Shown here in pieces: positions 1 through 64,000 of a stretch of 64,000 nt of DNA (position 1 is the stretch's first letter; every line of letters starts with the position of its first letter). The DNA is from Pedobacter duraquae (GTDB lineage Bacteria; Bacteroidota; Bacteroidia; Sphingobacteriales; Sphingobacteriaceae), in the NCBI RefSeq assembly GCF_004362245.1, contig NZ_SNWM01000002.1, positions 372,001 through 436,000 on the forward strand. The letters are read 5' to 3'. Made by a program: the position numbers and the translations under genes. The notes below the pieces were generated by a model. That model made no database searches. It was not told where the DNA came from and worked only from the letters and a program-made list of their open reading frames with translations.

Positions 1-402
1 ATGTTGGGTGATGAAAAAAGGTGCTTTAAGCATAACACTCACATTTCGGTCAAACAATTCTTCGGTAGTCGCCTCAAACGAGGCCATCTCTCCAAAACCT
101 GCATTATTGACAAGGTAGTGAAATGTTTCCCTATTCCATTTGCTTTTGAGTTGCTCTAGAATGGCTTCCTTAAACAAAATAAAGGTTTCGCTCCGCCCAG
201 CATCTAAAAGTAATGCCACAGCATGACCTCCTGCATTTTCAATTTCAGCAACCGTTTGTTCTGCTTTATCTCTATTCGTATTATAGGTTAAGATCACACC
301 AACACCACGTTCGGCAATTTTAATCGCTGTACTTTTTCCAATTCCCGTACTGCCTCCTATAATAATGGCTACTTTACTACTGTCTTTCTGATTATTTATC
401 AT
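1..402 (-). CDS. SDR family oxidoreductase, C-terminus cut by window edge
   Basis: The ATG at 402 opens a frame that runs without a stop to base 1, so only the first 134 residues are present. The N-terminal half of a classical short-chain dehydrogenase is visible: a GGSTGIG nucleotide-binding loop after a hydrophobic beta strand (residues about 10-23) and the NNAG structural motif near residue 104. The YxxxK catalytic pair would lie outside the window. SDRs use NAD(P)H to reduce or oxidise alcohols and ketones; the substrate cannot be told. A -7 box about 215 bases upstream, preceded by a pair of 17-bp direct repeats, suggests control by a dedicated activator. Confidence 0.85.
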   Translation of the reverse strand, partial: MINNQKDSSKVAIIIGGSTGIGKSTAIKIAERGVGVILTYNTNRDKAEQTVAEIENAGGHAVALLLDAGRSETFILFKEAILEQLKSKWNRETFHYLVNNAGFGEMASFEATTEELFDRNVSVMLKAPFFITQH

Positions 403-460
403 TTTTTAAAATTTTATATTTATTAATAGTGATTTATTCTAGTTGCGCTTAAATGCTAGC

Positions 461-538
461 TCAATTATTTTTTCGCTCAATTCCATAAGCGTATAGTACT
501 AGCTTTATCATTGAATACAAGTTTACTTCAGAAGTCAT
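461..538 (-). CDS. possible 25-aa leader ORF before the SDR gene
   Basis: A 25-codon ATG frame (begins MTSEVNLYSM, ends TGA) lies between the predicted SDR promoter (619-626) and the SDR start (402). It contains a second in-frame Met and has no clear ribosome binding site. It could be a short upstream peptide or chance; no family is recognised. Support is limited to its position in the leader and its open frame. Confidence 0.15.
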   Translation of the reverse strand: MTSEVNLYSMIKLVLYAYGIERKNN

Positions 539-618
539 TTTGTGACACACCGTAGATTCTGCAGTTATAAGCGGTCCTTGATAATTATTCCTTTCCCCTC
601 TTATATTATTCCGTTATA

Positions 619-686
619 CAAATGTAGACTCAAAAAAAAACTGAAGTTTTGTTTAAACGTCCTAATTTATTTTGTTTAAACGTCCT
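619..686 (-). promoter_or_regulatory. candidate SDR promoter with tandem 17-bp activator repeats
   Basis: On the minus strand TACATTTG (626-619) matches the Bacteroidota -7 consensus TAnnTTTG. No -33 TTTG is found at the usual distance. Instead two identical 17-bp copies of TTTTGTTTAAACGTCCT (read on the plus strand) lie at 647-663 and 670-686, 23 bp apart start to start, ending about 20 bp upstream of the -7 box. Same-orientation 17-bp half-sites next to a promoter lacking a -33 element resemble AraC-type activator sites. The regulator is not identified. Confidence 0.4.
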
Positions 687-689
687 GAA

Positions 690-1440
690 ATCCTTAACTT
701 TTTTTATTTCTCAGGACTTTAGATAAAAATCCTCTTACAGCGACCACAGTTGCTTATAACTTATTTTCAACAGCGTAGTGAAATAGCTTCCAGATATAAA
801 ATATTCTGGCGCGTGGAAATGGATTTGGCCACTGAGCCGTAGAGAGTTGCTGAACAGTTAGAACGGTTTTTAGGGCTTACAATGTATAAAAAATATAAAA
901 ATCCTATATAACAAACTGAATAGCAAATTAAATAGGAACGAGTTTAAAACTGGCACAGAGGAATCGGCTGTTGTGGTAACATTAAAGAAGAGAACAGTCA
1001 GTTTATAATCTTGAAAAAGTAATTACCAAATGTGTATTCAACCTCATCTGTCCTTTACTTGAGATTGACGTTAGTGTATTTTACCGTAAAAAACGTGAAT
1101 CTGAACGTGCCAATTTGTTAGTGGAAAATTTATTGCTGTCATTACCAAAAGTGCCGTCAAGCTAAAGAAAGAGATTTACGTCAAGATGTGAAGTCAATAA
1201 GTGAAATGTTAGATAGGCGAAAAATATCAACCTATCAGGATACTTTGAATGGTAGAGAGATCGAAATCGACACACTGAACCTTGCAGTTGAAAAGTTAGC
1301 GAGTACGTCTGGTAGCATATTTGTACTGATTACTGGACAAATGACAAAAATTAAATATAATTTATTTGTAACACACCTTACATCGAACCAGAAAAATCAA
1401 ATAACAAACCACTCAAGATACTGTTTAACAACAGCTTGAG
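690..1440. other. gene-poor stretch with interrupted coding remnants
   Basis: No intact gene is seen here. Plus-strand fragments read as protein-like only when frames are switched: about 930-1018 in one frame, about 1002-1163 in another (ending in a stop after a Lys-Val-Pro-Ser-Ser run), and an ATG frame 1188-1439 of 83 codons with no recognised domain. The pattern fits one or more genes decayed by frameshifts and stops. It lies on the 3' side of tRNA-His, a common place for integrated elements, but no integrase or end repeats are visible. What it came from is unknown. Confidence 0.25.
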
Positions 1441-1550
1441 AGTTAACTTCCAAGTTAAACCATGCTACCCCGTCAGGGTACCAAACAGGGCTCGAACCAA
1501 AAACTGGCCTCTATCTTCTCTAATCAGCGATTTAAAAATCGGCTAAAAAT

Positions 1551-1581
1551 AAAAAAGCCCTTTAAGATATCTTAAAGGGCT
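1551..1581 (-). terminator. rho-independent terminator of tRNA-His
   Basis: A perfect 26-bp palindrome (1556-1581; AGCCCTTTAAG arms around a short AT centre) is followed on the minus strand by a run of T. It starts five bases beyond the tRNA 3' end, so it is well placed to end tRNA-His transcription. Confidence 0.75.
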
Positions 1582-1585
1582 AACG

Positions 1586-1660
1586 GGTGGAATATGGGGC
1601 TCGAACCCACGACCCTCGGTACCACAAACCGATGCTCTAACCAACTGAGCTAAAACCACC
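1586..1660 (-). tRNA. tRNA-His (anticodon GTG)
   Basis: The minus strand folds into a cloverleaf: extra G at -1, D arm GCTC/GAGC, anticodon stem TCGGT/ACCGA with loop TTGTGGT giving anticodon GTG, T arm GTGGG-TTCGAGC-CCCAT, and discriminator C73 that pairs with G-1 as in His tRNAs. The acceptor stem is odd: 5' GTGGTTT against 3' ATTCCAC leaves T5-T68 and T6-T67 unpaired. No CCA is encoded. Identity is clear; whether the molecule is fully functional is less so. Confidence 0.85.
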
Positions 1661-1835
1661 GTGTTTTTTTAACGTCCACAAAAGTACAATTTTTAATATC
1701 TCCAGCAAATTTTTTTGATAAAAAAACCGTATTAGTTGATAACATCATCCATTTCAGAGCATTATAAATCTTATCCTAATAAAATTAAGGATTCAAATGG
1801 ATTATCTTCACTAAAAACTTAGCTTTGCCTGGCTT

Positions 1836-2309
1836 ATGATTGAAATTTATACAGACGGCGCAGCAAGTGGAAACCCCGGTCCAGGAGGTTATGGCGTGAT
1901 TTTACGCTCAGGAATCCATTATAAGGAACTCAGCGGAGGCTTCCGCATGACTACCAACAACCGCATGGAATTACTTGCCGTAATTGTAGGTCTCAACAGT
2001 ATTAAAACTCCCGGTGCACAAGTCATGGTTTTCTCCGACTCCAAATATGTTGTGGATTCTGTAGAAAAAAAATGGGTATTTGGCTGGGTCAAAAAAGGCT
2101 TTAAAGACAAAAAAAATAAAGATCTCTGGATCCGTTTCCTCGATGTATATAAGAAACACCAGGTTGCCTTCACCTGGATCAAAGGACATAATGCACACCC
2201 CGAAAATGAGCGTTGCGACGTGCTGGCAGTAGCAGCCTCCAAAAATAAGGCTGCCCTTGCCATAGATCACGAATTCGAAGCAGAAAAAAACAGAGCTACT
2301 TTGCTCTAG
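1836..2309 (+). CDS. rnhA: ribonuclease HI
   Basis: This 157-aa protein is a full-length type 1 RNase H, which cuts the RNA strand of RNA-DNA hybrids such as R-loops and Okazaki primers in the cytoplasm. The catalytic set is intact: Asp7 (YTDGAA), Glu45 (NRMEL), Asp68 (SDSKY), His118 ([10 protein letters not shown]) and Asp128. Length matches the family (about 155 aa) and there is no hybrid-binding extension. It faces fbp tail to tail: its TAG stop overlaps the fbp stop within the shared four bases CTAG at 2306-2309, with no terminator between. Confidence 0.96.
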
Positions 2310-3379
2310 TCTATCCCACCAACCATATTTAAGTCTTCCAACTTTTCTTCAACTGCCTGCTTGAGTGGCTGAACAGGAGAATAATCAGCCATAAATTGTT
2401 CTGCAATACGCACCATTTTTTCGGAACCGATAAAGATCGCTCCACGTTGATGCAATTCTTCAGGCTCTATATCCATAATCCGGTTTAACCCGTCTGAAGC
2501 GATACCTCCCGCCTGCTCAATGATAAAAGCCATCGGGTTACACTCATACAGCAAACGCAATTTCCCTTTTGGAGAACTTGCAGTAGTAGGATACATGTAA
2601 ATCCCGCCTTTAATCAGGTTACGGTGAATATCAGCAACCATAGAACCAATATACCTTGACGTATATGGACGGTTAGTTGCAGTATCTTCAACCTGACAAT
2701 ATTTTAAATATTTTTTTACCCCTTCAGGGAAATGCACATAGTTTCCTTCGTTAATGGAATAAATCTTTCCATCCTGAGGCACCTTCATGTCGGGATGCGA
2801 TAAACAGAACTCCCCTATTGATGGGTCCAACGTAAACCCGTTAACACCTTTTCCGGTAGTGTAAACCATCATGGTTGACGAACCATAGATCACATAACCT
2901 GCAGCTACCTGCTCTGTTCCCTTTTGTAGCACATCCTGCAATGTTGCCATACCTTCAACAGATTTTCTACGCAGAATAGAGAACACAGTACCCACAGCAA
3001 CATTCACGTCAATATTCGATGATCCATCCAACGGATCGATACAAACAATATACTTTGCATTTTTCGATACCGGAGAATCAATAGGAACAAATTCTTCTTC
3101 TTCTTCGGTAGCAACGATACAGCATTCTCCCCCACTGGTCAATGCGGCTATAAACTGCGTATTGGCAAAGATATCCAACATCTGTTGTCCTTCGCCCTGA
3201 ATGTTGATGGTGCCGGCTTCACCAAGGATATCTACCAGACCTGCTTTGTTAACCTCCCGGTTTACAATTTTTGCGGCGATGCCGATATCTCTTAATAATC
3301 TTGAGAGCTCCCCTTTTGCATATGGGAAATCAGCCTGTTTCTCAATAATGAACTGACCGAGTGTTTTGATGCCTTTCAT
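2306..3379 (-). CDS. fbp: class I fructose-1,6-bisphosphatase
   Basis: The 357-aa protein hydrolyses fructose 1,6-bisphosphate to fructose 6-phosphate, the committed step of gluconeogenesis. The class I metal/phosphate site IDPLDGSSN is at residues 114-122, and the C-terminal signature [13 protein letters not shown] matches the FBPase active-site pattern containing the catalytic Glu. A run of five Glu (92-96) precedes the metal site in a normally acidic loop. It is the last gene of a minus-strand series (phosphodiesterase 23 bp upstream) and converges on rnhA with a 4-base overlap. Cytoplasmic; identity is secure. Confidence 0.96.
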
Positions 3380-3402
3380 ACCTACTTAGTGTACTTTTTA
3401 CG

Positions 3403-3894
3403 TTATCTATTACCTATTTCTATGGCTTCTAAGGTATGTATTTTTTCTTCCGAAATGCAAAAACGAATTAAAGTTCTTACTTTATGCCAGCCCGTTTTTC
3501 CTGCTGCACCGGGATTTATGTGTAAACTTTTGTTCTTCGGGTCAAACATCACCTTCAGAATATGGGAATGTCCGGTGATAAATAGCATCGGCGGCTTAGT
3601 GTAAATTTCTGGTTTAACCTGAGCAGAATACCGGCCGGGGTATCCGCCTATATGTGTCATCCAGACATCCACCTGCTCGCAGTTAAAGCGCAGGTGTTCT
3701 GGAAATTCAGAACGGATTTCCTGGGTATCGATGTTTCCATATACCCCACGCAAGGGTTTAAAGTCGGCAAGTTTCCCGGCAACGCCATCACCAAAGTCGC
3801 CGGCATGCCAAATCTCGTCGCAGTCCGCAAAGTGCTTAAATACAGCATCATCCAGGAAACTGTGCGTATCAGATATAAGGCCGATTTTGGTCAT
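3403..3894 (-). CDS. YfcE/MJ0936-type metallophosphoesterase
   Basis: A 163-aa calcineurin-like phosphoesterase with all metal-binding blocks: SDTH (residues 8-11), GDF (about 52-54), GNID (about 73-76), a single His before the core (MTHIGG) and GHSH (about 128-131). The short single-domain form and the NPGAAG motif after the last His pair fit the YfcE family of phosphodiesterases. The natural substrate is unknown. It lies between the tRNA methyltransferase gene (48 bp upstream) and fbp (23 bp downstream) and may share their transcript. Confidence 0.88.
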   Translation of the reverse strand: MTKIGLISDTHSFLDDAVFKHFADCDEIWHAGDFGDGVAGKLADFKPLRGVYGNIDTQEIRSEFPEHLRFNCEQVDVWMTHIGGYPGRYSAQVKPEIYTKPPMLFITGHSHILKVMFDPKNKSLHINPGAAGKTGWHKVRTLIRFCISEEKIHTLEAIEIGNR

Positions 3895-3942
3895 TGTGAT
3901 AAATCTTAAAAGGATAAAAATTGTATTACGGCGACCTGCAGC

Positions 3943-4647
3943 TTAGAACGCCAGGAAAAAATCCTTCAGCAATTCTTTGTAGGCTGTTGTATATGTATTC
4001 CGCGCTGCGTAAATATAAAAATGTTCTTCTAAAACAGCCGTAAAACCAAGTTGTAAACACAGGATTTTACGAATTACAGGCTTTTCTTCGTCAGAATGTA
4101 CAGAAATAATCCTGGAAGGATATAATTGATGCAGCACCGAATGCTCAATAACCCAATCGGCCGTCTTAACAGGTAAAATAACCCAAAACAAACCTCGCTC
4201 GGTTAGCAAACTCGATACCTTTCTCAGTAAATTACCAAAAAAGTCTTCATCTGCATGGCGGGCAATCTGCTTTTGCAGCAGTTCATTTTTGAGATCGTTT
4301 ACAAAATATGGGGGATTGGAAACTATGAGGTCATAACGATCGTCGGGACTGAAATTAAGAATATCACTGTGGTAAATAGCCAAACGCTCAGCAAAAGGAG
4401 CATTGCTAAAATTTAATCCTGCAGTCTGCGCAGAGAAGGCATCAATCTCTACAGCGTCAACATTAGCTTCAGCAAAGCGCTGAGCCAGCATCAGCGCAAT
4501 TACCCCGGTGCCCGTCCCAATATCTAGAATCCTTATTGGTTTTGCATGTGTAGCTATCGAGGCCAGTAATACACCGTCCGTATTGATCTTCATGGCCGTG
4601 CCCGACTGCTCTACTTCAAATTGTTTAAACCTGAAAACACTGCTCAT
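3943..4647 (-). CDS. trmN6: tRNA1(Val) A37 N6-methyltransferase
   Basis: A 234-aa SAM-dependent methyltransferase of the YfiC/TrmN6 type, which methylates N6 of A37 in tRNA1-Val. The SAM-binding loop DIGTGTG is at residues 42-48 and the adenine-N6 catalytic motif NPPY at 111-114. The start at 4647 (MSSVFRFKQF) is chosen over an in-frame ATG at 4722 because the family begins with this FxFKQF region and the longer form would overlap the upstream gene; 4647 lies one base after that gene's TAG stop, a typical coupled junction. Function is from family resemblance. Confidence 0.88.
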   Translation of the reverse strand: MSSVFRFKQFEVEQSGTAMKINTDGVLLASIATHAKPIRILDIGTGTGVIALMLAQRFAEANVDAVEIDAFSAQTAGLNFSNAPFAERLAIYHSDILNFSPDDRYDLIVSNPPYFVNDLKNELLQKQIARHADEDFFGNLLRKVSSLLTERGLFWVILPVKTADWVIEHSVLHQLYPSRIISVHSDEEKPVIRKILCLQLGFTAVLEEHFYIYAARNTYTTAYKELLKDFFLAF

Positions 4648-4648
4648 C

Positions 4649-5032
4649 CTAAATTTCGTAAAGTTCCAGCGGTAAATTGTCGGGATCAGCAAAAAACGTA
4701 AACCGCTTACCCGTAAATTCATCTACCCGGATATTTTCGGTCGTCACACCCGCTGCATTCAGCCGGGCAATTACAACTTCAATATCGTCGACTTCAAACG
4801 CGAGGTGTCTGAGGCCACTGGCCTCCGGACCAGAAGGTCGTGCGGGTGGATTTTCAAATGAAAACAGTTCGATCTGATATACGCCATTCACAGCGAGGTC
4901 AAGCTTGTAGGATTTCCTTTCAGCGCGGTAAACCTCACTCAGTATTTCCAGACCCAGGATACGGGTATAGAAATCTTTGCTAACCGTATAGTTGGAACAA
5001 ATGATAGCGATGTGGTGTATTTTATTAAACAT
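4649..5032 (-). CDS. VOC/glyoxalase family protein
   Basis: The 127-aa protein is one vicinal-oxygen-chelate unit (two beta-alpha-beta-beta-beta modules). Likely metal ligands are His7 (HHIAI), a Glu in the YQIELFSF strand, a His in GLRHLAFEVDD and the Glu in LPLELYEI near the C-terminus. It resembles the YaeR/SMU1112c group, usually annotated glyoxalase-like without a proven substrate. It is translated just ahead of trmN6 with one base between stop and start. Confidence 0.85.
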   Translation of the reverse strand: MFNKIHHIAIICSNYTVSKDFYTRILGLEILSEVYRAERKSYKLDLAVNGVYQIELFSFENPPARPSGPEASGLRHLAFEVDDIEVVIARLNAAGVTTENIRVDEFTGKRFTFFADPDNLPLELYEI

Positions 5033-5143
5033 AAGACAACCTTTTGTCCTATTTCTAAATGAAAAAGGATTATTGCAAAGGTAGAAAAATAGCTGTCGAA
5101 CACTAATTTTTCAGACCCCTGCAATAATCCCATAATATGTTAT

Positions 5144-5974
5144 TTAATTGCCGAGAGAAAATCCAATCGGCATGTTATAGCGCACACGAACAGGACTGCC
5201 ACTTTGTTTACCAGGCCTCCATTTTGGAGACTTGCGTATTACGCGCATGGCTTCTTCATCCAGACTGCCTGTTACTCCCCTTGACAGGGTTACATTGGAT
5301 AATGAACCATCCATTTCAACCACAAAACTAATCAGTACCTTCCCCTGAATACCCTCTTCTGCAGCTTGTGCCGGGTAACGCAGATTTCGCTGTATATATT
5401 TAGCCCAGGCTTTCATGCCACCTTCAAACTCAGGGTACACATCAACAGAGCTGGACTCATGGATACTGTTATCAACTACCGGTGTAGCTACAGCTCCCGT
5501 ACCTGCCGAGGCTTGTCCACCAGTAATTACTTCGGTAGTTACTTCTTTACCGTCATGTGTCTCGGCACCAACAACGGCACCTTTTAACTCATCAACGGTT
5601 GGCATAGGAATATCCCTTGCCGGCTGCTCCGTCACCACGATCTTACTTGGCAAAGCAACTGTTTTGATTTTCTCTGTGATTGGCTCCTGTTTTGGCAGTT
5701 CCTGTTTAGGTTCCACAGGCTTAACCGGCGGCAGAACAATTTGATCTACTTCAATCACGCGGTCCATAGGTTCAGCCGGAGTTTCTTTCTTAAACCTATT
5801 AACCAGACCCGGGCCCACAAAAAGCAAAATAAATAAGGGTGCTGCAATAAAAAATGCCCGGCCCATCATGCTTGCCGAAGCTGCACGCAAGGCATAAGCA
5901 CCATAACTTTTGTTCCTGTTTTGAAATACAAGATCAAGCCACTCGGTCTTGTATAAGTTTGATTGATTTAGCAT
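5144..5974 (-). CDS. TonB family protein
   Basis: The 276-aa protein has the TonB plan: a short cytoplasmic segment, one transmembrane helix at about residues 38-57, a Pro/Lys/Glu-rich spacer (about 62-110) and a C-terminal TonB domain (about 190-276) carrying YPAQAAEEGIQGKV and the WRPGKQSGSPV loop. TonB links inner-membrane proton-motive force to outer-membrane receptors such as the Oar-like receptor at 10673-14020. The N-terminus (WLDLVFQNRNKSYGAYALR) is the form common in Bacteroidota TonB proteins. No ExbB/ExbD genes are adjacent. Confidence 0.9.
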   Translation of the reverse strand: MLNQSNLYKTEWLDLVFQNRNKSYGAYALRAASASMMGRAFFIAAPLFILLFVGPGLVNRFKKETPAEPMDRVIEVDQIVLPPVKPVEPKQELPKQEPITEKIKTVALPSKIVVTEQPARDIPMPTVDELKGAVVGAETHDGKEVTTEVITGGQASAGTGAVATPVVDNSIHESSSVDVYPEFEGGMKAWAKYIQRNLRYPAQAAEEGIQGKVLISFVVEMDGSLSNVTLSRGVTGSLDEEAMRVIRKSPKWRPGKQSGSPVRVRYNMPIGFSLGN

Positions 5975-6170
5975 GGTTTATTTCTTTAAGTTCAGAGCTA
6001 TGATGATGAATTCACCTACATTCCATAAAAAATTTAAGAAATTTTAATTTCACACCAATGCCCCACAACCCCTTGCTAATAAGGATTTAGCAGCATTTTT
6101 AACCACTTTTTAATCAAAAAGCACTAACGACCAAAAAAAAGTTGTAAACAATTGATTTTTTTTCAAACAA

Positions 6171-6204
6171 TTTGGTAAAAGTTTACTTTAAAAAACTATT
6201 TTTG
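6171..6204 (+). promoter_or_regulatory. glnN promoter
   Basis: TTTG at 6171-6174 and TATTTTTG at 6197-6204, 22 bp apart, match the Bacteroidota -33 and -7 elements. They lie 20 bases before the glnN start. The rest of the 249-bp gap is AT-rich with no other clear signal. Confidence 0.6.
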
Positions 6205-6223
6205 GTGAAATCTAATTAAATCA

Positions 6224-8407
6224 ATGAAAAGTTTAAGAACAATTGCATTAAAAGAAGCCCAATCCAGAGTTTCTCCTGAGGTTAAGTCCCCATCTAATAA
6301 GATCTCTGATTTTTTTGGTGTTAATGTATTTGATAAGAAGAAAATGAAAGACTTCTTGTCAAAAGAGGTTTATGAAAAGCTGAGCTCAGCAATTGATCAG
6401 GGAGAATTGATCAATCATGAAGATGCAAATCATATTGCCACAGCCATTAAAACCTGGGCAATGTCTAAAGGCGCTACACATTACACACATTGGTTTCAAC
6501 CATTAACAGGAACAACAGCTGAAAAACATGACTCATTTTTTGAGCCTAGCAGCGATGGTCCAATAGAAAAATTTGCAGGAAGTGCTTTGGTTCAACAAGA
6601 ACCTGATGCATCAAGCTTCCCGAACGGTGGTATCCGTAACACTTTCGAAGCTCGTGGTTACACTGCATGGGATCCATCTTCACCAGCATTCATCATGGAA
6701 AGTCAGGCAGGAAAAACACTTTGCATTCCTACTGTATTCGTTTCTTATACAGGAGAAGCATTGGATTATAAAGCACCTTTATTGAAAGCTTTAAACGCTA
6801 TGGATAAAGCTGCAGTAGATGTTTGCCAATATTTCGATAAAAGCATCACTAAAGTTAACGCTTCATTAGGTATCGAGCAGGAATATTTCCTTGTAGATCT
6901 AGCCTTATATAATGCACGTCCGGATCTTGTTTTAACAGGCCGTACGTTATTCGGACACATGTCTGCAAAAGGTCAGCAATTAGAAGATCATTACTTCGGA
7001 TCAATTCCTGAGCGTGTTTACGCTTATATGGTTGATTTCGAAAATGAGGCCTTAAAATTAGGTATTCCTTTGAAAACACGTCACAATGAGGTTGCTCCTA
7101 TGCAATTTGAATGTGCACCTATTTATGAAGAAATCAACCTGGCGATCGATCACAACCAATTGTTGATGGATCTGATGGAAAAAGTTGCTTTAAGACATAA
7201 ATTCAAAGTTTTATTGCACGAAAAACCATATGCTGGCATCAACGGTTCTGGTAAACACAATAACTGGTCTTTAATTACTGATACAGGTAAAAACCTACTT
7301 GCACCAGGTAAAACACCAAAAAATAACCTGATGTTCCTTGCATTCTTCGTAAATACTGTAAAAGCAGTTCATGAGCATGCAGACTTATTGAGAGCAAGTA
7401 TTGCTTCGGTAAGCAACGATCACCGTTTGGGAGCTAACGAAGCGCCACCGGCGATCATCTCCATCTTCCTTGGACAACAGTTAAATGAAGTTCTTGACGA
7501 GATCGAACACTCACGCATCAGCAAAAAAATCAAAGAAGACAATGCGCTATGGTTAGGTATCCCTAAAATCCCTCAGATCTTATTGGATAACACAGACCGT
7601 AACCGTACTTCACCTTTTGCCTTCACTGGTAACAAATTTGAATTACGTGCTGTAGGTTCTTCAGCCAACTCTTCTGCACCTATGACTGTTTTAAATGCAA
7701 TCGTAGCAGACCAATTGGTTAAATTCAAAGTAGACGTAGATAAACTGATTAAAAAAGGCGAGAAAAAAGACATCGCGCTATTAACAGTAATCAAAAAATA
7801 CATCAAAGAATCAAAAGATATCCGTTTCGAAGGAAATGGCTATAGCAAAGAGTGGGAAGATGAAGCTGCTAAACGTGGTTTGGCTAACATCAAAACTACC
7901 CCTACTGCCCTTGATGCATACGTAAGTGAAAAATCTACTGACCTGTTCACTAAAACCAATATCTTCTCTAAACGCGAGTTACACGCCCGCCATGAGATCT
8001 TGTTGGAAAGCTATTACAAAAAGCTTCAGATTGAAGCCAGAGTAATGGGTGAAATCACGAACAGTATGATTATCCCTGCTGCTATTGCTTATCAGAATAC
8101 GTTAATCGAAAACGCAAAAGGATTGAAAGATCTTGGTGTTGGCGAAGATTTATTAGCTACCCCAATGGCAATCATCAACAAATTATCTACACACTTAAAT
8201 GTAGTTAAAACTAGTATTGATGCGATGTTGGAAGAACGTAAAACTACCAATGATATCGAAGATACTCGCGATAAAGCAATCTCTTACGATGAGAAAGTTA
8301 AGTCGTACTTCGATACTATCCGTTACCATACTGACAAATTGGAGCAAATTGTTGACGACAGCGTTTGGCCATTACCTAAGTTCAGAGAGTTGTTATTTAT
8401 CAAATAA
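6224..8407 (+). CDS. glnN: type III glutamine synthetase
   Basis: At 727 aa this is the large GSIII form typical of Bacteroidota, which makes glutamine from glutamate, ammonia and ATP and is the main ammonium-assimilation enzyme. Visible family features are the N-terminal FFGVNVFD region, the [10 protein letters not shown] metal-binding stretch, [11 protein letters not shown], the [15 protein letters not shown]-binding region and [16 protein letters not shown] in the C-terminal catalytic part. Its own promoter and a strong terminator mark it as a single-gene unit. There is no adenylylation partner nearby, as expected for GSIII. Confidence 0.96.
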
Positions 8408-8423
8408 ACATAACCAACTATTT

Positions 8424-8457
8424 AAACCCTTCAAATTCGTTTGAAGGGTTTTTTTTT
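8424..8457 (+). terminator. glnN terminator
   Basis: A perfect 12-bp stem (AAACCCTTCAAA / TTTGAAGGGTTT) with a TTCG tetraloop is followed by a long T run, starting 16 bases after the glnN stop. Confidence 0.92.
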
Positions 8458-8490
8458 GCCTTAAATCCAGCTTAATTTTGGCTTTTATAA

Positions 8491-8498
8491 TATCTTTG
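8491..8498 (+). promoter_or_regulatory. purM -7 promoter element
   Basis: TATCTTTG matches TAnnTTTG and ends only 7 bases before the purM ATG, so the transcript would have almost no 5' leader. No good -33 TTTG is at the normal distance. Confidence 0.45.
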
Positions 8499-8505
8499 CA
8501 GCAAC

Positions 8506-9687
8506 ATGAGTGATAACAGATACAATCAGCGTGGGGTGTCGGCCTCAAAAGAAGATGTGCACAATGCCATCAAAAATATTGACAAAGGAATCTTCCCGCA
8601 GGCTTTTTGTAAAATCATCCCCGACATCCTGGGTAACGATGAGGCTTACTGCAATATCATGCATGCCGATGGCGCGGGTACGAAATCTTCCCTCGCTTAT
8701 GTATACTGGAAAACAACGGGCGACATCAGCGTTTGGAAGGGTATTGCTCAGGATGCAATCATCATGAACCTGGACGACCTGATCTGCGTGGGTGCTACAG
8801 ACAATATCTTGTTGTCATCTACCATCGGTCGCAATAAAAATCTGATCCCCGGAGAAGTAATTGCAGCAGTCATTAATGGCACTGAAGAAATTCTGGCCGA
8901 TCTGCGTGAACAAGGCATCTCTATCTATTCTACAGGCGGTGAGACTGCGGATGTGGGTGATCTGGTAAGAACGATTATCGTAGATTCTACTGTTACTTGC
9001 CGCTTAAAACGTGAAGATGTCATCAGCAACCATACCATTCAGGCGGGCGATGTCATTGTTGGTTTATCGTCGAGCGGACAGGCTACCTATGAAACTGAAT
9101 ATAATGGCGGCATGGGTTCTAACGGCTTAACATCTGCCAGACATGATGTATTTAATAAAGATGTCGCTGGTCAGTATCCGGAAAGCTTTGATCCATCGGT
9201 ACCATTCGACTTGGTATTCTCGGGTAAGAAAGGATTAACAGATCCGATTCAAATTAACGAAAACACAACTGTAACTGCCGGAAAACTGGTGTTATCCCCT
9301 ACCCGCACCTATGCGCCGGTGATCAAAAAGGTATTGGAGGGTTACAGAAGTCAGATTCACGGACTTGTACATTGCAGTGGTGGTGCGCAAACTAAAGTCC
9401 TTCATTTCATCAATGATGATGTTCATGTTATTAAGGATAACTTATTCCCTGTCCCACCGCTATTTCAACTGATTCAGGAGCAATCTGGCACTGACTGGAA
9501 GGAAATGTATAAGGTATTTAATATGGGCCACAGAATGGAGCTTTACGTGCCTGAAGCGATCGCACAGGATATCATTGCAATCTCTGAAAGTTTCAACATC
9601 GAAGCTAAGGTTATTGGCCGCGTAGAAACCGGTACTCAAAAACAAGTTACCATCAATAGTGAAAAAGGGGATTTCGTTTACAACTAA
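8506..9687 (+). CDS. purM: phosphoribosylformylglycinamidine cyclo-ligase (AIR synthase)
   Basis: The 393-aa protein matches the long AIR synthase form found in Bacteroidota. PurM closes the imidazole ring in purine synthesis, converting FGAM and ATP to AIR. The N-terminal half carries the ADGAGTKSSLAY nucleotide/metal stretch and DDLICVGATDNILLS; the GETADVGD and GLSSSGQATYETEYNGG segments follow, then HCSGGAQTKVLHF and the FNMGHRME stretch in the C-terminal domain. It stands alone between two terminators, with no other pur gene in the window. Confidence 0.9.
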   Translation: MSDNRYNQRGVSASKEDVHNAIKNIDKGIFPQAFCKIIPDILGNDEAYCNIMHADGAGTKSSLAYVYWKTTGDISVWKGIAQDAIIMNLDDLICVGATDNILLSSTIGRNKNLIPGEVIAAVINGTEEILADLREQGISIYSTGGETADVGDLVRTIIVDSTVTCRLKREDVISNHTIQAGDVIVGLSSSGQATYETEYNGGMGSNGLTSARHDVFNKDVAGQYPESFDPSVPFDLVFSGKKGLTDPIQINENTTVTAGKLVLSPTRTYAPVIKKVLEGYRSQIHGLVHCSGGAQTKVLHFINDDVHVIKDNLFPVPPLFQLIQEQSGTDWKEMYKVFNMGHRMELYVPEAIAQDIIAISESFNIEAKVIGRVETGTQKQVTINSEKGDFVYN

Positions 9688-9710
9688 AAAGAAATTCCTT
9701 CTTAATACTT

Positions 9711-9744
9711 AGAGACCTGCTTTGTTAAGCAGGTCTCTTTTTTT
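9711..9744 (+). terminator. purM terminator
   Basis: A perfect 10-bp stem AGAGACCTGC / GCAGGTCTCT with an 8-base loop and a T run, 23 bases after the purM stop. Confidence 0.9.
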
Positions 9745-9797
9745 ATGCTGAACAGCGTCGCTGAAAAAAATAAAAAATGCCCGGTCTTAAGTGCTGA

Positions 9798-9851
9798 TAA
9801 CAGGGACATAACAGGGACATAGCAGGGGGATAACAGGAATGTAACAGGACC
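9798..9851. repeat. five tandem 11-bp repeats upstream of the DUF6266 gene
   Basis: Five head-to-tail units begin at 9798, 9809, 9820, 9831 and 9842: TAACAGGGACA twice (identical), TAGCAGGGGGA, TAACAGGAATG and TAACAGGACC. All share TAnCAGG. The 11-base period is about one DNA helical turn, which would put each unit on the same face. The array ends 89 bases before the DUF6266 start and follows the purM terminator. It could be a multi-site protein-binding array, an RNA element, or a simple expansion. Confidence 0.85.
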
Positions 9852-9940
9852 TAAGCCTTGGTATATTCCTATAAGTTGTAATTAAATTTGTTTTTGATTT
9901 ATCGAATTCGTAACTTGATATACACCTAAATATCAACCAT

Positions 9941-10603
9941 ATGGCAGTTTTAAAGAACGGCATTCTGGGCGGCTTTTCAGGAAAAGTCGGTAACGTTGTG
10001 GGTTACCAATCCCGGAACCAGGATCTGATGCGCTCAGTTCCAAAACCAAGAACCAGTCCACCTACAGCAGGGGAACTGGCCAACCGCAAAAAATTTCATG
10101 AAGTGCAGCTTTGGCTGAGCCCAATTATATCTTTCCTGAGAGTCGGATTTCAGGACTACGCCCCTACTTACGGTGGCTTTGTTGCTGCCAAGTCTTACCT
10201 GATGAAAAATGCACTTGTAGGCGAAAAGCCAGATCAGGTCATAGATTCTGCAAAGGTGCTGGTTAGCTTTGGCAAGCTTGCTCAGCCTACTGAAGCAAGT
10301 GTGACAGTGAATTCCTCAAGCAGCCTTACAATCAGCTGGAACGCCCAGGGCCATTATCCTTATGACGAACGAACAATGTATGTAATTTACGAAAAAGGAA
10401 AAAGGGCAATAACAGAAACCGCCGGCCCAAAACGAAGTCAAGGCAAGGCAGAAGTGGACCTTCCAGGATTCTTTGCGGGCAAGAAAGTCTTAGTATATCT
10501 GGCATTTGTACAGGAAAACCGGAAACATAGAAGCAATAGCTTATTTCTTGGCGAAATACAGATCCCCAGGCAGCCACGTGCTAAAAAGATGGTAAACACC
10601 TAA
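9941..10603 (+). CDS. DUF6266 family protein
   Basis: The 220-aa protein begins with the glycine-rich N-terminus typical of DUF6266 (GILGGFSGKVGNVVGYQ, residues about 8-24), followed by RSVPKPRTSPPTAGELANRKKF. It has no signal peptide or membrane helix. The C-terminal half (about 110-215) looks beta-rich with a fibronectin-like pattern. The function of the family is unknown. It is a single gene, preceded by the 11-bp repeat array and followed by a bidirectional terminator. Confidence 0.85.
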   Translation: MAVLKNGILGGFSGKVGNVVGYQSRNQDLMRSVPKPRTSPPTAGELANRKKFHEVQLWLSPIISFLRVGFQDYAPTYGGFVAAKSYLMKNALVGEKPDQVIDSAKVLVSFGKLAQPTEASVTVNSSSSLTISWNAQGHYPYDERTMYVIYEKGKRAITETAGPKRSQGKAEVDLPGFFAGKKVLVYLAFVQENRKHRSNSLFLGEIQIPRQPRAKKMVNT

Positions 10604-10621
10604 ACTCAAATTGTTAGTAAC

Positions 10622-10654
10622 AAAAAAAGGGTTGACCGATGGTCAACCCTTTTT
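10622..10654. terminator. bidirectional terminator between DUF6266 gene and receptor gene
   Basis: Stem AAAAGGGTTGACC / GGTCAACCCTTTT with a three-base loop, flanked by A and T runs, so it can end transcripts from both convergent genes. Confidence 0.9.
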
Positions 10655-10672
10655 CTTTATCAATATCTAATC

Positions 10673-13600
10673 TTATTGGAAGTTGTAACGAACTCCGAAT
10701 TGCATATAGTAAGTAGATGAGATAGTTTGAGAAGTACCGAAAGTACTTGTCACAACATCACCACCTGCTGTATTCAATCTGAATGTAGGTGCAACTGTTG
10801 AGCTGATAGCTGTAGCATTCGCAGGAGTCAGGATTGCAGCCTGATTTACGAAGTTTACATTACCCCATTTGCGGTTCAACAAGTTACCTACGTTGAAGAT
10901 ATCAGCAGTAAATTGGAATGAGTTTTTAGTACCACCAATGTTTCTGAAGATTTCCTGAACGATTCTCAGGTCAAACTGATTTCTCCATGGAGAAACACCA
11001 CCATTACGTTTTGCAATCTCACCTCTGTGTTTAGACAGATAAGGATCCTGGTTGATATAATCTTCGAAGATCTGATTTTGCTGAGCTGGACTATATGTTT
11101 TAGCAGCAGTACCTGTTCCAACAGTTAATGGAAGGAAAGTGATTTCAGATGCATTTCTAGGAATGTAAATTAAATCATTAGTTTGTCCATCACGGTTAAA
11201 ATCTGAAGAGTACGTATAAGAGAATCTACCTTGTTGTGCACCTTCATAGAATAATGAGAATGAAGTAGCAAGATTTCTAAGGTATTCTTTACGGTACGAG
11301 ATGTTTGCAATAATTCTGTCCGGGTTCAAGTTACTTGAATAACTTAAAGCTGGATCATTTGAGTTGCCTTGAGTCTGTGGAATTGACCAAAGGTTCAACA
11401 ATTGGTCACCTGACTGATCACCGTAGTTACGTTGGTCAGATCTAGTATAAGCTACCATTAAGCCTAAACCATTGTCAAATTGTTTTGTCAACTGAGCTGT
11501 AGCCATCCAGTTGTAACCACCTTTTGCATTCGACATTTGGATAACGTTGTTGAACGTAGTACCTGTTGCACTGATTGCACCTGCAGCTGTAGTATTTACA
11601 TACTGTCTGGCGTTAGGTGTTGGCAAGAAGAATAATCTGTTATCAGCAGAGGCAGGGTTGTTTAAAGCCTGTGGATCTCTTAAGTTAACGTTTTTAGCAA
11701 CCGCAACGTTTAAGTCACGACCATAGATACCTTCTAAAGTAGCAATAACACCACCTGGTAATCTGAAGTCAACAGCTAAGTTTGACTTCCAAGTTTGTGG
11801 GAATTTCAGGTCTTTAGATAAAGAACTGATTGTACTTGGCATTGTAATACCCGCTGCAGGAGCTGCAGAAGTTAAATTAGGTGCAATGCTAGGACTGAAT
11901 TTAGGAGTGTTAACACCTGAATAAGTTTGCGTGTACTGTAATAAACCAGCATCACCTGACTGAGAAACGATCCATACAAATGGAATTCTACCAGTAAAGA
12001 TACCAGATCCACCACGAACTTGCAATGAACGGTCACCGTTTACATCCCAGTTGAATCCGAAACGTGGAGACCAGTTGATTCTGTTCTCAGGCAATTCACC
12101 TGTGTCAATTCTTCTACCACCAAAATCCTGAGCAGCAACCAATGGATGTGTTCTGATTTCAGATACATCAGGGAAACTTGCAGCTTCTAATCTAACACCA
12201 GCTGTGATTTTGAAACGTTCAGTGATATTGAACTCATCTTGCAAATAAGCTGAATATTGAGCGAATTTAAAGCTAGGATAAGCTTGTGAACCGTCAGCAG
12301 TTAAAGGATAAGTTACAGAATACTGTAATGGAGTTGCATTGTTTTTGAAATCATCCCACGATTTGAAGGTATAGAAACCTGTACCGAAACGTTGGAAACC
12401 GTTTTTGGTTTTACTGAATTCAGCCTGTGCACCAATAGTGATGTTATGCTTACCCAAAGCGATGCTTAAGTCATCACTGAATGTATTCGTGTTTACATCT
12501 CTTAAGTTACCATAAGTAAATGCTTCGTAACCAAAAGTAGTTAACACATTACCAGCACTTGTTGGAGTCTGTGTACCATCAAGGATATCAACCAAAGGGA
12601 ACGGAGAGCTATCAGAAGTTCTAGGGTCATTTTGGTGAGAATACGTAGCACGTAAAACGTTCGTGAATTTACTTCCGAAAGAAGAGTTTAACTCAGCTAC
12701 ACCTGAATAAAGGTTAGCAGCCTGATAATAGTTAGAGTTAGAGAAAGGAAGACCAGCAGTTCTTGTAGTTCCTGATCTTACGTTACCATAAGCTAAGTTA
12801 CCTGTTACAGCAGAACCTGAAACTGAAGTACTCGCAGATGCAGGAGTTTGACTTTCTACCTGGTTGTAACGTACGCTGAAACGGTGATTTTTTGAAATGT
12901 TCCAGTCTAAACGTGCAAATAATTTTTCGTTGTTACTAACCTGGCTGTATCCTTGGTAAGGACCAGTCTCGTAGTTGTAATTTTGTTTCAAGTATGATCT
13001 TACCTCATTTAAGAAACTTGCAGGTGCCTGAACAACGTTCGGGTTAGCCTGAATATAAGGAAGTTCTGGAGTTGCAGCAAGTCTTTGTGTACCCGGACCA
13101 GTAGTAACTTTCTTTTCTGCGTTTACAAAGAAGAATAACTTGTCTTTAATGATCGGACCACCAAAACTGAAACCGTATTGTTTTTCATCTAATGGCTGGA
13201 TAGATGCATCAGGGATTCTATAAGTATCACCGATACGTTTACCTTGATTTTCTTCTCCACGTAAAGTAAAGAAAGCATTTCCAAAGAATTTGTTTGTACC
13301 TGAACGTGTTACAGCATTTACTGAACCACCTGTGAAACCAGTCTGACGAACGTCATAAGGAGTTACATTGATCGAGATCTGCTCTAATGCATCAATTGAG
13401 ATTGGAGAACCATTCGCAGGAATGTTACCACCAATACCAAACTGGTTGTTGAAGTTAGCACCATCCACAGTAAAGTTGTTTGAACGGTAGTTACCACCAC
13501 CAATTGAAGTACTATTAGCCTGAGGTGTTAAACGCGTTAAATCATTTACACTTCTGGTAATTGTAGGTAGAGCAGCGATTTGTGCTCTCGCAATTACAGT

Positions 13601-14020
13601 AGAAGAACCTGACTTGTTAGAGTTCATAACCGCATTTGGTTGATTTCCTACAATTTTAACCTCGGAAAGGTTAGCAGCGTCATCAGTTAATGTAGCGTTC
13701 AATACAAAGTTCTCACCTAATTTAAGGTAAACATCATTGTAAGTTGTTGCTTTGTAACCAACGAAGCTGATTACAACAGTGTAAGGACCACCTACACGCA
13801 TACCACCAATCGTATAACGACCGTCAGTATTTGTAGTGATTCCATAAACTGTACCCGTAGGTGTGTGTGTTGCTCTGATGCTTGCTCCAGGCAAAACACC
13901 TTTAGCATCACGAATTGTACCAGTCATTGCTGATGAGGTTACCTGAGCCTGAGCTGCAGAAAACAATCCCACAAAAGCAATCATGATTACTACAATTCTA
14001 AATAGTAAAGATTTCTTCAT
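10673..14020 (-). CDS. TonB-dependent receptor, Oar-like, with carboxypeptidase-regulatory domain
   Basis: This 1115-aa outer-membrane protein has a signal peptide ending near AQAQ (residues 23-26), a carboxypeptidase-regulatory-like beta domain (about 30-112, GTIRDAKGVLPGASIRATHTP), a plug domain (about 140-250) containing the NNFTVDGANFNNQFG loop, and a long beta-barrel ending in aromatic YNFQ, as expected for outer-membrane assembly. It resembles the Oar group rather than SusC; no SusD partner is next to it. The ligand is unknown. Energy would come from a TonB system, and a TonB-like gene lies at 5144-5974. Confidence 0.92.
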   Translation of the reverse strand: MKKSLLFRIVVIMIAFVGLFSAAQAQVTSSAMTGTIRDAKGVLPGASIRATHTPTGTVYGITTNTDGRYTIGGMRVGGPYTVVISFVGYKATTYNDVYLKLGENFVLNATLTDDAANLSEVKIVGNQPNAVMNSNKSGSSTVIARAQIAALPTITRSVNDLTRLTPQANSTSIGGGNYRSNNFTVDGANFNNQFGIGGNIPANGSPISIDALEQISINVTPYDVRQTGFTGGSVNAVTRSGTNKFFGNAFFTLRGEENQGKRIGDTYRIPDASIQPLDEKQYGFSFGGPIIKDKLFFFVNAEKKVTTGPGTQRLAATPELPYIQANPNVVQAPASFLNEVRSYLKQNYNYETGPYQGYSQVSNNEKLFARLDWNISKNHRFSVRYNQVESQTPASASTSVSGSAVTGNLAYGNVRSGTTRTAGLPFSNSNYYQAANLYSGVAELNSSFGSKFTNVLRATYSHQNDPRTSDSSPFPLVDILDGTQTPTSAGNVLTTFGYEAFTYGNLRDVNTNTFSDDLSIALGKHNITIGAQAEFSKTKNGFQRFGTGFYTFKSWDDFKNNATPLQYSVTYPLTADGSQAYPSFKFAQYSAYLQDEFNITERFKITAGVRLEAASFPDVSEIRTHPLVAAQDFGGRRIDTGELPENRINWSPRFGFNWDVNGDRSLQVRGGSGIFTGRIPFVWIVSQSGDAGLLQYTQTYSGVNTPKFSPSIAPNLTSAAPAAGITMPSTISSLSKDLKFPQTWKSNLAVDFRLPGGVIATLEGIYGRDLNVAVAKNVNLRDPQALNNPASADNRLFFLPTPNARQYVNTTAAGAISATGTTFNNVIQMSNAKGGYNWMATAQLTKQFDNGLGLMVAYTRSDQRNYGDQSGDQLLNLWSIPQTQGNSNDPALSYSSNLNPDRIIANISYRKEYLRNLATSFSLFYEGAQQGRFSYTYSSDFNRDGQTNDLIYIPRNASEITFLPLTVGTGTAAKTYSPAQQNQIFEDYINQDPYLSKHRGEIAKRNGGVSPWRNQFDLRIVQEIFRNIGGTKNSFQFTADIFNVGNLLNRKWGNVNFVNQAAILTPANATAISSTVAPTFRLNTAGGDVVTSTFGTSQTISSTYYMQFGVRYNFQ

Positions 14021-14355
14021 ACTTTTTTAATTAACGTTTGTTTTTTTATGTGTGAAAATGCTAAAAAGATAGCTCGACAAAGATAAATATTAATTTTGCA
14101 CAGATTTTAATTTCCAATGTTAAATAATTATTAATAATCCTTCTATTTTTCAACATTTAACACATTATTTAACACTTCTAACTATCAGTTTATCAATAAT
14201 TTGATTTTTTGGCGGTTTTAGGCGCTTTTAGGCTGGTTAAACTTTACCTAACCTTAACCAGATATTTACATAGCTATGTAGCTTGTTAATCTCTTTTAAC
14301 AAACATTTTTTTTATTTTTGACACCTGAATTAAGTTAATTCCTTTAATATAAGAT
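14021..14355. promoter_or_regulatory. divergent promoter region, receptor gene and lpdA
   Basis: This 335-bp AT-rich gap holds no gene. On the minus strand TATCTTTG (14085-14078) is a -7 box for the receptor, giving a leader of about 50 bases. On the plus strand TATTTTTG (14313-14320) is a -7 box for lpdA, 35 bases before its start. Neither has a clear -33 TTTG. Confidence 0.5.
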
Positions 14356-15744
14356 ATGAACTACGATGTGATTATTATAGGCAGCGGTCCTGGTGGATAT
14401 GTAGCTGCGATCAGAGCTTCTCAATTGGGTTTAAAAACTGCAATTGTAGAACGCGAGTCTTTAGGTGGTATTTGCCTCAACTGGGGTTGTATTCCGACTA
14501 AAGCTTTATTGAAAAGTGCACAAGTATTCGAATACATCAATCACGCAGAAGAATACGGAATTAAAACTGCTCCTGCAGAAGCGGATTTCGCCGCCGTTAT
14601 TAAACGCAGTCGCGGTGTAGCTGAAGGAATGAGTAAAGGTGTTCAGTTCCTGATGAAAAAAAACAAGATCGAAGTGATCATGGGAACAGGTAAAGCGAAA
14701 CCTGGAAACAAAGTAGAAGTTAAAGCTGCAGATGGCACTCAGAAAGAGATCACTGCTCCACATATTATTATCGCAACAGGCGGTAGGTCTAAAGAATTGC
14801 CTAGTGTTAAACAAGATGGCAAAAAAATTATTGGTTACAGACAAGCAATGAATCTTCCTGAGCAACCTAAGTCTATGGTTATCGTAGGTTCTGGTGCGAT
14901 AGGTGTTGAGTTTGCCTATTTCTATGCTACTTTAGGAACTAAAGTTACTGTTGTTGAATTCTTAGATAACATCGTTCCTGTAGAAGATGAGGATATTTCT
15001 AAACAATTATTACGTAGCTTCAAAAAAGCAGGTATCGAAGTAATGACTTCTTCTACTGTAGAAGCTGTTGACACGTCAGGTACTGGTTGCAAAGTTCAGG
15101 TAAAAACAGCTTCAGGTACACAAACACTGGAATGCGATATCGTTTTATCAGCTGTTGGTGTAGTTGCTAACCTGGAGAACATCGGTCTTGAAGAAGTTGG
15201 CATCAAAACAGATAAAGGTAAAGTTGTTGTAGACCAGTTCTACAATACCAATGTTAAAGGTTACTATGCCATTGGCGATATTGTTTCAGGACAAGCCCTT
15301 GCACACGTTGCTTCTGCAGAAGGTATTACCTGCGTAGAGAAGATAGCCGGTCACCATCCAGAGCCTATCGATTACAACAACATCCCTGGATGTACTTACT
15401 GTACTCCTGAAATTGCTTCTGTAGGTTATACGGAGAAAGCAGCGAAGGCCGCAGGATACGAATTGAAAATCGGTAAGTTCCCGTTCTCTGCATCTGGTAA
15501 AGCTGCTGCTGCTGGTGCAAAAGATGGTTTCATCAAAATGATCTATGATGCCAAATACGGAGAGTTGCTTGGTGCACACATGATCGGTGCTAATGTAACG
15601 GAGATGATAGCCGAGATTGTTGTTGCCCGTAAACTGGAAACAACTGGTCATGAAATCCTGAAAGCAATTCACCCACACCCTACCATGAGCGAAGCCATTA
15701 TGGAAGCTACCGCTGATGCATACGGAGAAGTAATTCACTTATAA
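14356..15744 (+). CDS. lpdA: dihydrolipoyl dehydrogenase
   Basis: The 462-aa flavoprotein is the E3 component shared by 2-oxoacid dehydrogenase complexes, re-oxidising dihydrolipoamide with NAD+. Visible: FAD-binding GSGPGG (residues 9-14), redox disulfide Cys40/Cys45 in GGICLNWGCIPTKAL, a second GSGAIGVEF nucleotide loop, the YAIGD FAD motif and the C-terminal HPHPTMSEA containing the catalytic His. Length is normal. It is transcribed alone, and the E1/E2 genes are not in the window. Confidence 0.95.
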   Translation: MNYDVIIIGSGPGGYVAAIRASQLGLKTAIVERESLGGICLNWGCIPTKALLKSAQVFEYINHAEEYGIKTAPAEADFAAVIKRSRGVAEGMSKGVQFLMKKNKIEVIMGTGKAKPGNKVEVKAADGTQKEITAPHIIIATGGRSKELPSVKQDGKKIIGYRQAMNLPEQPKSMVIVGSGAIGVEFAYFYATLGTKVTVVEFLDNIVPVEDEDISKQLLRSFKKAGIEVMTSSTVEAVDTSGTGCKVQVKTASGTQTLECDIVLSAVGVVANLENIGLEEVGIKTDKGKVVVDQFYNTNVKGYYAIGDIVSGQALAHVASAEGITCVEKIAGHHPEPIDYNNIPGCTYCTPEIASVGYTEKAAKAAGYELKIGKFPFSASGKAAAAGAKDGFIKMIYDAKYGELLGAHMIGANVTEMIAEIVVARKLETTGHEILKAIHPHPTMSEAIMEATADAYGEVIHL

Positions 15745-15763
15745 GCATACCTATATAAATGAT

Positions 15764-15796
15764 AAAAAACCTGCCAATAACCCGGCAGGTTTTTTA
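15764..15796 (+). terminator. lpdA terminator
   Basis: Stem AAAAACCTGCC / GGCAGGTTTTT with an 8-base loop and T run, 20 bases after the lpdA stop. Confidence 0.9.
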
Positions 15797-15820
15797 TTTT
15801 TACGACCTAACCAATAAAGC

Positions 15821-16660
15821 ATGAAACTGCATACTATAGATACCGGACTTTTTAAACTCGATGGCGGTGCCATGTTTGGCGTGGTGCCGAAAACGATCTG
15901 GCAAAAGAGCAACCCTGCAGACAGCAATAATATGTGTAGCTGGGCCATGCGCTGCATGCTGATTGAAGAGGGGAACAGGCTAATCCTGGTCGACACTGGT
16001 ATTGGCGACAAGCAGGACGAGAAGTTCTTCAGTCACTATTACCTGCACGGGGATGATTCAATGGACCGCTCCCTGGCAGCAAAAGGCTTTAGTCGCGCAG
16101 ACATTACCGACGTATTCCTGACGCATCTGCATTTTGACCATGTAGGTGGTGCAGTGCTGCGCCAAAACGAACAGTTGGTTCCAGCATTTAAGAATGCTAC
16201 GTATTGGAGCAATGCTGAACACTGGGAATGGGCGGTTAATCCAAACGACCGTGAGAAAGCTTCTTTTCTAAAGGATAACATTTTGCCGATCCAGGAAAGC
16301 GGGCAACTTAACTTTGTTGCCCATGAGCAGGGTGTTACTTTTGGCAATGACATTACCATCCGTTTTGCTTATGGCCACACTGAAGCGATGATGCTTCCTC
16401 AGATCAGATATAAGGACCGTACAATTCTTTATATGGCAGACCTGCTACCTTCTGTAGGACACCTACCCCTGCCCTATGTAATGTCATACGATATGTTTCC
16501 GTTAAAAACGTTGCATGAGAAAAAAGCGATACTACAAGAAGCAACAGACAACGACTATATCCTGTTTTTGGAGCATGATCCGATAAATGAATGCTGTACT
16601 TTAAAGCAAACAGAAAAAGGAATCCGGGTAAATGAAGTTTTTAGTCTGTCAGCTTTGTAA
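15821..16660 (+). CDS. MBL-fold metallo-hydrolase
   Basis: The 279-aa protein has the metallo-beta-lactamase fold core: HLHFDH (His102, His104, Asp106, His107), a later YGHTEAM His near residue 188, the MADLLPSVGH Asp ligand and LEHDP near the C-terminus. These bind two metal ions. It lacks a signal peptide and looks like the cytoplasmic lactonase/hydrolase branch of the family; the substrate is not evident. It starts 25 bases after the lpdA terminator. Confidence 0.85.
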   Translation: MKLHTIDTGLFKLDGGAMFGVVPKTIWQKSNPADSNNMCSWAMRCMLIEEGNRLILVDTGIGDKQDEKFFSHYYLHGDDSMDRSLAAKGFSRADITDVFLTHLHFDHVGGAVLRQNEQLVPAFKNATYWSNAEHWEWAVNPNDREKASFLKDNILPIQESGQLNFVAHEQGVTFGNDITIRFAYGHTEAMMLPQIRYKDRTILYMADLLPSVGHLPLPYVMSYDMFPLKTLHEKKAILQEATDNDYILFLEHDPINECCTLKQTEKGIRVNEVFSLSAL

Positions 16661-16968
16661 GGGCTTGTCACAACAGCGGTTACTCAAGTCAGGAATTGTC
16701 TGTCAGGAGAATGAAATATTAACACAACGCTAATATATTTATTATTACCGATTTACAAAAGAAATACCTGTTTTTAATGATTTAATGCTTGATTTTAGCT
16801 ATATGCAAAAGCACTGACAAAACAATCTTGGAATAATTTTTGTTGTAAGCATAACATGTAAATAAAAGGCGTAAAGTGTAACGTTTTCAGGAATTTATGT
16901 TTTAAATTACCCTAAAAATTCATACTTTTGCACGCTCTAACACAACAAAGGGACTCCAATATATATAA
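16661..16968. promoter_or_regulatory. rpoD upstream region with -7 element
   Basis: This 308-bp gap has no gene and no clear terminator for the MBL gene. TACTTTTG at 16923-16930 matches TAnnTTTG and lies 38 bases before the rpoD start. A short direct repeat GTCAGGA occurs near 16690 and 16703. Nothing else is recognised. Confidence 0.5.
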
Positions 16969-17829
16969 ATGAGACAACTCAAGATTACCCAATCCATCAC
17001 CAACCGCGAAAGTCAGTCACTTGATAAATACTTGCACGAGATTGGAAAAGTCGATTTAATCACAGCAGAAGAAGAGGTTATATTAGCTAGAAAAATTCGT
17101 GAGGGTGATCAGGCTGCGCTGGAGCGTTTAACTAAAACTAACTTACGTTTTGTGGTTTCGGTTGCTAAACAATATCAGAATCAGGGTTTAACTTTAGGAG
17201 ATTTAATTAATGAAGGTAACCTTGGTTTGATCAAGGCTGCTAAGCGTTTTGATGAAACTAAAGGATTTAAATTCATTTCTTATGCTGTTTGGTGGATTCG
17301 TCAATCTATTTTACAAGCTATCGCTGAGCAAAGTCGTATTGTGCGTTTACCATTAAACCAGGTAGGTTCATTGAGTAAGATCAGCAAGGCTTTCTCTAAG
17401 CTTGAGCAGGAATACGAACGTGAACCTTCTCCAGAAGAGCTTGCAGACATCCTGGAAACAACAGTAGATAAAATTTCAGACACACTAAGTAATTCAGGCC
17501 GTCACGTATCTATGGATGCGCCATTTGTTCAGGGCGAGGAAAATACCCTGCTGGATGTATTGGAAAATCATGAGCCTAATACTGACAGTAGCCTGATCAA
17601 TGAATCGTTATCAGAAGAAATCAAACGTTCTTTGTCAACATTGACAGAGCGTGAGCGTGAGATCATCGTTTTATTCTTCGGCTTAAGCACAAATCATCCG
17701 CTTTCTCTGGAAGAGATCGGTGAGAAATTTAACCTTACACGTGAGCGTGTGCGTCAGATCAAAGACAAAGCGCTACAACGCCTGCGTCATACATCAAGAA
17801 GTAAAATCCTGAAGTCTTACTTAGGATAA
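16969..17829 (+). CDS. rpoD: primary RNA polymerase sigma factor
   Basis: At 286 aa this is the short Bacteroidota primary sigma factor, lacking region 1.1 and most of the non-conserved insert. Region 1.2 starts near residue 17 ([14 protein letters not shown]), region 2 holds the core-binding and -10 recognition helix ([13 protein letters not shown], about 104-116), region 3 follows, and region 4.2 has the helix-turn-helix TLREERVRQIK-like stretch ([18 protein letters not shown]). It recognises the unusual -33/-7 promoters of this phylum, several of which are seen in this window. Confidence 0.95.
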
Positions 17830-17866
17830 AATTCTGGCCAGAAGCCATAACATATTAAAAATCAAG

Positions 17867-17896
17867 AAAGATTGGGTACTTACCCGATCTTTTTTA
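17867..17896 (+). terminator. rpoD terminator
   Basis: Stem AAAGATTGGGTA / TACCCGATCTTT (one G-T wobble) and T run, 38 bases after the rpoD stop. Confidence 0.8.
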
Positions 17897-17930
17897 CTTT
17901 TGTGGCAATTCTAACCAAATTCTTCTTGAC

Positions 17931-19379
17931 ATGCTAAAAAACTACCAATCTGAGTTTCAAAACTGGATTGAAAAAGAAAAAAAAGCAATTGAACTGATCA
18001 AAGTTGTTGGCCAACTCTGGTTCGACAGATCCATTGAACTTGTACTTTTCAGAAAACCGCTGTTCGATGTGGGCAGCAGTGAAATTCTTGCGCACCACAA
18101 CTATGCCAGTACCGTAAGTGGTAAAAACATTGGCATTTACGAAACGCTGGAGTTGGCTACCGCCATCAGCGCAAGCAACCTCGCCCCTTCCAGAATTGAC
18201 ATCGGCCGTTTGGCCTCCGAATGGATCGAGGGAAACGATACATACGCCAGTGTAAATGATTTCATTATTAGCAAGCTTGGCACACACATCGGTAAAGACA
18301 AGATTAGCCTGAAAGCAAAAGACGTTGTACTTTATGGTTTTGGCCGTATTGGTCGTATTGCAGCGAGAGAACTTATCCTCCAGGCGGGAAAAGGTGAGCA
18401 GTTACGTTTGCGTGCCGTTGTTACCAGGAGCTACAGCGATGAGGAACTGACCAAACGTGCGGAATTATTAAAAACCGATTCTATCCATGGACCTTTTACG
18501 GGTACGATTGCGGTTGACTTTGAAAACCGCTCCTTAGTTGTAAACGGACAGACCATTTATTTCCTGACGGCCAGGGAACCTGAAGAACTTGATTATACCG
18601 AGTACGGCATCAACGATGCTTTATTGATCGACAATACCGGCGTGTTCCGCGATCGCGAAGGCCTAAGCAGACATCTGCAAGCAAATGGAATTAGCCAGGT
18701 ACTCCTTACCGCTCCTGCCAAAGGAGATATCCCAAATATTGTTACCGGCATCAACGATCAGGGAATAGATTTCAACATTGAAAAAATCATCTCTAATGCT
18801 TCATGCACTACAAATGCCATTGTGCCTGTGTTAAAACTGATAGATGATGCTTTTGGAATCCAAAAAGGACATCTGGAAAGCGTACATTCCTACACTAATG
18901 ATCAGAACCTGTTGGATAACTATCACAAAAAATACCGAAGGGGCCGATCTGCGGCATTAAATCTCGTGATTACTGAAACCGGGGCCGACAAAGCGGTATC
19001 AAAAGTGATTCCACACCTTGCAGGAAAGCTAACCGGCAATGCAGTCCGTGTTCCTACACCAAATGTTTCCCTGGCGATCCTGAATCTGGCACTTGACCAG
19101 GAAATCACCAAAGATGCTATAGCAAACGTGTTAAGAGAAGCTTCGCTGAGTGGAGAATTAACCGAACAGATTGAGTATTCCCTGTCCAATGAACTTGTAA
19201 GTACGGATTTGATTGGAAACAGTCATGCTGCAATTGTTGACGGACCGGCCACTATTATAGCAAATGACCATAGATCGGTCGTATTATATGTTTGGTATGA
19301 CAATGAATACGGATATACCCGGCAGGTGATCCGTCTGGCCAAGAAGATGGCCGGTGTTGTGCGTCTAACGTATTATTAA
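17931..19379 (+). CDS. gap: glyceraldehyde-3-phosphate dehydrogenase, long form
   Basis: The 482-aa protein contains a complete GAPDH: the Rossmann motif GFGRIG at 136-141, the catalytic Cys292 in SNASCTTNAIVP, the HSYTNDQNLLD loop, RRGRSAALN phosphate-binding region and the C-terminal WYDNEYGYTRQV. It is about 130 residues longer than common GAPDH because of an N-terminal extension of charged alpha-helical character (1-128). Long GAPDH forms are known in Bacteroidota and have been linked to a gluconeogenic or NADP-dependent role, but cofactor and direction cannot be told here. Cytoplasmic; its own terminator follows. Confidence 0.9.
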   Translation: MLKNYQSEFQNWIEKEKKAIELIKVVGQLWFDRSIELVLFRKPLFDVGSSEILAHHNYASTVSGKNIGIYETLELATAISASNLAPSRIDIGRLASEWIEGNDTYASVNDFIISKLGTHIGKDKISLKAKDVVLYGFGRIGRIAARELILQAGKGEQLRLRAVVTRSYSDEELTKRAELLKTDSIHGPFTGTIAVDFENRSLVVNGQTIYFLTAREPEELDYTEYGINDALLIDNTGVFRDREGLSRHLQANGISQVLLTAPAKGDIPNIVTGINDQGIDFNIEKIISNASCTTNAIVPVLKLIDDAFGIQKGHLESVHSYTNDQNLLDNYHKKYRRGRSAALNLVITETGADKAVSKVIPHLAGKLTGNAVRVPTPNVSLAILNLALDQEITKDAIANVLREASLSGELTEQIEYSLSNELVSTDLIGNSHAAIVDGPATIIANDHRSVVLYVWYDNEYGYTRQVIRLAKKMAGVVRLTYY

Positions 19380-19384
19380 AATTC

Positions 19385-19424
19385 AAACCGTTGTCTGATG
19401 ATCTATTCAGACAACGGTTTTTTA
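19385..19424. terminator. bidirectional terminator, GAPDH and aldo/keto reductase
   Basis: Stem AAACCGTTGTCTGA / TCAGACAACGGTTT with an 8-base loop, followed by a T run on the plus strand and AT-rich flank on the other, between convergent genes. Confidence 0.85.
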
Positions 19425-19426
19425 TA

Positions 19427-20410
19427 TTAAAATTGTGGCAACACCGGCTTGGTTTCCATAGCGTCCTCAATCTCTTCCATCACATCTTCTGTCAGTTCAT
19501 CAATGATATCCAGTGTAGTGAGATTCTCTTTAAGCTGCGCAGCTTTAGAGGCGCCAAGAATTACTGTGCTGACATTTGGATTTTTAAGGCACCATGCTAA
19601 CGCCAGCTTTGCCATAGGTATCTCAAGTCCATCTGCAATTTCCTGAAGTTTCTTTGCTTTTTCGAGTTTTCCATCTGCAAGGACAGTGTCTTTTAACCAC
19701 TCCATACCTTTCATATCCAAACGCGTTCCTTTAACATCGCCTGCAGTGTATTTACCGGAAAGTAATCCTGATGCGAGCGGCGACCAGATGGTTGTGCCGA
19801 GGCCATATTCTTTAAATAACAGCAAATAGTCTTTTTCCACTTTGGTTCTTTCCAGCAAATTATATTGTGGTTGCTCCATAGTTGGGCCAATGAGGTGGTT
19901 TTGTTTGGCTATACTGATCGCTTCCATAATTTCTGAAGCGCTCCATTCTGAAGTTCCCCAATACAGGATTTTCCCTTGTTGAAGTAAAGTATTCATTGCG
20001 AAAACCGTTTCTTCAATTGGGGTGTTTTTATCTGGGCGGTGACAAAAATATAAATCCAGATATTCAACTTGCAGGCGTTTTAACGCTGCGTTACATGCTT
20101 CGATTACGTGTTTACGAGATAAGCCGGTTTGATTGGCTCCTTTCTGAGCGGTACCAAAAAACACTTTGCTAGACACTACGTATGATGAGCGATCCCAATC
20201 TTTAGCCTTCAGGATTTTTCCCATCACCTCTTCAGATTTCCCTTCGGCATATCCTTCTGCGTTGTCAAAAAAATTGACCCCTGCATCATAGGCGATTCCC
20301 ATAAGTTCATCAGCTACTTTGTCGCTGATCTGTTGTCCGAACGTTAACCAGCTGCCTAAAGATAGCGCGCTGACCTGTAACCCTGATTTACCCAAACGTC
20401 TGTATTCCAT
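19427..20410 (-). CDS. aldo/keto reductase
   Basis: A 327-aa AKR of the YghZ / potassium-channel beta-subunit-like group. The barrel begins GKSGLQVSALSLG; catalytic residues are the Asp/Tyr in DNAEGYAEGKSE, Lys in VVSSKVF and His in YFCHRPD. The NADPH site includes the GASKAAQLKENL stretch near the C-terminus. The start is set at the ATG at 20410; a TTG two codons upstream is less likely. It reduces aldehydes or ketones; the natural substrate is unknown. No operon partner is seen. Confidence 0.9.
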   Translation of the reverse strand: MEYRRLGKSGLQVSALSLGSWLTFGQQISDKVADELMGIAYDAGVNFFDNAEGYAEGKSEEVMGKILKAKDWDRSSYVVSSKVFFGTAQKGANQTGLSRKHVIEACNAALKRLQVEYLDLYFCHRPDKNTPIEETVFAMNTLLQQGKILYWGTSEWSASEIMEAISIAKQNHLIGPTMEQPQYNLLERTKVEKDYLLLFKEYGLGTTIWSPLASGLLSGKYTAGDVKGTRLDMKGMEWLKDTVLADGKLEKAKKLQEIADGLEIPMAKLALAWCLKNPNVSTVILGASKAAQLKENLTTLDIIDELTEDVMEEIEDAMETKPVLPQF

Positions 20411-20574
20411 TTTCAAAATTTTAATGTGCTATAATTTAAAGAACTATAGTATCAACAGAGACAATGTGATTAAGTTTTTGCTAAAGACCATGGAGGTACC
20501 GGATATTTGTGATATATTAGATCATAAAATTGTCATAAAGTTTACATACACCTAATTAAAGCATTATTTATAGC

Positions 20575-21516
20575 ATGAGAGTATACCTGTTAATTCCATT
20601 AGCACTACTACTGAGCTGCCGGTCTGTTAAGAATTCCAATACACCAAAAAGCAACGAACAGTTACTTACTGATGTACGAATCTTATCTTCAGATGAATAT
20701 CAAGGTCGCAGAACTGGTACTAAAGGAGCCGAGATGAGCAGAAGCTATATCAGTGGACGACTAAAAAAGCTGGGACTGAAAAGTTTTAGCGGCTACACCA
20801 ATTACGAACAGCCCTTCAAGGCTAAAGAAAAGAATGGATCCTTGAGCGATGCCAAAAACCTGATTGCTTATATCCCTGGGAAAAGCGACCAGGCAATTGT
20901 AATTTCCGCGCACTACGACCACCTCGGTGTGGTTAACAATGAAATCTTCAACGGTGCAGACGACAATGCCTCGGGTGTTGCCGGTTTGCTGAAGATTGCC
21001 GCCTGGTATGCAAAGGCAAAACCAGATAACACGATTATTTTCGCCTTCTTTGATGCAGGAGAATTGGAATGGCAGGGCTCAAAATATTTTGTAAATCACA
21101 GCCCGATAATGTTAGAAAAGATATTAGTGAATATCAACCTGGATATGATCAGCCATAATGATCAGAACATACTTTATGTTGCAGGTACACTAAAGAACCC
21201 GCAATTGAAGCCCTTCATTACATATACCAACCAGGAGTTAAAAATTCGCACTGGTCACGACAACCCCAAACAAAGTGTTGAAGACTGGACCAACCAAAGC
21301 GATCAGGGTGCGTTTAATGCCAAAAAAGTTCCCTTCCTGTATTTCGGTGTAGAAGATCACAAAGACTATCACAAGGAAAGCGATGAATATCAAAACATCA
21401 ATCCAGATTTCCTTATCAGCACATCAAATGCAATTTTGGAGATTGTAGACAACATCGACAAACAAAGAGACATTCAAGCATTGTACCGGGAAAAGCTACA
21501 GATGAAAAAGCAATAA
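20575..21516 (+). CDS. M28-family peptidase-like lipoprotein lacking the catalytic base
   Basis: The 313-aa protein has a lipoprotein signal (LLLSC, Cys15) and a Peptidase_M28 domain (about 90-300). Zinc ligands are in place: His113 (SAHYDHLG), Asp130 (GADDNASG), Glu163, an Asp in NINLDMIS and a His in DYHKESD. In active M28 peptidases two Glu are adjacent (GEELGLLGS); here the sequence is AGELEWQGS, so the first Glu, the general base, is Gly162. Either it is catalytically dead or another residue takes over. Probably periplasmic or outer-membrane anchored. It converges on the S41 protease gene. Confidence 0.85.
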   Translation: MRVYLLIPLALLLSCRSVKNSNTPKSNEQLLTDVRILSSDEYQGRRTGTKGAEMSRSYISGRLKKLGLKSFSGYTNYEQPFKAKEKNGSLSDAKNLIAYIPGKSDQAIVISAHYDHLGVVNNEIFNGADDNASGVAGLLKIAAWYAKAKPDNTIIFAFFDAGELEWQGSKYFVNHSPIMLEKILVNINLDMISHNDQNILYVAGTLKNPQLKPFITYTNQELKIRTGHDNPKQSVEDWTNQSDQGAFNAKKVPFLYFGVEDHKDYHKESDEYQNINPDFLISTSNAILEIVDNIDKQRDIQALYREKLQMKKQ

Positions 21517-21540
21517 ACTATTATTTTTCATAAAGCTATA

Positions 21541-21588
21541 AAAAAAACACCCCGGATGTTGTACACATTCCGGGGTGTTTTTTTTTAT
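21541..21588. terminator. bidirectional terminator, M28-like and S41 genes
   Basis: Stem AAAAACACCCCGGA / TCCGGGGTGTTTTT with a 13-base loop, A run before and T run after, between convergent genes. Confidence 0.92.
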
Positions 21589-21607
21589 AGCTTTAGCTGT
21601 TTATGTT

Positions 21608-23239
21608 TTATTTTTTCAATTTATGCCGTGTTTCAACCATTCCAATTATGCGCCCTGAACCTTCCAGTTTTCCAGTCATATTAGCGGTAGCACTAGAGGT
21701 TGATAATGATCTCGACGCGTTAATCGAGGCTACGACTGAGGCACTCGGCTTAGCTGTAGCTGGTGCAAGCAGGTTGAGTGACTTAGCTACGTAGTTTTCC
21801 AACGGGTTATCAAAGTCGTGGAAACAATCATCAAATGCATCAACAACATCGGGTGTAAATCCTGCGTAGTACCCCCCCTCACCTTTAGAGTTTACAGTCT
21901 CGAACATCGAGTAGTAGACATCATAATGGTTTTCAATCGTGATCGGAAAGAATCCTACAGGCTTTCCATATGTCTGTGTACCAACTAACTTAACGTTTAC
22001 AAACGGCTTTAATGCGTTAATAGTCAACTCACTGGCAGACGCTGTGCTACCCGAAACGATAAATACTACATTTGTCACACCATTTAAAGACCCTTTTTTA
22101 TTAAATACAGCTGTATTTCCTGCAATCGAATAATCAACATTGGCGTAAGTTATTAACTTGCCACTTGAATACTGCAGTTTCCCATTCGCATCAACCAAGG
22201 GCTGATTTTTAAGGATTGATTCGGCACTATTAGCCTGCATAGATGTGTTGTATTTTTCTACATACATCGTTCCTTTCGCCGAAGATGGCGCAATGAGGTT
22301 AACAAGATATTCTGCTGTACTTACATATCCGCCGCCGTTATACCTTAAGTCAATAATTAAATCAGTGATTCCCTGTGCAGCAAAATCTGCAAAGACAGGA
22401 TCAAGATTAGCATCACTTCCGGAAGCTGTCAGCGCAGAAAAACGTGCAAAAGAAAGATAGCCGACCTTTTTACCTGATTGGGTAAATACCTTACTTTTAT
22501 AAACCGGGCTGCTTTTATAAGATGTGCGATTTAAGGTTTCTGTGAATGGGGTACCATCTGTTTTAAAACCTGATAATGTTGCAGATGTAATTGTATTTCC
22601 CGTTAAGGTGTTTAAAACAGTTCTTTCATTTTGAAAATCAGTCCCTATCGATTTACCGTTAACTGCAGTAATCCTTGTTCCCCTGGTCAATCCTTTTGCA
22701 GCTGCAGAGGAACCTGGACTTACCGCTCTGATATATACCTGGTAGTCATTGTCGGAATTCCCAACCGGATACAAACTATAAATCCCGATGTCATATCCAT
22801 CTCCATCGGTATTTACAGAACCAAGGGGCGCAATTACCGCAACGGGGTTTTTGTTACTCAAATCCTGGATATTGGAATATTTTGGCGTCGAAGGATCTGA
22901 GGCCCTATACTCATATGCAGCATTTGTTGCAGGGTTGATCTTGTACTTGGTAATTGCTAAAAGTTCAGCATTGTAATTTGCCAGATCAGTGGAAGCACTA
23001 GTGTATTGACGCGGGTTAAATACACCGTAACTAGGCAGCGCATCATTCCACAGGTAAACCTGCTTGGCGTATAAAAAAATAGAGTCTTTTGTAAGCTCCG
23101 CACGGGAACCTGTTGAAGGTGGTCCAACTGGAGTTACCGGATCAGGTGTTGGCGTAGTTTTTTTGCAGGCACCTAAGCCTGCGGCAGTAGTTACGGCCAG
23201 CACAAGCATCCAGCTTCTGGCTCCACGGTTCGTCTTCAT
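21608..23239 (-). CDS. S41 family C-terminal processing-type protease, lipoprotein
   Basis: A 543-aa secreted protease. The start at 23239 (MKTNRGARSW) gives a clean lipoprotein signal ending in GLGAC; an ATG 18 codons upstream would bury it. A PDZ-like segment (YQVYIRAVSPGSSAAAKGL, about 170-190) precedes the tail-specific protease domain: DLRYNGGGYV, the catalytic Ser in SGSTASASE and the Lys in TYGKPVG. Such proteins cleave envelope or secreted substrates and are abundant in Bacteroidota. It follows the HAD gene by 37 bp on the same strand and may share the lolD transcript. Confidence 0.9.
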   Translation of the reverse strand: MKTNRGARSWMLVLAVTTAAGLGACKKTTPTPDPVTPVGPPSTGSRAELTKDSIFLYAKQVYLWNDALPSYGVFNPRQYTSASTDLANYNAELLAITKYKINPATNAAYEYRASDPSTPKYSNIQDLSNKNPVAVIAPLGSVNTDGDGYDIGIYSLYPVGNSDNDYQVYIRAVSPGSSAAAKGLTRGTRITAVNGKSIGTDFQNERTVLNTLTGNTITSATLSGFKTDGTPFTETLNRTSYKSSPVYKSKVFTQSGKKVGYLSFARFSALTASGSDANLDPVFADFAAQGITDLIIDLRYNGGGYVSTAEYLVNLIAPSSAKGTMYVEKYNTSMQANSAESILKNQPLVDANGKLQYSSGKLITYANVDYSIAGNTAVFNKKGSLNGVTNVVFIVSGSTASASELTINALKPFVNVKLVGTQTYGKPVGFFPITIENHYDVYYSMFETVNSKGEGGYYAGFTPDVVDAFDDCFHDFDNPLENYVAKSLNLLAPATAKPSASVVASINASRSLSTSSATANMTGKLEGSGRIIGMVETRHKLKK

Positions 23240-23276
23240 AGTTTTTATAATAAGGTAGTTAGTTTGGTTAAGGTAG

Positions 23277-23882
23277 TTATAGTTCTTCAACATTCAAAAA
23301 AAATACGCCTGCAGCAGCAGCCATATTTTCATCTGCAATATCCCTGCCAATAAACATCACATTATCAGGATGTAAACTATGCTCTTGGAGAACGAATTCA
23401 ATACATACGGGATCCGGCTTCTGAGCGATTTCATCTGCAAAATAAACTTTGATATGCTGTGCTAATCCCTCCCACTCTAACTGGCGTAACTTATTGAGTT
23501 GCTTTTCTGGATTCCCGGAACTCAGCAAAAAAACTTGTTTACCAGATTGCACGAGTTTTTTCAAGAATTCAAGCACTTTAGGAAACATCAATAATTTCAA
23601 CGGCAGCTTTGCATTTCTATTGAGCAGATCAAAGTTCAGTCGATACTCCTCTTCCAGTGTAAACTTAGTTTTCGTGTTATCAAAGATCCCTGCAGCACCG
23701 TATTTTTCATATTGTTCTTTCATGTAGCCCAGCATTTCAGCGGCATCATTTTGAACTGTATATTCCATAAACTGGGCGAAAAGATAGTAAACCTGTAACA
23801 GATAATCTTTTTCAGGGTATAGCACATCATCAAACTCAAAGATGTACGCCTTATACTTATCAATTGTTGATTGTTCAATCAT
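23277..23882 (-). CDS. HAD-superfamily protein with Glu in place of the nucleophile Asp
   Basis: The 201-aa protein has the overall HAD fold: an N-terminal motif I, an alpha-helical cap (about 30-95), motif II Ser in FLLSSGNP, Lys in AQKPDP and the acidic motif IV IGRDIADENMAAAAG. In motif I the expected Asp-x-Asp is IFEFDDVLYP: the first position, the phospho-accepting nucleophile, is Glu16 (codon GAG), while Asp18 is kept. Glu is not a normal HAD nucleophile, so activity may be lost or altered. Its ATG overlaps the upstream stop (TAATG), so the two are translationally coupled. Confidence 0.8.
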   Translation of the reverse strand: MIEQSTIDKYKAYIFEFDDVLYPEKDYLLQVYYLFAQFMEYTVQNDAAEMLGYMKEQYEKYGAAGIFDNTKTKFTLEEEYRLNFDLLNRNAKLPLKLLMFPKVLEFLKKLVQSGKQVFLLSSGNPEKQLNKLRQLEWEGLAQHIKVYFADEIAQKPDPVCIEFVLQEHSLHPDNVMFIGRDIADENMAAAAGVFFLNVEEL

Positions 23883-24382
23883 TAACGTATAGTATATAGA
23901 ATAGCCGTCAGCGCATCCGGCCCTTCCGGAACATAGAACACGCCATTTAACTGATTTTCCTGCGCCAGATTTTTAATGTTATCAGTAGCTTCAGCAGGGT
24001 ATAATACCGCTCCTTCTTTAAATACTATCCACTTCATATCAGGTTGAATATCATCCTGTGGATAAAAGTACTGCGTAATCTCGGTTACTGAAGGCAGTAG
24101 AATCCGGATTTGAAATTCTTCAAAAAGGACTGTCGATTTAGCCATTGGCAGGATTTCAAATTCATGCAACGGCAATACAGTATCTATCTGATGATCCAGA
24201 CAAATGTTAAGTAAGTTGTGTGCAATAGACTCGTTCACCTCGCCGAGGCCAAGGAACTTATAGCTGGGAGATGTGAAGGCTGGAGTTTCGCCATAGTCGG
24301 CCAGGATAATATCGTGTCCCTCAAATGCTTTCAGCAACTTGAGCGCCTGCGCCGATTTTCCACCTGTTATTAATAGTTTCAT
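23882..24382 (-). CDS. pre-ATP-grasp-like domain protein, function unknown
   Basis: The 166-aa protein starts with a Rossmann-like strand and glycine loop (LLITGGKSAQALKLL) and later has DTVLPLHEFEIL, a pattern like the N-terminal domain of PylC/CarB-type ATP-grasp enzymes. The ATP-grasp domain itself is absent: the protein ends where it would begin. It lies 7 bp after lolD and overlaps the HAD gene start by one base, so it is part of an operon. Its role is unknown; a nucleotide- or metabolite-binding partner of the HAD protein is possible but is inference. Confidence 0.65.
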   Translation of the reverse strand: MKLLITGGKSAQALKLLKAFEGHDIILADYGETPAFTSPSYKFLGLGEVNESIAHNLLNICLDHQIDTVLPLHEFEILPMAKSTVLFEEFQIRILLPSVTEITQYFYPQDDIQPDMKWIVFKEGAVLYPAEATDNIKNLAQENQLNGVFYVPEGPDALTAILYTIR

Positions 24383-24389
24383 AGCTTAC

Positions 24390-25040
24390 TTATATAATCT
24401 GACCATCTTTCATAGTCACCACCCGGTCGCTGATCTCTGCCAGGTTCTCATTATGGGTAACGATCACAAAGGTTTGTTTGAAGTTATCCCGAAGGTTGAT
24501 AAAAAAATGGTGCAAGGCATCAGCGTTGGCAGAATCCAGGTTTCCAGAGGGCTCATCGGCCAGAATGATTGTCGGATTATTAATCAATGCGCGCGCCACA
24601 GCGATCCGTTGCTGCTCGCCTCCCGACAATTCATTGGGTTTGTGCTGTGCACGATCTTTTAGCCCTAGCAGGTCGAGGAGCTCCATTGCACGTATTTCAG
24701 CTTCCTTTTTAGAGGTCTTCGCTATAAACGCAGGTATGCAAATGTTTTCTATAGCAGAAAACTCTGGTAAGAGATGATGGAACTGGAATACAAAACCGAT
24801 GTGCTGATTTCTAAATACACTAACAAGCTCGCCTGTAAGGCTGGTGATTTTTGTGCCGTTAAGTTCTACGGTTCCTGCATCAGGCTTATCCAGGGTACCT
24901 AAGATATGCAATAAAGTACTCTTACCTGCACCGGAAGCACCTATGATACTTACAATCTCTCCTTTTTGAACTTCAAAATCAACTCCTTTTAAAATAGGCA
25001 GACTTCCATATGATTTTTTAATACCTGTAGCTTTCAGCAT
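24390..25040 (-). CDS. lolD: ABC transporter ATP-binding protein, LolD-like
   Basis: A 216-aa ATPase with Walker [10 protein letters not shown] (about 34-42), Q-loop [14 protein letters not shown], signature LSGGEQQR, Walker [13 protein letters not shown] and switch His in VTHNENL. The FxFHxLLPEF form and size match LolD, which powers release of lipoproteins from the inner membrane for transport to the outer membrane. The membrane partner LolC/E is not adjacent. It heads a minus-strand series with the pre-ATP-grasp, HAD and S41 genes. Confidence 0.88.
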
Positions 25041-25179
25041 AAATACAAACTTACAAAAAGGTGTAGATTAAAAAACGCCCGGGGCGCAAATTTTATGCGC
25101 ATTTTTTATCTCAGAAAGATGATAATAAGTTTTTAAAACCGATCTGAAATTGTAGATTTGGATCAAATTTTTTCAGCAA

Positions 25180-26370
25180 ATGAATATCCACGAATATCAA
25201 GGTAAAGAAATACTTAAAAGTTTTGGTGTTGCCGTTCAAGAAGGCATTGTTGCCGATACGGTAGAGCAGGCTGTAGAAGCGGCTAAAAAAATGAAAACTG
25301 ATTACAACTCTGACTGGGTAGTAATCAAAGCGCAGATCCATGCGGGCGGAAGAGGTAAAGGTGGCGGTGTAAAACTGGCTAAAAACCTTGATGAGGTTAA
25401 AGAAAGAGCTACTGCAATTTTGGGTATGCAACTGGTTACTCCTCAAACTGGCCCTGAAGGTAAAAAGGTGAATAAGATCTTAGTTGCACAGGATGTATAT
25501 TATCCAGGTGCTTCAGAAACTAAGGAATTCTACATCAGCGTACTTTTAGACCGTGCTAAAGGCAGAAACATCATCATGTATTCTACCGAAGGTGGTATGG
25601 ACATTGAAGAAGTTGCAGAACACACTCCTCACTTAATTTTCAAAGAAGAAGTAGACCCTAAAGTTGGCTTGCAAGGATTCCAGGCGCGCAAAATCGCCTT
25701 TAACCTGGGCTTAAGCGGTGGCGCCTTTAAAGAAATGGTGAAATTTGTTTCAGCACTTTATAAAGCGTATGACAATACTGATTCAGCAATGTTTGAAATC
25801 AACCCGGTATTAAAAACTTCTGATGACAAAATCATTGCTGTTGATGCTAAGGTTGACTTAGACGAGAATGCTTTATTCCGTCATCCTGATTACGCAGCTA
25901 TGCGCGATAAACTGGAAGAAGATCCTACGGATGTTGAAGCTAGTGAGTCTAACTTAAACTATGTAAAATTAGATGGTAACGTTGGCTGTATGGTTAATGG
26001 TGCTGGTTTAGCAATGGCTACTATGGATATCATTAAGATTGCAGGTGGTGAGCCGGCTAACTTCCTGGATGTTGGTGGAACTGCGAATGCGCAAACCGTT
26101 AAAGCTGGTTTTAACATCATCTTGAAAGACCCTAACGTGAAAGCAATTCTAATCAATATCTTTGGTGGTATTGTTCGTTGTGACCGTGTTGCGCAAGGTG
26201 TTATCGATGCTTATAATGAAATCGGTAATGTTCCTGTACCAATCATCTGTCGTTTACAAGGTACTAATGCTGTAGAGGCAAAAAAATTAATTGACGAGTC
26301 CGGATTAAAAGTATATTCTGCTATTGCATTGAAAGATGCTTCAGACCTAGTAACTCAGGTATTGGCTTAA
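25180..26370 (+). CDS. sucC: succinyl-CoA ligase (ADP-forming) beta subunit
   Basis: The 396-aa protein has the ATP-grasp domain (MNIHEYQGKEIL start, KAQIHAGGRGKGGGVK nucleotide loop near residues 50-65) and the C-terminal CoA-ligase domain (GAGLAMATMDIIK, FLDVGGTA, NIFGGIVRCD near 335-345). With SucD it interconverts succinyl-CoA and succinate in the TCA cycle, making ATP. The alpha subunit gene is not adjacent: two hairpins follow directly, so sucD must lie elsewhere, as is common in this phylum. Confidence 0.96.
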   Translation: MNIHEYQGKEILKSFGVAVQEGIVADTVEQAVEAAKKMKTDYNSDWVVIKAQIHAGGRGKGGGVKLAKNLDEVKERATAILGMQLVTPQTGPEGKKVNKILVAQDVYYPGASETKEFYISVLLDRAKGRNIIMYSTEGGMDIEEVAEHTPHLIFKEEVDPKVGLQGFQARKIAFNLGLSGGAFKEMVKFVSALYKAYDNTDSAMFEINPVLKTSDDKIIAVDAKVDLDENALFRHPDYAAMRDKLEEDPTDVEASESNLNYVKLDGNVGCMVNGAGLAMATMDIIKIAGGEPANFLDVGGTANAQTVKAGFNIILKDPNVKAILINIFGGIVRCDRVAQGVIDAYNEIGNVPVPIICRLQGTNAVEAKKLIDESGLKVYSAIALKDASDLVTQVLA

Positions 26371-26390
26371 TATTTACTCAATAAATATAA

Positions 26391-26423
26391 AAAGGCTGTA
26401 CATCACTGTGCAGCCTTTTTTTT
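26391..26423 (+). terminator. sucC terminator
   Basis: Stem AAAGGCTGTACA / TGTGCAGCCTTT (one wobble), 4-base loop and 8-T run, 20 bases after the sucC stop. Confidence 0.9.
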
Positions 26424-26488
26424 GTGTCTTATTTTTCGGATTATAGAATCATACCGGAAGTAATTCTGATCTGGAAATTGTCTTAAAT

Positions 26489-26525
26489 TAAAAATCCTCC
26501 TACAGAATCTGCGGGAGGATTTTTA
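26489..26525 (+). terminator. second hairpin after sucC
   Basis: AAAAATCCTCC / GGGAGGATTTTT arms around a short loop that can form an inner CAGA/TCTG pair, with a short T run. It is probably a back-up terminator. Confidence 0.55.
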
Positions 26526-26978
26526 AAACCAAATATAAATTAAACGAGCATCACAAACATACTAATTATTTCCATAAAAATTCATGTTATCGATATTATT
26601 TTGGATATTTCTCATAAATAACTGTATTTCCGCGTATTAATTTTTAATAATTACCGATTTATATCAAAGCAGATCTATTGAAATCAATAAAAATCACAAA
26701 AAACACCCTAACCCTATTAATTAAAATAAAGAAAATAAGGATAAATATGAGAAAAGCCCTGAAAAAATAGTAAAAACAAATAAAAATCCTGTGTTTATAA
26801 AAATAAAACACAAAAAGAACAAGAAAACACACATATTTAGTATTTCACAGCTCTAAAAATGTAGTCTTAACAATTTTTGCACTAAATATCATTCGTATCA
26901 ATCTCTTCCTCAAACAAGCTAAGAAATTCTGTATTCTACCTCAAAATTCCTATTTTTGACGCTCTCCACAAAAACCAC
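26526..26978. promoter_or_regulatory. AT-rich gap before asnS with -7 element
   Basis: About 450 bp with very high A content and no credible coding frame. TATTTTTG at 26951-26958 matches the -7 consensus and lies 20 bases before the asnS start. No hairpin, T-box or repeat was seen in the rest. Confidence 0.45.
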
Positions 26979-28427
26979 ATGATTAAAAGAGAAAAAATAA
27001 AAAGCTTACTGGAAACCACAGCGTTTGATAGAGAAGTTACTGTGATGGGTTGGGTGCGAACCTTCCGCAACAACCAGTTTATTGCGATCAATGATGGATC
27101 GTGCATGGCAAATATTCAGATTGTTGTAGATTTCGCCAATACGGATGAAAGCTTGCTTAAGAGAATCACCACTGGTGCTGCTATAGCAGTGACGGGAGTT
27201 CTTGTTGAATCTCTGGGTAAAGGACAAAAGGTTGATGTGAAGGCCACCACTATAGAGATTCTGGGAGACAGCGATCCTGAGAAGTTTCCATTGCAACCAA
27301 AAAAACATAGCCTTGAATTTTTAAGGGAGATCGCTCACTTGCGTTTCAGGACCAACACTTTTAACGCTGTATTTAAAGTTCGTCATGCATTGGCTTTTGC
27401 TATCCATAAATTTTACAACGAACGTGGCTTTGTCTATATGCATACCCCGGTCATTACAGCCTCAGATGCTGAAGGTGCCGGAGAAATGTTTAAAGTAACC
27501 ACGCTTGATTTTGATAATACACCGCGAACTGAAGATGGCAAGGTTGATTTCTCCGAGGATTTCTTTGCCAGGGCTACAAATTTAACCGTATCCGGACAAC
27601 TGGAAGGTGAGCTTGCTGCTATGGCCTTCGGTCAGATCTACACATTCGGACCTACATTCAGGGCTGAAAACTCAAATACAACGCGTCACCTCGCAGAATT
27701 CTGGATGATTGAACCTGAGGTTGCTTTTGCCGACCTGGAAGACAACATGCAGCTGGCAGAGGACATGATGAAATATGTGATTACTTATGCGCTGGAAAAC
27801 TGTGCTGATGAAATCGATTTCTTAAACACAAGGTTACTTGAAGAAGAGAAAACGAAACCACAGAACGAACGCAGCGAACTGAGTCTGATCGATAAGCTCA
27901 GGTTCTGTCTGGATAATGATTTTGAGCGCCTAACGTATACAGAAGCTATTAAGATCCTTAAATCTTCAAAACCAAACCAAAAGAAACAGTTTAAATACCT
28001 GATTGACGAATGGGGCGCTGACCTGCAATCGGAACATGAACGCTTCCTGGTAGAGAAACATTTCAAGAAACCAGTAATCCTGACCGATTATCCTGCAGAT
28101 ATCAAGTCGTTTTATATGCGTCAGAACGAGCCAGATGCTGAAGGCCGTCAAACTGTTGCTGCAATGGATATCCTATTCCCTGGAATCGGCGAAATGATTG
28201 GTGGCTCACAACGTGAGGAGCGACTGGATCGTTTAACAAAACGTATGGAAGAGATGCATATTCCGCAGGATGAAATGTGGTGGTATCTGGATACCAGAAG
28301 ATTTGGAACAGCACCACATGCAGGTTTTGGGCTTGGCTTTGAACGGTTGATTCTATTCGTGACTGGTATGACCAATATCAGGGACGTAATTGCGTTCCCA
28401 CGTTTCCCTAAAAACGCAGAGTTTTAA
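26979..28427 (+). CDS. asnS: asparaginyl-tRNA synthetase
   Basis: A 482-aa class IIb synthetase. An N-terminal OB-fold anticodon domain (about 1-110, [11 protein letters not shown]) precedes the catalytic domain with motif 2 ([22 protein letters not shown] region) and motif 3 ([12 protein letters not shown]). The absence of the large insertion and the NTTRHLAEF sequence distinguish it from AspRS and LysRS. It charges tRNA-Asn directly. A 100-residue lysine/glutamate-rich insert at about 275-345 is typical of this group. Single-gene unit ending in a strong terminator. Confidence 0.95.
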
Positions 28428-28444
28428 TCAAACATACACAAATA

Positions 28445-28482
28445 AAAAAGGCGCCTTTTATCATAAAAATGGCGCCTTTTTT
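28445..28482. terminator. bidirectional terminator, asnS and FMN protein
   Basis: AAAAGGCGCC / GGCGCCTTTT stem extended by an inner TTTTA/TAAAA pair, with A and T runs on either side, between convergent genes. Confidence 0.92.
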
Positions 28483-28494
28483 ATGCGATAATTT

Positions 28495-30156
28495 TTAGTG
28501 TTGTTTATCTTCTAACGTATCTGAAAAGGAGTTCGCATGGGCGTAGTCGACCGGCGAAATTTTATAATCGGTAGGCCTGAAAGTTTTCGGCGAACTCAAG
28601 GCCATACCCAGCTCAAAACGCATCGGATAAGGTGTCTGAAGCAAGCTTCCTTCCGGAATATAGGGAAACGTCTCAATATAAGACTGCGTAACATTTGGAG
28701 CAACCCTACGATTTACATATGCCCTGGTAAGCTGGTATGGATGGTGTAGACCCGCTGCCCCCAATAGCTCTACCGCACTAGCCACAGTAAGTCTATGAAA
28801 ATTGAACACCCTCACCTTTTTATCATCAACAACAAGACCTTTCATCAAACTTTTATCTTGTGTTGCCACACCTGTTGGACAGGTATTACTATTACATTCC
28901 AGTGCCTGGATGCAACCCAGGGCAAACATCATTCCTCTGGCCGAGTTACATAGGTCGGCCCCCAAAGCGATATTCTTAACCAAATCAAATCCCGAAGCAA
29001 TTTTACCTGAAGCAATGATTTTAATGTGCTTTTTTAGATCGAAGCCTGTCAACACATCATAAACAAAAGCAACACCTTCTCTCAAAGGCATGCCCACAGC
29101 ATTAGAGAATTCCTGTGGTGAAGCGCCGGTTCCACCCTCTCCCCCATCAACGGTGATGAAGTCGACATAAATTCCTGTTTCTACCATTGCCTTACAAACG
29201 GCAAAAAATTCGCTCTTACGCCCAATACAGAGTTTAAAACCAACAGGTTTACCACCCGAACGGGTTCTCAATAACTTTACAAAATCCAGCATCTCTATGG
29301 GCGTGGAGAAAGCCGCATGTGCGGGCGGTGAGATGACATCGAAACCTTCCTGCACCAGGCGAATTCTGGCAATTTCTGGCGTCACTTTCTTCGCGGGCAG
29401 GATACCCCCGTGTCCAGGCTTTGCACCCTGAGATAATTTGATCTCAATCATTTTGACCTGATCAGAATGTGCACGTTCCTCGAAGGCATCAGGATTAAAA
29501 GTACCATCGGGGTTACGACAACCGAAGTATCCTGTTCCAATTTGCCAGATCAGGTCTCCCTTAGGCTGTGCATGGTAGTCGCTAATTCCTCCCTCCCCGG
29601 TGTTATGTGCAAAATTCCCCATAAAAGCACCTCCGTTAAGCGCCAAAATGGCATTTTCACTGAGAGAACCAAAGCTCATGGCAGAGATATTGAAAATACT
29701 CGCCGAGTATGGTTGTGTACAATCCGGCCCACCGATAGTAACCCGGGGATCTTCATTAAGCTCATGATGACTGATTGCAGCAATGCTGTGACTGAGCCAT
29801 TCATAGCCATTTTCGTAGACATCCAACTGCGTTCCAAAAGGAATCGTATCATTCTCTTTTTTAGCACGCTGATAGATGAGTGACCTATTGAGTCTGCTGA
29901 AAGGCTTACCGTTCGTATCACTCTCTACAAAGTACTGATATACTTTGGGGCGAAGATCTTCTGCAAAATAGCGCAGACGGCCAATAACGGGATAATTTCT
30001 GACAATACTATGCTTAGGTTGGTATAGGTCGTAAATCCCCAAAATCACAATCGGACCTATAAATATAAACGCCCAATAAAAAGGTGGCCAGGCTAAACTG
30101 ATCATTACAGTGGCCGTCACCAGGAAGGCTGCAATGGCAACAAATGCTTTTCTCAT
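28495..30156 (-). CDS. membrane-anchored FMN-binding glutamate synthase-like protein
   Basis: The 553-aa protein starts with two hydrophobic helices (about 4-20 and 24-43), then a GltB-like FMN barrel (about 130-520). FMN/substrate motifs include SAMSFGSLSENA, GEGGISDYH, LSQGAKPGHGG, DGGEGGTGASP and GCIQALECNSNTCPTG, in which Cys-x5-Cys-x4-Cys matches the 3Fe-4S ligands of glutamate synthase. It lacks the glutaminase domain and the GltD partner, so it is not a complete GOGAT. The physiological reaction of this family is not established. Divergent from the Sua5 gene. Confidence 0.85.
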   Translation of the reverse strand: MRKAFVAIAAFLVTATVMISLAWPPFYWAFIFIGPIVILGIYDLYQPKHSIVRNYPVIGRLRYFAEDLRPKVYQYFVESDTNGKPFSRLNRSLIYQRAKKENDTIPFGTQLDVYENGYEWLSHSIAAISHHELNEDPRVTIGGPDCTQPYSASIFNISAMSFGSLSENAILALNGGAFMGNFAHNTGEGGISDYHAQPKGDLIWQIGTGYFGCRNPDGTFNPDAFEERAHSDQVKMIEIKLSQGAKPGHGGILPAKKVTPEIARIRLVQEGFDVISPPAHAAFSTPIEMLDFVKLLRTRSGGKPVGFKLCIGRKSEFFAVCKAMVETGIYVDFITVDGGEGGTGASPQEFSNAVGMPLREGVAFVYDVLTGFDLKKHIKIIASGKIASGFDLVKNIALGADLCNSARGMMFALGCIQALECNSNTCPTGVATQDKSLMKGLVVDDKKVRVFNFHRLTVASAVELLGAAGLHHPYQLTRAYVNRRVAPNVTQSYIETFPYIPEGSLLQTPYPMRFELGMALSSPKTFRPTDYKISPVDYAHANSFSDTLEDKQH

Positions 30157-30223
30157 AAATTCAAGTTACTCAATACTACAACATTTATCAATTTACAGAC
30201 CAAAGATTTTCGTAAATTTACAT

Positions 30224-30844
30224 ATGCTTATTAAAATCTACCCTGAAAATCCAAACCCCAAGGCAATCGAACAGGTTGTTGAGGTCTTAAAGAAAGGTGG
30301 GCTGATCATTTACCCCACAGATACCATTTACGGCCTTGGCTGTGATATCACTAATCAAAAGGCGATCGAGAAAATCTGCCGGATCAGAGGAATCAAACCT
30401 GAAAAGGCAAACTTCTCTTTTATCTGCTCAGATTTAAGTCATATTTCAGATTACATCAAGCCTATAGACACCACCATTTTCCGTGTACTGAAGAAAGCTT
30501 TACCGGGCCCTTTTACCTTTATCTTCAACGCCAACAATAACGTTCCTAAACTACTCAGCTCCAACAAAAAGACTGTTGGTATCCGGGTACCTGACAATGA
30601 CATCGCCCGTGAGATTGTACGCGTACTCGGTAATCCTATCCTATCAACATCCATTAAAGATGAAGATGAATTACTCGAATACAGCACCGACCCGGAACTG
30701 ATCTACGAAAAATATCAGGAGCAGGTTGAGCTTGTCATAGATGGCGGATATGGGGACAATGAGCCTTCTACAGTTATTGACTGCACCTCTGGTGATTTTG
30801 AAATCATTAGGGAAGGCAAAGGAAATCTTGAAGACTATATCTAG
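30224..30844 (+). CDS. L-threonylcarbamoyladenylate synthase (Sua5/YrdC family)
   Basis: The 206-aa protein carries a YrdC domain: IYPTDTIYGLGCDI near residues 25-38, KxR-type IRGIKPEK, PGPFTFIF and the VGIRVPDN stretch, STSIK, and the PSTVIDCT motif near the end. The family makes the threonylcarbamoyl-AMP used for t6A37 in ANN-reading tRNAs. The start is set at ATG 30224; an in-frame ATG at 30110 would overlap the divergent neighbour's start and adds unrelated residues. The stop codon lies inside an inverted repeat shared with the trpA end. Confidence 0.9.
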   Translation: MLIKIYPENPNPKAIEQVVEVLKKGGLIIYPTDTIYGLGCDITNQKAIEKICRIRGIKPEKANFSFICSDLSHISDYIKPIDTTIFRVLKKALPGPFTFIFNANNNVPKLLSSNKKTVGIRVPDNDIAREIVRVLGNPILSTSIKDEDELLEYSTDPELIYEKYQEQVELVIDGGYGDNEPSTVIDCTSGDFEIIREGKGNLEDYI

Positions 30845-30854
30845 TCTTCAAGAT
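30825..30854. repeat. inverted repeat over the sua5 stop codon
   Basis: ATCTTGAAGACTA / TAGTCTTCAAGAT, 13-bp perfect arms with a 4-base loop, includes the TAG stop (30842-30844) and ends 9 bases before the trpA stop. It lacks a good T run, so it may be a weak bidirectional terminator or 3'-end stabiliser for both convergent genes. Confidence 0.6.
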
Positions 30855-30862
30855 ACTTTGAT

Positions 30863-31633
30863 TTAAGCTGTAAAAGCTTTCATAAATTCGGCAATTCCAG
30901 TTGAAGAGCTATCTTTTTCCAGGGAACTCACAAATGCTGTCCCTATAATAGCACCGTTAGCATACTGACAGGCCTTATCAAATGCAGCTTTACCGTTTAT
31001 GCCAAATCCAATCATTTTAGGATTCTTCAGGGGCAAGGCTGCTATCCTGCTGAAGTAGTCTTCTGTATTTTGTGACAGCTGCAGGTTTTTTCCGGTAGTA
31101 GCCGAGGACGATACCATGTAAATGAAACCGTTGGTTAAGCTATCAATTTTATGAATTCTTTCTACGGTAGTCTGCGGTGTAACCAAGAATACGTTACTGA
31201 TACCATATTGTTCAAAGATATTTTGATAAAACTCTTCATATTCGACCATCGGAAGGTCGGGTACAATAAGTCCATCCACCCCCACTTCGACACAGGATTT
31301 ACAGAAGTTTTCCACGCCATATTGTAGCAATGGATTTACATAGCCCATCAGCAGCACAGGAATACTTACTTCCTGACGCAAGGTTTTAAGTTGTTCAAAC
31401 AACAACTTAAGATCCATACCAGCATCCAGTGATTTTTTACTGCTTGCCTGAATTACCGGTCCATCGGCAACAGGATCTGAATATGGGAACCCGATTTCCA
31501 GCATATCGGCACCAGCAAGTTCCAATGCTTTTGCTATGCGAACGGTATCAGATAATTCCGGAAACCCGGCAGTATAGTAAATAGACAGGATGTTATTTTT
31601 CTTCTCCTGAAACAATTGATTAATTCTGTTCAT
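30863..31633 (-). CDS. trpA: tryptophan synthase alpha subunit
   Basis: The 256-aa TIM-barrel protein cleaves indole-3-glycerol phosphate to indole and glyceraldehyde 3-phosphate. The catalytic Glu and Asp are present in MLEIGFPYSDPVADGPVIQ (around residues 45-63), and the phosphate-binding GFGINGKAAF and GTAFV segments near the C-terminus are intact. It is the last gene of trpD-F-B-A, 10 bp after trpB. Indole would be channelled to TrpB. Confidence 0.96.
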   Translation of the reverse strand: MNRINQLFQEKKNNILSIYYTAGFPELSDTVRIAKALELAGADMLEIGFPYSDPVADGPVIQASSKKSLDAGMDLKLLFEQLKTLRQEVSIPVLLMGYVNPLLQYGVENFCKSCVEVGVDGLIVPDLPMVEYEEFYQNIFEQYGISNVFLVTPQTTVERIHKIDSLTNGFIYMVSSSATTGKNLQLSQNTEDYFSRIAALPLKNPKMIGFGINGKAAFDKACQYANGAIIGTAFVSSLEKDSSSTGIAEFMKAFTA

Positions 31634-31643
31634 TTTGCTGCTA

Positions 31644-32825
31644 TTATAAGCCGAAATATTTCATGTAGGTATCCATGTCTTTGTCTCCCCTACCGGAAAG
31701 GCATACGACAACGTTTTCATTTCCTTTAAAGTCCATTTTTTCCAGGTAGGCTAATGCGTGTGCACTCTCGATAGCCGGGATAATTCCTTCCATTTGGGTA
31801 CATAACAATCCTGCATCCAGTGACTCTTCATCTGTAATAGATACATATTTTGCCCTCAGGGTTTTAAAGAGGTGTGCGTGTTGCGGACCTATTCCCGGGT
31901 AGTCAAGCCCGGCAGAGATGGAAAATGGCTCTACCACCTGCCCGTCTGTTGTCTGCATTAGGATACTTCTGCTTCCATGCAGTACACCCTCTTTCCCGAG
32001 TGCTGTAGTAGCTGCCGAGTGTCCACTCCCAACACCTTTCCCTGCTGCCTCAACAGCAATCAACTGTACACCTTCATCATTGATAAAATGATAAAACATG
32101 CCCATAGCATTACTACCTCCACCTACACAGGCAAGTACATAATCTGGCTGATCAGATCCCGTTTGTTCCAGCAATTGTTTTTTTGTTTCTTCAGAAATCA
32201 CCGACTGGAAAACGGAAACCATATCAGGATATGGATGCGGGCCTACTACAGAGCCGATAATATAATGTGTATCTACAGGATTGTTAACCCAATCGCGCAT
32301 AGCCTCATTAGTAGCATCCTTTAATGTTTTTGACCCTGAGGTTGCTGGTACAACTTTGGCTCCCAGCATCTTCATCCGCGCTACATTTGGTGCCTGGCGC
32401 TCTATATCAATCTCTCCCATGTAGACTACACATTCCAGTCCACGTAACGCACAAACGGTTGCTGTAGCCACACCATGTTGACCTGCACCTGTTTCAGCGA
32501 TGATACGTGTTTTACCAAGTCTTTCTGCGAGTAAGATCTGTCCGATTGTATTGTTGATCTTATGAGCTCCTGTATGGTTCAGGTCTTCCCTTTTCAAAAA
32601 GATATTTGCACCATATTTTTTCGACAAGCGCTTAGCCAGGTATAATGGCGAAGGTCTGCCTACATAGTCTTTTAATAACTGATGAAATTCCTTTTGGAAA
32701 TCCGGCTCATTAATTTTAGCCAGATAGTTCTGACGGAGCTCTTCTACATTGGGATATAACATTTCAGGGATGTATGCTCCGCCGAAGTCTCCGTAATAAC
32801 CTTTATCATTTACAAAATAGTTCAT
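31644..32825 (-). CDS. trpB: tryptophan synthase beta subunit
   Basis: The 393-aa PLP enzyme joins indole and serine to make tryptophan. The PLP Lys is in [11 protein letters not shown] (about residue 84), with GETGAGQHG and the glycine-rich [10 protein letters not shown] phosphate cup and the C-terminal LSGRGDKD. Length fits TrpB1. It is 18 bp downstream of trpF and 10 bp before trpA, so all four trp genes likely share one transcript controlled by the leader at 34491-34612. Confidence 0.97.
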
Positions 32826-32843
32826 ATTCCGATGTGTTTTTCC

Positions 32844-33488
32844 TTAGGCCTGAAGGCCATAGAGGTTTGTTTTAAATGTTTTTATCTGTGCTATATTTTT
32901 CAGTCCGGGTTCCAGTTCGAATTTACTATTGATATCAATAGCGTACAACGCCGGATGGTTTAAAGCCTTGATTTCGTCCAGGTGTTCAAGGCCGATTCCC
33001 CCGCTCAAAAAGTAAGGCTTTTCTCCGCTATATTGTTTCAATTTTTCCCAGTTAAATGATTTACCGGATCCTCCGTGTGCTGGCGTTTTGGTGTCAAATA
33101 AAAAGTAATCAACTACATTGTCATACGTATGCAGCAGGTCAAAGTTAAATTCCTCATCAATCCCAAATGCTTTGATTACCTCTATATCAGGAAATTGAAT
33201 CTTCAGTGACTCGCAGAGTTCCGGAGTTTCAGCACCATGTAGTTGTATTGTCCTTAAGCCGAAATCTTTAATAGTCCCGGCAATTGTTTGCAAATCTGAG
33301 TTTACGAATACACCCGTTGTTTTAATCCCTTTCGGCAAATGCCGCACCTGTTCTGCCACAAGCGCCCCTACATAACGTTTTGATTCCTTATAGAATATGA
33401 AGCCCATATAATCCGGTTCCACCTCAGCCAGTGCCTGGATATTATCCGGATTTTTCATTCCACAGACTTTCAATTTAATGTGCTGCAT
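32844..33488 (-). CDS. trpF: phosphoribosylanthranilate isomerase
   Basis: The 214-aa protein catalyses the Amadori rearrangement of PRA to CdRP. The N-terminal KVCGMKNPDN holds the catalytic Cys, the catalytic Asp is in FLFDTKTPAHGGSG, and the phosphate sites are GGSGKSFNW and LSGGIGLEH. It is a stand-alone TrpF, not fused to TrpC, and trpC is absent from the place between trpD and trpF where it is often found. One base separates it from trpD. Confidence 0.95.
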   Translation of the reverse strand: MQHIKLKVCGMKNPDNIQALAEVEPDYMGFIFYKESKRYVGALVAEQVRHLPKGIKTTGVFVNSDLQTIAGTIKDFGLRTIQLHGAETPELCESLKIQFPDIEVIKAFGIDEEFNFDLLHTYDNVVDYFLFDTKTPAHGGSGKSFNWEKLKQYSGEKPYFLSGGIGLEHLDEIKALNHPALYAIDINSKFELEPGLKNIAQIKTFKTNLYGLQA

Positions 33489-33489
33489 A

Positions 33490-34479
33490 CTAATTGTTGA
33501 TCAATGTGGTAAATGCTTTCAAGGCTTTTTTACCCATCAGGGATTCCTCGGCTTCATAGAAACAATCAGCGAAGGAAAGATCCGGCTTAATAGTTTGAAT
33601 AGCGAGTGCTGCATTGCAGAGGACAACGTTATGTTGTGCATCCGTTCCTTCAGCATTCAATATATTTCTGAAGATCGTTGCGGAAGATTCCACAGTGTCA
33701 CCACCTTTGATATCCATTTCATTTAGCTGCTCGAAGCCAAGATCACTCACCTTTCTAAGTGACTCTCCTTTTTTACTGAAAGTTTTAAAATCGCAGGTCA
33801 ACGATACTTCGTCAAAGCCATCAAGCGCATGTAGGATAGTATAGTTCTTATCCGTTTCCTGATACAGGTAACCATACAAACGCGCGAGTTCCAGACTGAA
33901 TACACCTACCAGTTGATTCTTGGGTTGGGCGGGGTTACACATAGGCCCGAGCATATTGAAGAAGGTTTTCACACCAAGTTCCTTACGTATCGGTGCCACG
34001 GTTTTCATTGCAGGATTAAAAAGTGGAGCATGAATGAAGCAGATCCCTGCCTGATCCAGATTGCGCTTTAAAATATCCTGATCGTTGGTGAAACGGTGAC
34101 CAAGGTATTCCATCACATTAGAAGAGCCGCAGCCAGAAGAAACGCCGTAGTTACCATGTTTGGCAACCTTATTTCCTGTACCGGCAACTACAAAAGAAGC
34201 CAGGGTTGAGATATTGAAGGTATCCTTGCCATCACCACCTGTTCCGCAGAGATCGATTAATTCAAAATCGGAGAAACTAAGCGGAATACAGAGATCAAGC
34301 ATAGCATCTCTAAAGCCCGCAAGTTCATGAACCGTGATGTTGCGCATTCCGTAAGCGGTAATGAAGGCTGCAATCTGCGCGTTATTGTATTCTCCCTGCG
34401 CTATCGACGTTAGGATTTTACGTGCTTCAAGCCTGCTAAAGCTTTTATTTTCAAAGAGGTGATTCAGTATTTTCTTCAT
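33490..34479 (-). CDS. trpD: anthranilate phosphoribosyltransferase
   Basis: The 329-aa protein transfers phosphoribose from PRPP to anthranilate. The PRPP loop LCGTGGDGKDTFNIST (about 74-89), the KHGNYGVSSGCGSSNVMEYLG stretch and the RKELGVKTFFNMLGPMCNP region with anthranilate-binding residues are present. It is the first structural gene after the trp leader: its ATG is 12 bases past the T run of the attenuator. trpE and trpG are not found upstream. Confidence 0.95.
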   Translation of the reverse strand: MKKILNHLFENKSFSRLEARKILTSIAQGEYNNAQIAAFITAYGMRNITVHELAGFRDAMLDLCIPLSFSDFELIDLCGTGGDGKDTFNISTLASFVVAGTGNKVAKHGNYGVSSGCGSSNVMEYLGHRFTNDQDILKRNLDQAGICFIHAPLFNPAMKTVAPIRKELGVKTFFNMLGPMCNPAQPKNQLVGVFSLELARLYGYLYQETDKNYTILHALDGFDEVSLTCDFKTFSKKGESLRKVSDLGFEQLNEMDIKGGDTVESSATIFRNILNAEGTDAQHNVVLCNAALAIQTIKPDLSFADCFYEAEESLMGKKALKAFTTLINN

Positions 34480-34490
34480 GGGTATAAAAC

Positions 34491-34558
34491 AAAAAAGGCT
34501 GCTTAAAAAAGCAACCCTATAGTATTTTTAGTAAAAAAACGACAAACAAAGGGTTACA
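34491..34558 (-). promoter_or_regulatory. trp attenuator (antiterminator and terminator)
   Basis: In the minus-strand RNA, GUAACCCU (plus 34557-34550) can pair with AGGGUUGC (34518-34511), an 8-bp antiterminator. The alternative is the terminator GGUUGCUU / AAGCAGCC (34516-34509 and 34504-34497) followed by six U. Upstream, GGU...CAC...CGC can pair with GCG...GUG...ACC across the leader stop codon as a pause hairpin. This is the complete 1:2, 2:3, 3:4 arrangement of ribosome-mediated attenuation. Stalling at the Trp codons would free segment 2 and allow readthrough into trpD. Confidence 0.88.
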
Positions 34559-34612
34559 CTACGCTATTGCGCTGTGCCACCACCATTGAGTTAAAACGTT
34601 TTTCTGTATCAT
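34559..34612 (-). CDS. trpL: trp operon leader peptide
   Basis: A 17-aa frame reads MIQKNVLTQWWWHSAIA and stops at TAG (34561-34559). Three consecutive TGG codons sit where a stalled ribosome would cover the 5' arm of the pause hairpin. The frame lies 80 bases before trpD and is followed by the antiterminator and terminator, which is why it is called a leader peptide and not a chance frame. It has no visible Shine-Dalgarno site; a possible -7 box (34628-34621) would start the RNA only a few bases before its ATG. Confidence 0.88.
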   Translation of the reverse strand: MIQKNVLTQWWWHSAIA

Positions 34613-34620
34613 TCTGTAAG

Positions 34621-34651
34621 CAAAGATGGAATTGTTTTTAGTATTTGCAAA
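34621..34651 (-). promoter_or_regulatory. candidate trp promoter
   Basis: On the minus strand TTTG (34651-34648), 19 bp, then CATCTTTG (34628-34621; one mismatch to TAnnTTTG). It lies in the 72-bp gap between the hydrolase gene and trpL. Confidence 0.5.
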
Positions 34652-34684
34652 ATATATTTAAAAAATATGTCTTTAACTGGATGA

Positions 34685-35530
34685 TTACTTGCATGAAGCA
34701 AGGAATTCCAGAATATCAGCATAACGTTTACTGCAACCAAAAATCATCTGTGTGATCATGCCAACATGTTTTTTACGCGGAATAACCTCAAGTTTTACAG
34801 GTGTATTGCGCGCAGCGAGTTGCTCGTATAATCTTTTTGTCTGAATTTGAATTGCAGGATATGTTTTAGCACCATACCACAGCAGATGTGGATTTTTAAT
34901 ATTGGCAATATAATGCAAGGGTGAGGCAGCTGTCCAGGTATCCATGTTGGTGCTAAAGGTTCTAAGGAAGTCGAAGTAGCTGTTGTCCTTTTCTGCAGTA
35001 CGCATATATTCATGCATATCCAGACCAAATGGGTCGTCAAGGATCAGACCTTTGATTGGGTTTTTAATACCTGCAGCAGCAAAATACCGGGGATCAGCAT
35101 TGATCAACTCGGCGAGGTGGCCACCTGCAGAATGTCCCATTAAAAAGATGCGTGCCGGGTTACCACCGTATCTATTAATATTTTCTGTTACCCATTTTAC
35201 TGCATTTGCGCAATCTGTTGCCATCTGCGGGTATTTGCTATCCGGCGCCAGACCGTAGTTTATCGTTACGGCAACAACACCTTTCCGGGCGAAGTTTCTT
35301 CCCAACCACCAATAGATATCTTTTCTCCCGCTGCTCCAGGAACCACCGTGTATAAAGATAACAACGTCCTTAGTTTGCTGATCTCCAGATTTACAATATA
35401 CATTCAGTTGTCGGCGAACGTCGTTGTTGACCGTATAGTTAATGTCTTTTGCGACTTTAACATGTGCTGAGGCAGCAGCAAGCTGTCCGATAAAGGCAAA
35501 GAGCATAAGACAGATTCTGGCGGCAGTCAT
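34685..35530 (-). CDS. alpha/beta hydrolase, secreted
   Basis: The 281-aa protein has an N-terminal signal peptide (cleavage near ASA-HV, residue 23) and an esterase/lipase fold: oxyanion HGGSW (about 61-65), nucleophile Ser in GHSAGGHL (about 138-145), and likely Asp and His in the C-terminal third (KKHVG His). It resembles the BD-FAE / Est-type family, which hydrolyses small ester substrates. It follows the SDR gene by 4 bp and recR further upstream, so it is the last gene of that unit. Confidence 0.85.
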   Translation of the reverse strand: MTAARICLMLFAFIGQLAAASAHVKVAKDINYTVNNDVRRQLNVYCKSGDQQTKDVVIFIHGGSWSSGRKDIYWWLGRNFARKGVVAVTINYGLAPDSKYPQMATDCANAVKWVTENINRYGGNPARIFLMGHSAGGHLAELINADPRYFAAAGIKNPIKGLILDDPFGLDMHEYMRTAEKDNSYFDFLRTFSTNMDTWTAASPLHYIANIKNPHLLWYGAKTYPAIQIQTKRLYEQLAARNTPVKLEVIPRKKHVGMITQMIFGCSKRYADILEFLASCK

Positions 35531-35534
35531 TGAA

Positions 35535-36350
35535 TTATTTTATTAAAGCATTTTTTTCTTTGGTAAAATGGTTAAACACCAGTTTATCGGCCAAAGCCGG
35601 CAGCAATTTATTAAGCCATACCGTTAATTTCCCTTGTCCGGTCATAACCAACGTACGTTTTCCAGCAATAATACCGTCAGCGATATTCGTTGCTACTTCT
35701 TCGGGGCTCATCATCTTTCCTTCCTCCATGCTCGTCTCTCCATGTGCTTTCCCTTCAGCCGACAAAGCAGCCACACGAATATTTGACGTTGTGAAGCCCG
35801 GACACGCGAGCATTACATGGACGCCGGTTTGCAGCAGCTCTGTACGCAAGGACTCTATAAAGCCATTCATGGCAAACTTGGATGATGAATAACCAGTTCT
35901 ACCTGGTAGCCCTCTAAATCCTGCTATAGAAGATACGCCAACAACGGTACCTTTGGTTTTTAGAATTTCCGGTAACGCATATTTAGTGCAGTATACGGTA
36001 CCCCAAAAGTTAACATCCATCAAATTTTTCAAGACCGAGAGATCTACATCTGTAAACAGTGCACGCATAGATAATCCGGCGTTATTGATCAAGACATCTA
36101 TCTGTCCAAAAGCATGAATTGCCTGGTCGACTAAAATTTTGCAATCCTCTTCTTTACTGACGTCTGTTTGAACGGCTATTGCCCTGATCTGATAATCTTT
36201 CTCCAGATTGGAGGTAATTTCACAAAGCGTTACATATTGACGTGCCGCCAACACCAGGTTTGCACCGCGTTTTGCCAGTTCATTGGCGAGGGCTAATCCA
36301 ATACCAGAAGAGGCACCAGTAATGATTACTACTTTATTTTTAAAATCCAT
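35535..36350 (-). CDS. SDR family oxidoreductase
   Basis: A 271-aa classical SDR: TGASSGIG (12-19), NNAG (about 90-93), catalytic Ser in GVSSIAGF, YxxxK as YSSSK (about 155-159). The C-terminal extension, with a predicted amphipathic or membrane-associated tail, fits the DHRS7B-like bacterial SDRs. Substrate unknown. It sits 5 bp after recR and 4 bp before the alpha/beta hydrolase; the grouping does not by itself indicate a pathway. Confidence 0.88.
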   Translation of the reverse strand: MDFKNKVVIITGASSGIGLALANELAKRGANLVLAARQYVTLCEITSNLEKDYQIRAIAVQTDVSKEEDCKILVDQAIHAFGQIDVLINNAGLSMRALFTDVDLSVLKNLMDVNFWGTVYCTKYALPEILKTKGTVVGVSSIAGFRGLPGRTGYSSSKFAMNGFIESLRTELLQTGVHVMLACPGFTTSNIRVAALSAEGKAHGETSMEEGKMMSPEEVATNIADGIIAGKRTLVMTGQGKLTVWLNKLLPALADKLVFNHFTKEKNALIK

Positions 36351-36355
36351 GGAAT

Positions 36356-36973
36356 TTATTTGATGATAGAATTTTCGTAAGGTACCCGGGTAACGATAGA
36401 CCGGCCGAGGGTAATTTCGTCTGCATATTCAAGCTCTCCGCCAAAGGCGATACCTTTAGCGATGGTAGTAATTGGAATCTGGAACTCTTTGAGTTTTTTG
36501 TACAAATAAAAAAGTGTGGTGTCCCCTTCCATTGTAGCACTCAGGGCCAGGATAACTTCTTTTACCGGGGTTGTAGCGACGCGCTGTACTAACGAATCAA
36601 TAAACAGGTCAGATGGCCCTATACCATCCATCGGAGAAATTAATCCACCGAGCACATGGTACACTCCAAAATATTGAGATGTATTTTCCACAGCCATTAC
36701 ATCCCTGGTATCTTCAACAACACAGATAACTTCTCTATCACGTTTTGTAGCGCTGCAGATTTCGCAGATCTGGTTGTCAGATATGTTGTGGCAAATAGAA
36801 CAGTGCTTGATTTCGTTCCTCAGGCGAATAATAGAATTGCCAAAAAGTTCCACTTCTTCAGTTTCCCTGTTCAATAAATGTAACACCAGCCTAAGTGCGG
36901 TCTTTTGCCCAACGCCAGGCAATTTAGAAAATTCATTGACAGCATCTTCCAGCAGTTTAGAAGAAAAATTCAT
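36356..36973 (-). CDS. recR: recombination protein RecR
   Basis: A 205-aa protein with a helix-hairpin-helix near the N-terminus ([13 protein letters not shown]), a C4 zinc finger ([16 protein letters not shown], about 57-72), a Toprim domain ([15 protein letters not shown] onward) and a C-terminal Walker-like region. RecR works with RecF and RecO to load RecA at gaps in DNA. Length matches the family. It leads a minus-strand unit with the SDR and hydrolase genes; recX lies further right. Confidence 0.96.
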
Positions 36974-37051
36974 AATACAAATTTATATTTATCTTCGGTT
37001 AATTGATTTTTAAAATATGATTTTATTACATTTAACACCTAAAAACATATA

Positions 37052-38560
37052 ATGAGTCCCGCGATACTGCTATCTTTTTTAATAGGTTACTTCCTGCTGT
37101 TGATTATCATTGCCTTTGCCACGTCAAAGAAATCGTCAGACAATTCTACTTTCTTTATAGCCAATAGAAATTCTAAATGGTACCTGGTAGCATTCGGCAT
37201 GATTGGCACCGCACTTTCTGGTGTAACGTTTATTTCTGTACCAGGAGAAGTTGGTGCGCCAACAGGAAATCAATTCCAGTATTTCCAGTTTGTATTAGGG
37301 AACGCCATTGGTTTTATTATTATTGCTACGGTGCTGCTTCCTTTATATTATAGGATGAGACTTACCTCAATTTACGGGTACATAGAACAACGTCTAGGGC
37401 ATTACAGCTATAAGACTGCAGCATCGATTTTCCTGATCAGCAGAACCATTGGATCTGCTTTCAGACTCTACCTTGTCGTTATTGTACTACAGCGCTTTAT
37501 ATTTGACAGCTACGGCATCCCATTCTGGGCTACGGTTCTGATCTCTTTATTGCTGATCTGGTCTTACACTTTTAAGGGTGGCTTAAAAACCATTATCATC
37601 ACCGATACCCTGCAGACATTCTTCCTGGTGCTGTCTGTATTTTTAACCTTATATTTCATCTGCAGCAGCTTAGATCTGAATATTCCGGCAGCTTTTGAAA
37701 CCATTAAGAACAGCGGATATTCCAAAATATTCTTTTACGAGGACTTTCTCTCCAACGGGTTTCATTTCAGTAAGCAGTTGCTGGGCGGTATCTTCGTTAC
37801 GATTGCGATGACGGGGCTTGACCAGGATCTGATGCAGAAAAACCTGAGTATGAAAACCATCAAGGAGGCGCAGAAGAACATGTTTACTTTTACTGGTGTG
37901 TTTGTGATCCTGAATATATTCTTTTTAAGTGTTGGTGCGTTATTATATATCTATGCTACAAAAAACGGCATTGAAATACCCCTGGATCACGTAACAGGCA
38001 AACCGAGAACCGACTTCCTGTTTCCTGAAATCGCATTGAACCATCTAAGTGTTGTCCCAGCTATTGTTTTTATGCTGGGGTTAACTGCTGCGACGTTTGC
38101 AACAACGGATTCCGCATTAACAGCGCTTACTACCTCCTTTTGTGTTGACTTTTTGCAGATGGACAAAGGAGAACAGACTAACTCAGCGGCATCGGTTAAC
38201 AAACGACATATGGTGCATGTGGCCTTTTCGTTACTGATGTTTGTGGTGATCATTGTATTTAACGCGTTCAATGATGAGTCTGTAGTTAAAGGAATTTTTA
38301 AAGTTGCGTCCTACACCTATGGGCCATTATTAGGGCTATACAGCTTTGGCTTATTTGTACGTAACAGAGGCTTACACGATAAGTTGGTTCCCATCGTTTG
38401 TGTATTGTCACCGATACTCTGCTACATACTGAACAATTATTCTGCCGAGCTGCTTGGCGGTTACAAGTTTAGTGTAGAGCTAATTCTGGTGAATGGCTTG
38501 ATCACCTTTTTTGGTTTATTACTGATCAGTAAAAAGACTGATCTGCAAACAAAATTTTAA
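37052..38560 (+). CDS. sodium:solute symporter (SSS family)
   Basis: A 502-aa inner-membrane protein with about 13 hydrophobic helices. N-terminal helix 1 and the FFIANRNSKWYLVAFGMIGTALSGVTFISVPG region match the SSS (SLC5-like) fold, with Na+ site residues in GMIGTALSG and in the ATFATTDSALTALTTS helix near residue 360. The solute cannot be inferred from sequence or neighbours. It is followed 15 bp later by the LOG gene and they probably share a transcript. Confidence 0.88.
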   Translation: MSPAILLSFLIGYFLLLIIIAFATSKKSSDNSTFFIANRNSKWYLVAFGMIGTALSGVTFISVPGEVGAPTGNQFQYFQFVLGNAIGFIIIATVLLPLYYRMRLTSIYGYIEQRLGHYSYKTAASIFLISRTIGSAFRLYLVVIVLQRFIFDSYGIPFWATVLISLLLIWSYTFKGGLKTIIITDTLQTFFLVLSVFLTLYFICSSLDLNIPAAFETIKNSGYSKIFFYEDFLSNGFHFSKQLLGGIFVTIAMTGLDQDLMQKNLSMKTIKEAQKNMFTFTGVFVILNIFFLSVGALLYIYATKNGIEIPLDHVTGKPRTDFLFPEIALNHLSVVPAIVFMLGLTAATFATTDSALTALTTSFCVDFLQMDKGEQTNSAASVNKRHMVHVAFSLLMFVVIIVFNAFNDESVVKGIFKVASYTYGPLLGLYSFGLFVRNRGLHDKLVPIVCVLSPILCYILNNYSAELLGGYKFSVELILVNGLITFFGLLLISKKTDLQTKF

Positions 38561-38575
38561 TTAAATATCTATAGA

Positions 38576-39283
38576 ATGACGAGTGAAGAGAAAATAAGAA
38601 GTGCATTTGAAAATAAAGACTGGCAGGAGATTAAGGTAACAGACTCCTGGCAAATATTCAAGATCATGGCTGAATTTGTTGACGGCTTTGAGAAACTGGC
38701 TAAAATCGGCCCCTGCGTATCCATCTTCGGATCTGCACGTACTGCAGAAACGAACCCTTATTACGAGATCGCTGTTGAATGTGGTCGCTTGCTTACCGAT
38801 CGTGGTTATGGAGTGATCACTGGTGGTGGACCTGGCATCATGGAGGCAGGGAATAAAGGTGCGCACACCAACGGAGGTAAATCTGTAGGATTGAATATTG
38901 AGTTGCCATTTGAGCAATTCCACAACAAATATATTGACCATAATAAATTACTGGAATTCGATTACTTCTTTATCCGCAAGGTGATGTTTATGAAGTATTC
39001 GCAAGGATTTGTTGTACTACCGGGTGGCATGGGCACAATGGATGAGCTATTTGAGGCGATTACCCTGATCCAGACCGGCAAGATTGCCCGTTTCCCGATT
39101 GTGTTGGTAGGCAAAGCCTACTGGGGTGGGCTGGTAGACTGGATTACCAATACCATGTTAAATCAGGAGCACAATATCCATGCAGAAGACTTAAACCTCT
39201 TCAGGCTTGTTGATACCGCGGAGGAAGCTGCAGAGCATATCTTCAGGTTCTATGACAAATATGTATTGAAACCCAATTTCTAA
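38576..39283 (+). CDS. LOG family protein (TIGR00730-type)
   Basis: The 235-aa protein has a Rossmann-type fold with the LOG motif PGGMGTMDE near residues 145-153 and an upstream GGGPGIMEAGNKGA loop. LOG proteins cleave nucleoside 5'-monophosphates, in particular cytokinin ribotides, to free base and ribose 5-phosphate; the bacterial role is often general purine-nucleotide hydrolysis. It is downstream of the symporter and ends at a terminator. Confidence 0.9.
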   Translation: MTSEEKIRSAFENKDWQEIKVTDSWQIFKIMAEFVDGFEKLAKIGPCVSIFGSARTAETNPYYEIAVECGRLLTDRGYGVITGGGPGIMEAGNKGAHTNGGKSVGLNIELPFEQFHNKYIDHNKLLEFDYFFIRKVMFMKYSQGFVVLPGGMGTMDELFEAITLIQTGKIARFPIVLVGKAYWGGLVDWITNTMLNQEHNIHAEDLNLFRLVDTAEEAAEHIFRFYDKYVLKPNF

Positions 39284-39301
39284 CAAGGGTTTTATCAGGA
39301 G

Positions 39302-39332
39302 AAGGCGGGTATCTATTGGTATCCGCCTTTTT
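39302..39332. terminator. terminator between LOG and DUF502 genes
   Basis: AAGGCGGGTA / TATCCGCCTT stem with one wobble and a T run, between convergent genes. Confidence 0.8.
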
Positions 39333-39334
39333 GA

Positions 39335-39925
39335 TTAAAAATGACTTACACCACCAGAAACAACCAGTTTCATGGCATCGGCAGCTGTCATATTCAATTC
39401 CTTGATTTTCTCGTTTTTGACGATGTACACCTGTCCGGCAAAAGAATAAGAAAAGGGAAAGTAGACGATAGATTCGCCCGGCATACCTATAGAACTGAGG
39501 TCACTTTGCGTTAAAAAACCAATACGTTTGAGGTCGCCCTCCACTTCTACGAGTACAGGATGGTTAAATTTCTTTTCATCGCCAACAAAAGCTTCCGTGA
39601 GATCCTTAATAGAGGAATAGATAAACTTCAGAATCGGGAGTTTATTCATCATACGCTGAAACCAGTTGTACATCGGCTCCGTCACAAAGTAAGTAACAAA
39701 GATTCCTGCGGCCAGGATAATGGTGAGCACCATAAAAAGTCCCAGGCCAGGGATGTTGCGACTTTGTCCCATACCGGGATCGAGCCCTGGAATATTATTT
39801 ATATTAAGCCAACTATCTACTGTTGTTACCGCCCATATAACCACAAACACGCTTAATGCAATGGGTAATACGACCAGCAAGCCCTTGATGAAGTAATTTA
39901 GTAATGCGCGACCAATCCTGTTCAT
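39335..39925 (-). CDS. DUF502 family membrane protein
   Basis: A 196-aa protein with two transmembrane helices (about 10-32 and 55-78) and a C-terminal soluble part with the IPGLGL and GDEKKFNHPVLVE segments typical of DUF502. The family is widespread and its function is not established. It is 9 bp after murF-alr, at the end of the minus-strand unit that starts with the gluconate-dehydrogenase-like gene. Confidence 0.88.
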   Translation of the reverse strand: MNRIGRALLNYFIKGLLVVLPIALSVFVVIWAVTTVDSWLNINNIPGLDPGMGQSRNIPGLGLFMVLTIILAAGIFVTYFVTEPMYNWFQRMMNKLPILKFIYSSIKDLTEAFVGDEKKFNHPVLVEVEGDLKRIGFLTQSDLSSIGMPGESIVYFPFSYSFAGQVYIVKNEKIKELNMTAADAMKLVVSGGVSHF

Positions 39926-39934
39926 GCAGCAAAA

Positions 39935-42394
39935 CTACTCATAAAAATAGACTCGTTTAACTCTTTGAGAAATATTTGTAAGGATCTCATAGGGGATCGT
40001 ATTTATCTGTGCTGCCAGTTCACTAATGCTGAGGCTCTCATCAAACACGATCACCTCATCACCGTTTTTAACATCCATTCCAGTGATATCCAGCATACAC
40101 ATATCCATACATATCGAACCTATTGTAGGCACTCTTTTGCCGTTGATGAGCATATGCCCTACGCCGTTACCAAACATACGGCTGTAACCATCGGCATATC
40201 CAATTTTTACTGTGGCAATCTCCCCACCTTCGGGCATTACTCCTCTCCTGCTATATCCGATACTGTCATGAGGTTTGATATGCTTCACTTGAGTAACCGT
40301 AGTTTTTAAAACCGCAACAGTCTGTAAAGTTCTGGCCTGTTCCTGTGCGGAATCGAAGCCATAGAGACCAATGCCCAGCCGTACCATATCTAATTGTGCA
40401 TCTGGATGACGGGTAATTCCCGATGTATTGCTAATATGTCTGATCGGCTGATAGCCCAGTGTATCCGTAACCTTACCAGCAACGGTTTTAAACCAGGCAA
40501 TCTGCGCTCTGGTAAAGAGATCATGCTTTTCATCATCACTTCCCGCGAGGTGGGAAAAAACACTCTGGATCTTAATGCTATCATTAGCATCAATAAGCTG
40601 TAGCATCTCTTCAATATCTGCCTCATCAAAACCGAGACGATGCATACCGGTATCTATCTTTAGGTGTACAGGATACGCTGGTTTATCCGACTGAAGGAAT
40701 GCGATAAATCCCTTCAGAATTTCAAGATTGTAAAGCTCAGGTTCAAGCTTATACTTCACTATAGCCTCAAACGCCGCAGGCTCGGGACTCATCACCATAA
40801 TTGGTAAGGTGATCCCGCTCTTTCGCAGGGCAATCCCTTCATCGGTATAAGCAACAGCCAGGTAATCTACCTTATGAAACTGGAGGACATTGGCGATCTC
40901 GAAGCTGCCACTGCCATATGAAAAAGCCTTAACCATGGCCATGATTTTTACGCCGGGCTTAAGTTGAGACTTATAAAATTTGAGATTGCTGACCAGTGCA
41001 TTGAGGTTTACCTCTAATACGGTATCATGAATTTTCTGCGTGAGAAGCTTACTGATGCGTTCAAAGCCAAAGCGCCTTGCTCCTTTCACCAGAATAGATT
41101 CGTTATTAAAAGTCAGATTTGAAAAATCCTTGATAAAATCTTCTGTCGACTGGAAAAACTGTTTTTCGACATTGAAAAGATCAGCGTGCTCCATGATCTC
41201 AGTTCCTATTCCAATCAAACGTTGTACGTCTTTCTGGGTTATCAGTGCCGCAATCTCGGCATACAGTGCATCCGTGCTTTTGCCCGTTTCCAAAAGATCG
41301 GAAAGAATCAGCGTCTTTTTGTCGTGTTGATTTTGTTGATTAAGGAAATCAAGCGCTATGGCGAGCGAAGAGATATCAGCACTATAGGAGTCATCTATCA
41401 CCGAACTCTGGTTGATACCGTTTTTAAGTTCCAGTCGCATGCGTACCAAGGTCAATTTTTCCAATTTAAGGTCTGCTTGTTCTGCGGTATACCCCATAGC
41501 AAGTAAGGTTGCCCAACATATAATAGCATTTTCTATCGAGGCCTTATCTGTAAAAGGGATGAGGCATTCGATCTCTGCATCCTGATAAATGGCTTTGATG
41601 TAACTTTTTCCATCGATAGGCTCTACGAATAAGATTCTAAGGTCGGCTTTGCGATCCATGCTCCAGGAGAACCTGCGTTGCCCAGGTAGGTTTTCTTCCG
41701 CCAAGCCTTGTAAATATTCCGGTGCGTAGATAAATACATCAGTATTTGTGAACAGTTTAAGTTTCTCGAGCAGCTTTTCCTGTGGTGAATTAAAGCCTTC
41801 GGCATGTGCCTCACCAATATTTGTTAATATACCTATTGTTGGCTGGATAATGGCTGCTAGTCGCGGCATCTCATCTGGCCTGGAAATTCCCGCTTCAAAA
41901 ATGCCTAGCGTATGCTCATCGCGAATCTGCCAAACAGCTAACGGTACTCCGATCTGGGAGTTAAAGCTTTTAGGACTTCTGACGATATTATAATCTGTTG
42001 CCAGCAGCTGGAATAGCCATTCTTTGACTATTGTTTTACCATTGCTTCCGCTGATGGCAATTACAGGAAGCTGGTGTATTTTCCGGTTGAGGAGTGCAAG
42101 TTCCTGCAGTGCTGTCTTAACATCTGCTACCAGCAGGAAATTGGCATCAGCATGGTTATGAATAAAATGTGTATCACTGATTACGAAACTCCTAATTCCC
42201 TCCTGGTAGGCAGCATCAATAAACTGATGTCCATCACGTTCGGCCGGCAAGGCGAAGAACAGTGAATGACCGGGGTCGATCACACTGCGGCTATCTATAA
42301 CGAGTTGGGAGATCAGTACATCTTTGATCAGCTTGAAATCGATAGCTCTGATTTGTTTGGCAATAGCAGCAATGGAATAGTTTTCTTTACTCAT
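39935..42394 (-). CDS. bifunctional MurF ligase / alanine racemase
   Basis: The 819-aa protein fuses two cell-wall enzymes. Residues 1-450 are MurF-like (GSNGKTIVKEWL P-loop near 113-124) and add D-Ala-D-Ala to UDP-MurNAc-tripeptide. Residues 455-819 are an alanine racemase (PLP Lys in MAMVKAFSYGSGSF, second base Tyr in the DSIGYSRRGV region), which supplies D-Ala. The fusion is known in Bacteroidota. Its ATG overlaps the GMC oxidoreductase stop as ATGA, so the two are coupled. Cytoplasmic. Confidence 0.93.
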   Translation of the reverse strand: MSKENYSIAAIAKQIRAIDFKLIKDVLISQLVIDSRSVIDPGHSLFFALPAERDGHQFIDAAYQEGIRSFVISDTHFIHNHADANFLLVADVKTALQELALLNRKIHQLPVIAISGSNGKTIVKEWLFQLLATDYNIVRSPKSFNSQIGVPLAVWQIRDEHTLGIFEAGISRPDEMPRLAAIIQPTIGILTNIGEAHAEGFNSPQEKLLEKLKLFTNTDVFIYAPEYLQGLAEENLPGQRRFSWSMDRKADLRILFVEPIDGKSYIKAIYQDAEIECLIPFTDKASIENAIICWATLLAMGYTAEQADLKLEKLTLVRMRLELKNGINQSSVIDDSYSADISSLAIALDFLNQQNQHDKKTLILSDLLETGKSTDALYAEIAALITQKDVQRLIGIGTEIMEHADLFNVEKQFFQSTEDFIKDFSNLTFNNESILVKGARRFGFERISKLLTQKIHDTVLEVNLNALVSNLKFYKSQLKPGVKIMAMVKAFSYGSGSFEIANVLQFHKVDYLAVAYTDEGIALRKSGITLPIMVMSPEPAAFEAIVKYKLEPELYNLEILKGFIAFLQSDKPAYPVHLKIDTGMHRLGFDEADIEEMLQLIDANDSIKIQSVFSHLAGSDDEKHDLFTRAQIAWFKTVAGKVTDTLGYQPIRHISNTSGITRHPDAQLDMVRLGIGLYGFDSAQEQARTLQTVAVLKTTVTQVKHIKPHDSIGYSRRGVMPEGGEIATVKIGYADGYSRMFGNGVGHMLINGKRVPTIGSICMDMCMLDITGMDVKNGDEVIVFDESLSISELAAQINTIPYEILTNISQRVKRVYFYE

Positions 42395-44106
42395 ATTTCA
42401 GTCTTCTTCATCGCCTGAACAGCATAATCTGCGGCACGGGCAGTTAAAGCCATATAGGTAAGTGAAGGATTCTGGGTTGAAGTTGAAGTCATACAAGCAC
42501 CGTCCGTTACGAACACGTTATGGCAAGCATGCAACTGGTTCCATTTGTTGAGTAGAGACGTTTTCGGATCGTTGCCCATGCGGACACCACCCATTTCATG
42601 AATATCGAGCCCTGGAGCCTGTGTTTTAGCATTGGGTTCGATATTTTTGAAGCCCGCTTGCGTAAACATTTCAGTAACCTGTTCCAGGTAATCTTTTTTC
42701 ATCAGCGCATCATTCTCATCGTAGTCGACAGATACATTGAGCAAAGGTACGCCCCAATTATCTGTTTTTGTTGCATGGAGACTAACAAAATTACTTTCTT
42801 TTGGAATGGTCTCTCCCATCATGTGCGAATGCATTTTCCAGGGACCGAGCTTTCCATTGATCAGGTTGTTTTTTAAGTCGGCACCAATCGGGGACGAATC
42901 ACGTTCTACATCTCTTCCAGCGCGGAAAGCTATAGCATACCCACGTTTAAATCCCGTTTCCTGTTGATGAAGATTTCTAAATCGGGGCATATAACCACCA
43001 TCATTGGGCGTACGACCATCTGTAGTATACTGTTTAAGTCCATCAAATTCTGCAGAAACACGTGCGCTATAATTATGAAAAGCGACGTATTTACCGAGCA
43101 GCCCACTGTCATTTCCCAACCCGTCAGGAAAACGTTTAGATTTAGAGTTGAGCAGGATCAGGTTGGTATTTAAAGCTCCGGCGTTAACAAAAATTACACG
43201 CGCATAAAATTCTGTTACCGCTTTGCTATTTGTATCTACTACCCTTACGCCTGTAACTTTACCTTTAGCATCATCATAGATTACCGATTCCACTACCGAA
43301 AAAGGGCGCAGGGTTAAGTTACCTGTTTTAGCTGCCCAAGGCAAGGTCGAAGCATTACTACTAAAATATCCACCAAACGGACAACCACGCTGACAGAGCA
43401 CCCGGTTCTGACATTTTGCTCTTCCCTGATCGAAATGCACCTGTTGAGGCCTGGATAAATGTGCACAACGTGCGCTGATCACATGGCGATCTGGATATTT
43501 ATTTTTGATTACCCCACGGAAAAAATCCTCAGCAGCATTGAGCGGGTAGCCTGGCAGGAAATCTCCATCAGGAAGTTCCGCTAGTCCATCTTTATTTCCC
43601 GCAATACCGGCAAATCGTTCAACATAGCCATACCAGGGATCAATATCCTGATACCGAATTGGCCAGTCGACCGCAAAATTATCCCTTGCAGGCCCCTCGA
43701 AATCAAAGTCACTCCAACGCTGAGTTTGTCGGGCCCAAAGCAGCGACTTACCTCCTACCTGATAGCCGCGGATCCAGTCGAAAGGCTTTTCCTGTACATA
43801 TGGATGTTCATTATCTTTAACCATGAAATGCATGGCATCCTCCCTGAAAGCATAGCATTTACTAACGATGGGGTTGGCCTTTTCAATTTCGAGGGTCAGT
43901 GCTCCGCGATGTTCAAATTCGTAAGGATACTTATTGGTTGTTGGATAATCTTTAATGTGTTGCACATCTTTTCCTCGTTCCAATACCAGGGTCTTTAACC
44001 CTTTTTCGGTAAATTCTTTGGCCGCCCAACCACCACTGATACCTGACCCGATGACGATAACATCAAAAGTCTGCTCTTTTATGGCGTCGATATTAATATT
44101 TGACAT
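42391..44106 (-). CDS. GMC family oxidoreductase
   Basis: A 571-aa FAD enzyme. The N-terminal dinucleotide loop VIGSGISGGWAAKE (about 19-33) binds FAD; DIHEMGGVRMG and TQNPSLTYMALTARAADY near the C-terminus are the GMC active-site His and FAD-binding stretches. It pairs with a gluconate 2-dehydrogenase subunit 3-like gene 9 bp upstream, so it is probably the catalytic subunit of a membrane or periplasmic sugar/alcohol dehydrogenase. No obvious signal peptide is seen here; export could depend on the partner. Substrate unknown. Confidence 0.88.
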   Translation of the reverse strand: MSNINIDAIKEQTFDVIVIGSGISGGWAAKEFTEKGLKTLVLERGKDVQHIKDYPTTNKYPYEFEHRGALTLEIEKANPIVSKCYAFREDAMHFMVKDNEHPYVQEKPFDWIRGYQVGGKSLLWARQTQRWSDFDFEGPARDNFAVDWPIRYQDIDPWYGYVERFAGIAGNKDGLAELPDGDFLPGYPLNAAEDFFRGVIKNKYPDRHVISARCAHLSRPQQVHFDQGRAKCQNRVLCQRGCPFGGYFSSNASTLPWAAKTGNLTLRPFSVVESVIYDDAKGKVTGVRVVDTNSKAVTEFYARVIFVNAGALNTNLILLNSKSKRFPDGLGNDSGLLGKYVAFHNYSARVSAEFDGLKQYTTDGRTPNDGGYMPRFRNLHQQETGFKRGYAIAFRAGRDVERDSSPIGADLKNNLINGKLGPWKMHSHMMGETIPKESNFVSLHATKTDNWGVPLLNVSVDYDENDALMKKDYLEQVTEMFTQAGFKNIEPNAKTQAPGLDIHEMGGVRMGNDPKTSLLNKWNQLHACHNVFVTDGACMTSTSTQNPSLTYMALTARAADYAVQAMKKTEI

Positions 44107-44115
44107 ACTTTAAAA

Positions 44116-44646
44116 TTATGCGGATTTTACGGGGAAGTAACCATTATAACGACCTGGGACAAGCTCCCATTTCACCAGATTTGTCATTACATATTTCGAA
44201 TTCATATAGCCGTTAATGGTTTGTTGTTTAGTGATTTTATAGAAAGCATCGAGTTCCGGACTTTTTGATTTATCATGCTGAATCTGAAGCAATACTTCTT
44301 GTTGTTGCCTTTTGGAAAGCTTGGTGTAAGATTTTGTAAACTGATCGTAGCTTTTATCCTGTAACTGCGACATACCTTTCAGAAAAAGTTGTTGATCAAC
44401 GCTGCTGTAACAATCATCAAGCATCTTCAATACAAACAGGTGTAGGTTGAGTTTTTTGGCTCCAGGTGTATCGGTTTCAGGGATTAACGTTTCTGCCACA
44501 TCAGCAAGGAAATTTTCCTGGTCGAGGGTCAGCTTTATATTTTTCCAGGAAACTGTAGATTGCCCTTCTTCGCGCACACAAGCCGGTAACAAAGCGATAC
44601 CACCGGCCATGATCAATACTTGTTTGATTACTAAACGTCTGTTCAT
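44116..44646 (-). CDS. gluconate 2-dehydrogenase subunit 3-like protein
   Basis: The 176-aa protein begins MNRRLVIKQVLIMAGGIALLPAC: a basic pair, a hydrophobic stretch and a Cys near residue 23, which reads as a Tat-like or lipoprotein signal. The body matches the DUF2236/gluconate 2-dehydrogenase subunit 3 family (FLADVAETLIPETDTPGAKK, about 47-66). In known systems this small subunit partners a GMC flavoprotein. It opens the minus-strand unit subunit 3, GMC, MurF-Alr, DUF502. Confidence 0.85.
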   Translation of the reverse strand: MNRRLVIKQVLIMAGGIALLPACVREEGQSTVSWKNIKLTLDQENFLADVAETLIPETDTPGAKKLNLHLFVLKMLDDCYSSVDQQLFLKGMSQLQDKSYDQFTKSYTKLSKRQQQEVLLQIQHDKSKSPELDAFYKITKQQTINGYMNSKYVMTNLVKWELVPGRYNGYFPVKSA

Positions 44647-44837
44647 TTCTATTTGGTCTGTTGCTAAGATAGTTAATTTAAGGCTTTATGCGGGTAATAC
44701 TATCTTTGCATTAATCGGTATTCAATTTACAAATTTTGACAAACAAGGCAACTGTTATTTGGTATTTAAGTCTACGCATAGATGGATTGAACTAATTCCT
44801 GTTTATCGTATTATATTTTGTGCTTTGCGTGCCTAGA

Positions 44838-45338
44838 ATGCGTAATATTGTTGTCTTGGAGACGAAAAAAACTGTACATCTTGATAAACGAAGTGCTTTG
44901 TTGAAAGCAGAGCATTATTGCGCGTACCAGGAAAGGTCGCAACAGGAAATCAGAGATAAGCTTTATGAATGGGGCTTACACAAAAATGATGTGGAGGAGC
45001 TCATTTCTGAATTGATAGGTACTAACTTTTTAAATGAGGAGCGCTTTGCACATGCCTATGTTTCCGGCAAGTTTAATATCAAGAAATGGGGTAAAATAAA
45101 GATCAAACAGGGGCTGAAGCTGAAGCGTGTTCCCGACAAGATGATTGTAAAAGCGCTTAATACGATTGATTATGATGATTATCTGGCAGCAATCCTTGCT
45201 GCTGCAGAAAAAAAAGCACCGACAATCCATGAGAAGGATGCCTTTAAAAAACGTTTTAAGCTAACAAGTTATTTAATGGGTAAAGGATTTGAAAATGATT
45301 TGATTTTATCTGTCCTGAAAAACAACAACTTAAGCTAG
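44838..45338 (+). CDS. recX: regulatory protein RecX
   Basis: A 166-aa helical protein made of tandem RecX three-helix repeats: ALLKAEHYCAYQERSQQEIRDKL at the N-terminus, GTNFLNEERFAHAYVSGKFNIKKWG in the middle, and a C-terminal repeat ending KGFENDLILSVLK. RecX binds RecA filaments and restrains RecA. The ATG at 44838 is preferred; a GTG six codons upstream would add MLCVPR. It stands alone with no recA nearby. Confidence 0.9.
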   Translation: MRNIVVLETKKTVHLDKRSALLKAEHYCAYQERSQQEIRDKLYEWGLHKNDVEELISELIGTNFLNEERFAHAYVSGKFNIKKWGKIKIKQGLKLKRVPDKMIVKALNTIDYDDYLAAILAAAEKKAPTIHEKDAFKKRFKLTSYLMGKGFENDLILSVLKNNNLS

Positions 45339-45364
45339 TACTATAAATTTTTATTGCAAATAAC

Positions 45365-45394
45365 TTGTTTGAACTAGAATTGTAACTATATTTG
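45365..45394 (+). promoter_or_regulatory. promoter of the tRNA-Gly/tRNA-Leu pair
   Basis: TTG at 45365-45367, 19 bp, then TATATTTG at 45387-45394. The -7 box is an exact TAnnTTTG and lies 80 bases before tRNA-Gly. Confidence 0.55.
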
Positions 45395-45474
45395 CAAACC
45401 CAAACGGAAATAAGCGCCTTTAAATGGCATGGAAAGAAGCTTGGAAACGTCGGATGGCGTTTAAATTAAATCAT

Positions 45475-45547
<73 letters not shown>

Positions 45548-45595
45548 CTAAATGTCTTCCTACCAGGAGGCATTTATTTCAAAGGTTAATAGCCT

Positions 45596-45680
45596 GCTCA
45601 GATGGTGGAACTGGTAGACACGCAGGACTTAAAATCCTGTGACCTTAAAAGTCGTGCGGGTTCGATTCCCGCTCTGAGTA
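45596..45680 (+). tRNA. tRNA-Leu (anticodon TAA)
   Basis: An 85-nt class II tRNA: acceptor GCTCAGA / TCTGAGT, anticodon stem CAGGA/TCCTG with loop CTTAAAA giving TAA, a long variable arm (GACCTTAAAAGTC) and T arm CGGGTTCGATTCCCG, discriminator A. It lies 48 bases after tRNA-Gly, with a small hairpin between; both are probably processed from one precursor. Confidence 0.95.
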
Positions 45681-45694
45681 CTAAAATAAAGCGG

Positions 45695-45726
45695 AAAGCC
45701 GATCAGATAATGATCGGCTTTTTTGT
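45695..45726 (+). terminator. tRNA operon terminator
   Basis: AAAGCCGATCA / TGATCGGCTTT stem with a 5-base loop and T run, 15 bases after tRNA-Leu. Confidence 0.9.
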
Positions 45727-45894
45727 TTTAGAATGGTACGGTGAAAAACACCGACTATAAGTACAAGAAATTAATGAATTCCTACCAAAATTAGCTACCT
45801 ATCTTAACTCTGCGACTCTCGTAAACGCAATCTAATATATCCCGCCCCACTGATTATCCATTAAAAACTTCTTTTAATAAAAAACACGTTAATA

Positions 45895-45940
45895 TTTGCG
45901 AAACCAAATAGTTGCGCATATATTTGCAACCGTATGGTTT
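45895..45940 (+). promoter_or_regulatory. ArsR-gene promoter with overlapping palindromic operator
   Basis: TTTG (45895-45898), 20 bp, TATATTTG (45919-45926) form a textbook Bacteroidota promoter. Overlapping it is a symmetric site: AAACC-N5-GTTGC at 45901-45915, 10 bp, then GCAAC-N5-GGTTT at 45926-45940. The dyad centre falls in the -7 box, so a dimer bound here would block transcription. A second short dyad TGGTT-TCCG-AACCA follows at 45935-45948. Autorepression by the ArsR protein is inference. Confidence 0.7.
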
Positions 45941-45961
45941 CCGAACCAAATATTTAAAAAG

Positions 45962-46285
45962 ATGAGAAGAGATATTTTCCAGGCAATAGCTGATCCAACA
46001 AGAAGAGCAATTATCGCTTTAATCGCGATACAAGCAATGACACCCAATGCAATTGCAGAAAATTTTAACACCACCCGGCAAGCAGTATCAAAACATCTAC
46101 GGATCCTTACCGAATGCGAATTGATCAAACAAGAGCATCAGGGAAGAGAAATCTATTATTCATTAGAAATAGAGAAAATGAAGGACATTGACAAGTGGTT
46201 AGCGCAGTTTAGGGCAATCTGGGAAACCAAGTTTAACCAACTTGATGAATTATTAGAAAACATGAAACAACAATCTAAAAAATAA
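45962..46285 (+). CDS. ArsR-family winged-helix regulator
   Basis: A 107-aa winged-helix repressor: [18 protein letters not shown] is the typical start, followed by the recognition helix [18 protein letters not shown] and a wing ([10 protein letters not shown]). It lacks the Cys pairs of metal-sensing ArsR proteins, so it is the SdpR/YczG-like type often paired with AHSA1 proteins. The start is set at ATG 45962, since the upstream TTG would lie within the promoter/operator. It is 5 bp before the AHSA1 gene and likely controls both. Confidence 0.9.
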
Positions 46286-46290
46286 ATTAT

Positions 46291-46791
46291 ATGGAAACTA
46301 ACCTATTATTTGAGTTTACCGTTGACAAACCTGCAAAAACGGTATTTATTACAAGAGAATTTAATGCCGAACTGCCTCTGGTTTGGGACGCTTTTACCAA
46401 GAAAGAATTATTGGATCAATGGGTGGCACCTAAGCCATGGTCGGCAAGAACAAAACACATGGACTTCAAAGTTGGTGGCAGAAGGTTCTATGCAATGGTA
46501 AGTCCTGAAGGACTAGAGCGTTGGTCAGTTCAGGAATTTACTTCCATTACGCCAAAAACCAATTTCAAAATGCACAATGCTTTTTCAGACGAAAATGAAA
46601 ACCCTGACTTACCAGGCTCTGATTGGGATTATAATTTTAGTGAACATAACGGTATAACAAAAGTTAGTATTACGATCTACAATGACTCATTAACACGTTT
46701 AGAGAAGATGATAGAAATGGGCTTCGAAACCGGCTTTAAAATGTCGATAGATAACCTTGATCAGTTACTGGCAACACTATCTGAAAAATAA
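46291..46791 (+). CDS. SRPBCC (AHSA1-like) protein
   Basis: A 166-aa START-like protein: [26 protein letters not shown] at residues about 22-47 is the signature of the AHSA1/SRPBCC superfamily, whose members form a helix-grip fold with a hydrophobic cavity. The ligand is unknown. In many bacteria such genes follow an ArsR gene, as here, and the pair reads as a small stress or ligand-response operon. It ends at a terminator. Confidence 0.88.
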
Positions 46792-46813
46792 AATCCATTT
46801 ATACAAAACGTTA

Positions 46814-46843
46814 TAACCTGATACATCCCTGTATCAGGTTTTT
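46814..46843 (+). terminator. terminator of the ArsR-AHSA1 pair
   Basis: AACCTGATACA / TGTATCAGGTT stem with loop TCCC and T run, 22 bases after the AHSA1 stop. Confidence 0.92.
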
Positions 46844-47025
46844 TCAATTGAATCCAGTGTTACATCGTGCAGTCTAAAACTATCCTGGATTTCAAAGCTC
46901 AGATTCACAAAACATGACCCTACCAATTTGCTAATTACATAGATCTACTAATGGCTTTTGTATGAAAGATGATTTTTCGATCATGCACATGTCAACCGCC
47001 GATAAATTTATATTTATCTTTAAAA

Positions 47026-47718
47026 ATGAAGAAACTTGTACTAATCTGCCTGGCATGCTTGAGTTGCAAAGAAATTCCAAAAAAGAAAGAAGTTAAAGCA
47101 ATAACACCAAATGTCAGCACTCAGATCAAAGCTGCACAGAGCGTAACCGGTCTTCAGGATAGTTCAATAACCGAAGAAGAGTTTCTGCAAGCATTTTCTG
47201 CTTACCAGAATCCATTTACGCCGGATTCGGCAAAATTCAGTTCTATCCATGGAAAGACGAGTCTACCGTTAAAAAGTGGCGTGCACGTATTCACAAACAA
47301 CAATGGAGTACCGTACGACGAAAATATAGAGATCTATAAATACAGAGGTCAGTTTGAATCGGTTAAAAGCTATCTGGTAGAAGTGCATTTATATGAAGAC
47401 AATTTTTTCTTATTGATCAACAAAAACTCAGGCAACATAGACACACTAAATGGTTTTCCTTATTTTTCTGCAGACCACCGTCGGATATTTAGCAGCCAGT
47501 ATAACCCATATGAGACATATGATGACATGCCTCCTCCTACTCAGGATGCTGAGTTATACATGGTAAATAGTACTGGAGTTAAGCAGGTAACTCGCAGGCC
47601 ATTTAAGTTTTTTATTAATGGAGCATGTTGGAAAGATAACAACACGTTGTATCTCAAAACGTCTTCAGACCAAGGTAGTACAGATTTCACTTATCGAATA
47701 CTAGTGGTAAAACAGTAG
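47026..47718 (+). CDS. hypothetical lipoprotein
   Basis: A 230-aa protein with a lipoprotein signal (MKKLVLICLACLSC; Cys11 or Cys14). The mature part is polar with several Tyr/Asp-rich segments, for example SADHRRIFSSQYNPYETYDDMPPP near 150-175, and no domain is recognised. The ATG at 47026 is chosen over an upstream frame start at 46969 because it gives the signal sequence. It lies alone between the ArsR-AHSA1 terminator and a small minus-strand gene. Confidence 0.75.
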   Translation: MKKLVLICLACLSCKEIPKKKEVKAITPNVSTQIKAAQSVTGLQDSSITEEEFLQAFSAYQNPFTPDSAKFSSIHGKTSLPLKSGVHVFTNNNGVPYDENIEIYKYRGQFESVKSYLVEVHLYEDNFFLLINKNSGNIDTLNGFPYFSADHRRIFSSQYNPYETYDDMPPPTQDAELYMVNSTGVKQVTRRPFKFFINGACWKDNNTLYLKTSSDQGSTDFTYRILVVKQ

Positions 47719-47722
47719 CCGG

Positions 47723-47908
47723 TTATACTAACAAGATTTCCTGAATCTCTATTCCGTGATCTGTCAGCAGTCTACGGATTGCAGGAACCTGATCTACATC
47801 TTCATACCCGATGATGACACAATCCCTGACGTCAATAAGGTCATAAAAATCTAAAAGCGTTGCCGCTCTCGAATTATCATCAGTATAAATCTTGATTTTT
47901 TGAGCCAT
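47723..47908 (-). CDS. small conserved-looking protein of unknown function
   Basis: A 61-aa frame (MAQKIKIYTDDNSRAATLLD..., ends EIQEILLV) with alternating hydrophobic strands and helices and an acidic profile, resembling a small glutaredoxin/response-regulator-like alpha/beta unit. No gene overlaps it on the other strand. It converges with the lipoprotein gene, 4 bp between stops. An ATG six codons upstream is possible. Whether it is expressed is unknown. Confidence 0.5.
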   Translation of the reverse strand: MAQKIKIYTDDNSRAATLLDFYDLIDVRDCVIIGYEDVDQVPAIRRLLTDHGIEIQEILLV

Positions 47909-48016
47909 AGAAGTTCCGTTGCACAACAGCCTCCTCCAGCATATGCTGTCCTCACCCTTGCTGAACGAAAGTACCAGATAGTACCGGGCGGAAATTGGAA
48001 AAAAGCGAACAGGAAA

Positions 48017-48820
48017 TTATCTTTTGAAAGACAGAAAATAGTCGGGTAGATAGAAGTTGTGTGGTGATGTCTTTACAATAGACTTAAAGGCATTATTGAA
48101 ATGTGCCTGATCATAAAAGTTGTTCCCTAAAGCCAACATCGTCAACGTAGTCTTTTGTTGATCCGGGTAAGCAATATCATCTACCGCAGCGCGTAACTTC
48201 ACGATCGATGACAGTTGTTTTGGCGACAAACCGATGTGTTTTTTGAATATTTTTTGCAGATAGCGTGACGAACATTCGAGTTTTAACGCGAGCTGCGTTA
48301 TTGTAAAAGTTCCCTTAGAATCCATTATAGCTTTAGAAGCCTGATAAACTCGTTTACTTGCTACCCCTACTTTAAATGCCGGAGTAAATGTCAGAATGAT
48401 GTTCTGAAAAATTTCCTCGTTGCTTAAGCCCGTCATTTTATCAATCAAATTCGAATTGATGTCTAACAAAGCCAAAGGCAACACATTATCTGTAAACGAC
48501 TGCAGATCAAGTGACGTAAAATGCATCGGTGTCCAGGGATGAAGTTGGATCATTGTTGCTTTTGATTGAGGTAATAAGTCAACACTGATTGCTTCGGTCA
48601 TCTGTCCACAGAAATAGGTTCCTGGAATCAAATGCTTTTCCCATCCTAAATGTTTAATCATTAACCCTGCTCCTTCTATTACGGCGATATTAAAACAGCC
48701 ATTTGGCAGTACTGCTTTACCTGTAATTTGACCTGGATTGTTCAGGTTATCTAAAATCCATAGCTTCTTGATGAATATAGAAAATCTTTGATGAACATAA
48801 TACTCTTCGTATTTAAACAT
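48017..48820 (-). CDS. AraC-family transcriptional regulator
   Basis: A 267-aa regulator: an N-terminal cupin-like sensor region (about 1-140, similar to DUF6597) and a C-terminal pair of helix-turn-helix motifs (about 165-260; TITQLALKLECSSRYLQKIFKKHIGLSPKQL and the ALGNNFYDQAHFNNAFKSIVKTSP second HTH). Such proteins bind tandem direct repeats and activate nearby genes. The target is not evident; the divergent DUF1275 gene is one candidate. Confidence 0.9.
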   Translation of the reverse strand: MFKYEEYYVHQRFSIFIKKLWILDNLNNPGQITGKAVLPNGCFNIAVIEGAGLMIKHLGWEKHLIPGTYFCGQMTEAISVDLLPQSKATMIQLHPWTPMHFTSLDLQSFTDNVLPLALLDINSNLIDKMTGLSNEEIFQNIILTFTPAFKVGVASKRVYQASKAIMDSKGTFTITQLALKLECSSRYLQKIFKKHIGLSPKQLSSIVKLRAAVDDIAYPDQQKTTLTMLALGNNFYDQAHFNNAFKSIVKTSPHNFYLPDYFLSFKR

Positions 48821-48967
48821 TTGGCTCAGCTTTAGAATCTGATAAACTTACAATTTTCTTAGTGTATAGCGACTTACTAAATACCGATCACACCCCGAAC
48901 CAACGAGCCTATCACCGCTTTCAACGAATAATAAATCAAAATCCTCATTTTGTCGCTAGTTTTATTT

Positions 48968-49639
48968 GTGCAAAAAGATAAGATATTAGTTAATTTGGAT
49001 AGAAACATTTCATTTCTACTCGCAGGAATTGCAGGTTATGTAGATGCTTATGGGTATATAACCATTAAAACATATTTATCATTTATGAGCGGCAATACCA
49101 CACAGCTGGGATTTTCAATTGTTCAGGGAAGTTTAACTGCAACACTAGCCACCTTTACGTCCATTATATCTTTCTTTACCGGGATTTTTCTAGGCAATAT
49201 ACTTATTCAGATTAATTCTGAAAAACTAAAATGGATCTCTCTGGCACCAACGGTATTTTTGTTAACGATCTACTTATTTCTGGCAAATTTCTTAAAACCC
49301 AGTACAGAACTAAGTATTGTATTGTTGAGCCTATCAATGGGTTTTATGAATACAGCTGTATCAAAGGTGGGCAGCCAATCTGTAAATCCCGATTTCGTTA
49401 CTGGTACGCTAAACAGCATGGCTCAACATCTCGCATTCGCTGTAAAGAAGAAGTACCCCGAGGACAGTTTAGGCGATTGGGACACGCACCTGACCCGGTT
49501 TACGATGTTGTTAAAAATATGGTTTTGCTTCTTATCGGGATCTGCGATCTCCACATTGATTAGTCCTGAACTGAACTCCTTCACAATAGTTATACCTTCA
49601 ATGGTGCTCCTGACTATTGGTATCTATCGTTATCGCTGA
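48968..49639 (+). CDS. DUF1275 (YoaK) family membrane protein
   Basis: A protein of about 223 aa with about six transmembrane helices and the DUF1275 N-terminal pattern AGIAGYVDAYGYITIKTYLSFMSGNTTQLG (about 22-51). The family is common and unassigned, sometimes linked to transport. The start is uncertain: no ATG fits, and GTG 48968 is chosen, with TTG 48950 as an alternative. It is divergent from the AraC gene, 147 bp apart. Confidence 0.8.
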   Translation: MQKDKILVNLDRNISFLLAGIAGYVDAYGYITIKTYLSFMSGNTTQLGFSIVQGSLTATLATFTSIISFFTGIFLGNILIQINSEKLKWISLAPTVFLLTIYLFLANFLKPSTELSIVLLSLSMGFMNTAVSKVGSQSVNPDFVTGTLNSMAQHLAFAVKKKYPEDSLGDWDTHLTRFTMLLKIWFCFLSGSAISTLISPELNSFTIVIPSMVLLTIGIYRYR

Positions 49640-49663
49640 TCTGAAATCAAGGCCAACAAGTCC

Positions 49664-50254
49664 TTACTCAGGATTCCGCTGTTGATAAAGATGTTTTATA
49701 GCAATGGACTTCAGGTACTCAATATTATTTACCGGGGTTTCCGTTAGCTTAGCCTCATCATCCCAGTACCGCATTCTTACAATCAATTCAGCATCTGGGT
49801 TTTTTTCAAATTCTGCAGCTTCGTTGATCGTCATAACACCGCCCTGAAATTCAAGTGTAACACGACTTGCAGGCGATAGTTTTTCGAAGTAGTCTGGATT
49901 GATATATGTCAGATATCGCTTGGCAATCACATGACCATTTACCAGGGTAGCCAACCGTGTGGAAAAACCTTTATCGATCAGGTAATCAGCACCTAGCTTT
50001 TCGTGGTCTATATTTCCCATTCCGCCCATGCTGCCTACTTCTGCCCCGGCAGCACACAGGTGTCCAATATCATGAAAAAATGCCGCCAGGACTACCTCAT
50101 CTTCATACCCTTCAACCTGCGCAAGATTAGCTGCCTGAGACATATGTTCCAACTGTGATACCGGTTCTCCTATGTAATCTTCATCGCCATGCAGCGTGTA
50201 TAAATCAAAAACTTCATCTACGATCTCTTCAGGAGTTTGTGTTGTCTTGTTCAT
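49664..50254 (-). CDS. HD-domain protein resembling PhnZ oxygenases
   Basis: A 196-aa HD-domain protein. Tyr27-x2-Glu30, His37, His61-Asp62, His84, His108 and Asp165 fall at PhnZ spacing (Tyr24, Glu27, His34, His58/Asp59, His80, His104, Asp161 in the literature enzyme, offset by 3-4). PhnZ uses a diiron site to cleave 2-amino-1-hydroxyethylphosphonate with O2. No phosphonate hydroxylase or transport gene is near, so the substrate may differ. It is 89 bp downstream of the pirin-like gene on the same strand. Confidence 0.8.
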   Translation of the reverse strand: MNKTTQTPEEIVDEVFDLYTLHGDEDYIGEPVSQLEHMSQAANLAQVEGYEDEVVLAAFFHDIGHLCAAGAEVGSMGGMGNIDHEKLGADYLIDKGFSTRLATLVNGHVIAKRYLTYINPDYFEKLSPASRVTLEFQGGVMTINEAAEFEKNPDAELIVRMRYWDDEAKLTETPVNNIEYLKSIAIKHLYQQRNPE

Positions 50255-50343
50255 GGTATTTTATCGGATGACTATATAAGTCGACCAAACATACAAACAA
50301 GAGATTAACTGGTTATTAACTTAAAAAATTGTTTCCGTTACTA

Positions 50344-51036
50344 TCAGATCTCCATAGTAAGAATCAATGCATTGTTACTTAGTGCCTCCATTTCCACAGC
50401 ATCGGTATCCCATAATGCCAGGCCGTCTTTTGCGTGCAGCAAACGTCCTTCCACTTCAAACGCTCCGGCAACGACAAAGCAAAAGAACCTTGATGCCGAG
50501 CCACGCTTTTGATATGTAATTTCTGAACGTCCTTCAAATGATCCGATATTCAGGTTAAAAGGTGAAGTTTTATCCTGATCTGCAATCAGGCTGATTAATG
50601 CGTTAGGCAGCATTCCTAACTCAAAATCAACTGTATAGGGGAGCATCGGACGATCGTCTGATGCAGCAATCCAGATCTGCAAATAGCTGATAGCATCGGA
50701 TTCATATGGATTACTAATGCTAAAGTTACTTTCCCTGTCTAGTTTCATGACAAATAATTGCCCCACTAGTACGTCCTCCAGCACTTTACCACAACCAGTA
50801 TATCGCAAATCTCCAGTTATCGGCACTAAAATTATATAAGTCGGCTTTTCAATATCCATTCGAATCGTTGCAGCACCTTCCAGCAGCTCATCGTTGAATA
50901 AATACAAAGGATCGAAAGGCCCTTTGTGCTCGTTAAAAAAGGTATCAAAATTAAACGTGCAGTTTCTCTGATACAGCGCAGTCTCTATAGTCCCGCGCTG
51001 CTCACTTAAAAAGATCTTACCTGATGACGCTTCCAT
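50344..51036 (-). CDS. pirin-like bicupin protein
   Basis: A 230-aa beta-rich protein. The second half (PNALISLIADQ... FCFVVAGAFEVEGRLLHAKDGLALWD) resembles the C-terminal cupin of pirin/quercetinase-like proteins, with a hydrophobic ALILTMEI end. The usual metal-binding His set of active pirin is not clearly visible, so it may bind no metal. It is one base before the intradiol dioxygenase stop and likely shares its transcript. Function unknown. Confidence 0.6.
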   Translation of the reverse strand: MEASSGKIFLSEQRGTIETALYQRNCTFNFDTFFNEHKGPFDPLYLFNDELLEGAATIRMDIEKPTYIILVPITGDLRYTGCGKVLEDVLVGQLFVMKLDRESNFSISNPYESDAISYLQIWIAASDDRPMLPYTVDFELGMLPNALISLIADQDKTSPFNLNIGSFEGRSEITYQKRGSASRFFCFVVAGAFEVEGRLLHAKDGLALWDTDAVEMEALSNNALILTMEI

Positions 51037-51037
51037 A

Positions 51038-51757
51038 TCAAACGTTTACTTTCATGGTTAAAGCGAAGCCCTCCGTCAGACTGCCCGTTACCGATGCAAC
51101 CTCTATTTTTAAGGTATCATCACTGAACACATTATCATTTGCATTGTACGTATATCCGCTCATTCCCTTTTTGTATCCGTTTACCAGTGTAACCGCTGCG
51201 CCTGAGCCTTCAGGAAAAGCAATCTGAGTGATTTTTAAGGAGTTTCCCGCCGCCGTGTAAACGTGCACATGAATATGTGTAGCACGTCCGCTATACCATC
51301 CAGGAAATATGCTGGTAAAAGTTACTAGCCCATTTGCATCTGTAACCTGCCTGCCTCTTAAAAAATGTACCGATTGATAATTTGTAGCCTGCATTCCTGT
51401 ACCCCCATACTCAGAATAGTTCCCTTCAGCATCACAATGCCAGATATCTACAATTGCTCCTGCCAGTGCAGCGCAATTACTTGCGGTATTGATCGTGATC
51501 TTTGAGGTAAGCGGATACCCGGTCCGTCCATCTGTGATGTCACTTCTACTGTAGGAGGATGGTGCTTTTGTGGGAAATGGACCTTCTGTTTCTGTCGGTG
51601 CAACCGTACATGAAGTATTACCTGTTCCGCTATTCGTAACAGTACCTGTTCCCGAAGGATCATCGACCGTAGAACTTGACTTTTTACATCCTTCGATTAT
51701 GGCTGGAGCCGATAATGCGCCGATGATGAGACTTTTCAGAAAAACCTTTCTTTCCAT
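51038..51757 (-). CDS. intradiol ring-cleavage dioxygenase, lipoprotein-like
   Basis: The 239-aa protein has a signal ending EGC (Cys24) and a dioxygenase domain. The four Fe(III) ligands are recognisable: Tyr in the WHCDAEGNYSEY region, Tyr in PGWYSGRATHIHVHV, and the two His of HIHVH, as in protocatechuate 3,4-dioxygenase. Such enzymes open catechol rings between the hydroxyls. A secreted form with no catabolic partner is common in Bacteroidota. The start at 51757 is chosen because it yields the signal; an ATG 12 codons upstream would shift it inward. Confidence 0.82.
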   Translation of the reverse strand: MERKVFLKSLIIGALSAPAIIEGCKKSSSTVDDPSGTGTVTNSGTGNTSCTVAPTETEGPFPTKAPSSYSRSDITDGRTGYPLTSKITINTASNCAALAGAIVDIWHCDAEGNYSEYGGTGMQATNYQSVHFLRGRQVTDANGLVTFTSIFPGWYSGRATHIHVHVYTAAGNSLKITQIAFPEGSGAAVTLVNGYKKGMSGYTYNANDNVFSDDTLKIEVASVTGSLTEGFALTMKVNV

Positions 51758-51859
51758 GATAATTGAGATTATAGTAACCACCTTAATGGTCATAAATATC
51801 TTTTATCTCAGGTTCAGACTAGTGTAAGTATAGATAAACAGCGTAAATGTATCGGTAAA

Positions 51860-52561
51860 TCACAGCTTCAGCCATTCGTTAACCATCGGAAGATAGCTGT
51901 TTCCAATCGGGAGCTCCCTGCCAGCATTCAAGGAAACCTTCCTGTTGTGCACCATTTTGATCTGGCTTGCCGGCACAACATAACTACGATGGATTCTGAT
52001 AAACTGTTTTTCAGGCAGTTTCTCTAACACCTTTTTCAGAGACATCAGACTCGAAACGGCCTTGTCGTTCAATAGATGTATAGTCACATAATCGCCAAAG
52101 CTTTCAATATATGCAACCTCCTGAAGAGCTATCCGAACGAGCTTGTAATCAGCATGTACGTATATACTTTCTGTAGCAACAGATTTCGGTTGTTGTCGGT
52201 ATTCCTGATAAAGTACAGCTTTAGTGATGGTTTTTGAAAACCTTGCAAAATCTATAGGTTTCAGTAGAAAATCGAGTGCATCCAGTTCAAACCCCTCATA
52301 GGCGAAATTTTTGTAGGCAGTAGTAAAAATAACCATAGGCCTGACTGTCAATGTACGCACCAGGTCGATCCCCGTGATATCTGGCATATTGATATCTATA
52401 AAGAGGAGATCGACGGGGTGATGGTTTAAATACTCCGCTCCCTGTATTGCATCTTCAAAGGTGTACAGTAAATTAAGTACCGGGCATCGGGAAGTATATT
52501 CCCTGATCAATTCCAGTGCTAGAGGCTCATCGTCTATTGCAATACATGTAAGTCTCTTCAT
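51860..52561 (-). CDS. LytTR-type response regulator
   Basis: A 233-aa regulator: receiver domain (Asp10/Asp11 pocket, phospho-acceptor Asp56, Lys in LKPID near 107) then a LytTR DNA-binding domain (about 135-233; YIESFGDYVTIHL, IRIHRSYVVP). It is coupled to the upstream kinase gene by a TAATG overlap, so the two form a LytS/LytTR-type two-component system. LytTR domains bind direct repeats; no such array is visible nearby. Confidence 0.95.
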   Translation of the reverse strand: MKRLTCIAIDDEPLALELIREYTSRCPVLNLLYTFEDAIQGAEYLNHHPVDLLFIDINMPDITGIDLVRTLTVRPMVIFTTAYKNFAYEGFELDALDFLLKPIDFARFSKTITKAVLYQEYRQQPKSVATESIYVHADYKLVRIALQEVAYIESFGDYVTIHLLNDKAVSSLMSLKKVLEKLPEKQFIRIHRSYVVPASQIKMVHNRKVSLNAGRELPIGNSYLPMVNEWLKL

Positions 52562-53712
52562 TATAAATACAGCTTTAGGTCTACAATAAATCGATCCTCT
52601 TTTTTTTCAATCAGTAAAGTATGTTTACCTGGATATGCAAACTGTAATCTCTGTTTGGTATTATTGATGCCTATGCCAGTCCTGGTTAGCTTGACGTTCG
52701 CAGAGAAATCATGGTTCTCGGTATAAAAATGAATTTGTGTGTCGGCTATATTAACTCGTATGATGATGGGACAGATCCTTTGTTTGCTGACACCGTATTT
52801 AAAAGCATTTTCCACAAATGTCATGAGTACCAGGGGCGCAATCTTCTGATTCAATGCTAGCCCCTCTACATGATATTCAATTGGAGTCTTCGCTCCGAGG
52901 CGCAATTCCTGCAAACCAATAAAGTTATCGACACAGTCCAATTCATCACGTAAGGATACTTTTTCTTCGGTGATATCATCAGTAAGGTATCTCATGATAT
53001 TCGAAAGTTTCATAATGCTGGGCGCCGTATTAGGATTTGATGTTACGGCGAGGGTATAAATATTATTTAATGTGTTGTACAAAAAATGCGGATTGATTTG
53101 GGCTTTTAGAAATGAAAGCTGTGCTTCCGCGCGATCTGCCTCCGCTTTTATGGCTTTACGTTGCGTGATGTACAACTGCTTGTTAATTTCTATTGCCATG
53201 GTAAGTGAGATAACCATGACGAACAGAAAAACACCTACAATATCAAAACGATGTGACTCCCGCTGATTTGGGGGGCCGGGCCTTTGAAATTGAGTATCAC
53301 GGGATCCCAATTCTGGTCCAGGCGGCCGGCCACCATATTCAGGCGCTGGCCCGCCCCGATCAGGCCGGGGCTCCTGCCTGTCCGATCTTCCAAAGTTGAT
53401 TCCTTGACGTTGGTGGGCCGACATCAAGTGGTCAAACGGCTTCACAATGCAGACGCCAATAAAAAGTAGGCTGATTATTCCGAAAAACAAGAAGTAACGT
53501 CCCTTGAGGTAAAGTCTGGGAATCAGCACCAACCTGGTCAAATAAAACAGCAACAAATAAATTCCGCAAAACTGCCAGTAGGCGCCCATACTGATTACCT
53601 GCATCGTATCCTCATTATCCTGCTGGTTTAGCATAAACACTATGGGGAGGCTAAAGAAAAGCATCCATCCGGCTAGCTGAGTAATGATTCTGGCTATTTT
53701 CAAATTTATCAC
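52561..53712 (-). CDS. LytS/YehU-type sensor histidine kinase
   Basis: A 383-aa inner-membrane kinase. Hydrophobic helices at about 12-30, 44-62, 73-91 and 157-175 anchor it; the loop 100-155 between helices 3 and 4 is rich in Arg, Pro and Gly and should be periplasmic. The His_kinase domain carries His209 (INPHFLYNTLNNIYTL) and an N-box-like NAFKYG with a GIGINNTKQRL G-box. It phosphorylates the LytTR regulator whose gene overlaps its stop. The signal sensed is unknown. Confidence 0.93.
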   Translation of the reverse strand: MINLKIARIITQLAGWMLFFSLPIVFMLNQQDNEDTMQVISMGAYWQFCGIYLLLFYLTRLVLIPRLYLKGRYFLFFGIISLLFIGVCIVKPFDHLMSAHQRQGINFGRSDRQEPRPDRGGPAPEYGGRPPGPELGSRDTQFQRPGPPNQRESHRFDIVGVFLFVMVISLTMAIEINKQLYITQRKAIKAEADRAEAQLSFLKAQINPHFLYNTLNNIYTLAVTSNPNTAPSIMKLSNIMRYLTDDITEEKVSLRDELDCVDNFIGLQELRLGAKTPIEYHVEGLALNQKIAPLVLMTFVENAFKYGVSKQRICPIIIRVNIADTQIHFYTENHDFSANVKLTRTGIGINNTKQRLQFAYPGKHTLLIEKKEDRFIVDLKLYL

Positions 53713-53838
53713 ACTTAAAGGTCATTAATATTACAAAAAAGATTCCATTTGTACCGATGAACAGCATAATTGTAAGGATGAAAACCGGCAGCGTAATGTT
53801 GGGTGCTAACACAAATTTTTCAGGTCGATTATATTATT

Positions 53839-53850
53839 GCAACCGATTGT
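53839..53850 (+). promoter_or_regulatory. LacI-type operator upstream of the first LacI gene
   Basis: GCAACCGATTGT matches GCAANCGNTTGC with one mismatch. It lies 66 bases before the LacI start at 53917, in the gap shared with the divergent kinase gene, and matches the sites at 61447-61466 and 61658-61673. Confidence 0.55.
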
Positions 53851-53916
53851 AATTTTTAATTATTAATGCTAATTTGGCGTTGTCATCTTGAGCTGCTGAG
53901 TTGATATTTTTAAGAC

Positions 53917-54954
53917 ATGCAAGAAAAAGAGGTAACTATTTATGATTTAGCCGAGCGACTGAATATTTCCGCAACTACTGTTAGTCGCGGTCTTCAGGAC
54001 CATCCTGCTATCAACATAAAAACCAAAAAACGCATTTTTGACCTGGCAGCGGAAATGGGTTACCGTTCAAATAAATTTGCCAGCAACCTGCGCAGGCAAA
54101 AAACGAATACGATCGGTGTTATTGTGCCCAGACTAAACAGTTTGTTTATGTCATCTGTATTATCCGGGATTGAGCGCAGTGTCAATAATGCGGGTTACAA
54201 CCTGATTATAAGTCAATCTTTTGAAAAGGAATCCAAAGAAAAGACAAATGCTAAAACTATGTTTAACAACAGGGTTGATGCGTTAATCGTTTCTCTATCT
54301 TCAGACACAGCTGATTTTAGTCACTTCGATCCTTTCCTGAAAAAAAATATCCCTATCATTTTCTTCGACAGGACTACAGAAGCTATGAACTCCACAACGG
54401 TGGTAATAGATAATTTCAAAGCTGGTTATTTAGCTACAGAACATTTAATTACACAAGGCTGCAGGGAAATTTTGCACATCACGGGAAATATTGATCGGAA
54501 TGTGTATGCTGATCGATTGAAAGGATACAAAAAAGCACTTTTAGATCATCAGATAGATTTCAGGGAAGATCTTTTTATCTCCAATGACCTTTCTGAGGGG
54601 GCAATGCATGATGCTCTTATAGCGCATGTAATAAAACGCAAACAGCTGCCAGATGGTCTATTTGTTACCAATGACTCGGCCGCAGCTTTTGCACTAACGA
54701 TTTTGAAAGGAGCCGGCCTACGTATTCCCGAAGACATCGCGGTAGTCGGATTTAACAATGACTTAATTTCCCGTGTTACGGAACCTCCTATTACAACTAT
54801 AAACTATCCCGGTAACGAAATGGGAGAACGAATTGCCAGGATATTAATTGACCATCTTGATGGTGATGGCAATCCTGATTTGAACAGCCAGATCGTACTG
54901 AATACAGATTTAATTATAAGAGCTTCATCGATAAGAAAAAAAACATATGAGTAA
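53917..54954 (+). CDS. LacI-family transcriptional regulator
   Basis: A 345-aa LacI-type repressor: N-terminal helix-turn-helix (TIYDLAERLNISATTVSRGLQD, about 7-28) with the hinge AAEMGYR, then a sugar-binding periplasmic-protein-like domain (about 60-335). Its stop overlaps the following SDR start by 8 bp, so the two are translationally coupled. With the second LacI at 55699-56727 it is a candidate regulator of the xylose/glucuronate genes; the effector is unknown. Confidence 0.93.
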   Translation: MQEKEVTIYDLAERLNISATTVSRGLQDHPAINIKTKKRIFDLAAEMGYRSNKFASNLRRQKTNTIGVIVPRLNSLFMSSVLSGIERSVNNAGYNLIISQSFEKESKEKTNAKTMFNNRVDALIVSLSSDTADFSHFDPFLKKNIPIIFFDRTTEAMNSTTVVIDNFKAGYLATEHLITQGCREILHITGNIDRNVYADRLKGYKKALLDHQIDFREDLFISNDLSEGAMHDALIAHVIKRKQLPDGLFVTNDSAAAFALTILKGAGLRIPEDIAVVGFNNDLISRVTEPPITTINYPGNEMGERIARILIDHLDGDGNPDLNSQIVLNTDLIIRASSIRKKTYE

Positions 54955-55687
54955 ACAAATAGCCATTGTTACTGGCGGAGGTGCAGGATTAGGTCTTGCG
55001 ATAACGAAAAAATTGGCGCACGAAGGAATCCATGTCGTCATGATCGGCAGAAACGAGGAAAAGTTAAAAACTGCTGCCCAAGATTTTGGATCGTCTTGCA
55101 GCTATAAGGTACTGGATCTTCAGGATCTAAAAGCCATTCCTGCCTTAGTTGACGAAATTTATCAGGAATTCGGGAAGATTGACATTTTGGTAAACAACGC
55201 AGGAATTAACATGAAGAAGCCATTTGTGGAGGTGACGGATGAAGATTTTGCGGGGGTTGTACAAACTAACCTGGCATCAGTATTTGCGATAAGCAGAGAG
55301 GTTGTCAAAAAAATGATCGATCATCATGCGGGTGTGATTGTAAACATCAGTTCTATGGCTGCCCAATACGGCATTCCTAAGGTTATTGCTTATTCGGCAG
55401 CAAAAACAGGCATTGAGGGCATGACAAGGGCGATGTCAACAGAACTTGCTCCTTTGGGCATCAGAACCAATTGTGTGGCGCCAGGATTTATTGAGACTGC
55501 TATGTCTGCTAAAGCGTTAGATGCGGATCCAGAAAGAAAGAACAAAGTATTTTCCAGGACTCCAATGGGAAAAATGGGACAGCCTGATGATGTTGCTGAG
55601 GCAGTGTACTTCTTTTGTTCTGAAGGGTCAAAATACGTTACGGGGGTTGTTATGCCAGTTGATGGCGGAAATTCCGTTGGTTTTTAA
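54947..55687 (+). CDS. SDR family oxidoreductase, sugar-acid type
   Basis: A 246-aa SDR with TGGGAGLG (9-16), NNAGINMK (about 82-89), catalytic Ser in ISSMAAQ and YSAAK (about 148-152), and a PVDGG C-terminal motif. It resembles gluconate 5-dehydrogenase / KduD-type enzymes; in sugar-acid loci of Bacteroidota such SDRs can act as fructuronate reductases next to uxuA, which begins at 63680. That role is inference. Its ATG lies inside the LacI stop region. Confidence 0.85.
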   Translation: MSKQIAIVTGGGAGLGLAITKKLAHEGIHVVMIGRNEEKLKTAAQDFGSSCSYKVLDLQDLKAIPALVDEIYQEFGKIDILVNNAGINMKKPFVEVTDEDFAGVVQTNLASVFAISREVVKKMIDHHAGVIVNISSMAAQYGIPKVIAYSAAKTGIEGMTRAMSTELAPLGIRTNCVAPGFIETAMSAKALDADPERKNKVFSRTPMGKMGQPDDVAEAVYFFCSEGSKYVTGVVMPVDGGNSVGF

Positions 55688-55698
55688 AATGTAGATAT

Positions 55699-56727
55699 TT
55701 AATCTTTTGCGTCAGTATTCCCTGTCGATTGTCTTTCCACAATAGTGGGTTCCAGTACGATATTGCGAATACTGTCGTAAGGATTAAGCTGTCCGGCCAT
55801 TTGCAGAAACATCTCAGCACAGGCCTTTCCCATTTCACCTGGATGCTGATCGACAGTAGATAAGCTTGGTGTAATGTAGGCTGAAAAAGCCTCATTCGCA
55901 AAACCGATAACACCAATCTTGGGCGGTGTTTCATCAATTTCCTTTAACTTTTTGATCACACCCAAGGCTGTGAAGTCATCCCCTGCAACAATTGCATCGG
56001 GCCTGTTTTCAGATCTTAATAATTTAGCGGCACCATAGCGACCATCTTTGATTGAAAGTCCACCCAGGATAATATTGTCTTCAGAAAAAGGTAGTTTGTT
56101 ATCCCTGATCGCATCCTTATATCCTTTTAAACGATCATTAAAGATTTTGATCTGATGCACTGTGGTTATGAAAGCAATATTTTTGTAGCCCTGATCAATC
56201 AGGTATTGCGTAGCCATATATCCTGCCTGATAATCGTTCAATGTAATTGTTGGTACACGAAGTTGTTTGTTAACACGGTCAAACAGCACCAGCGGCTTGT
56301 TTTGCGCTATAATTTCTTCAAAATGCGAAACATCATCTGTTTCTAAAGACATAGAAGCCATAATACCGTCCACCTGAGCTTCAAGTAGTGTTCTCACACC
56401 GTTCACTTCGTTAACAAGGGATTCTTTTGACTGGTACAGGATAATGCGGTAACCGCTATCTTTCAATCCCTCTTCAATACTATGTATAATTGACGCGAAA
56501 AAATGCGCTTCCACGCTGGGTACAATCACGCCTACTATAAAAGTCTTACCAGACTTTAAGGCTGAGGCGAGTTTATTCGGACTATAATTTAATCTTTTAG
56601 CTGTCTCTACAACCAACTGCCGGGTAGCATCGCTAATGGCAGGAAAACCACTCAAAGCCCTGGAAACCGTAGAAACGGTTATATTCAATTCTTTGGCAAT
56701 ATCGTATATAGTTGTCTTTTTCTTCAA
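55699..56727 (-). CDS. LacI-family transcriptional regulator (second copy)
   Basis: A 342-aa LacI-type protein: HTH TIYDIAKELNITVSTVSRALSG (about 5-26), hinge, then a ligand-binding domain with DRLKGYKDAIRD and GFANEAFSAYITP. It converges on the SDR gene and lies after the xyl terminator, so it has its own transcript. Its target is probably the symporter/xylA/xylB group or the flanking sugar genes; the ligand is unknown. Confidence 0.93.
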   Translation of the reverse strand: MKKKTTIYDIAKELNITVSTVSRALSGFPAISDATRQLVVETAKRLNYSPNKLASALKSGKTFIVGVIVPSVEAHFFASIIHSIEEGLKDSGYRIILYQSKESLVNEVNGVRTLLEAQVDGIMASMSLETDDVSHFEEIIAQNKPLVLFDRVNKQLRVPTITLNDYQAGYMATQYLIDQGYKNIAFITTVHQIKIFNDRLKGYKDAIRDNKLPFSEDNIILGGLSIKDGRYGAAKLLRSENRPDAIVAGDDFTALGVIKKLKEIDETPPKIGVIGFANEAFSAYITPSLSTVDQHPGEMGKACAEMFLQMAGQLNPYDSIRNIVLEPTIVERQSTGNTDAKD

Positions 56728-56764
56728 AACTGATGACAGGAAATAGATTTAATGCAATGATAAT

Positions 56765-56804
56765 AAAAAATACCGCTGTAAATATTAAACTATTTACAGC
56801 GGTT
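56765..56804 (-). terminator. terminator of the xylB-xylA-symporter operon
   Basis: A 13-bp stem (ACCGCTGTAAATA / TATTTACAGCGGT) with a 6-base loop, followed on the minus strand by six T, 10 bases after the symporter stop. Confidence 0.88.
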
Positions 56805-56813
56805 ATCATGCTG

Positions 56814-58502
56814 CTACCAATAGATAGAGTACAATGCAACGATCAGACCAAGAATTAACAAGGCACCGACTGCAAAACCGGTAGAGGTTTTAAACATTTT
56901 AGCGTCTATTTCAAGTCCTTTAGGATTAGCTCCTTTTCTACCTTCAACCATACTTATAATATACATACCGATGATACAGAATATAAACACGAATCCCATA
57001 CGGTCAAGGAAAGGAATTTCGTAAAGCATAGCACCACTTTCCTGCTTAACCAGTTTTGAGAAGCCCATTCCAGATAACCACGAAAGGTCACTGAACTTAG
57101 GGAGAACTTTAAGGAACAACGACAGACCAAACCCACCAATTGTAGCAAAAAGTGCGGCGTTAGAAGTTGTTCTTTTCCAGAAGAAGCCCAGGATAAACAT
57201 GGCAAAAATACCCGGAGATACGAATCCTGTATATTCCTGAATATATTGGAAACCACCCTTTTTATCGATGCCAAGATGTGGCGCAATCAATACGCCCAAA
57301 ATCATTGCTACAATGATCGTAACCTTACCGGTAACAACCAGGTTTTTCTCTGTAGCGTCAACATTAAGGACTTTTTTGTAAATATCTAACGTAAAAATTG
57401 TCGCGATACTATTGGCCTTACCTGCTAATGAGGCAACAACTGCGGCGGTTAATGCTGCGAAAGATAAACCTTTTAAGCCTGCGGGAAGCAGATTCAAGAG
57501 AACCGGATAAGCCCTGTCAGGATTCACAGATCCATCCTGCATCATCTCGGCCTGAAATGCCCCATCTTTATACAGTACGTATGCAGCTATACCAGGCAAT
57601 ACAACAATAATCGGCATGAGTAACTTAAGGAAAGCAGCAAATAAAATACCGCTACGTGCCGTTTTTAAGTCGGCACCCAAAGCCCTTTGCGTGATATACT
57701 GGTTGCAACCCCAATAGTTCAGGTTTACGATCCACATACCACCTACGAGCACGCTAAGTCCAGGCAAATCGATATAGTTTTCATTTTCAGGTTTCAGAAT
57801 CATGTGGAAATGTTCCGATGCCTTGCTGGTCATTAGGTTATATCCTTCTAAAATCCCATGTGTTCCATAGTGCGTCGACACAAGATTTAAGGCCAGGTAA
57901 GTAGTTGCGAGGCCACCCAATATCAGGAAAAACACTTGTATAACGTCGGTGTAACCGATTACTTTCATTCCACCCAAGGTGATAATGATTGCAAATGCGG
58001 CAATGGCATACATACACAGATCGATACTGAAACCGGAGATGCTGCTCACAGCAAGTGCACCCAGGTAAAGGATAGATGTTAAGTTAACTACAACATAAAG
58101 CAGCAACCAGAATACGGCCATAATCATCGCAACGGTACCGTTATAGCGTTGATGCAAAAACTGAGGCATCGTAGAAATCTTATTCTTCAGGTATACAGGA
58201 ATAAAGAATACGGCAACAACAATTAATGTAGCTGCAGCCATCCATTCGTAGGTAGCAATAGCTAATCCCATTTTGAAACCGGATCCGCTCATTCCTATAA
58301 ACTGTTCTGCAGAGATGTTCGAAGCGATCAGTGATGCACCAATTGCCCACCATGTCAGCGAACCTTCAGCCAAAAAATAATCTTTTGAGCCTGTTGAAAG
58401 AGACTTCTTTTTACGGTAGATATACAGCCCGTAGGAAGCAACAATTACGAAATAGATTAGAAAAACAATGTAATCCTTCGTATCGAGTAAGTGATTTTTC
58501 AT
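56814..58502 (-). CDS. SSS-family sodium/sugar symporter
   Basis: The 562-aa protein has about 14 hydrophobic helices and the vSGLT-like signature (SNISAEQFIGMSGSGFKMGLA near 59-80, and the Na+-site region ASLAGKANSIATIFTLDIY). It would import sugar with sodium. It is the last gene of xylB-xylA-symporter and probably carries xylose or a xylan breakdown sugar. A large hairpin at 58528-58563 separates it from xylA. Confidence 0.9.
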   Translation of the reverse strand: MKNHLLDTKDYIVFLIYFVIVASYGLYIYRKKKSLSTGSKDYFLAEGSLTWWAIGASLIASNISAEQFIGMSGSGFKMGLAIATYEWMAAATLIVVAVFFIPVYLKNKISTMPQFLHQRYNGTVAMIMAVFWLLLYVVVNLTSILYLGALAVSSISGFSIDLCMYAIAAFAIIITLGGMKVIGYTDVIQVFFLILGGLATTYLALNLVSTHYGTHGILEGYNLMTSKASEHFHMILKPENENYIDLPGLSVLVGGMWIVNLNYWGCNQYITQRALGADLKTARSGILFAAFLKLLMPIIVVLPGIAAYVLYKDGAFQAEMMQDGSVNPDRAYPVLLNLLPAGLKGLSFAALTAAVVASLAGKANSIATIFTLDIYKKVLNVDATEKNLVVTGKVTIIVAMILGVLIAPHLGIDKKGGFQYIQEYTGFVSPGIFAMFILGFFWKRTTSNAALFATIGGFGLSLFLKVLPKFSDLSWLSGMGFSKLVKQESGAMLYEIPFLDRMGFVFIFCIIGMYIISMVEGRKGANPKGLEIDAKMFKTSTGFAVGALLILGLIVALYSIYW

Positions 58503-58527
58503 TAATTTATTTGGTTAGATTTTTTAT

Positions 58528-58563
58528 AATGCCTTAAAGTCTGAGTCCAGACCTTAAGGCATT
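58528..58563. repeat. inverted repeat between xylA and the symporter gene
   Basis: 16-bp arms AATGCCTTAAAGTCTG / CAGACCTTAAGGCATT (one mismatch) around a 4-base loop, 30 bases after the xylA stop. Neither side has a good T run, so it is more likely a processing or mRNA-stabilising hairpin that lets xylA and symporter levels differ. Confidence 0.7.
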
Positions 58564-58593
58564 AATCAGCATTTTATGTGGCTGATTTGGTTT

Positions 58594-59925
58594 TTAAATA
58601 TATCGATTTATTATGTTTTCCAAATACTCTTGTTTACCACTGCGTGTTTCTGGCTCGCCATTTTCTGCAGCATAGTTTCTTAGGTCTTCCAGACTCAATT
58701 TACCTTGCTCAAATTCAGCACCTTTACCACTATCAAAAGAAGCATAGCGATCCGTTCTAACTTTTTTGTAATCAGATTTTTGAAGTACTGCATCTGCTGT
58801 AACCAAAGCCCTTGCAAAAATATCCATGCCACCAACGTGCGCGTAGAATAAATCTTTGGGATCTGTAGAGTTACGTCTGATCTTGGCATCGAAGTTAATA
58901 CCACCGCCTTGTAAACCGCCACCTTCAAGAATGATCATCATCGATTCTGTCAGTTCATTGATGTCGTTTGGAAACTGATCAGTATCCCAGCCGTTTTGAT
59001 AATCACCACGGTTGGCATCCATTGACCCTAATAAACCACTATCAACAGCAACCTGAAGTTCGTGCTGGAAAGTATGACCTGCTAATGTAGCATGGTTAAC
59101 TTCCAAGTTAAGTTTGAAATCGGCAAGCAGGTCGTATTGCTGTAAAAATCCTCTAACTGTTGCAGCATCATAATCGTACTGGTGTTTAGAAGGCTCACAT
59201 GGTTTCGGCTCGATTAGGAAGGTCCCTGTAAAACCTTGTTTTCGAGCATAGTCTTTCGCGGTATGCAGAAATTTAGCTAAATGCTCCTGTTCGCGTTTCA
59301 TGTCTGTATTTAAAAGGCTCATATAACCTTCTCTTCCGCCCCAGAATACATAGTTCTGGCCACCCAGTGCGATTGTTGCATCTAATGCTGCTTTCACCTG
59401 TGCTGCGCCATGTGCCAAAACATGAAAATCAGGATTGGTTGAGGCACCATTCATATAGCGTTTATGGCTAAATAGGTTTGCTGTTCCCCAAAGTAATTTC
59501 ACGCCGCTGTCCGCTTGCTTTTGTTTAGCATAATCTACCAATGCCTGCAGTCTGCGTTCGTTTTCTACGATATCATCACCATAGTCTACAACATCTACAT
59601 CATGAAAGCAATAATAAGGGATTTGCATTTTAGTGATGAACTCGAATGCTGCATCCATTTTATCTTTAGCACGTTCTACAGCATCTTTCTTTTCGTCCCA
59701 AGGGAAAACATGAGTTGGACCACCAAATGGATCACCACCGTTTCCATTGAATGAATGCCAGTACGCGCAGGCAAATTTAAAATGCTCTGCCATAGTTTTT
59801 CCTGCAACTACCCTATTGGCATCATACCATCTGAATGCAAGCGGATTATCACTTTGCAAACCTTCAAACTGAATTTGATCAATTCCTTTAAAAAATTCTT
59901 TTGCTCCTGTTACTACTTTTGTCAT
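58594..59925 (-). CDS. xylA: xylose isomerase
   Basis: The 443-aa TIM-barrel enzyme converts xylose to xylulose. The catalytic His/Asp pair is in [10 protein letters not shown], metal ligands in [26 protein letters not shown] and the [20 protein letters not shown] stretch. Length fits class II XylA. The start at 59925 ([14 protein letters not shown]) is chosen; an ATG 11 codons upstream would reach into the xylB end. It lies 22 bp after xylB. Confidence 0.96.
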
Positions 59926-59947
59926 TATGTTATGGTTTGTGTTTTTA

Positions 59948-61423
59948 TTACAATGCATTAATTAAAATCTGTTTCCAATCAGTATAGATAGGCTCATAAG
60001 CGGCAGCATTTTGCGGCTCAAAATATTTGATGACTTCGTGTGAAGTAAAAGCCGCTTCAGAATCCTTAAAAATTCCGGCACCGATACCAGCACCTAAAGC
60101 GGCACCTACACTACCATCATTTTCATAGAGTTCTACTGGCACTCCAGTAACATCTACAAAAGTCTGTGCGAAAAGATCACTTAAGAACAGGTTTGCTCTA
60201 CCCGCACGGATTACTTTAGGCTGCATGCCATTTTCTCTCATGATATCCAGGCCGTAACGGAAAGAAAATGCTATTCCTTCCTGCACGGCGCGGAAAATAT
60301 CTGCCTGGTTGTGCAGGTTTAAATCGATACCAAGAAGTTGAGCACCTGTATACTTATTGTTGAGCATACGCTCGGCACCATTGCCAAAAGGCAGGACTTT
60401 AAGCCCCTTACTTCCAAGAGGTGCCGATGCTGCGAGCTTATTGAGTTCTGAATAAGATAAATGCGGTGCGAAATTATGCTTAGCCCAGCGATACATGCTG
60501 CCTGTGCCATTGATACAAAGCAATACCCCGGTAGACGTTGTTCCTGTTGAATAGTTAACATGGGCAAAAGTGTTCACGCGTGATTGCTGATCGTAAGTTA
60601 ATTCGTCGCTCACACCATAAATCACCCCTGAAGTGCCTGCAGTTGCAGCAACTTCACCAGGTTTCAATACATTCAAAGACAGCGCATTATTGGGTTGATC
60701 ACCGGATTTATAGGATACCGGAATACCAGCTGTCAAGCCTAATGCGCTCGCGATCTCAGCCTTTAGCAGGCCATGTTCAGAGAACAACGGTCTGATTTCC
60801 GGAATAACTTCATGATTAAGTCCGTAGAAATTCATTACATCGGCAGAAACTTCATTTTTCTGAAAATCCCAGAATACACCTTCTGATAGTGCCGGAATAC
60901 TTGTTGTAATAATCCCTGTAAGCATCATACCGATAAAATCGCCGGGCAACATAGCTTTATCTATCTGGCTATATATCTCAGGCTCGTTGTTTTTAACCCA
61001 GGCGAGTTTGGAAGCTGTAAAATTTCCGGGAGAGTTTAGCAACCTATGTAAGCACGCCTCATGGCCTATTGTGTCGAAAGCTTCTTCGCCCAACTCAACG
61101 GCTCGGCTATCACACCAAATGATGCTATCTCTTAATACCTGTTGATCTTTATCTACCACAACCAGCCCATGCATCTGATAGGCAATACCAATAGCTGCTA
61201 TTTTTTTGGGGTCAAATAGGCCAGAAGCATTTAATTGAAGTATAGCTTGCTGTGCGTTGTGCCACCAATCCATTGGCGACTGTTCCGCCCAACCTGGTTT
61301 GACGGATTTTATTTCTGTTTCTTCTTCTGGATACTGGACAGCTTTGACAGATTTCTGCGTGGCTACATCAACAACTGAAACTTTAATAGATGAAGTACCA
61401 ATATCAATCCCTAATAAATACAT
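59948..61423 (-). CDS. xylB: xylulokinase
   Basis: A 491-aa FGGY-family kinase: N-terminal [10 protein letters not shown] (about 5-14), central [11 protein letters not shown] and [14 protein letters not shown], and the C-terminal nucleotide-binding region with [14 protein letters not shown]. It phosphorylates xylulose to xylulose 5-phosphate, feeding the pentose phosphate pathway. It is the first gene of xylB-xylA-symporter; a -7 box (TAAATTTG, minus strand 61439-61432) and an operator at 61447-61466 lie just upstream. Confidence 0.95.
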
Positions 61424-61726
61424 AGATTATTCAAATTTATACCTGGTTATGCAAACGGTTGCATAAAGATAGATTTTAATTTACCAACACCAAATTTTTT
61501 ATAAAAAAATCACAGCTAATTGTTTAATGGAATGCTAGTGGCTTGACTATAGGTGGCATTTAACTCGTTAAAAGTGCTTTTTGCAACCAATTGCCGGGCT
61601 CGTTAAGACTTCGTATTAGTTCGGTTACATTATTATTTCGTTTATATTTTTACAAGGTTGCAACCGATTGCAAAAATTAAGCTTTTATTGTATCTTGGCA
61701 GCAGGTATCTGCAATTTCAATTCAAG
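61424..61726. promoter_or_regulatory. divergent promoter and operator region, xylB and acetylesterase
   Basis: Two LacI-type sites: a palindrome TTATGCAAACGGTTGCATAA at 61447-61466 (arms TTATGCAA / TTGCATAA) beside the xylB promoter, and TTGCAACCGATTGCAA at 61658-61673 near the esterase promoter. A -7-like TATCTTGG (61691-61698) has its -33 position inside the second operator. Both fit GCAANCGNTTGC, so one or both LacI proteins probably repress the divergent genes together. No gene is seen in the gap. Confidence 0.72.
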
Positions 61727-63655
61727 ATGTTAAGAAAGATCATAATTCTATTCAGCATTTCGCTAATCAGTTTTATAACCAATGCACAAATCAAACTTCC
61801 AAAACTAATAAGCGATGGGATGATTTTGCAACGTGATGTGCCCGTACAAATTTGGGGGTGGGCTGGATCTGGAGAGGGAATTTCTGTACGATTTAATTCC
61901 AAAATCTATCGGGCCACAGCTAATGAACAGGGTAAATGGTCAATTTCACTTCCGGCTACCAAATCGGGAGGCCCTTATCAGATGGAGTTTTCCGCGAGCA
62001 ATAGAATAGTATTAAAGGATATACTGTTCGGGGATGTATTTATATGTAGCGAGCAAAGCAATATGGAACTGGCTATGGGGAGTCTTCTGGACAAGTATCC
62101 AAAAGAAATTGCCAGCGCAAACTATGCCAACATCAGACAATTTATGGTACCTCATGATTACGACTTCATCAATGAGCGTTCAGACTTCACAGCCGGTGCC
62201 TGGGAATCCGCAACCGCTAAAAATGTGCTGAACTTTTCTGCGGTGGCCTATTTTTTTGCCGTTAACATTCAAAAAAAAGAACACATCCCTATTGGGATAA
62301 TTAATACTTCTGTGGGTGGATCACCCGCCCAGTCGTGGATCAGTGAACAGTCACTCCGGCAATTTCCAGACTATTATAACGAGTTGCAGAAATTTAAAGA
62401 TCCCAGTTTTACAAAAACTATAGATTCAAATAACAGAACAAAATCAGCGGCTTGGTATGCATTATTAAATCAAAAAGATGACGGACTGAAAAATAACTGG
62501 AAGTCGAATGATATCGATTTTCGTAATTGGCAGGAGCTTAAAACAGTTGGTTATCTGCCAGAAACAGTTTTCAACAAACAAAACGGTGTGGTATGGCTGA
62601 AGAAGGTGGTATCGCTTAATAAACGAATGATATCAGGGAAGGTCAAATTGTTATTAGGAAGACTGGTTGACGCAGATTCGGTATTCATCAATGGAAAATT
62701 TGTGGGGACAACCGGAAATCAGTATCCGCAAAGGAGATATTTACTGAACGAAGGTATACTTAAAGAAGGACAGAACACGCTTACCATCAGACTGGTAAGT
62801 GCTTCGGCGAGAGTAGGTTTTGTTCCCGACAAACCGTATATGCTGATATTAGCTAAAGACACTATAAATCTTGCTGATGCGTGGAAATATAAAACAGGTG
62901 CGATTATCCCCCCTCCTTCTGCCCAAACTGTTGTACGTTGGAAACCTGCCGGGCTTTTTAATGCAATGATTTCACCACTTATGCCTTTTAAGATCAAAGG
63001 CTTCTTATGGTACCAGGGTGAGGCTAACGCCAGCAAATCAGAAGAATACCTCAGGCTCATGCAGACTTTAGTTGCAGACTGGAGAAAACGATGGGCACAA
63101 GGAAATCTTCCCTTTTTATACGTACAACTTCCGGGCTATATGGAAATTAAAGATTTGCCCTCAGAAAGTAACTGGGCTAAATTGAGGGTTGCGCAAAGTG
63201 AACTGCTCGCGGATAAAAATACTCGTATGGCCGTTGCGATCGATTTGGGAGAATGGAATGATGTACATCCGCTAAATAAAAAAGAAGTTGGCGAGCGACT
63301 GGCCCTGCAGGCTGAGCAGTTAATTTACGGGCGACAAATTAATGCCTCAAGTCCTTATTTTGACAGTGTCAGACGGATTGGCCAACAACTTGAAATCAGC
63401 TTCAAAAATATCGGCAAAGGGTTGATGAGCATGGGTAACGGGCCTTTAAAGGGTTTTGCTATTGCTGGTGAAGATCGAAAATTTGTTTGGGCAGAGGCGG
63501 CCGTTAAAAACAATCGAGTTGTGGCCTTCAATAGCGCTATAACTAACCCAATGTATATCAGGTATGCCTGGGCAGACAATCCTTCAGGTGCAAATCTGTA
63601 TAACAAGGACGGCTTGCCAGCTGCACCCTTTGAAGCGCAAATACCTAACAAATAA
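61727..63655 (+). CDS. sialate O-acetylesterase-like protein (SGNH)
   Basis: A 642-aa secreted esterase with a signal peptide (FITNAQ, cleavage near residue 19) and an SGNH domain interrupted by a beta-sandwich insert (about 260-390, GKVKLLLGRLVDADSVFINGKF). The nucleophile Ser is in CSEQSNMELAMG and the catalytic Asp-x-His in WNDVHPLNK. The canonical GQSNM has Glu in place of Gly (EQSNM). Such enzymes de-acetylate sialic acids or xylan; xylan is likely here from context. It is 24 bp upstream of uxuA. Confidence 0.85.
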   Translation: MLRKIIILFSISLISFITNAQIKLPKLISDGMILQRDVPVQIWGWAGSGEGISVRFNSKIYRATANEQGKWSISLPATKSGGPYQMEFSASNRIVLKDILFGDVFICSEQSNMELAMGSLLDKYPKEIASANYANIRQFMVPHDYDFINERSDFTAGAWESATAKNVLNFSAVAYFFAVNIQKKEHIPIGIINTSVGGSPAQSWISEQSLRQFPDYYNELQKFKDPSFTKTIDSNNRTKSAAWYALLNQKDDGLKNNWKSNDIDFRNWQELKTVGYLPETVFNKQNGVVWLKKVVSLNKRMISGKVKLLLGRLVDADSVFINGKFVGTTGNQYPQRRYLLNEGILKEGQNTLTIRLVSASARVGFVPDKPYMLILAKDTINLADAWKYKTGAIIPPPSAQTVVRWKPAGLFNAMISPLMPFKIKGFLWYQGEANASKSEEYLRLMQTLVADWRKRWAQGNLPFLYVQLPGYMEIKDLPSESNWAKLRVAQSELLADKNTRMAVAIDLGEWNDVHPLNKKEVGERLALQAEQLIYGRQINASSPYFDSVRRIGQQLEISFKNIGKGLMSMGNGPLKGFAIAGEDRKFVWAEAAVKNNRVVAFNSAITNPMYIRYAWADNPSGANLYNKDGLPAAPFEAQIPNK

Positions 63656-63679
63656 AAACAACCATAAATTAAGCTATAT

Positions 63680-64000
63680 ATGAGAATGACACAAACCATG
63701 CGCTGGTATGGACCTGATGACATCGTTAGCCTTGCAGACATTCGTCAGGCGGGCTGTACAGGCATTGTGACAGCGCTGCACCAAATTCCGGTTGGTGCGA
63801 TCTGGACAATCGATGAAATTGAAAAAAGAAAGATGATCATTGAAGATGCTGGAATGACCTGGAGCGTAGTAGAGAGTTTGCCTGTGCATGAAGACATTAA
63901 AAAGAGATCGGGAGATTTCGATGTCTACATCAGTAACTATAAAATCAGTCTTAAAAATCTAGCTTCGTGTGGCATATATACCGTTACTTATAATTTCATG
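63680..64000 (+). CDS. uxuA: mannonate dehydratase, C-terminus cut by window edge
   Basis: The first 107 residues of UxuA are present: [36 protein letters not shown] near the start and [13 protein letters not shown] near residue 70 match the family. UxuA dehydrates mannonate to 2-keto-3-deoxygluconate in glucuronate breakdown. It starts 24 bp after the esterase stop and is probably in the same transcript. It points to glucuronoxylan use at this locus, together with xylA/xylB. Confidence 0.92.

Follow-up and report, generated by a model that had tools for sequence, protein, structure and literature searches.

The window, by which we mean the whole 64-kb stretch of Pedobacter duraquae DNA that was analysed, carries the genes trpD, trpF, trpB and trpA in that order on its minus strand, separated by intergenic gaps of 1, 18 and 10 nt. 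They were assigned as follows:

33490 to 34479, minus strand: trpD, anthranilate phosphoribosyltransferase (TIGR01245, 283.3 bits, cut-off 199)
32844 to 33488, minus strand: trpF, phosphoribosylanthranilate isomerase (best NCBIfam matches are the trpF models, below their cut-offs, 159 of 215 bits)
31644 to 32825, minus strand: trpB (TIGR00263, 589.6 bits, cut-off 392)
30863 to 31633, minus strand: trpA, the last trp gene of the operon (TIGR00262, 211.7 bits, cut-off 102)

The initial annotation placed an attenuator before trpD rather than trpE and took the downstream half of the pathway to be tuned on its own. An internal attenuator of one long operon is ruled out, because trpE, trpG and trpC lie together on another contig of the same genome. 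The proposal survives in that trpDFBA appears to have an attenuator of its own, and has to be amended in that trpD heads a separate operon, trpC goes with trpE and trpG, and trpE is preceded by its own leader.

The candidate attenuator region (34491-34612, minus strand) sits directly before trpD, between that gene and an esterase-like gene. Its elements, with the promoter-like site in front of it, are the following:

34621 to 34651, minus strand: Bacteroidota-type promoter-like site, TTTG, 19 nt, CATCTTTG (consensus box TAnnTTTG, from which the first base departs)
34559 to 34612, minus strand: leader ORF MIQKNVLTQWWWHSAIA, ATG at 34612, 17 sense codons, stop codon TAG at 34561-34559
34577 to 34585, minus strand: three consecutive Trp codons TGGTGGTGG, the proposed sensor (from the sequence)
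34556 to 34577, minus strand: hairpin H1 (segments 1:2), directly after the Trp codons and enclosing the leader stop codon (from folds)
34550 to 34557, minus strand: segment 2, 5' strand of the antiterminator, GUAACCCU, overlapping the 3' arm of H1 (from duplex energy and pairing kept in relatives)
34511 to 34518, minus strand: segment 3, 3' strand of the antiterminator, AGGGUUGC, doubling as the 5' arm of the terminator (from the duplex and the alignment)
34491 to 34518, minus strand: intrinsic terminator (segments 3:4, 34518-34495) with six U (34496-34491) (from sequence, pairing and covariation)
34533 to 34605, minus strand: possible outer helix that would pair 34605-34597 with 34541-34533 and enclose the Trp codons and H1 (from the minimum-energy fold)

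The last base of the third Trp codon is also the first base of H1, and the start of trpD follows the terminator stem by 15 nt. The antiterminator, GUAACCCU with AGGGUUGC, consists of 8 pairs and shares segment 3 with the terminator, so that the two exclude each other. On folding, the 122 nt of the region gave -34.8 kcal/mol (z -3.5, with none of 200 shuffles as good) and the terminator -12.5. The antiterminator duplex came to -12.4, where shuffles averaged -6.6 and 3 of 200 did as well, while H1 taken alone was modestly better than shuffles of the window sequence (15 of 200 as good). The outer helix was not better than shuffles in the window sequence (66 of 200 as good). It is supported group-wise, the mean shuffle rank (0.5 expected) being 0.22 over 82 leaders of Sphingobacteriaceae type and 0.12 over a further 38; these sequences are related to one another, and the 38 include one locus twice and one Sphingobacteriaceae trpE leader. 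Across the window TGGTGGTGG is seen 3 times against 0.34 expected, and a scan of its whole length for a promoter-like box, a short ORF and a terminator returned three candidates, among which this region is the only one with a run of a single codon. The coordinates given in the initial annotation, and its description of a 17-codon leader with three TGG codons, a stop codon spanned by a hairpin, an antiterminator of 8 bp and a six-U terminator before trpD, are thus correct on sequence and folding.

Conservation and pairing in related trpD loci

A scan for TrpD gave 589 loci, the best 80 of which were kept; by their titles they belong to Pedobacter, Mucilaginibacter, Sphingobacterium and their kin. 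Among these best 80, at least two adjacent Trp codons are present in a leader before trpD in 79: 77 have three in a leader-like frame, two have two, and one has none. The 77 include locus L025, in which the contig start cuts off the leader ATG and the Trp run is present. The Trp-run leader lies within 450 nt of trpD in 76 of the 80 and at about -490 in L031 and L032. In 82 tabulated leaders the third codon is Trp in 79, the first two being present by selection, as the leaders were found by TGGTGG. Behind trpD in the same best 80 loci we found TrpF in 80, TrpB in 78 and TrpA in 69 (some loci end before TrpA), and matches to TrpE, TrpG and TrpC in none of the 80 within the flanks of up to 5 kb per side, at least 4 kb of upstream sequence being covered in 76.

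The 5' stem of the terminator begins 56-74 nt after TGGTGG in all 77 leaders compared (the window and 76 loci), whereas terminator and trpD are anywhere from 12 to 272 nt apart in the same leaders, which indicates that the unit from leader to terminator is held together and the rest drifts. The conservation of the Trp-run leader across the 80 loci is the strongest check that the observation of an attenuator, read here from sequence, is real. The initial annotation had named the lack of a conserved leader before trpD in relatives as the finding that would speak against it, and the feature is kept in 79 of the 80 loci. The one locus lacking the run, L082, has a strong terminator at about -240 before trpD (match starting at 1272) and no TGGTGG within 1,000 nt upstream; it may represent a possible loss of attenuation, as judged from a scan for TGGTGG.

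Pairs were counted on an alignment of 79 leaders. H1 and the terminator together are paired in 90.4% of cells. Both-side changes are present in 88 cells, where shuffles gave 35 (none of 500 as high), and in 9 of 17 pairs, where shuffles gave 6.2 (5 of 500 as high). Taken separately, H1 is paired in 83.3% of cells, with both-side change in 6 of its 8 pairs, and the terminator in 96.7%, with 3 of 9. When the partner strand was slid by 1-3 columns, at most 49% of cells were paired, a control that favours the proposed structure in that this was read off the same sequences; the slide by -1 gave ten pairs with some both-side change against nine unslid, with 23 such cells. The antiterminator pairing 2:3 is kept in 83.3% of cells among the relatives. 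Covariation beyond the make-up of its columns was not found (8 both-side cells, 115 of 500 shuffles as high, slid versions 6-26), a plausible reason being that segment 3 has to pair with two different strands. Judged by energy, 55 of the 77 leaders have an antiterminator that passes the shuffle test at the 5% level and 22 do not. Leaders of the L021-type clade have a weak one of about -5 kcal/mol, matched or bettered by 35-58 of 200 shuffles, and L070 is without one by duplex energy (196 of 200 as good). The comparison with relatives for WWW and covariation suggested in the initial annotation came out well for WWW (77 of 80 loci) and for H1 and the terminator, but not for the antiterminator, which has no extra covariation. 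The residue after WWW alternates between His, Leu and Pro across leaders while the pairing is mostly kept, so that the constraint at this position looks to be on the RNA.

Predicted switching and the start of the transcript

Switching was followed in a thermodynamic masking model, in which a ribosome footprint of 33 nt is hidden and the transcript ending after segment 3 is folded. Averaged over 77 leaders, the expected antiterminator pairs amounted to 10.1 with the first and 10.2 with the third Trp codon in the A site, 1.8 with the ribosome at the stop codon and 2.3 without a ribosome. The model put the antiterminator higher with the ribosome on the Trp codons than at the stop codon in 77 of 77 leaders, and higher than in the ribosome-free state in 75 of 77. 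Walking the ribosome along the leader, with codons counted from the first Trp codon, gave 4-8 pairs at codons -8 to -4, 9-10 from -3 to +4, 5.4 at +5 and 2.0 at +6. The antiterminator would thus form for a ribosome halted anywhere from -3 to +4, and the specificity would rest on the codons and not on the fold. With the middle segment shuffled, the value for the third Trp codon falls to 4.2, and 125 of 1540 such shuffles equal the real difference.

The promoter-like site is an exact match to the pattern scanned for; with one mismatch allowed, this pattern is expected 0.79 times by chance in the window, which makes the match weak by itself. In all 77 leaders a box [N]AT[N]TTTG stands ahead of the Trp codons, at 5-17 nt from the leader start in 76, and TTTG, TTGC or TTGG follows 18-20 nt further up in 72 of 77, on a scan that ran without a chance control. 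In Flavobacterium psychrophilum the TAnnTTTG sigma-A box is reported to span -12 to -5 (PMC9723704); placed in the same way, the box in the window predicts a start at about 34616, which would leave some 4 nt of 5' UTR ahead of the leader ATG. For F. psychrophilum the same report puts the median 5' UTR at 24 nt and the share of leaderless mRNAs at 5.5% (PMC9723704), and about 3.7% of 5' UTRs are given as below 10 nt in B. thetaiotaomicron (PMC7366714). Short 5' UTRs being rare in these two species, the nearly leaderless starts predicted here would be unusual in the phylum. Pedobacter antarcticus (L033), in which the promoter-like box stands 54 nt away from the leader ATG, would offer a natural variant with a long UTR.

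The trpEGC leader and the spread of Trp leaders in the class

In the same genome a second leader, MINNIHTWQWRGFSEKSSVEALCTL, lies on contig 5 (725-802) with trpE-G-C behind it, a box TATTTTTG 6 nt before its ATG and a terminator with seven T. TrpE was searched for over 59 genomes and the best 30 loci were taken, that of P. duraquae included. All of these best 30 have a frame starting with MI and containing W-x-W (x being Q, L or H), followed by a terminator 80-93 nt after the first Trp codon; a narrower search found the leader in 20 of them. TTTG stands 6-7 nt before the leader ATG in 30 of 30. By these promoter-like boxes, both trpD and trpE leaders are predicted to start only a few bases into nearly leaderless mRNAs, the predicted 5' UTR being about 2 nt for trpE.

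The trpEGC leader probably works as a second attenuator, so that the other part of the pathway would be sensed too. An antiterminator on the trpE side was not established among the 30 loci, the duplex with the 5' arm of the terminator beating shuffles at the 5% level in 10, to which P. duraquae (25 of 200 as good) does not belong. It is tempting to suggest that Sphingobacteriaceae keep two independent, nearly leaderless attenuators, WWW for trpDFBA and W-x-W for trpEGC, with different set points for pathway entry and completion. We rate this suggestion doubtful, and have marked it down slightly because the trpE-side antiterminator is not established. If it were true, the near-absent 5' UTR would make antitermination need ribosome loading at the extreme 5' end and close coupling of transcription and translation, a dependence for which no test was found in the literature searched on the phylum. 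As the pathway has two Trp leaders of different build, whether their set points differ is open to direct testing.

A covariance model built from the trpD leaders matches 98 of 121 genomes of the family at E<=1e-5, the model having been built from the same family, and 144 of 295 genomes of the class at E<=0.01. To count all 144 as attenuators would overstate the case. The 30 best class matches all have at least two adjacent Trp codons in a short frame, and 20 of 40 further matches that were fetched have a Trp-rich leader, namely 18 with an ATG and adjacent Trp codons (L179 among them is the same locus as L123), L158 with a TTG start and L156 with W-C-W; the other 20 are without one and are, by eye, mostly terminators at gene ends. 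Seven weak matches examined in the P. duraquae genome itself likewise have no Trp leader. Leaders with adjacent Trp codons and of similar build thus occur in at least 17 families of the class, to which the two irregular leaders would add two labels. The first trp gene behind the 30 best class matches is trpD in 10, trpE in 17 and trpB in one (trpE following), and there is none in two, where the sequence ends within about 230 nt.

Two of the class matches deserve mention on their own. In L123/L179, from another family, trpB is preceded by a WWW leader that scores above the cut-off of the Rfam family RF01692, and trpE is matched at a greater distance. A weak match on the reverse complement of L185, at about 270-340, has a leader-like frame containing HGHHH (MNNAQNIHGHHHSIRMHGSFLF) and a terminator, and looks from its sequence like a His attenuator of similar build.

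Proposed mechanism, alternatives and known systems

We consider it very probable that the region is a ribosome-mediated transcription attenuator of trpDFBA that senses the charging of tRNA-Trp. This reading rests on the conservation of the Trp run, the covariation of H1 and the terminator, the switching in the masking model and the trp genes directly behind, and also on the Trp leaders that precede trpE or trpB elsewhere in the class. The proposal of the initial annotation is thus strongly supported by anatomy, conservation and covariation, all of them features of sequence, and its word classic is right as to the kind of attenuator; it makes no mention of the nearly leaderless start. For the trpDFBA leader we infer the transcription start, translation of the leader, stalling, read-through and the response to tryptophan. 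RNA polymerase would start a few bases ahead of the ATG of the leader, giving a nearly leaderless RNA on which a ribosome would load. When charged tRNA-Trp is scarce, the ribosome would stall on the three UGG codons and cover the 5' arm of H1, leaving segment 2 free to pair with segment 3, and transcription would continue into trpD-F-B-A. When it is plentiful, the ribosome would reach the stop codon and cover segment 2, and the 3:4 terminator would end transcription before trpD. With no ribosome, H1, perhaps together with the outer helix, would hold segment 2, so that termination would be the default.

The residues before WWW are often Asn in the leaders of relatives, their codons varying synonymously, and for the leaders as a group the bases that encode them show stronger pairing to the linker behind segment 2 than shuffles show. 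Selection of the leader peptide for its amino acids was not concluded, as RNA pairing of the same bases may be the cause. The gene at 26979-28427, which we take to be asnS, lies 2.4 kb from trpA, and in the masking model the Asn codons lie where a stall gives the antiterminator. Co-sensing of Asn was considered and set aside: positions -3 to -1 of the leader in the window are free of Asn, and asnS turned up in one of the 80 loci; with flanks that stop about 5 kb beyond trpD, it would often go unseen. The nearness of asnS to trpA and the Asn codons in leaders are possibly a coincidence.

By analogy with Sinorhizobium meliloti, where the pathway is split and a WWW leader starting at its ATG gives products that act in trans (PMC7298713), the leader RNA or peptide of the same attenuator might likewise have targets in trans, in the second trp operon or among other genes, in the manner of rnTrpL and peTrpL. 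The frequent Asn before WWW with varying codons would suit such a role, but this conservation may stem at least partly from the RNA pairing, and each operon has its own leader, which makes coordination in trans unnecessary; we regard the extension as improbable. Still less credit is due to a fixed, unregulated partial terminator with accompanying hairpins, in which the Trp-rich ORF would be due to chance or vestigial. Similar terminators are indeed common at gene ends (the 20 of 40 further class matches without a Trp-rich leader) and L082 has the terminator only; against this, the Trp run recurs in 79 of 80 loci at a near-constant distance from the terminator, H1 and the terminator covary, and the antiterminator competes with both. 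Other bacteria control trp genes by TRAP or T-boxes. Control of trpDFBA through the 5' region by a trans-acting regulator or another RNA sensor (a TRAP-like protein, a T-box or a repressor), with the leader peptide incidental, is just as remote, since the conserved feature is the Trp codons themselves and Rfam at gathering score gives only tRNAs over the window, the best match near the leader down to E 10 being Trp_leader, although a repressor acting on the promoter in addition would be compatible with attenuation.

Attenuators that read the position of the ribosome need it close behind RNA polymerase. The leader in 79 of 80 loci, together with Trp leaders in at least 17 families, suggests that transcription and translation are coupled in Bacteroidota, and the conserved Trp leader would be a ready reporter for such coupling.

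In the literature, Naville and Gautheret (2010, PMC2965389) stated that they knew of no leader-peptide system demonstrated in bacteria other than Proteobacteria and Actinobacteria, with the exception of ermC. The transcriptome of F. psychrophilum is described as giving strong clues for leader-peptide attenuation before amino-acid operons (PMC9723704), and a Bacteroid-trp RNA before the trp operon of this species is discussed elsewhere (PMC6414381). Neither an attenuator on the trpD side nor a pair of trp attenuators was found described for Sphingobacteriaceae in a search that left out most subscription papers, and searching for Pedobacter with trp operon returned no paper. The kind of attenuator is already known; what the analysis adds is the related, uncatalogued trpD-side group, the Trp leader of trpEGC, the predicted nearly leaderless start and the spread across the class.

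The closest known relative is Bacteroid-trp (RF01692), described as 'Bacteroidete tryptophan peptide leader RNA' and stemming from Weinberg et al. (2010, PMC2864571). The trpD leaders share with it the phylum, a Trp-rich leader ORF before trp genes, a hairpin around the ORF and a terminator. They differ in the compact H1 right after WWW and in their place before trpDFBA, and RF01692 did not match the window leader at E<=10 (701 nt around the leader) or any place in the P. duraquae genome under strict filters. Across the 121 family genomes RF01692 gave 30 matches at E<=0.01, all of them at places also matched by the trpD-leader model, and 6 above its cut-off of 49 bits. Among 14 loci given to the Rfam models, L122 scored 88.5, L128 71.3 and L123 63.4 with RF01692. 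The trpD-side element is therefore a Bacteroid-trp-like attenuator in kind and, by sequence, probably a divergent relative, which falls below the Rfam criterion for membership. The result is an annotation gap, the trpD-leader model (built from the family) matching 98 of the 121 genomes against 6 with RF01692 above its cut-off.

With the Trp operon leader RF00513, the best Rfam match in the 701 nt around the leader (27.9 bits, E 0.0018), the window leader has in common the Trp codons, a hairpin and a terminator. It differs in a score under the gathering cut-off of 41, in its three Trp codons, where the trp leader of E. coli has two, in standing before trpD and not trpE, and in being predicted as nearly leaderless. 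The trpLE(G) attenuator of S. meliloti resembles it in the WWW leader, the split pathway and a transcript reported to begin at the leader ATG (PMC7298713). In S. meliloti, of a different phylum, only trpE(G) is described as attenuated, with rnTrpL and peTrpL acting in trans (PMC7298713), whereas in P. duraquae both operons carry Trp leaders.
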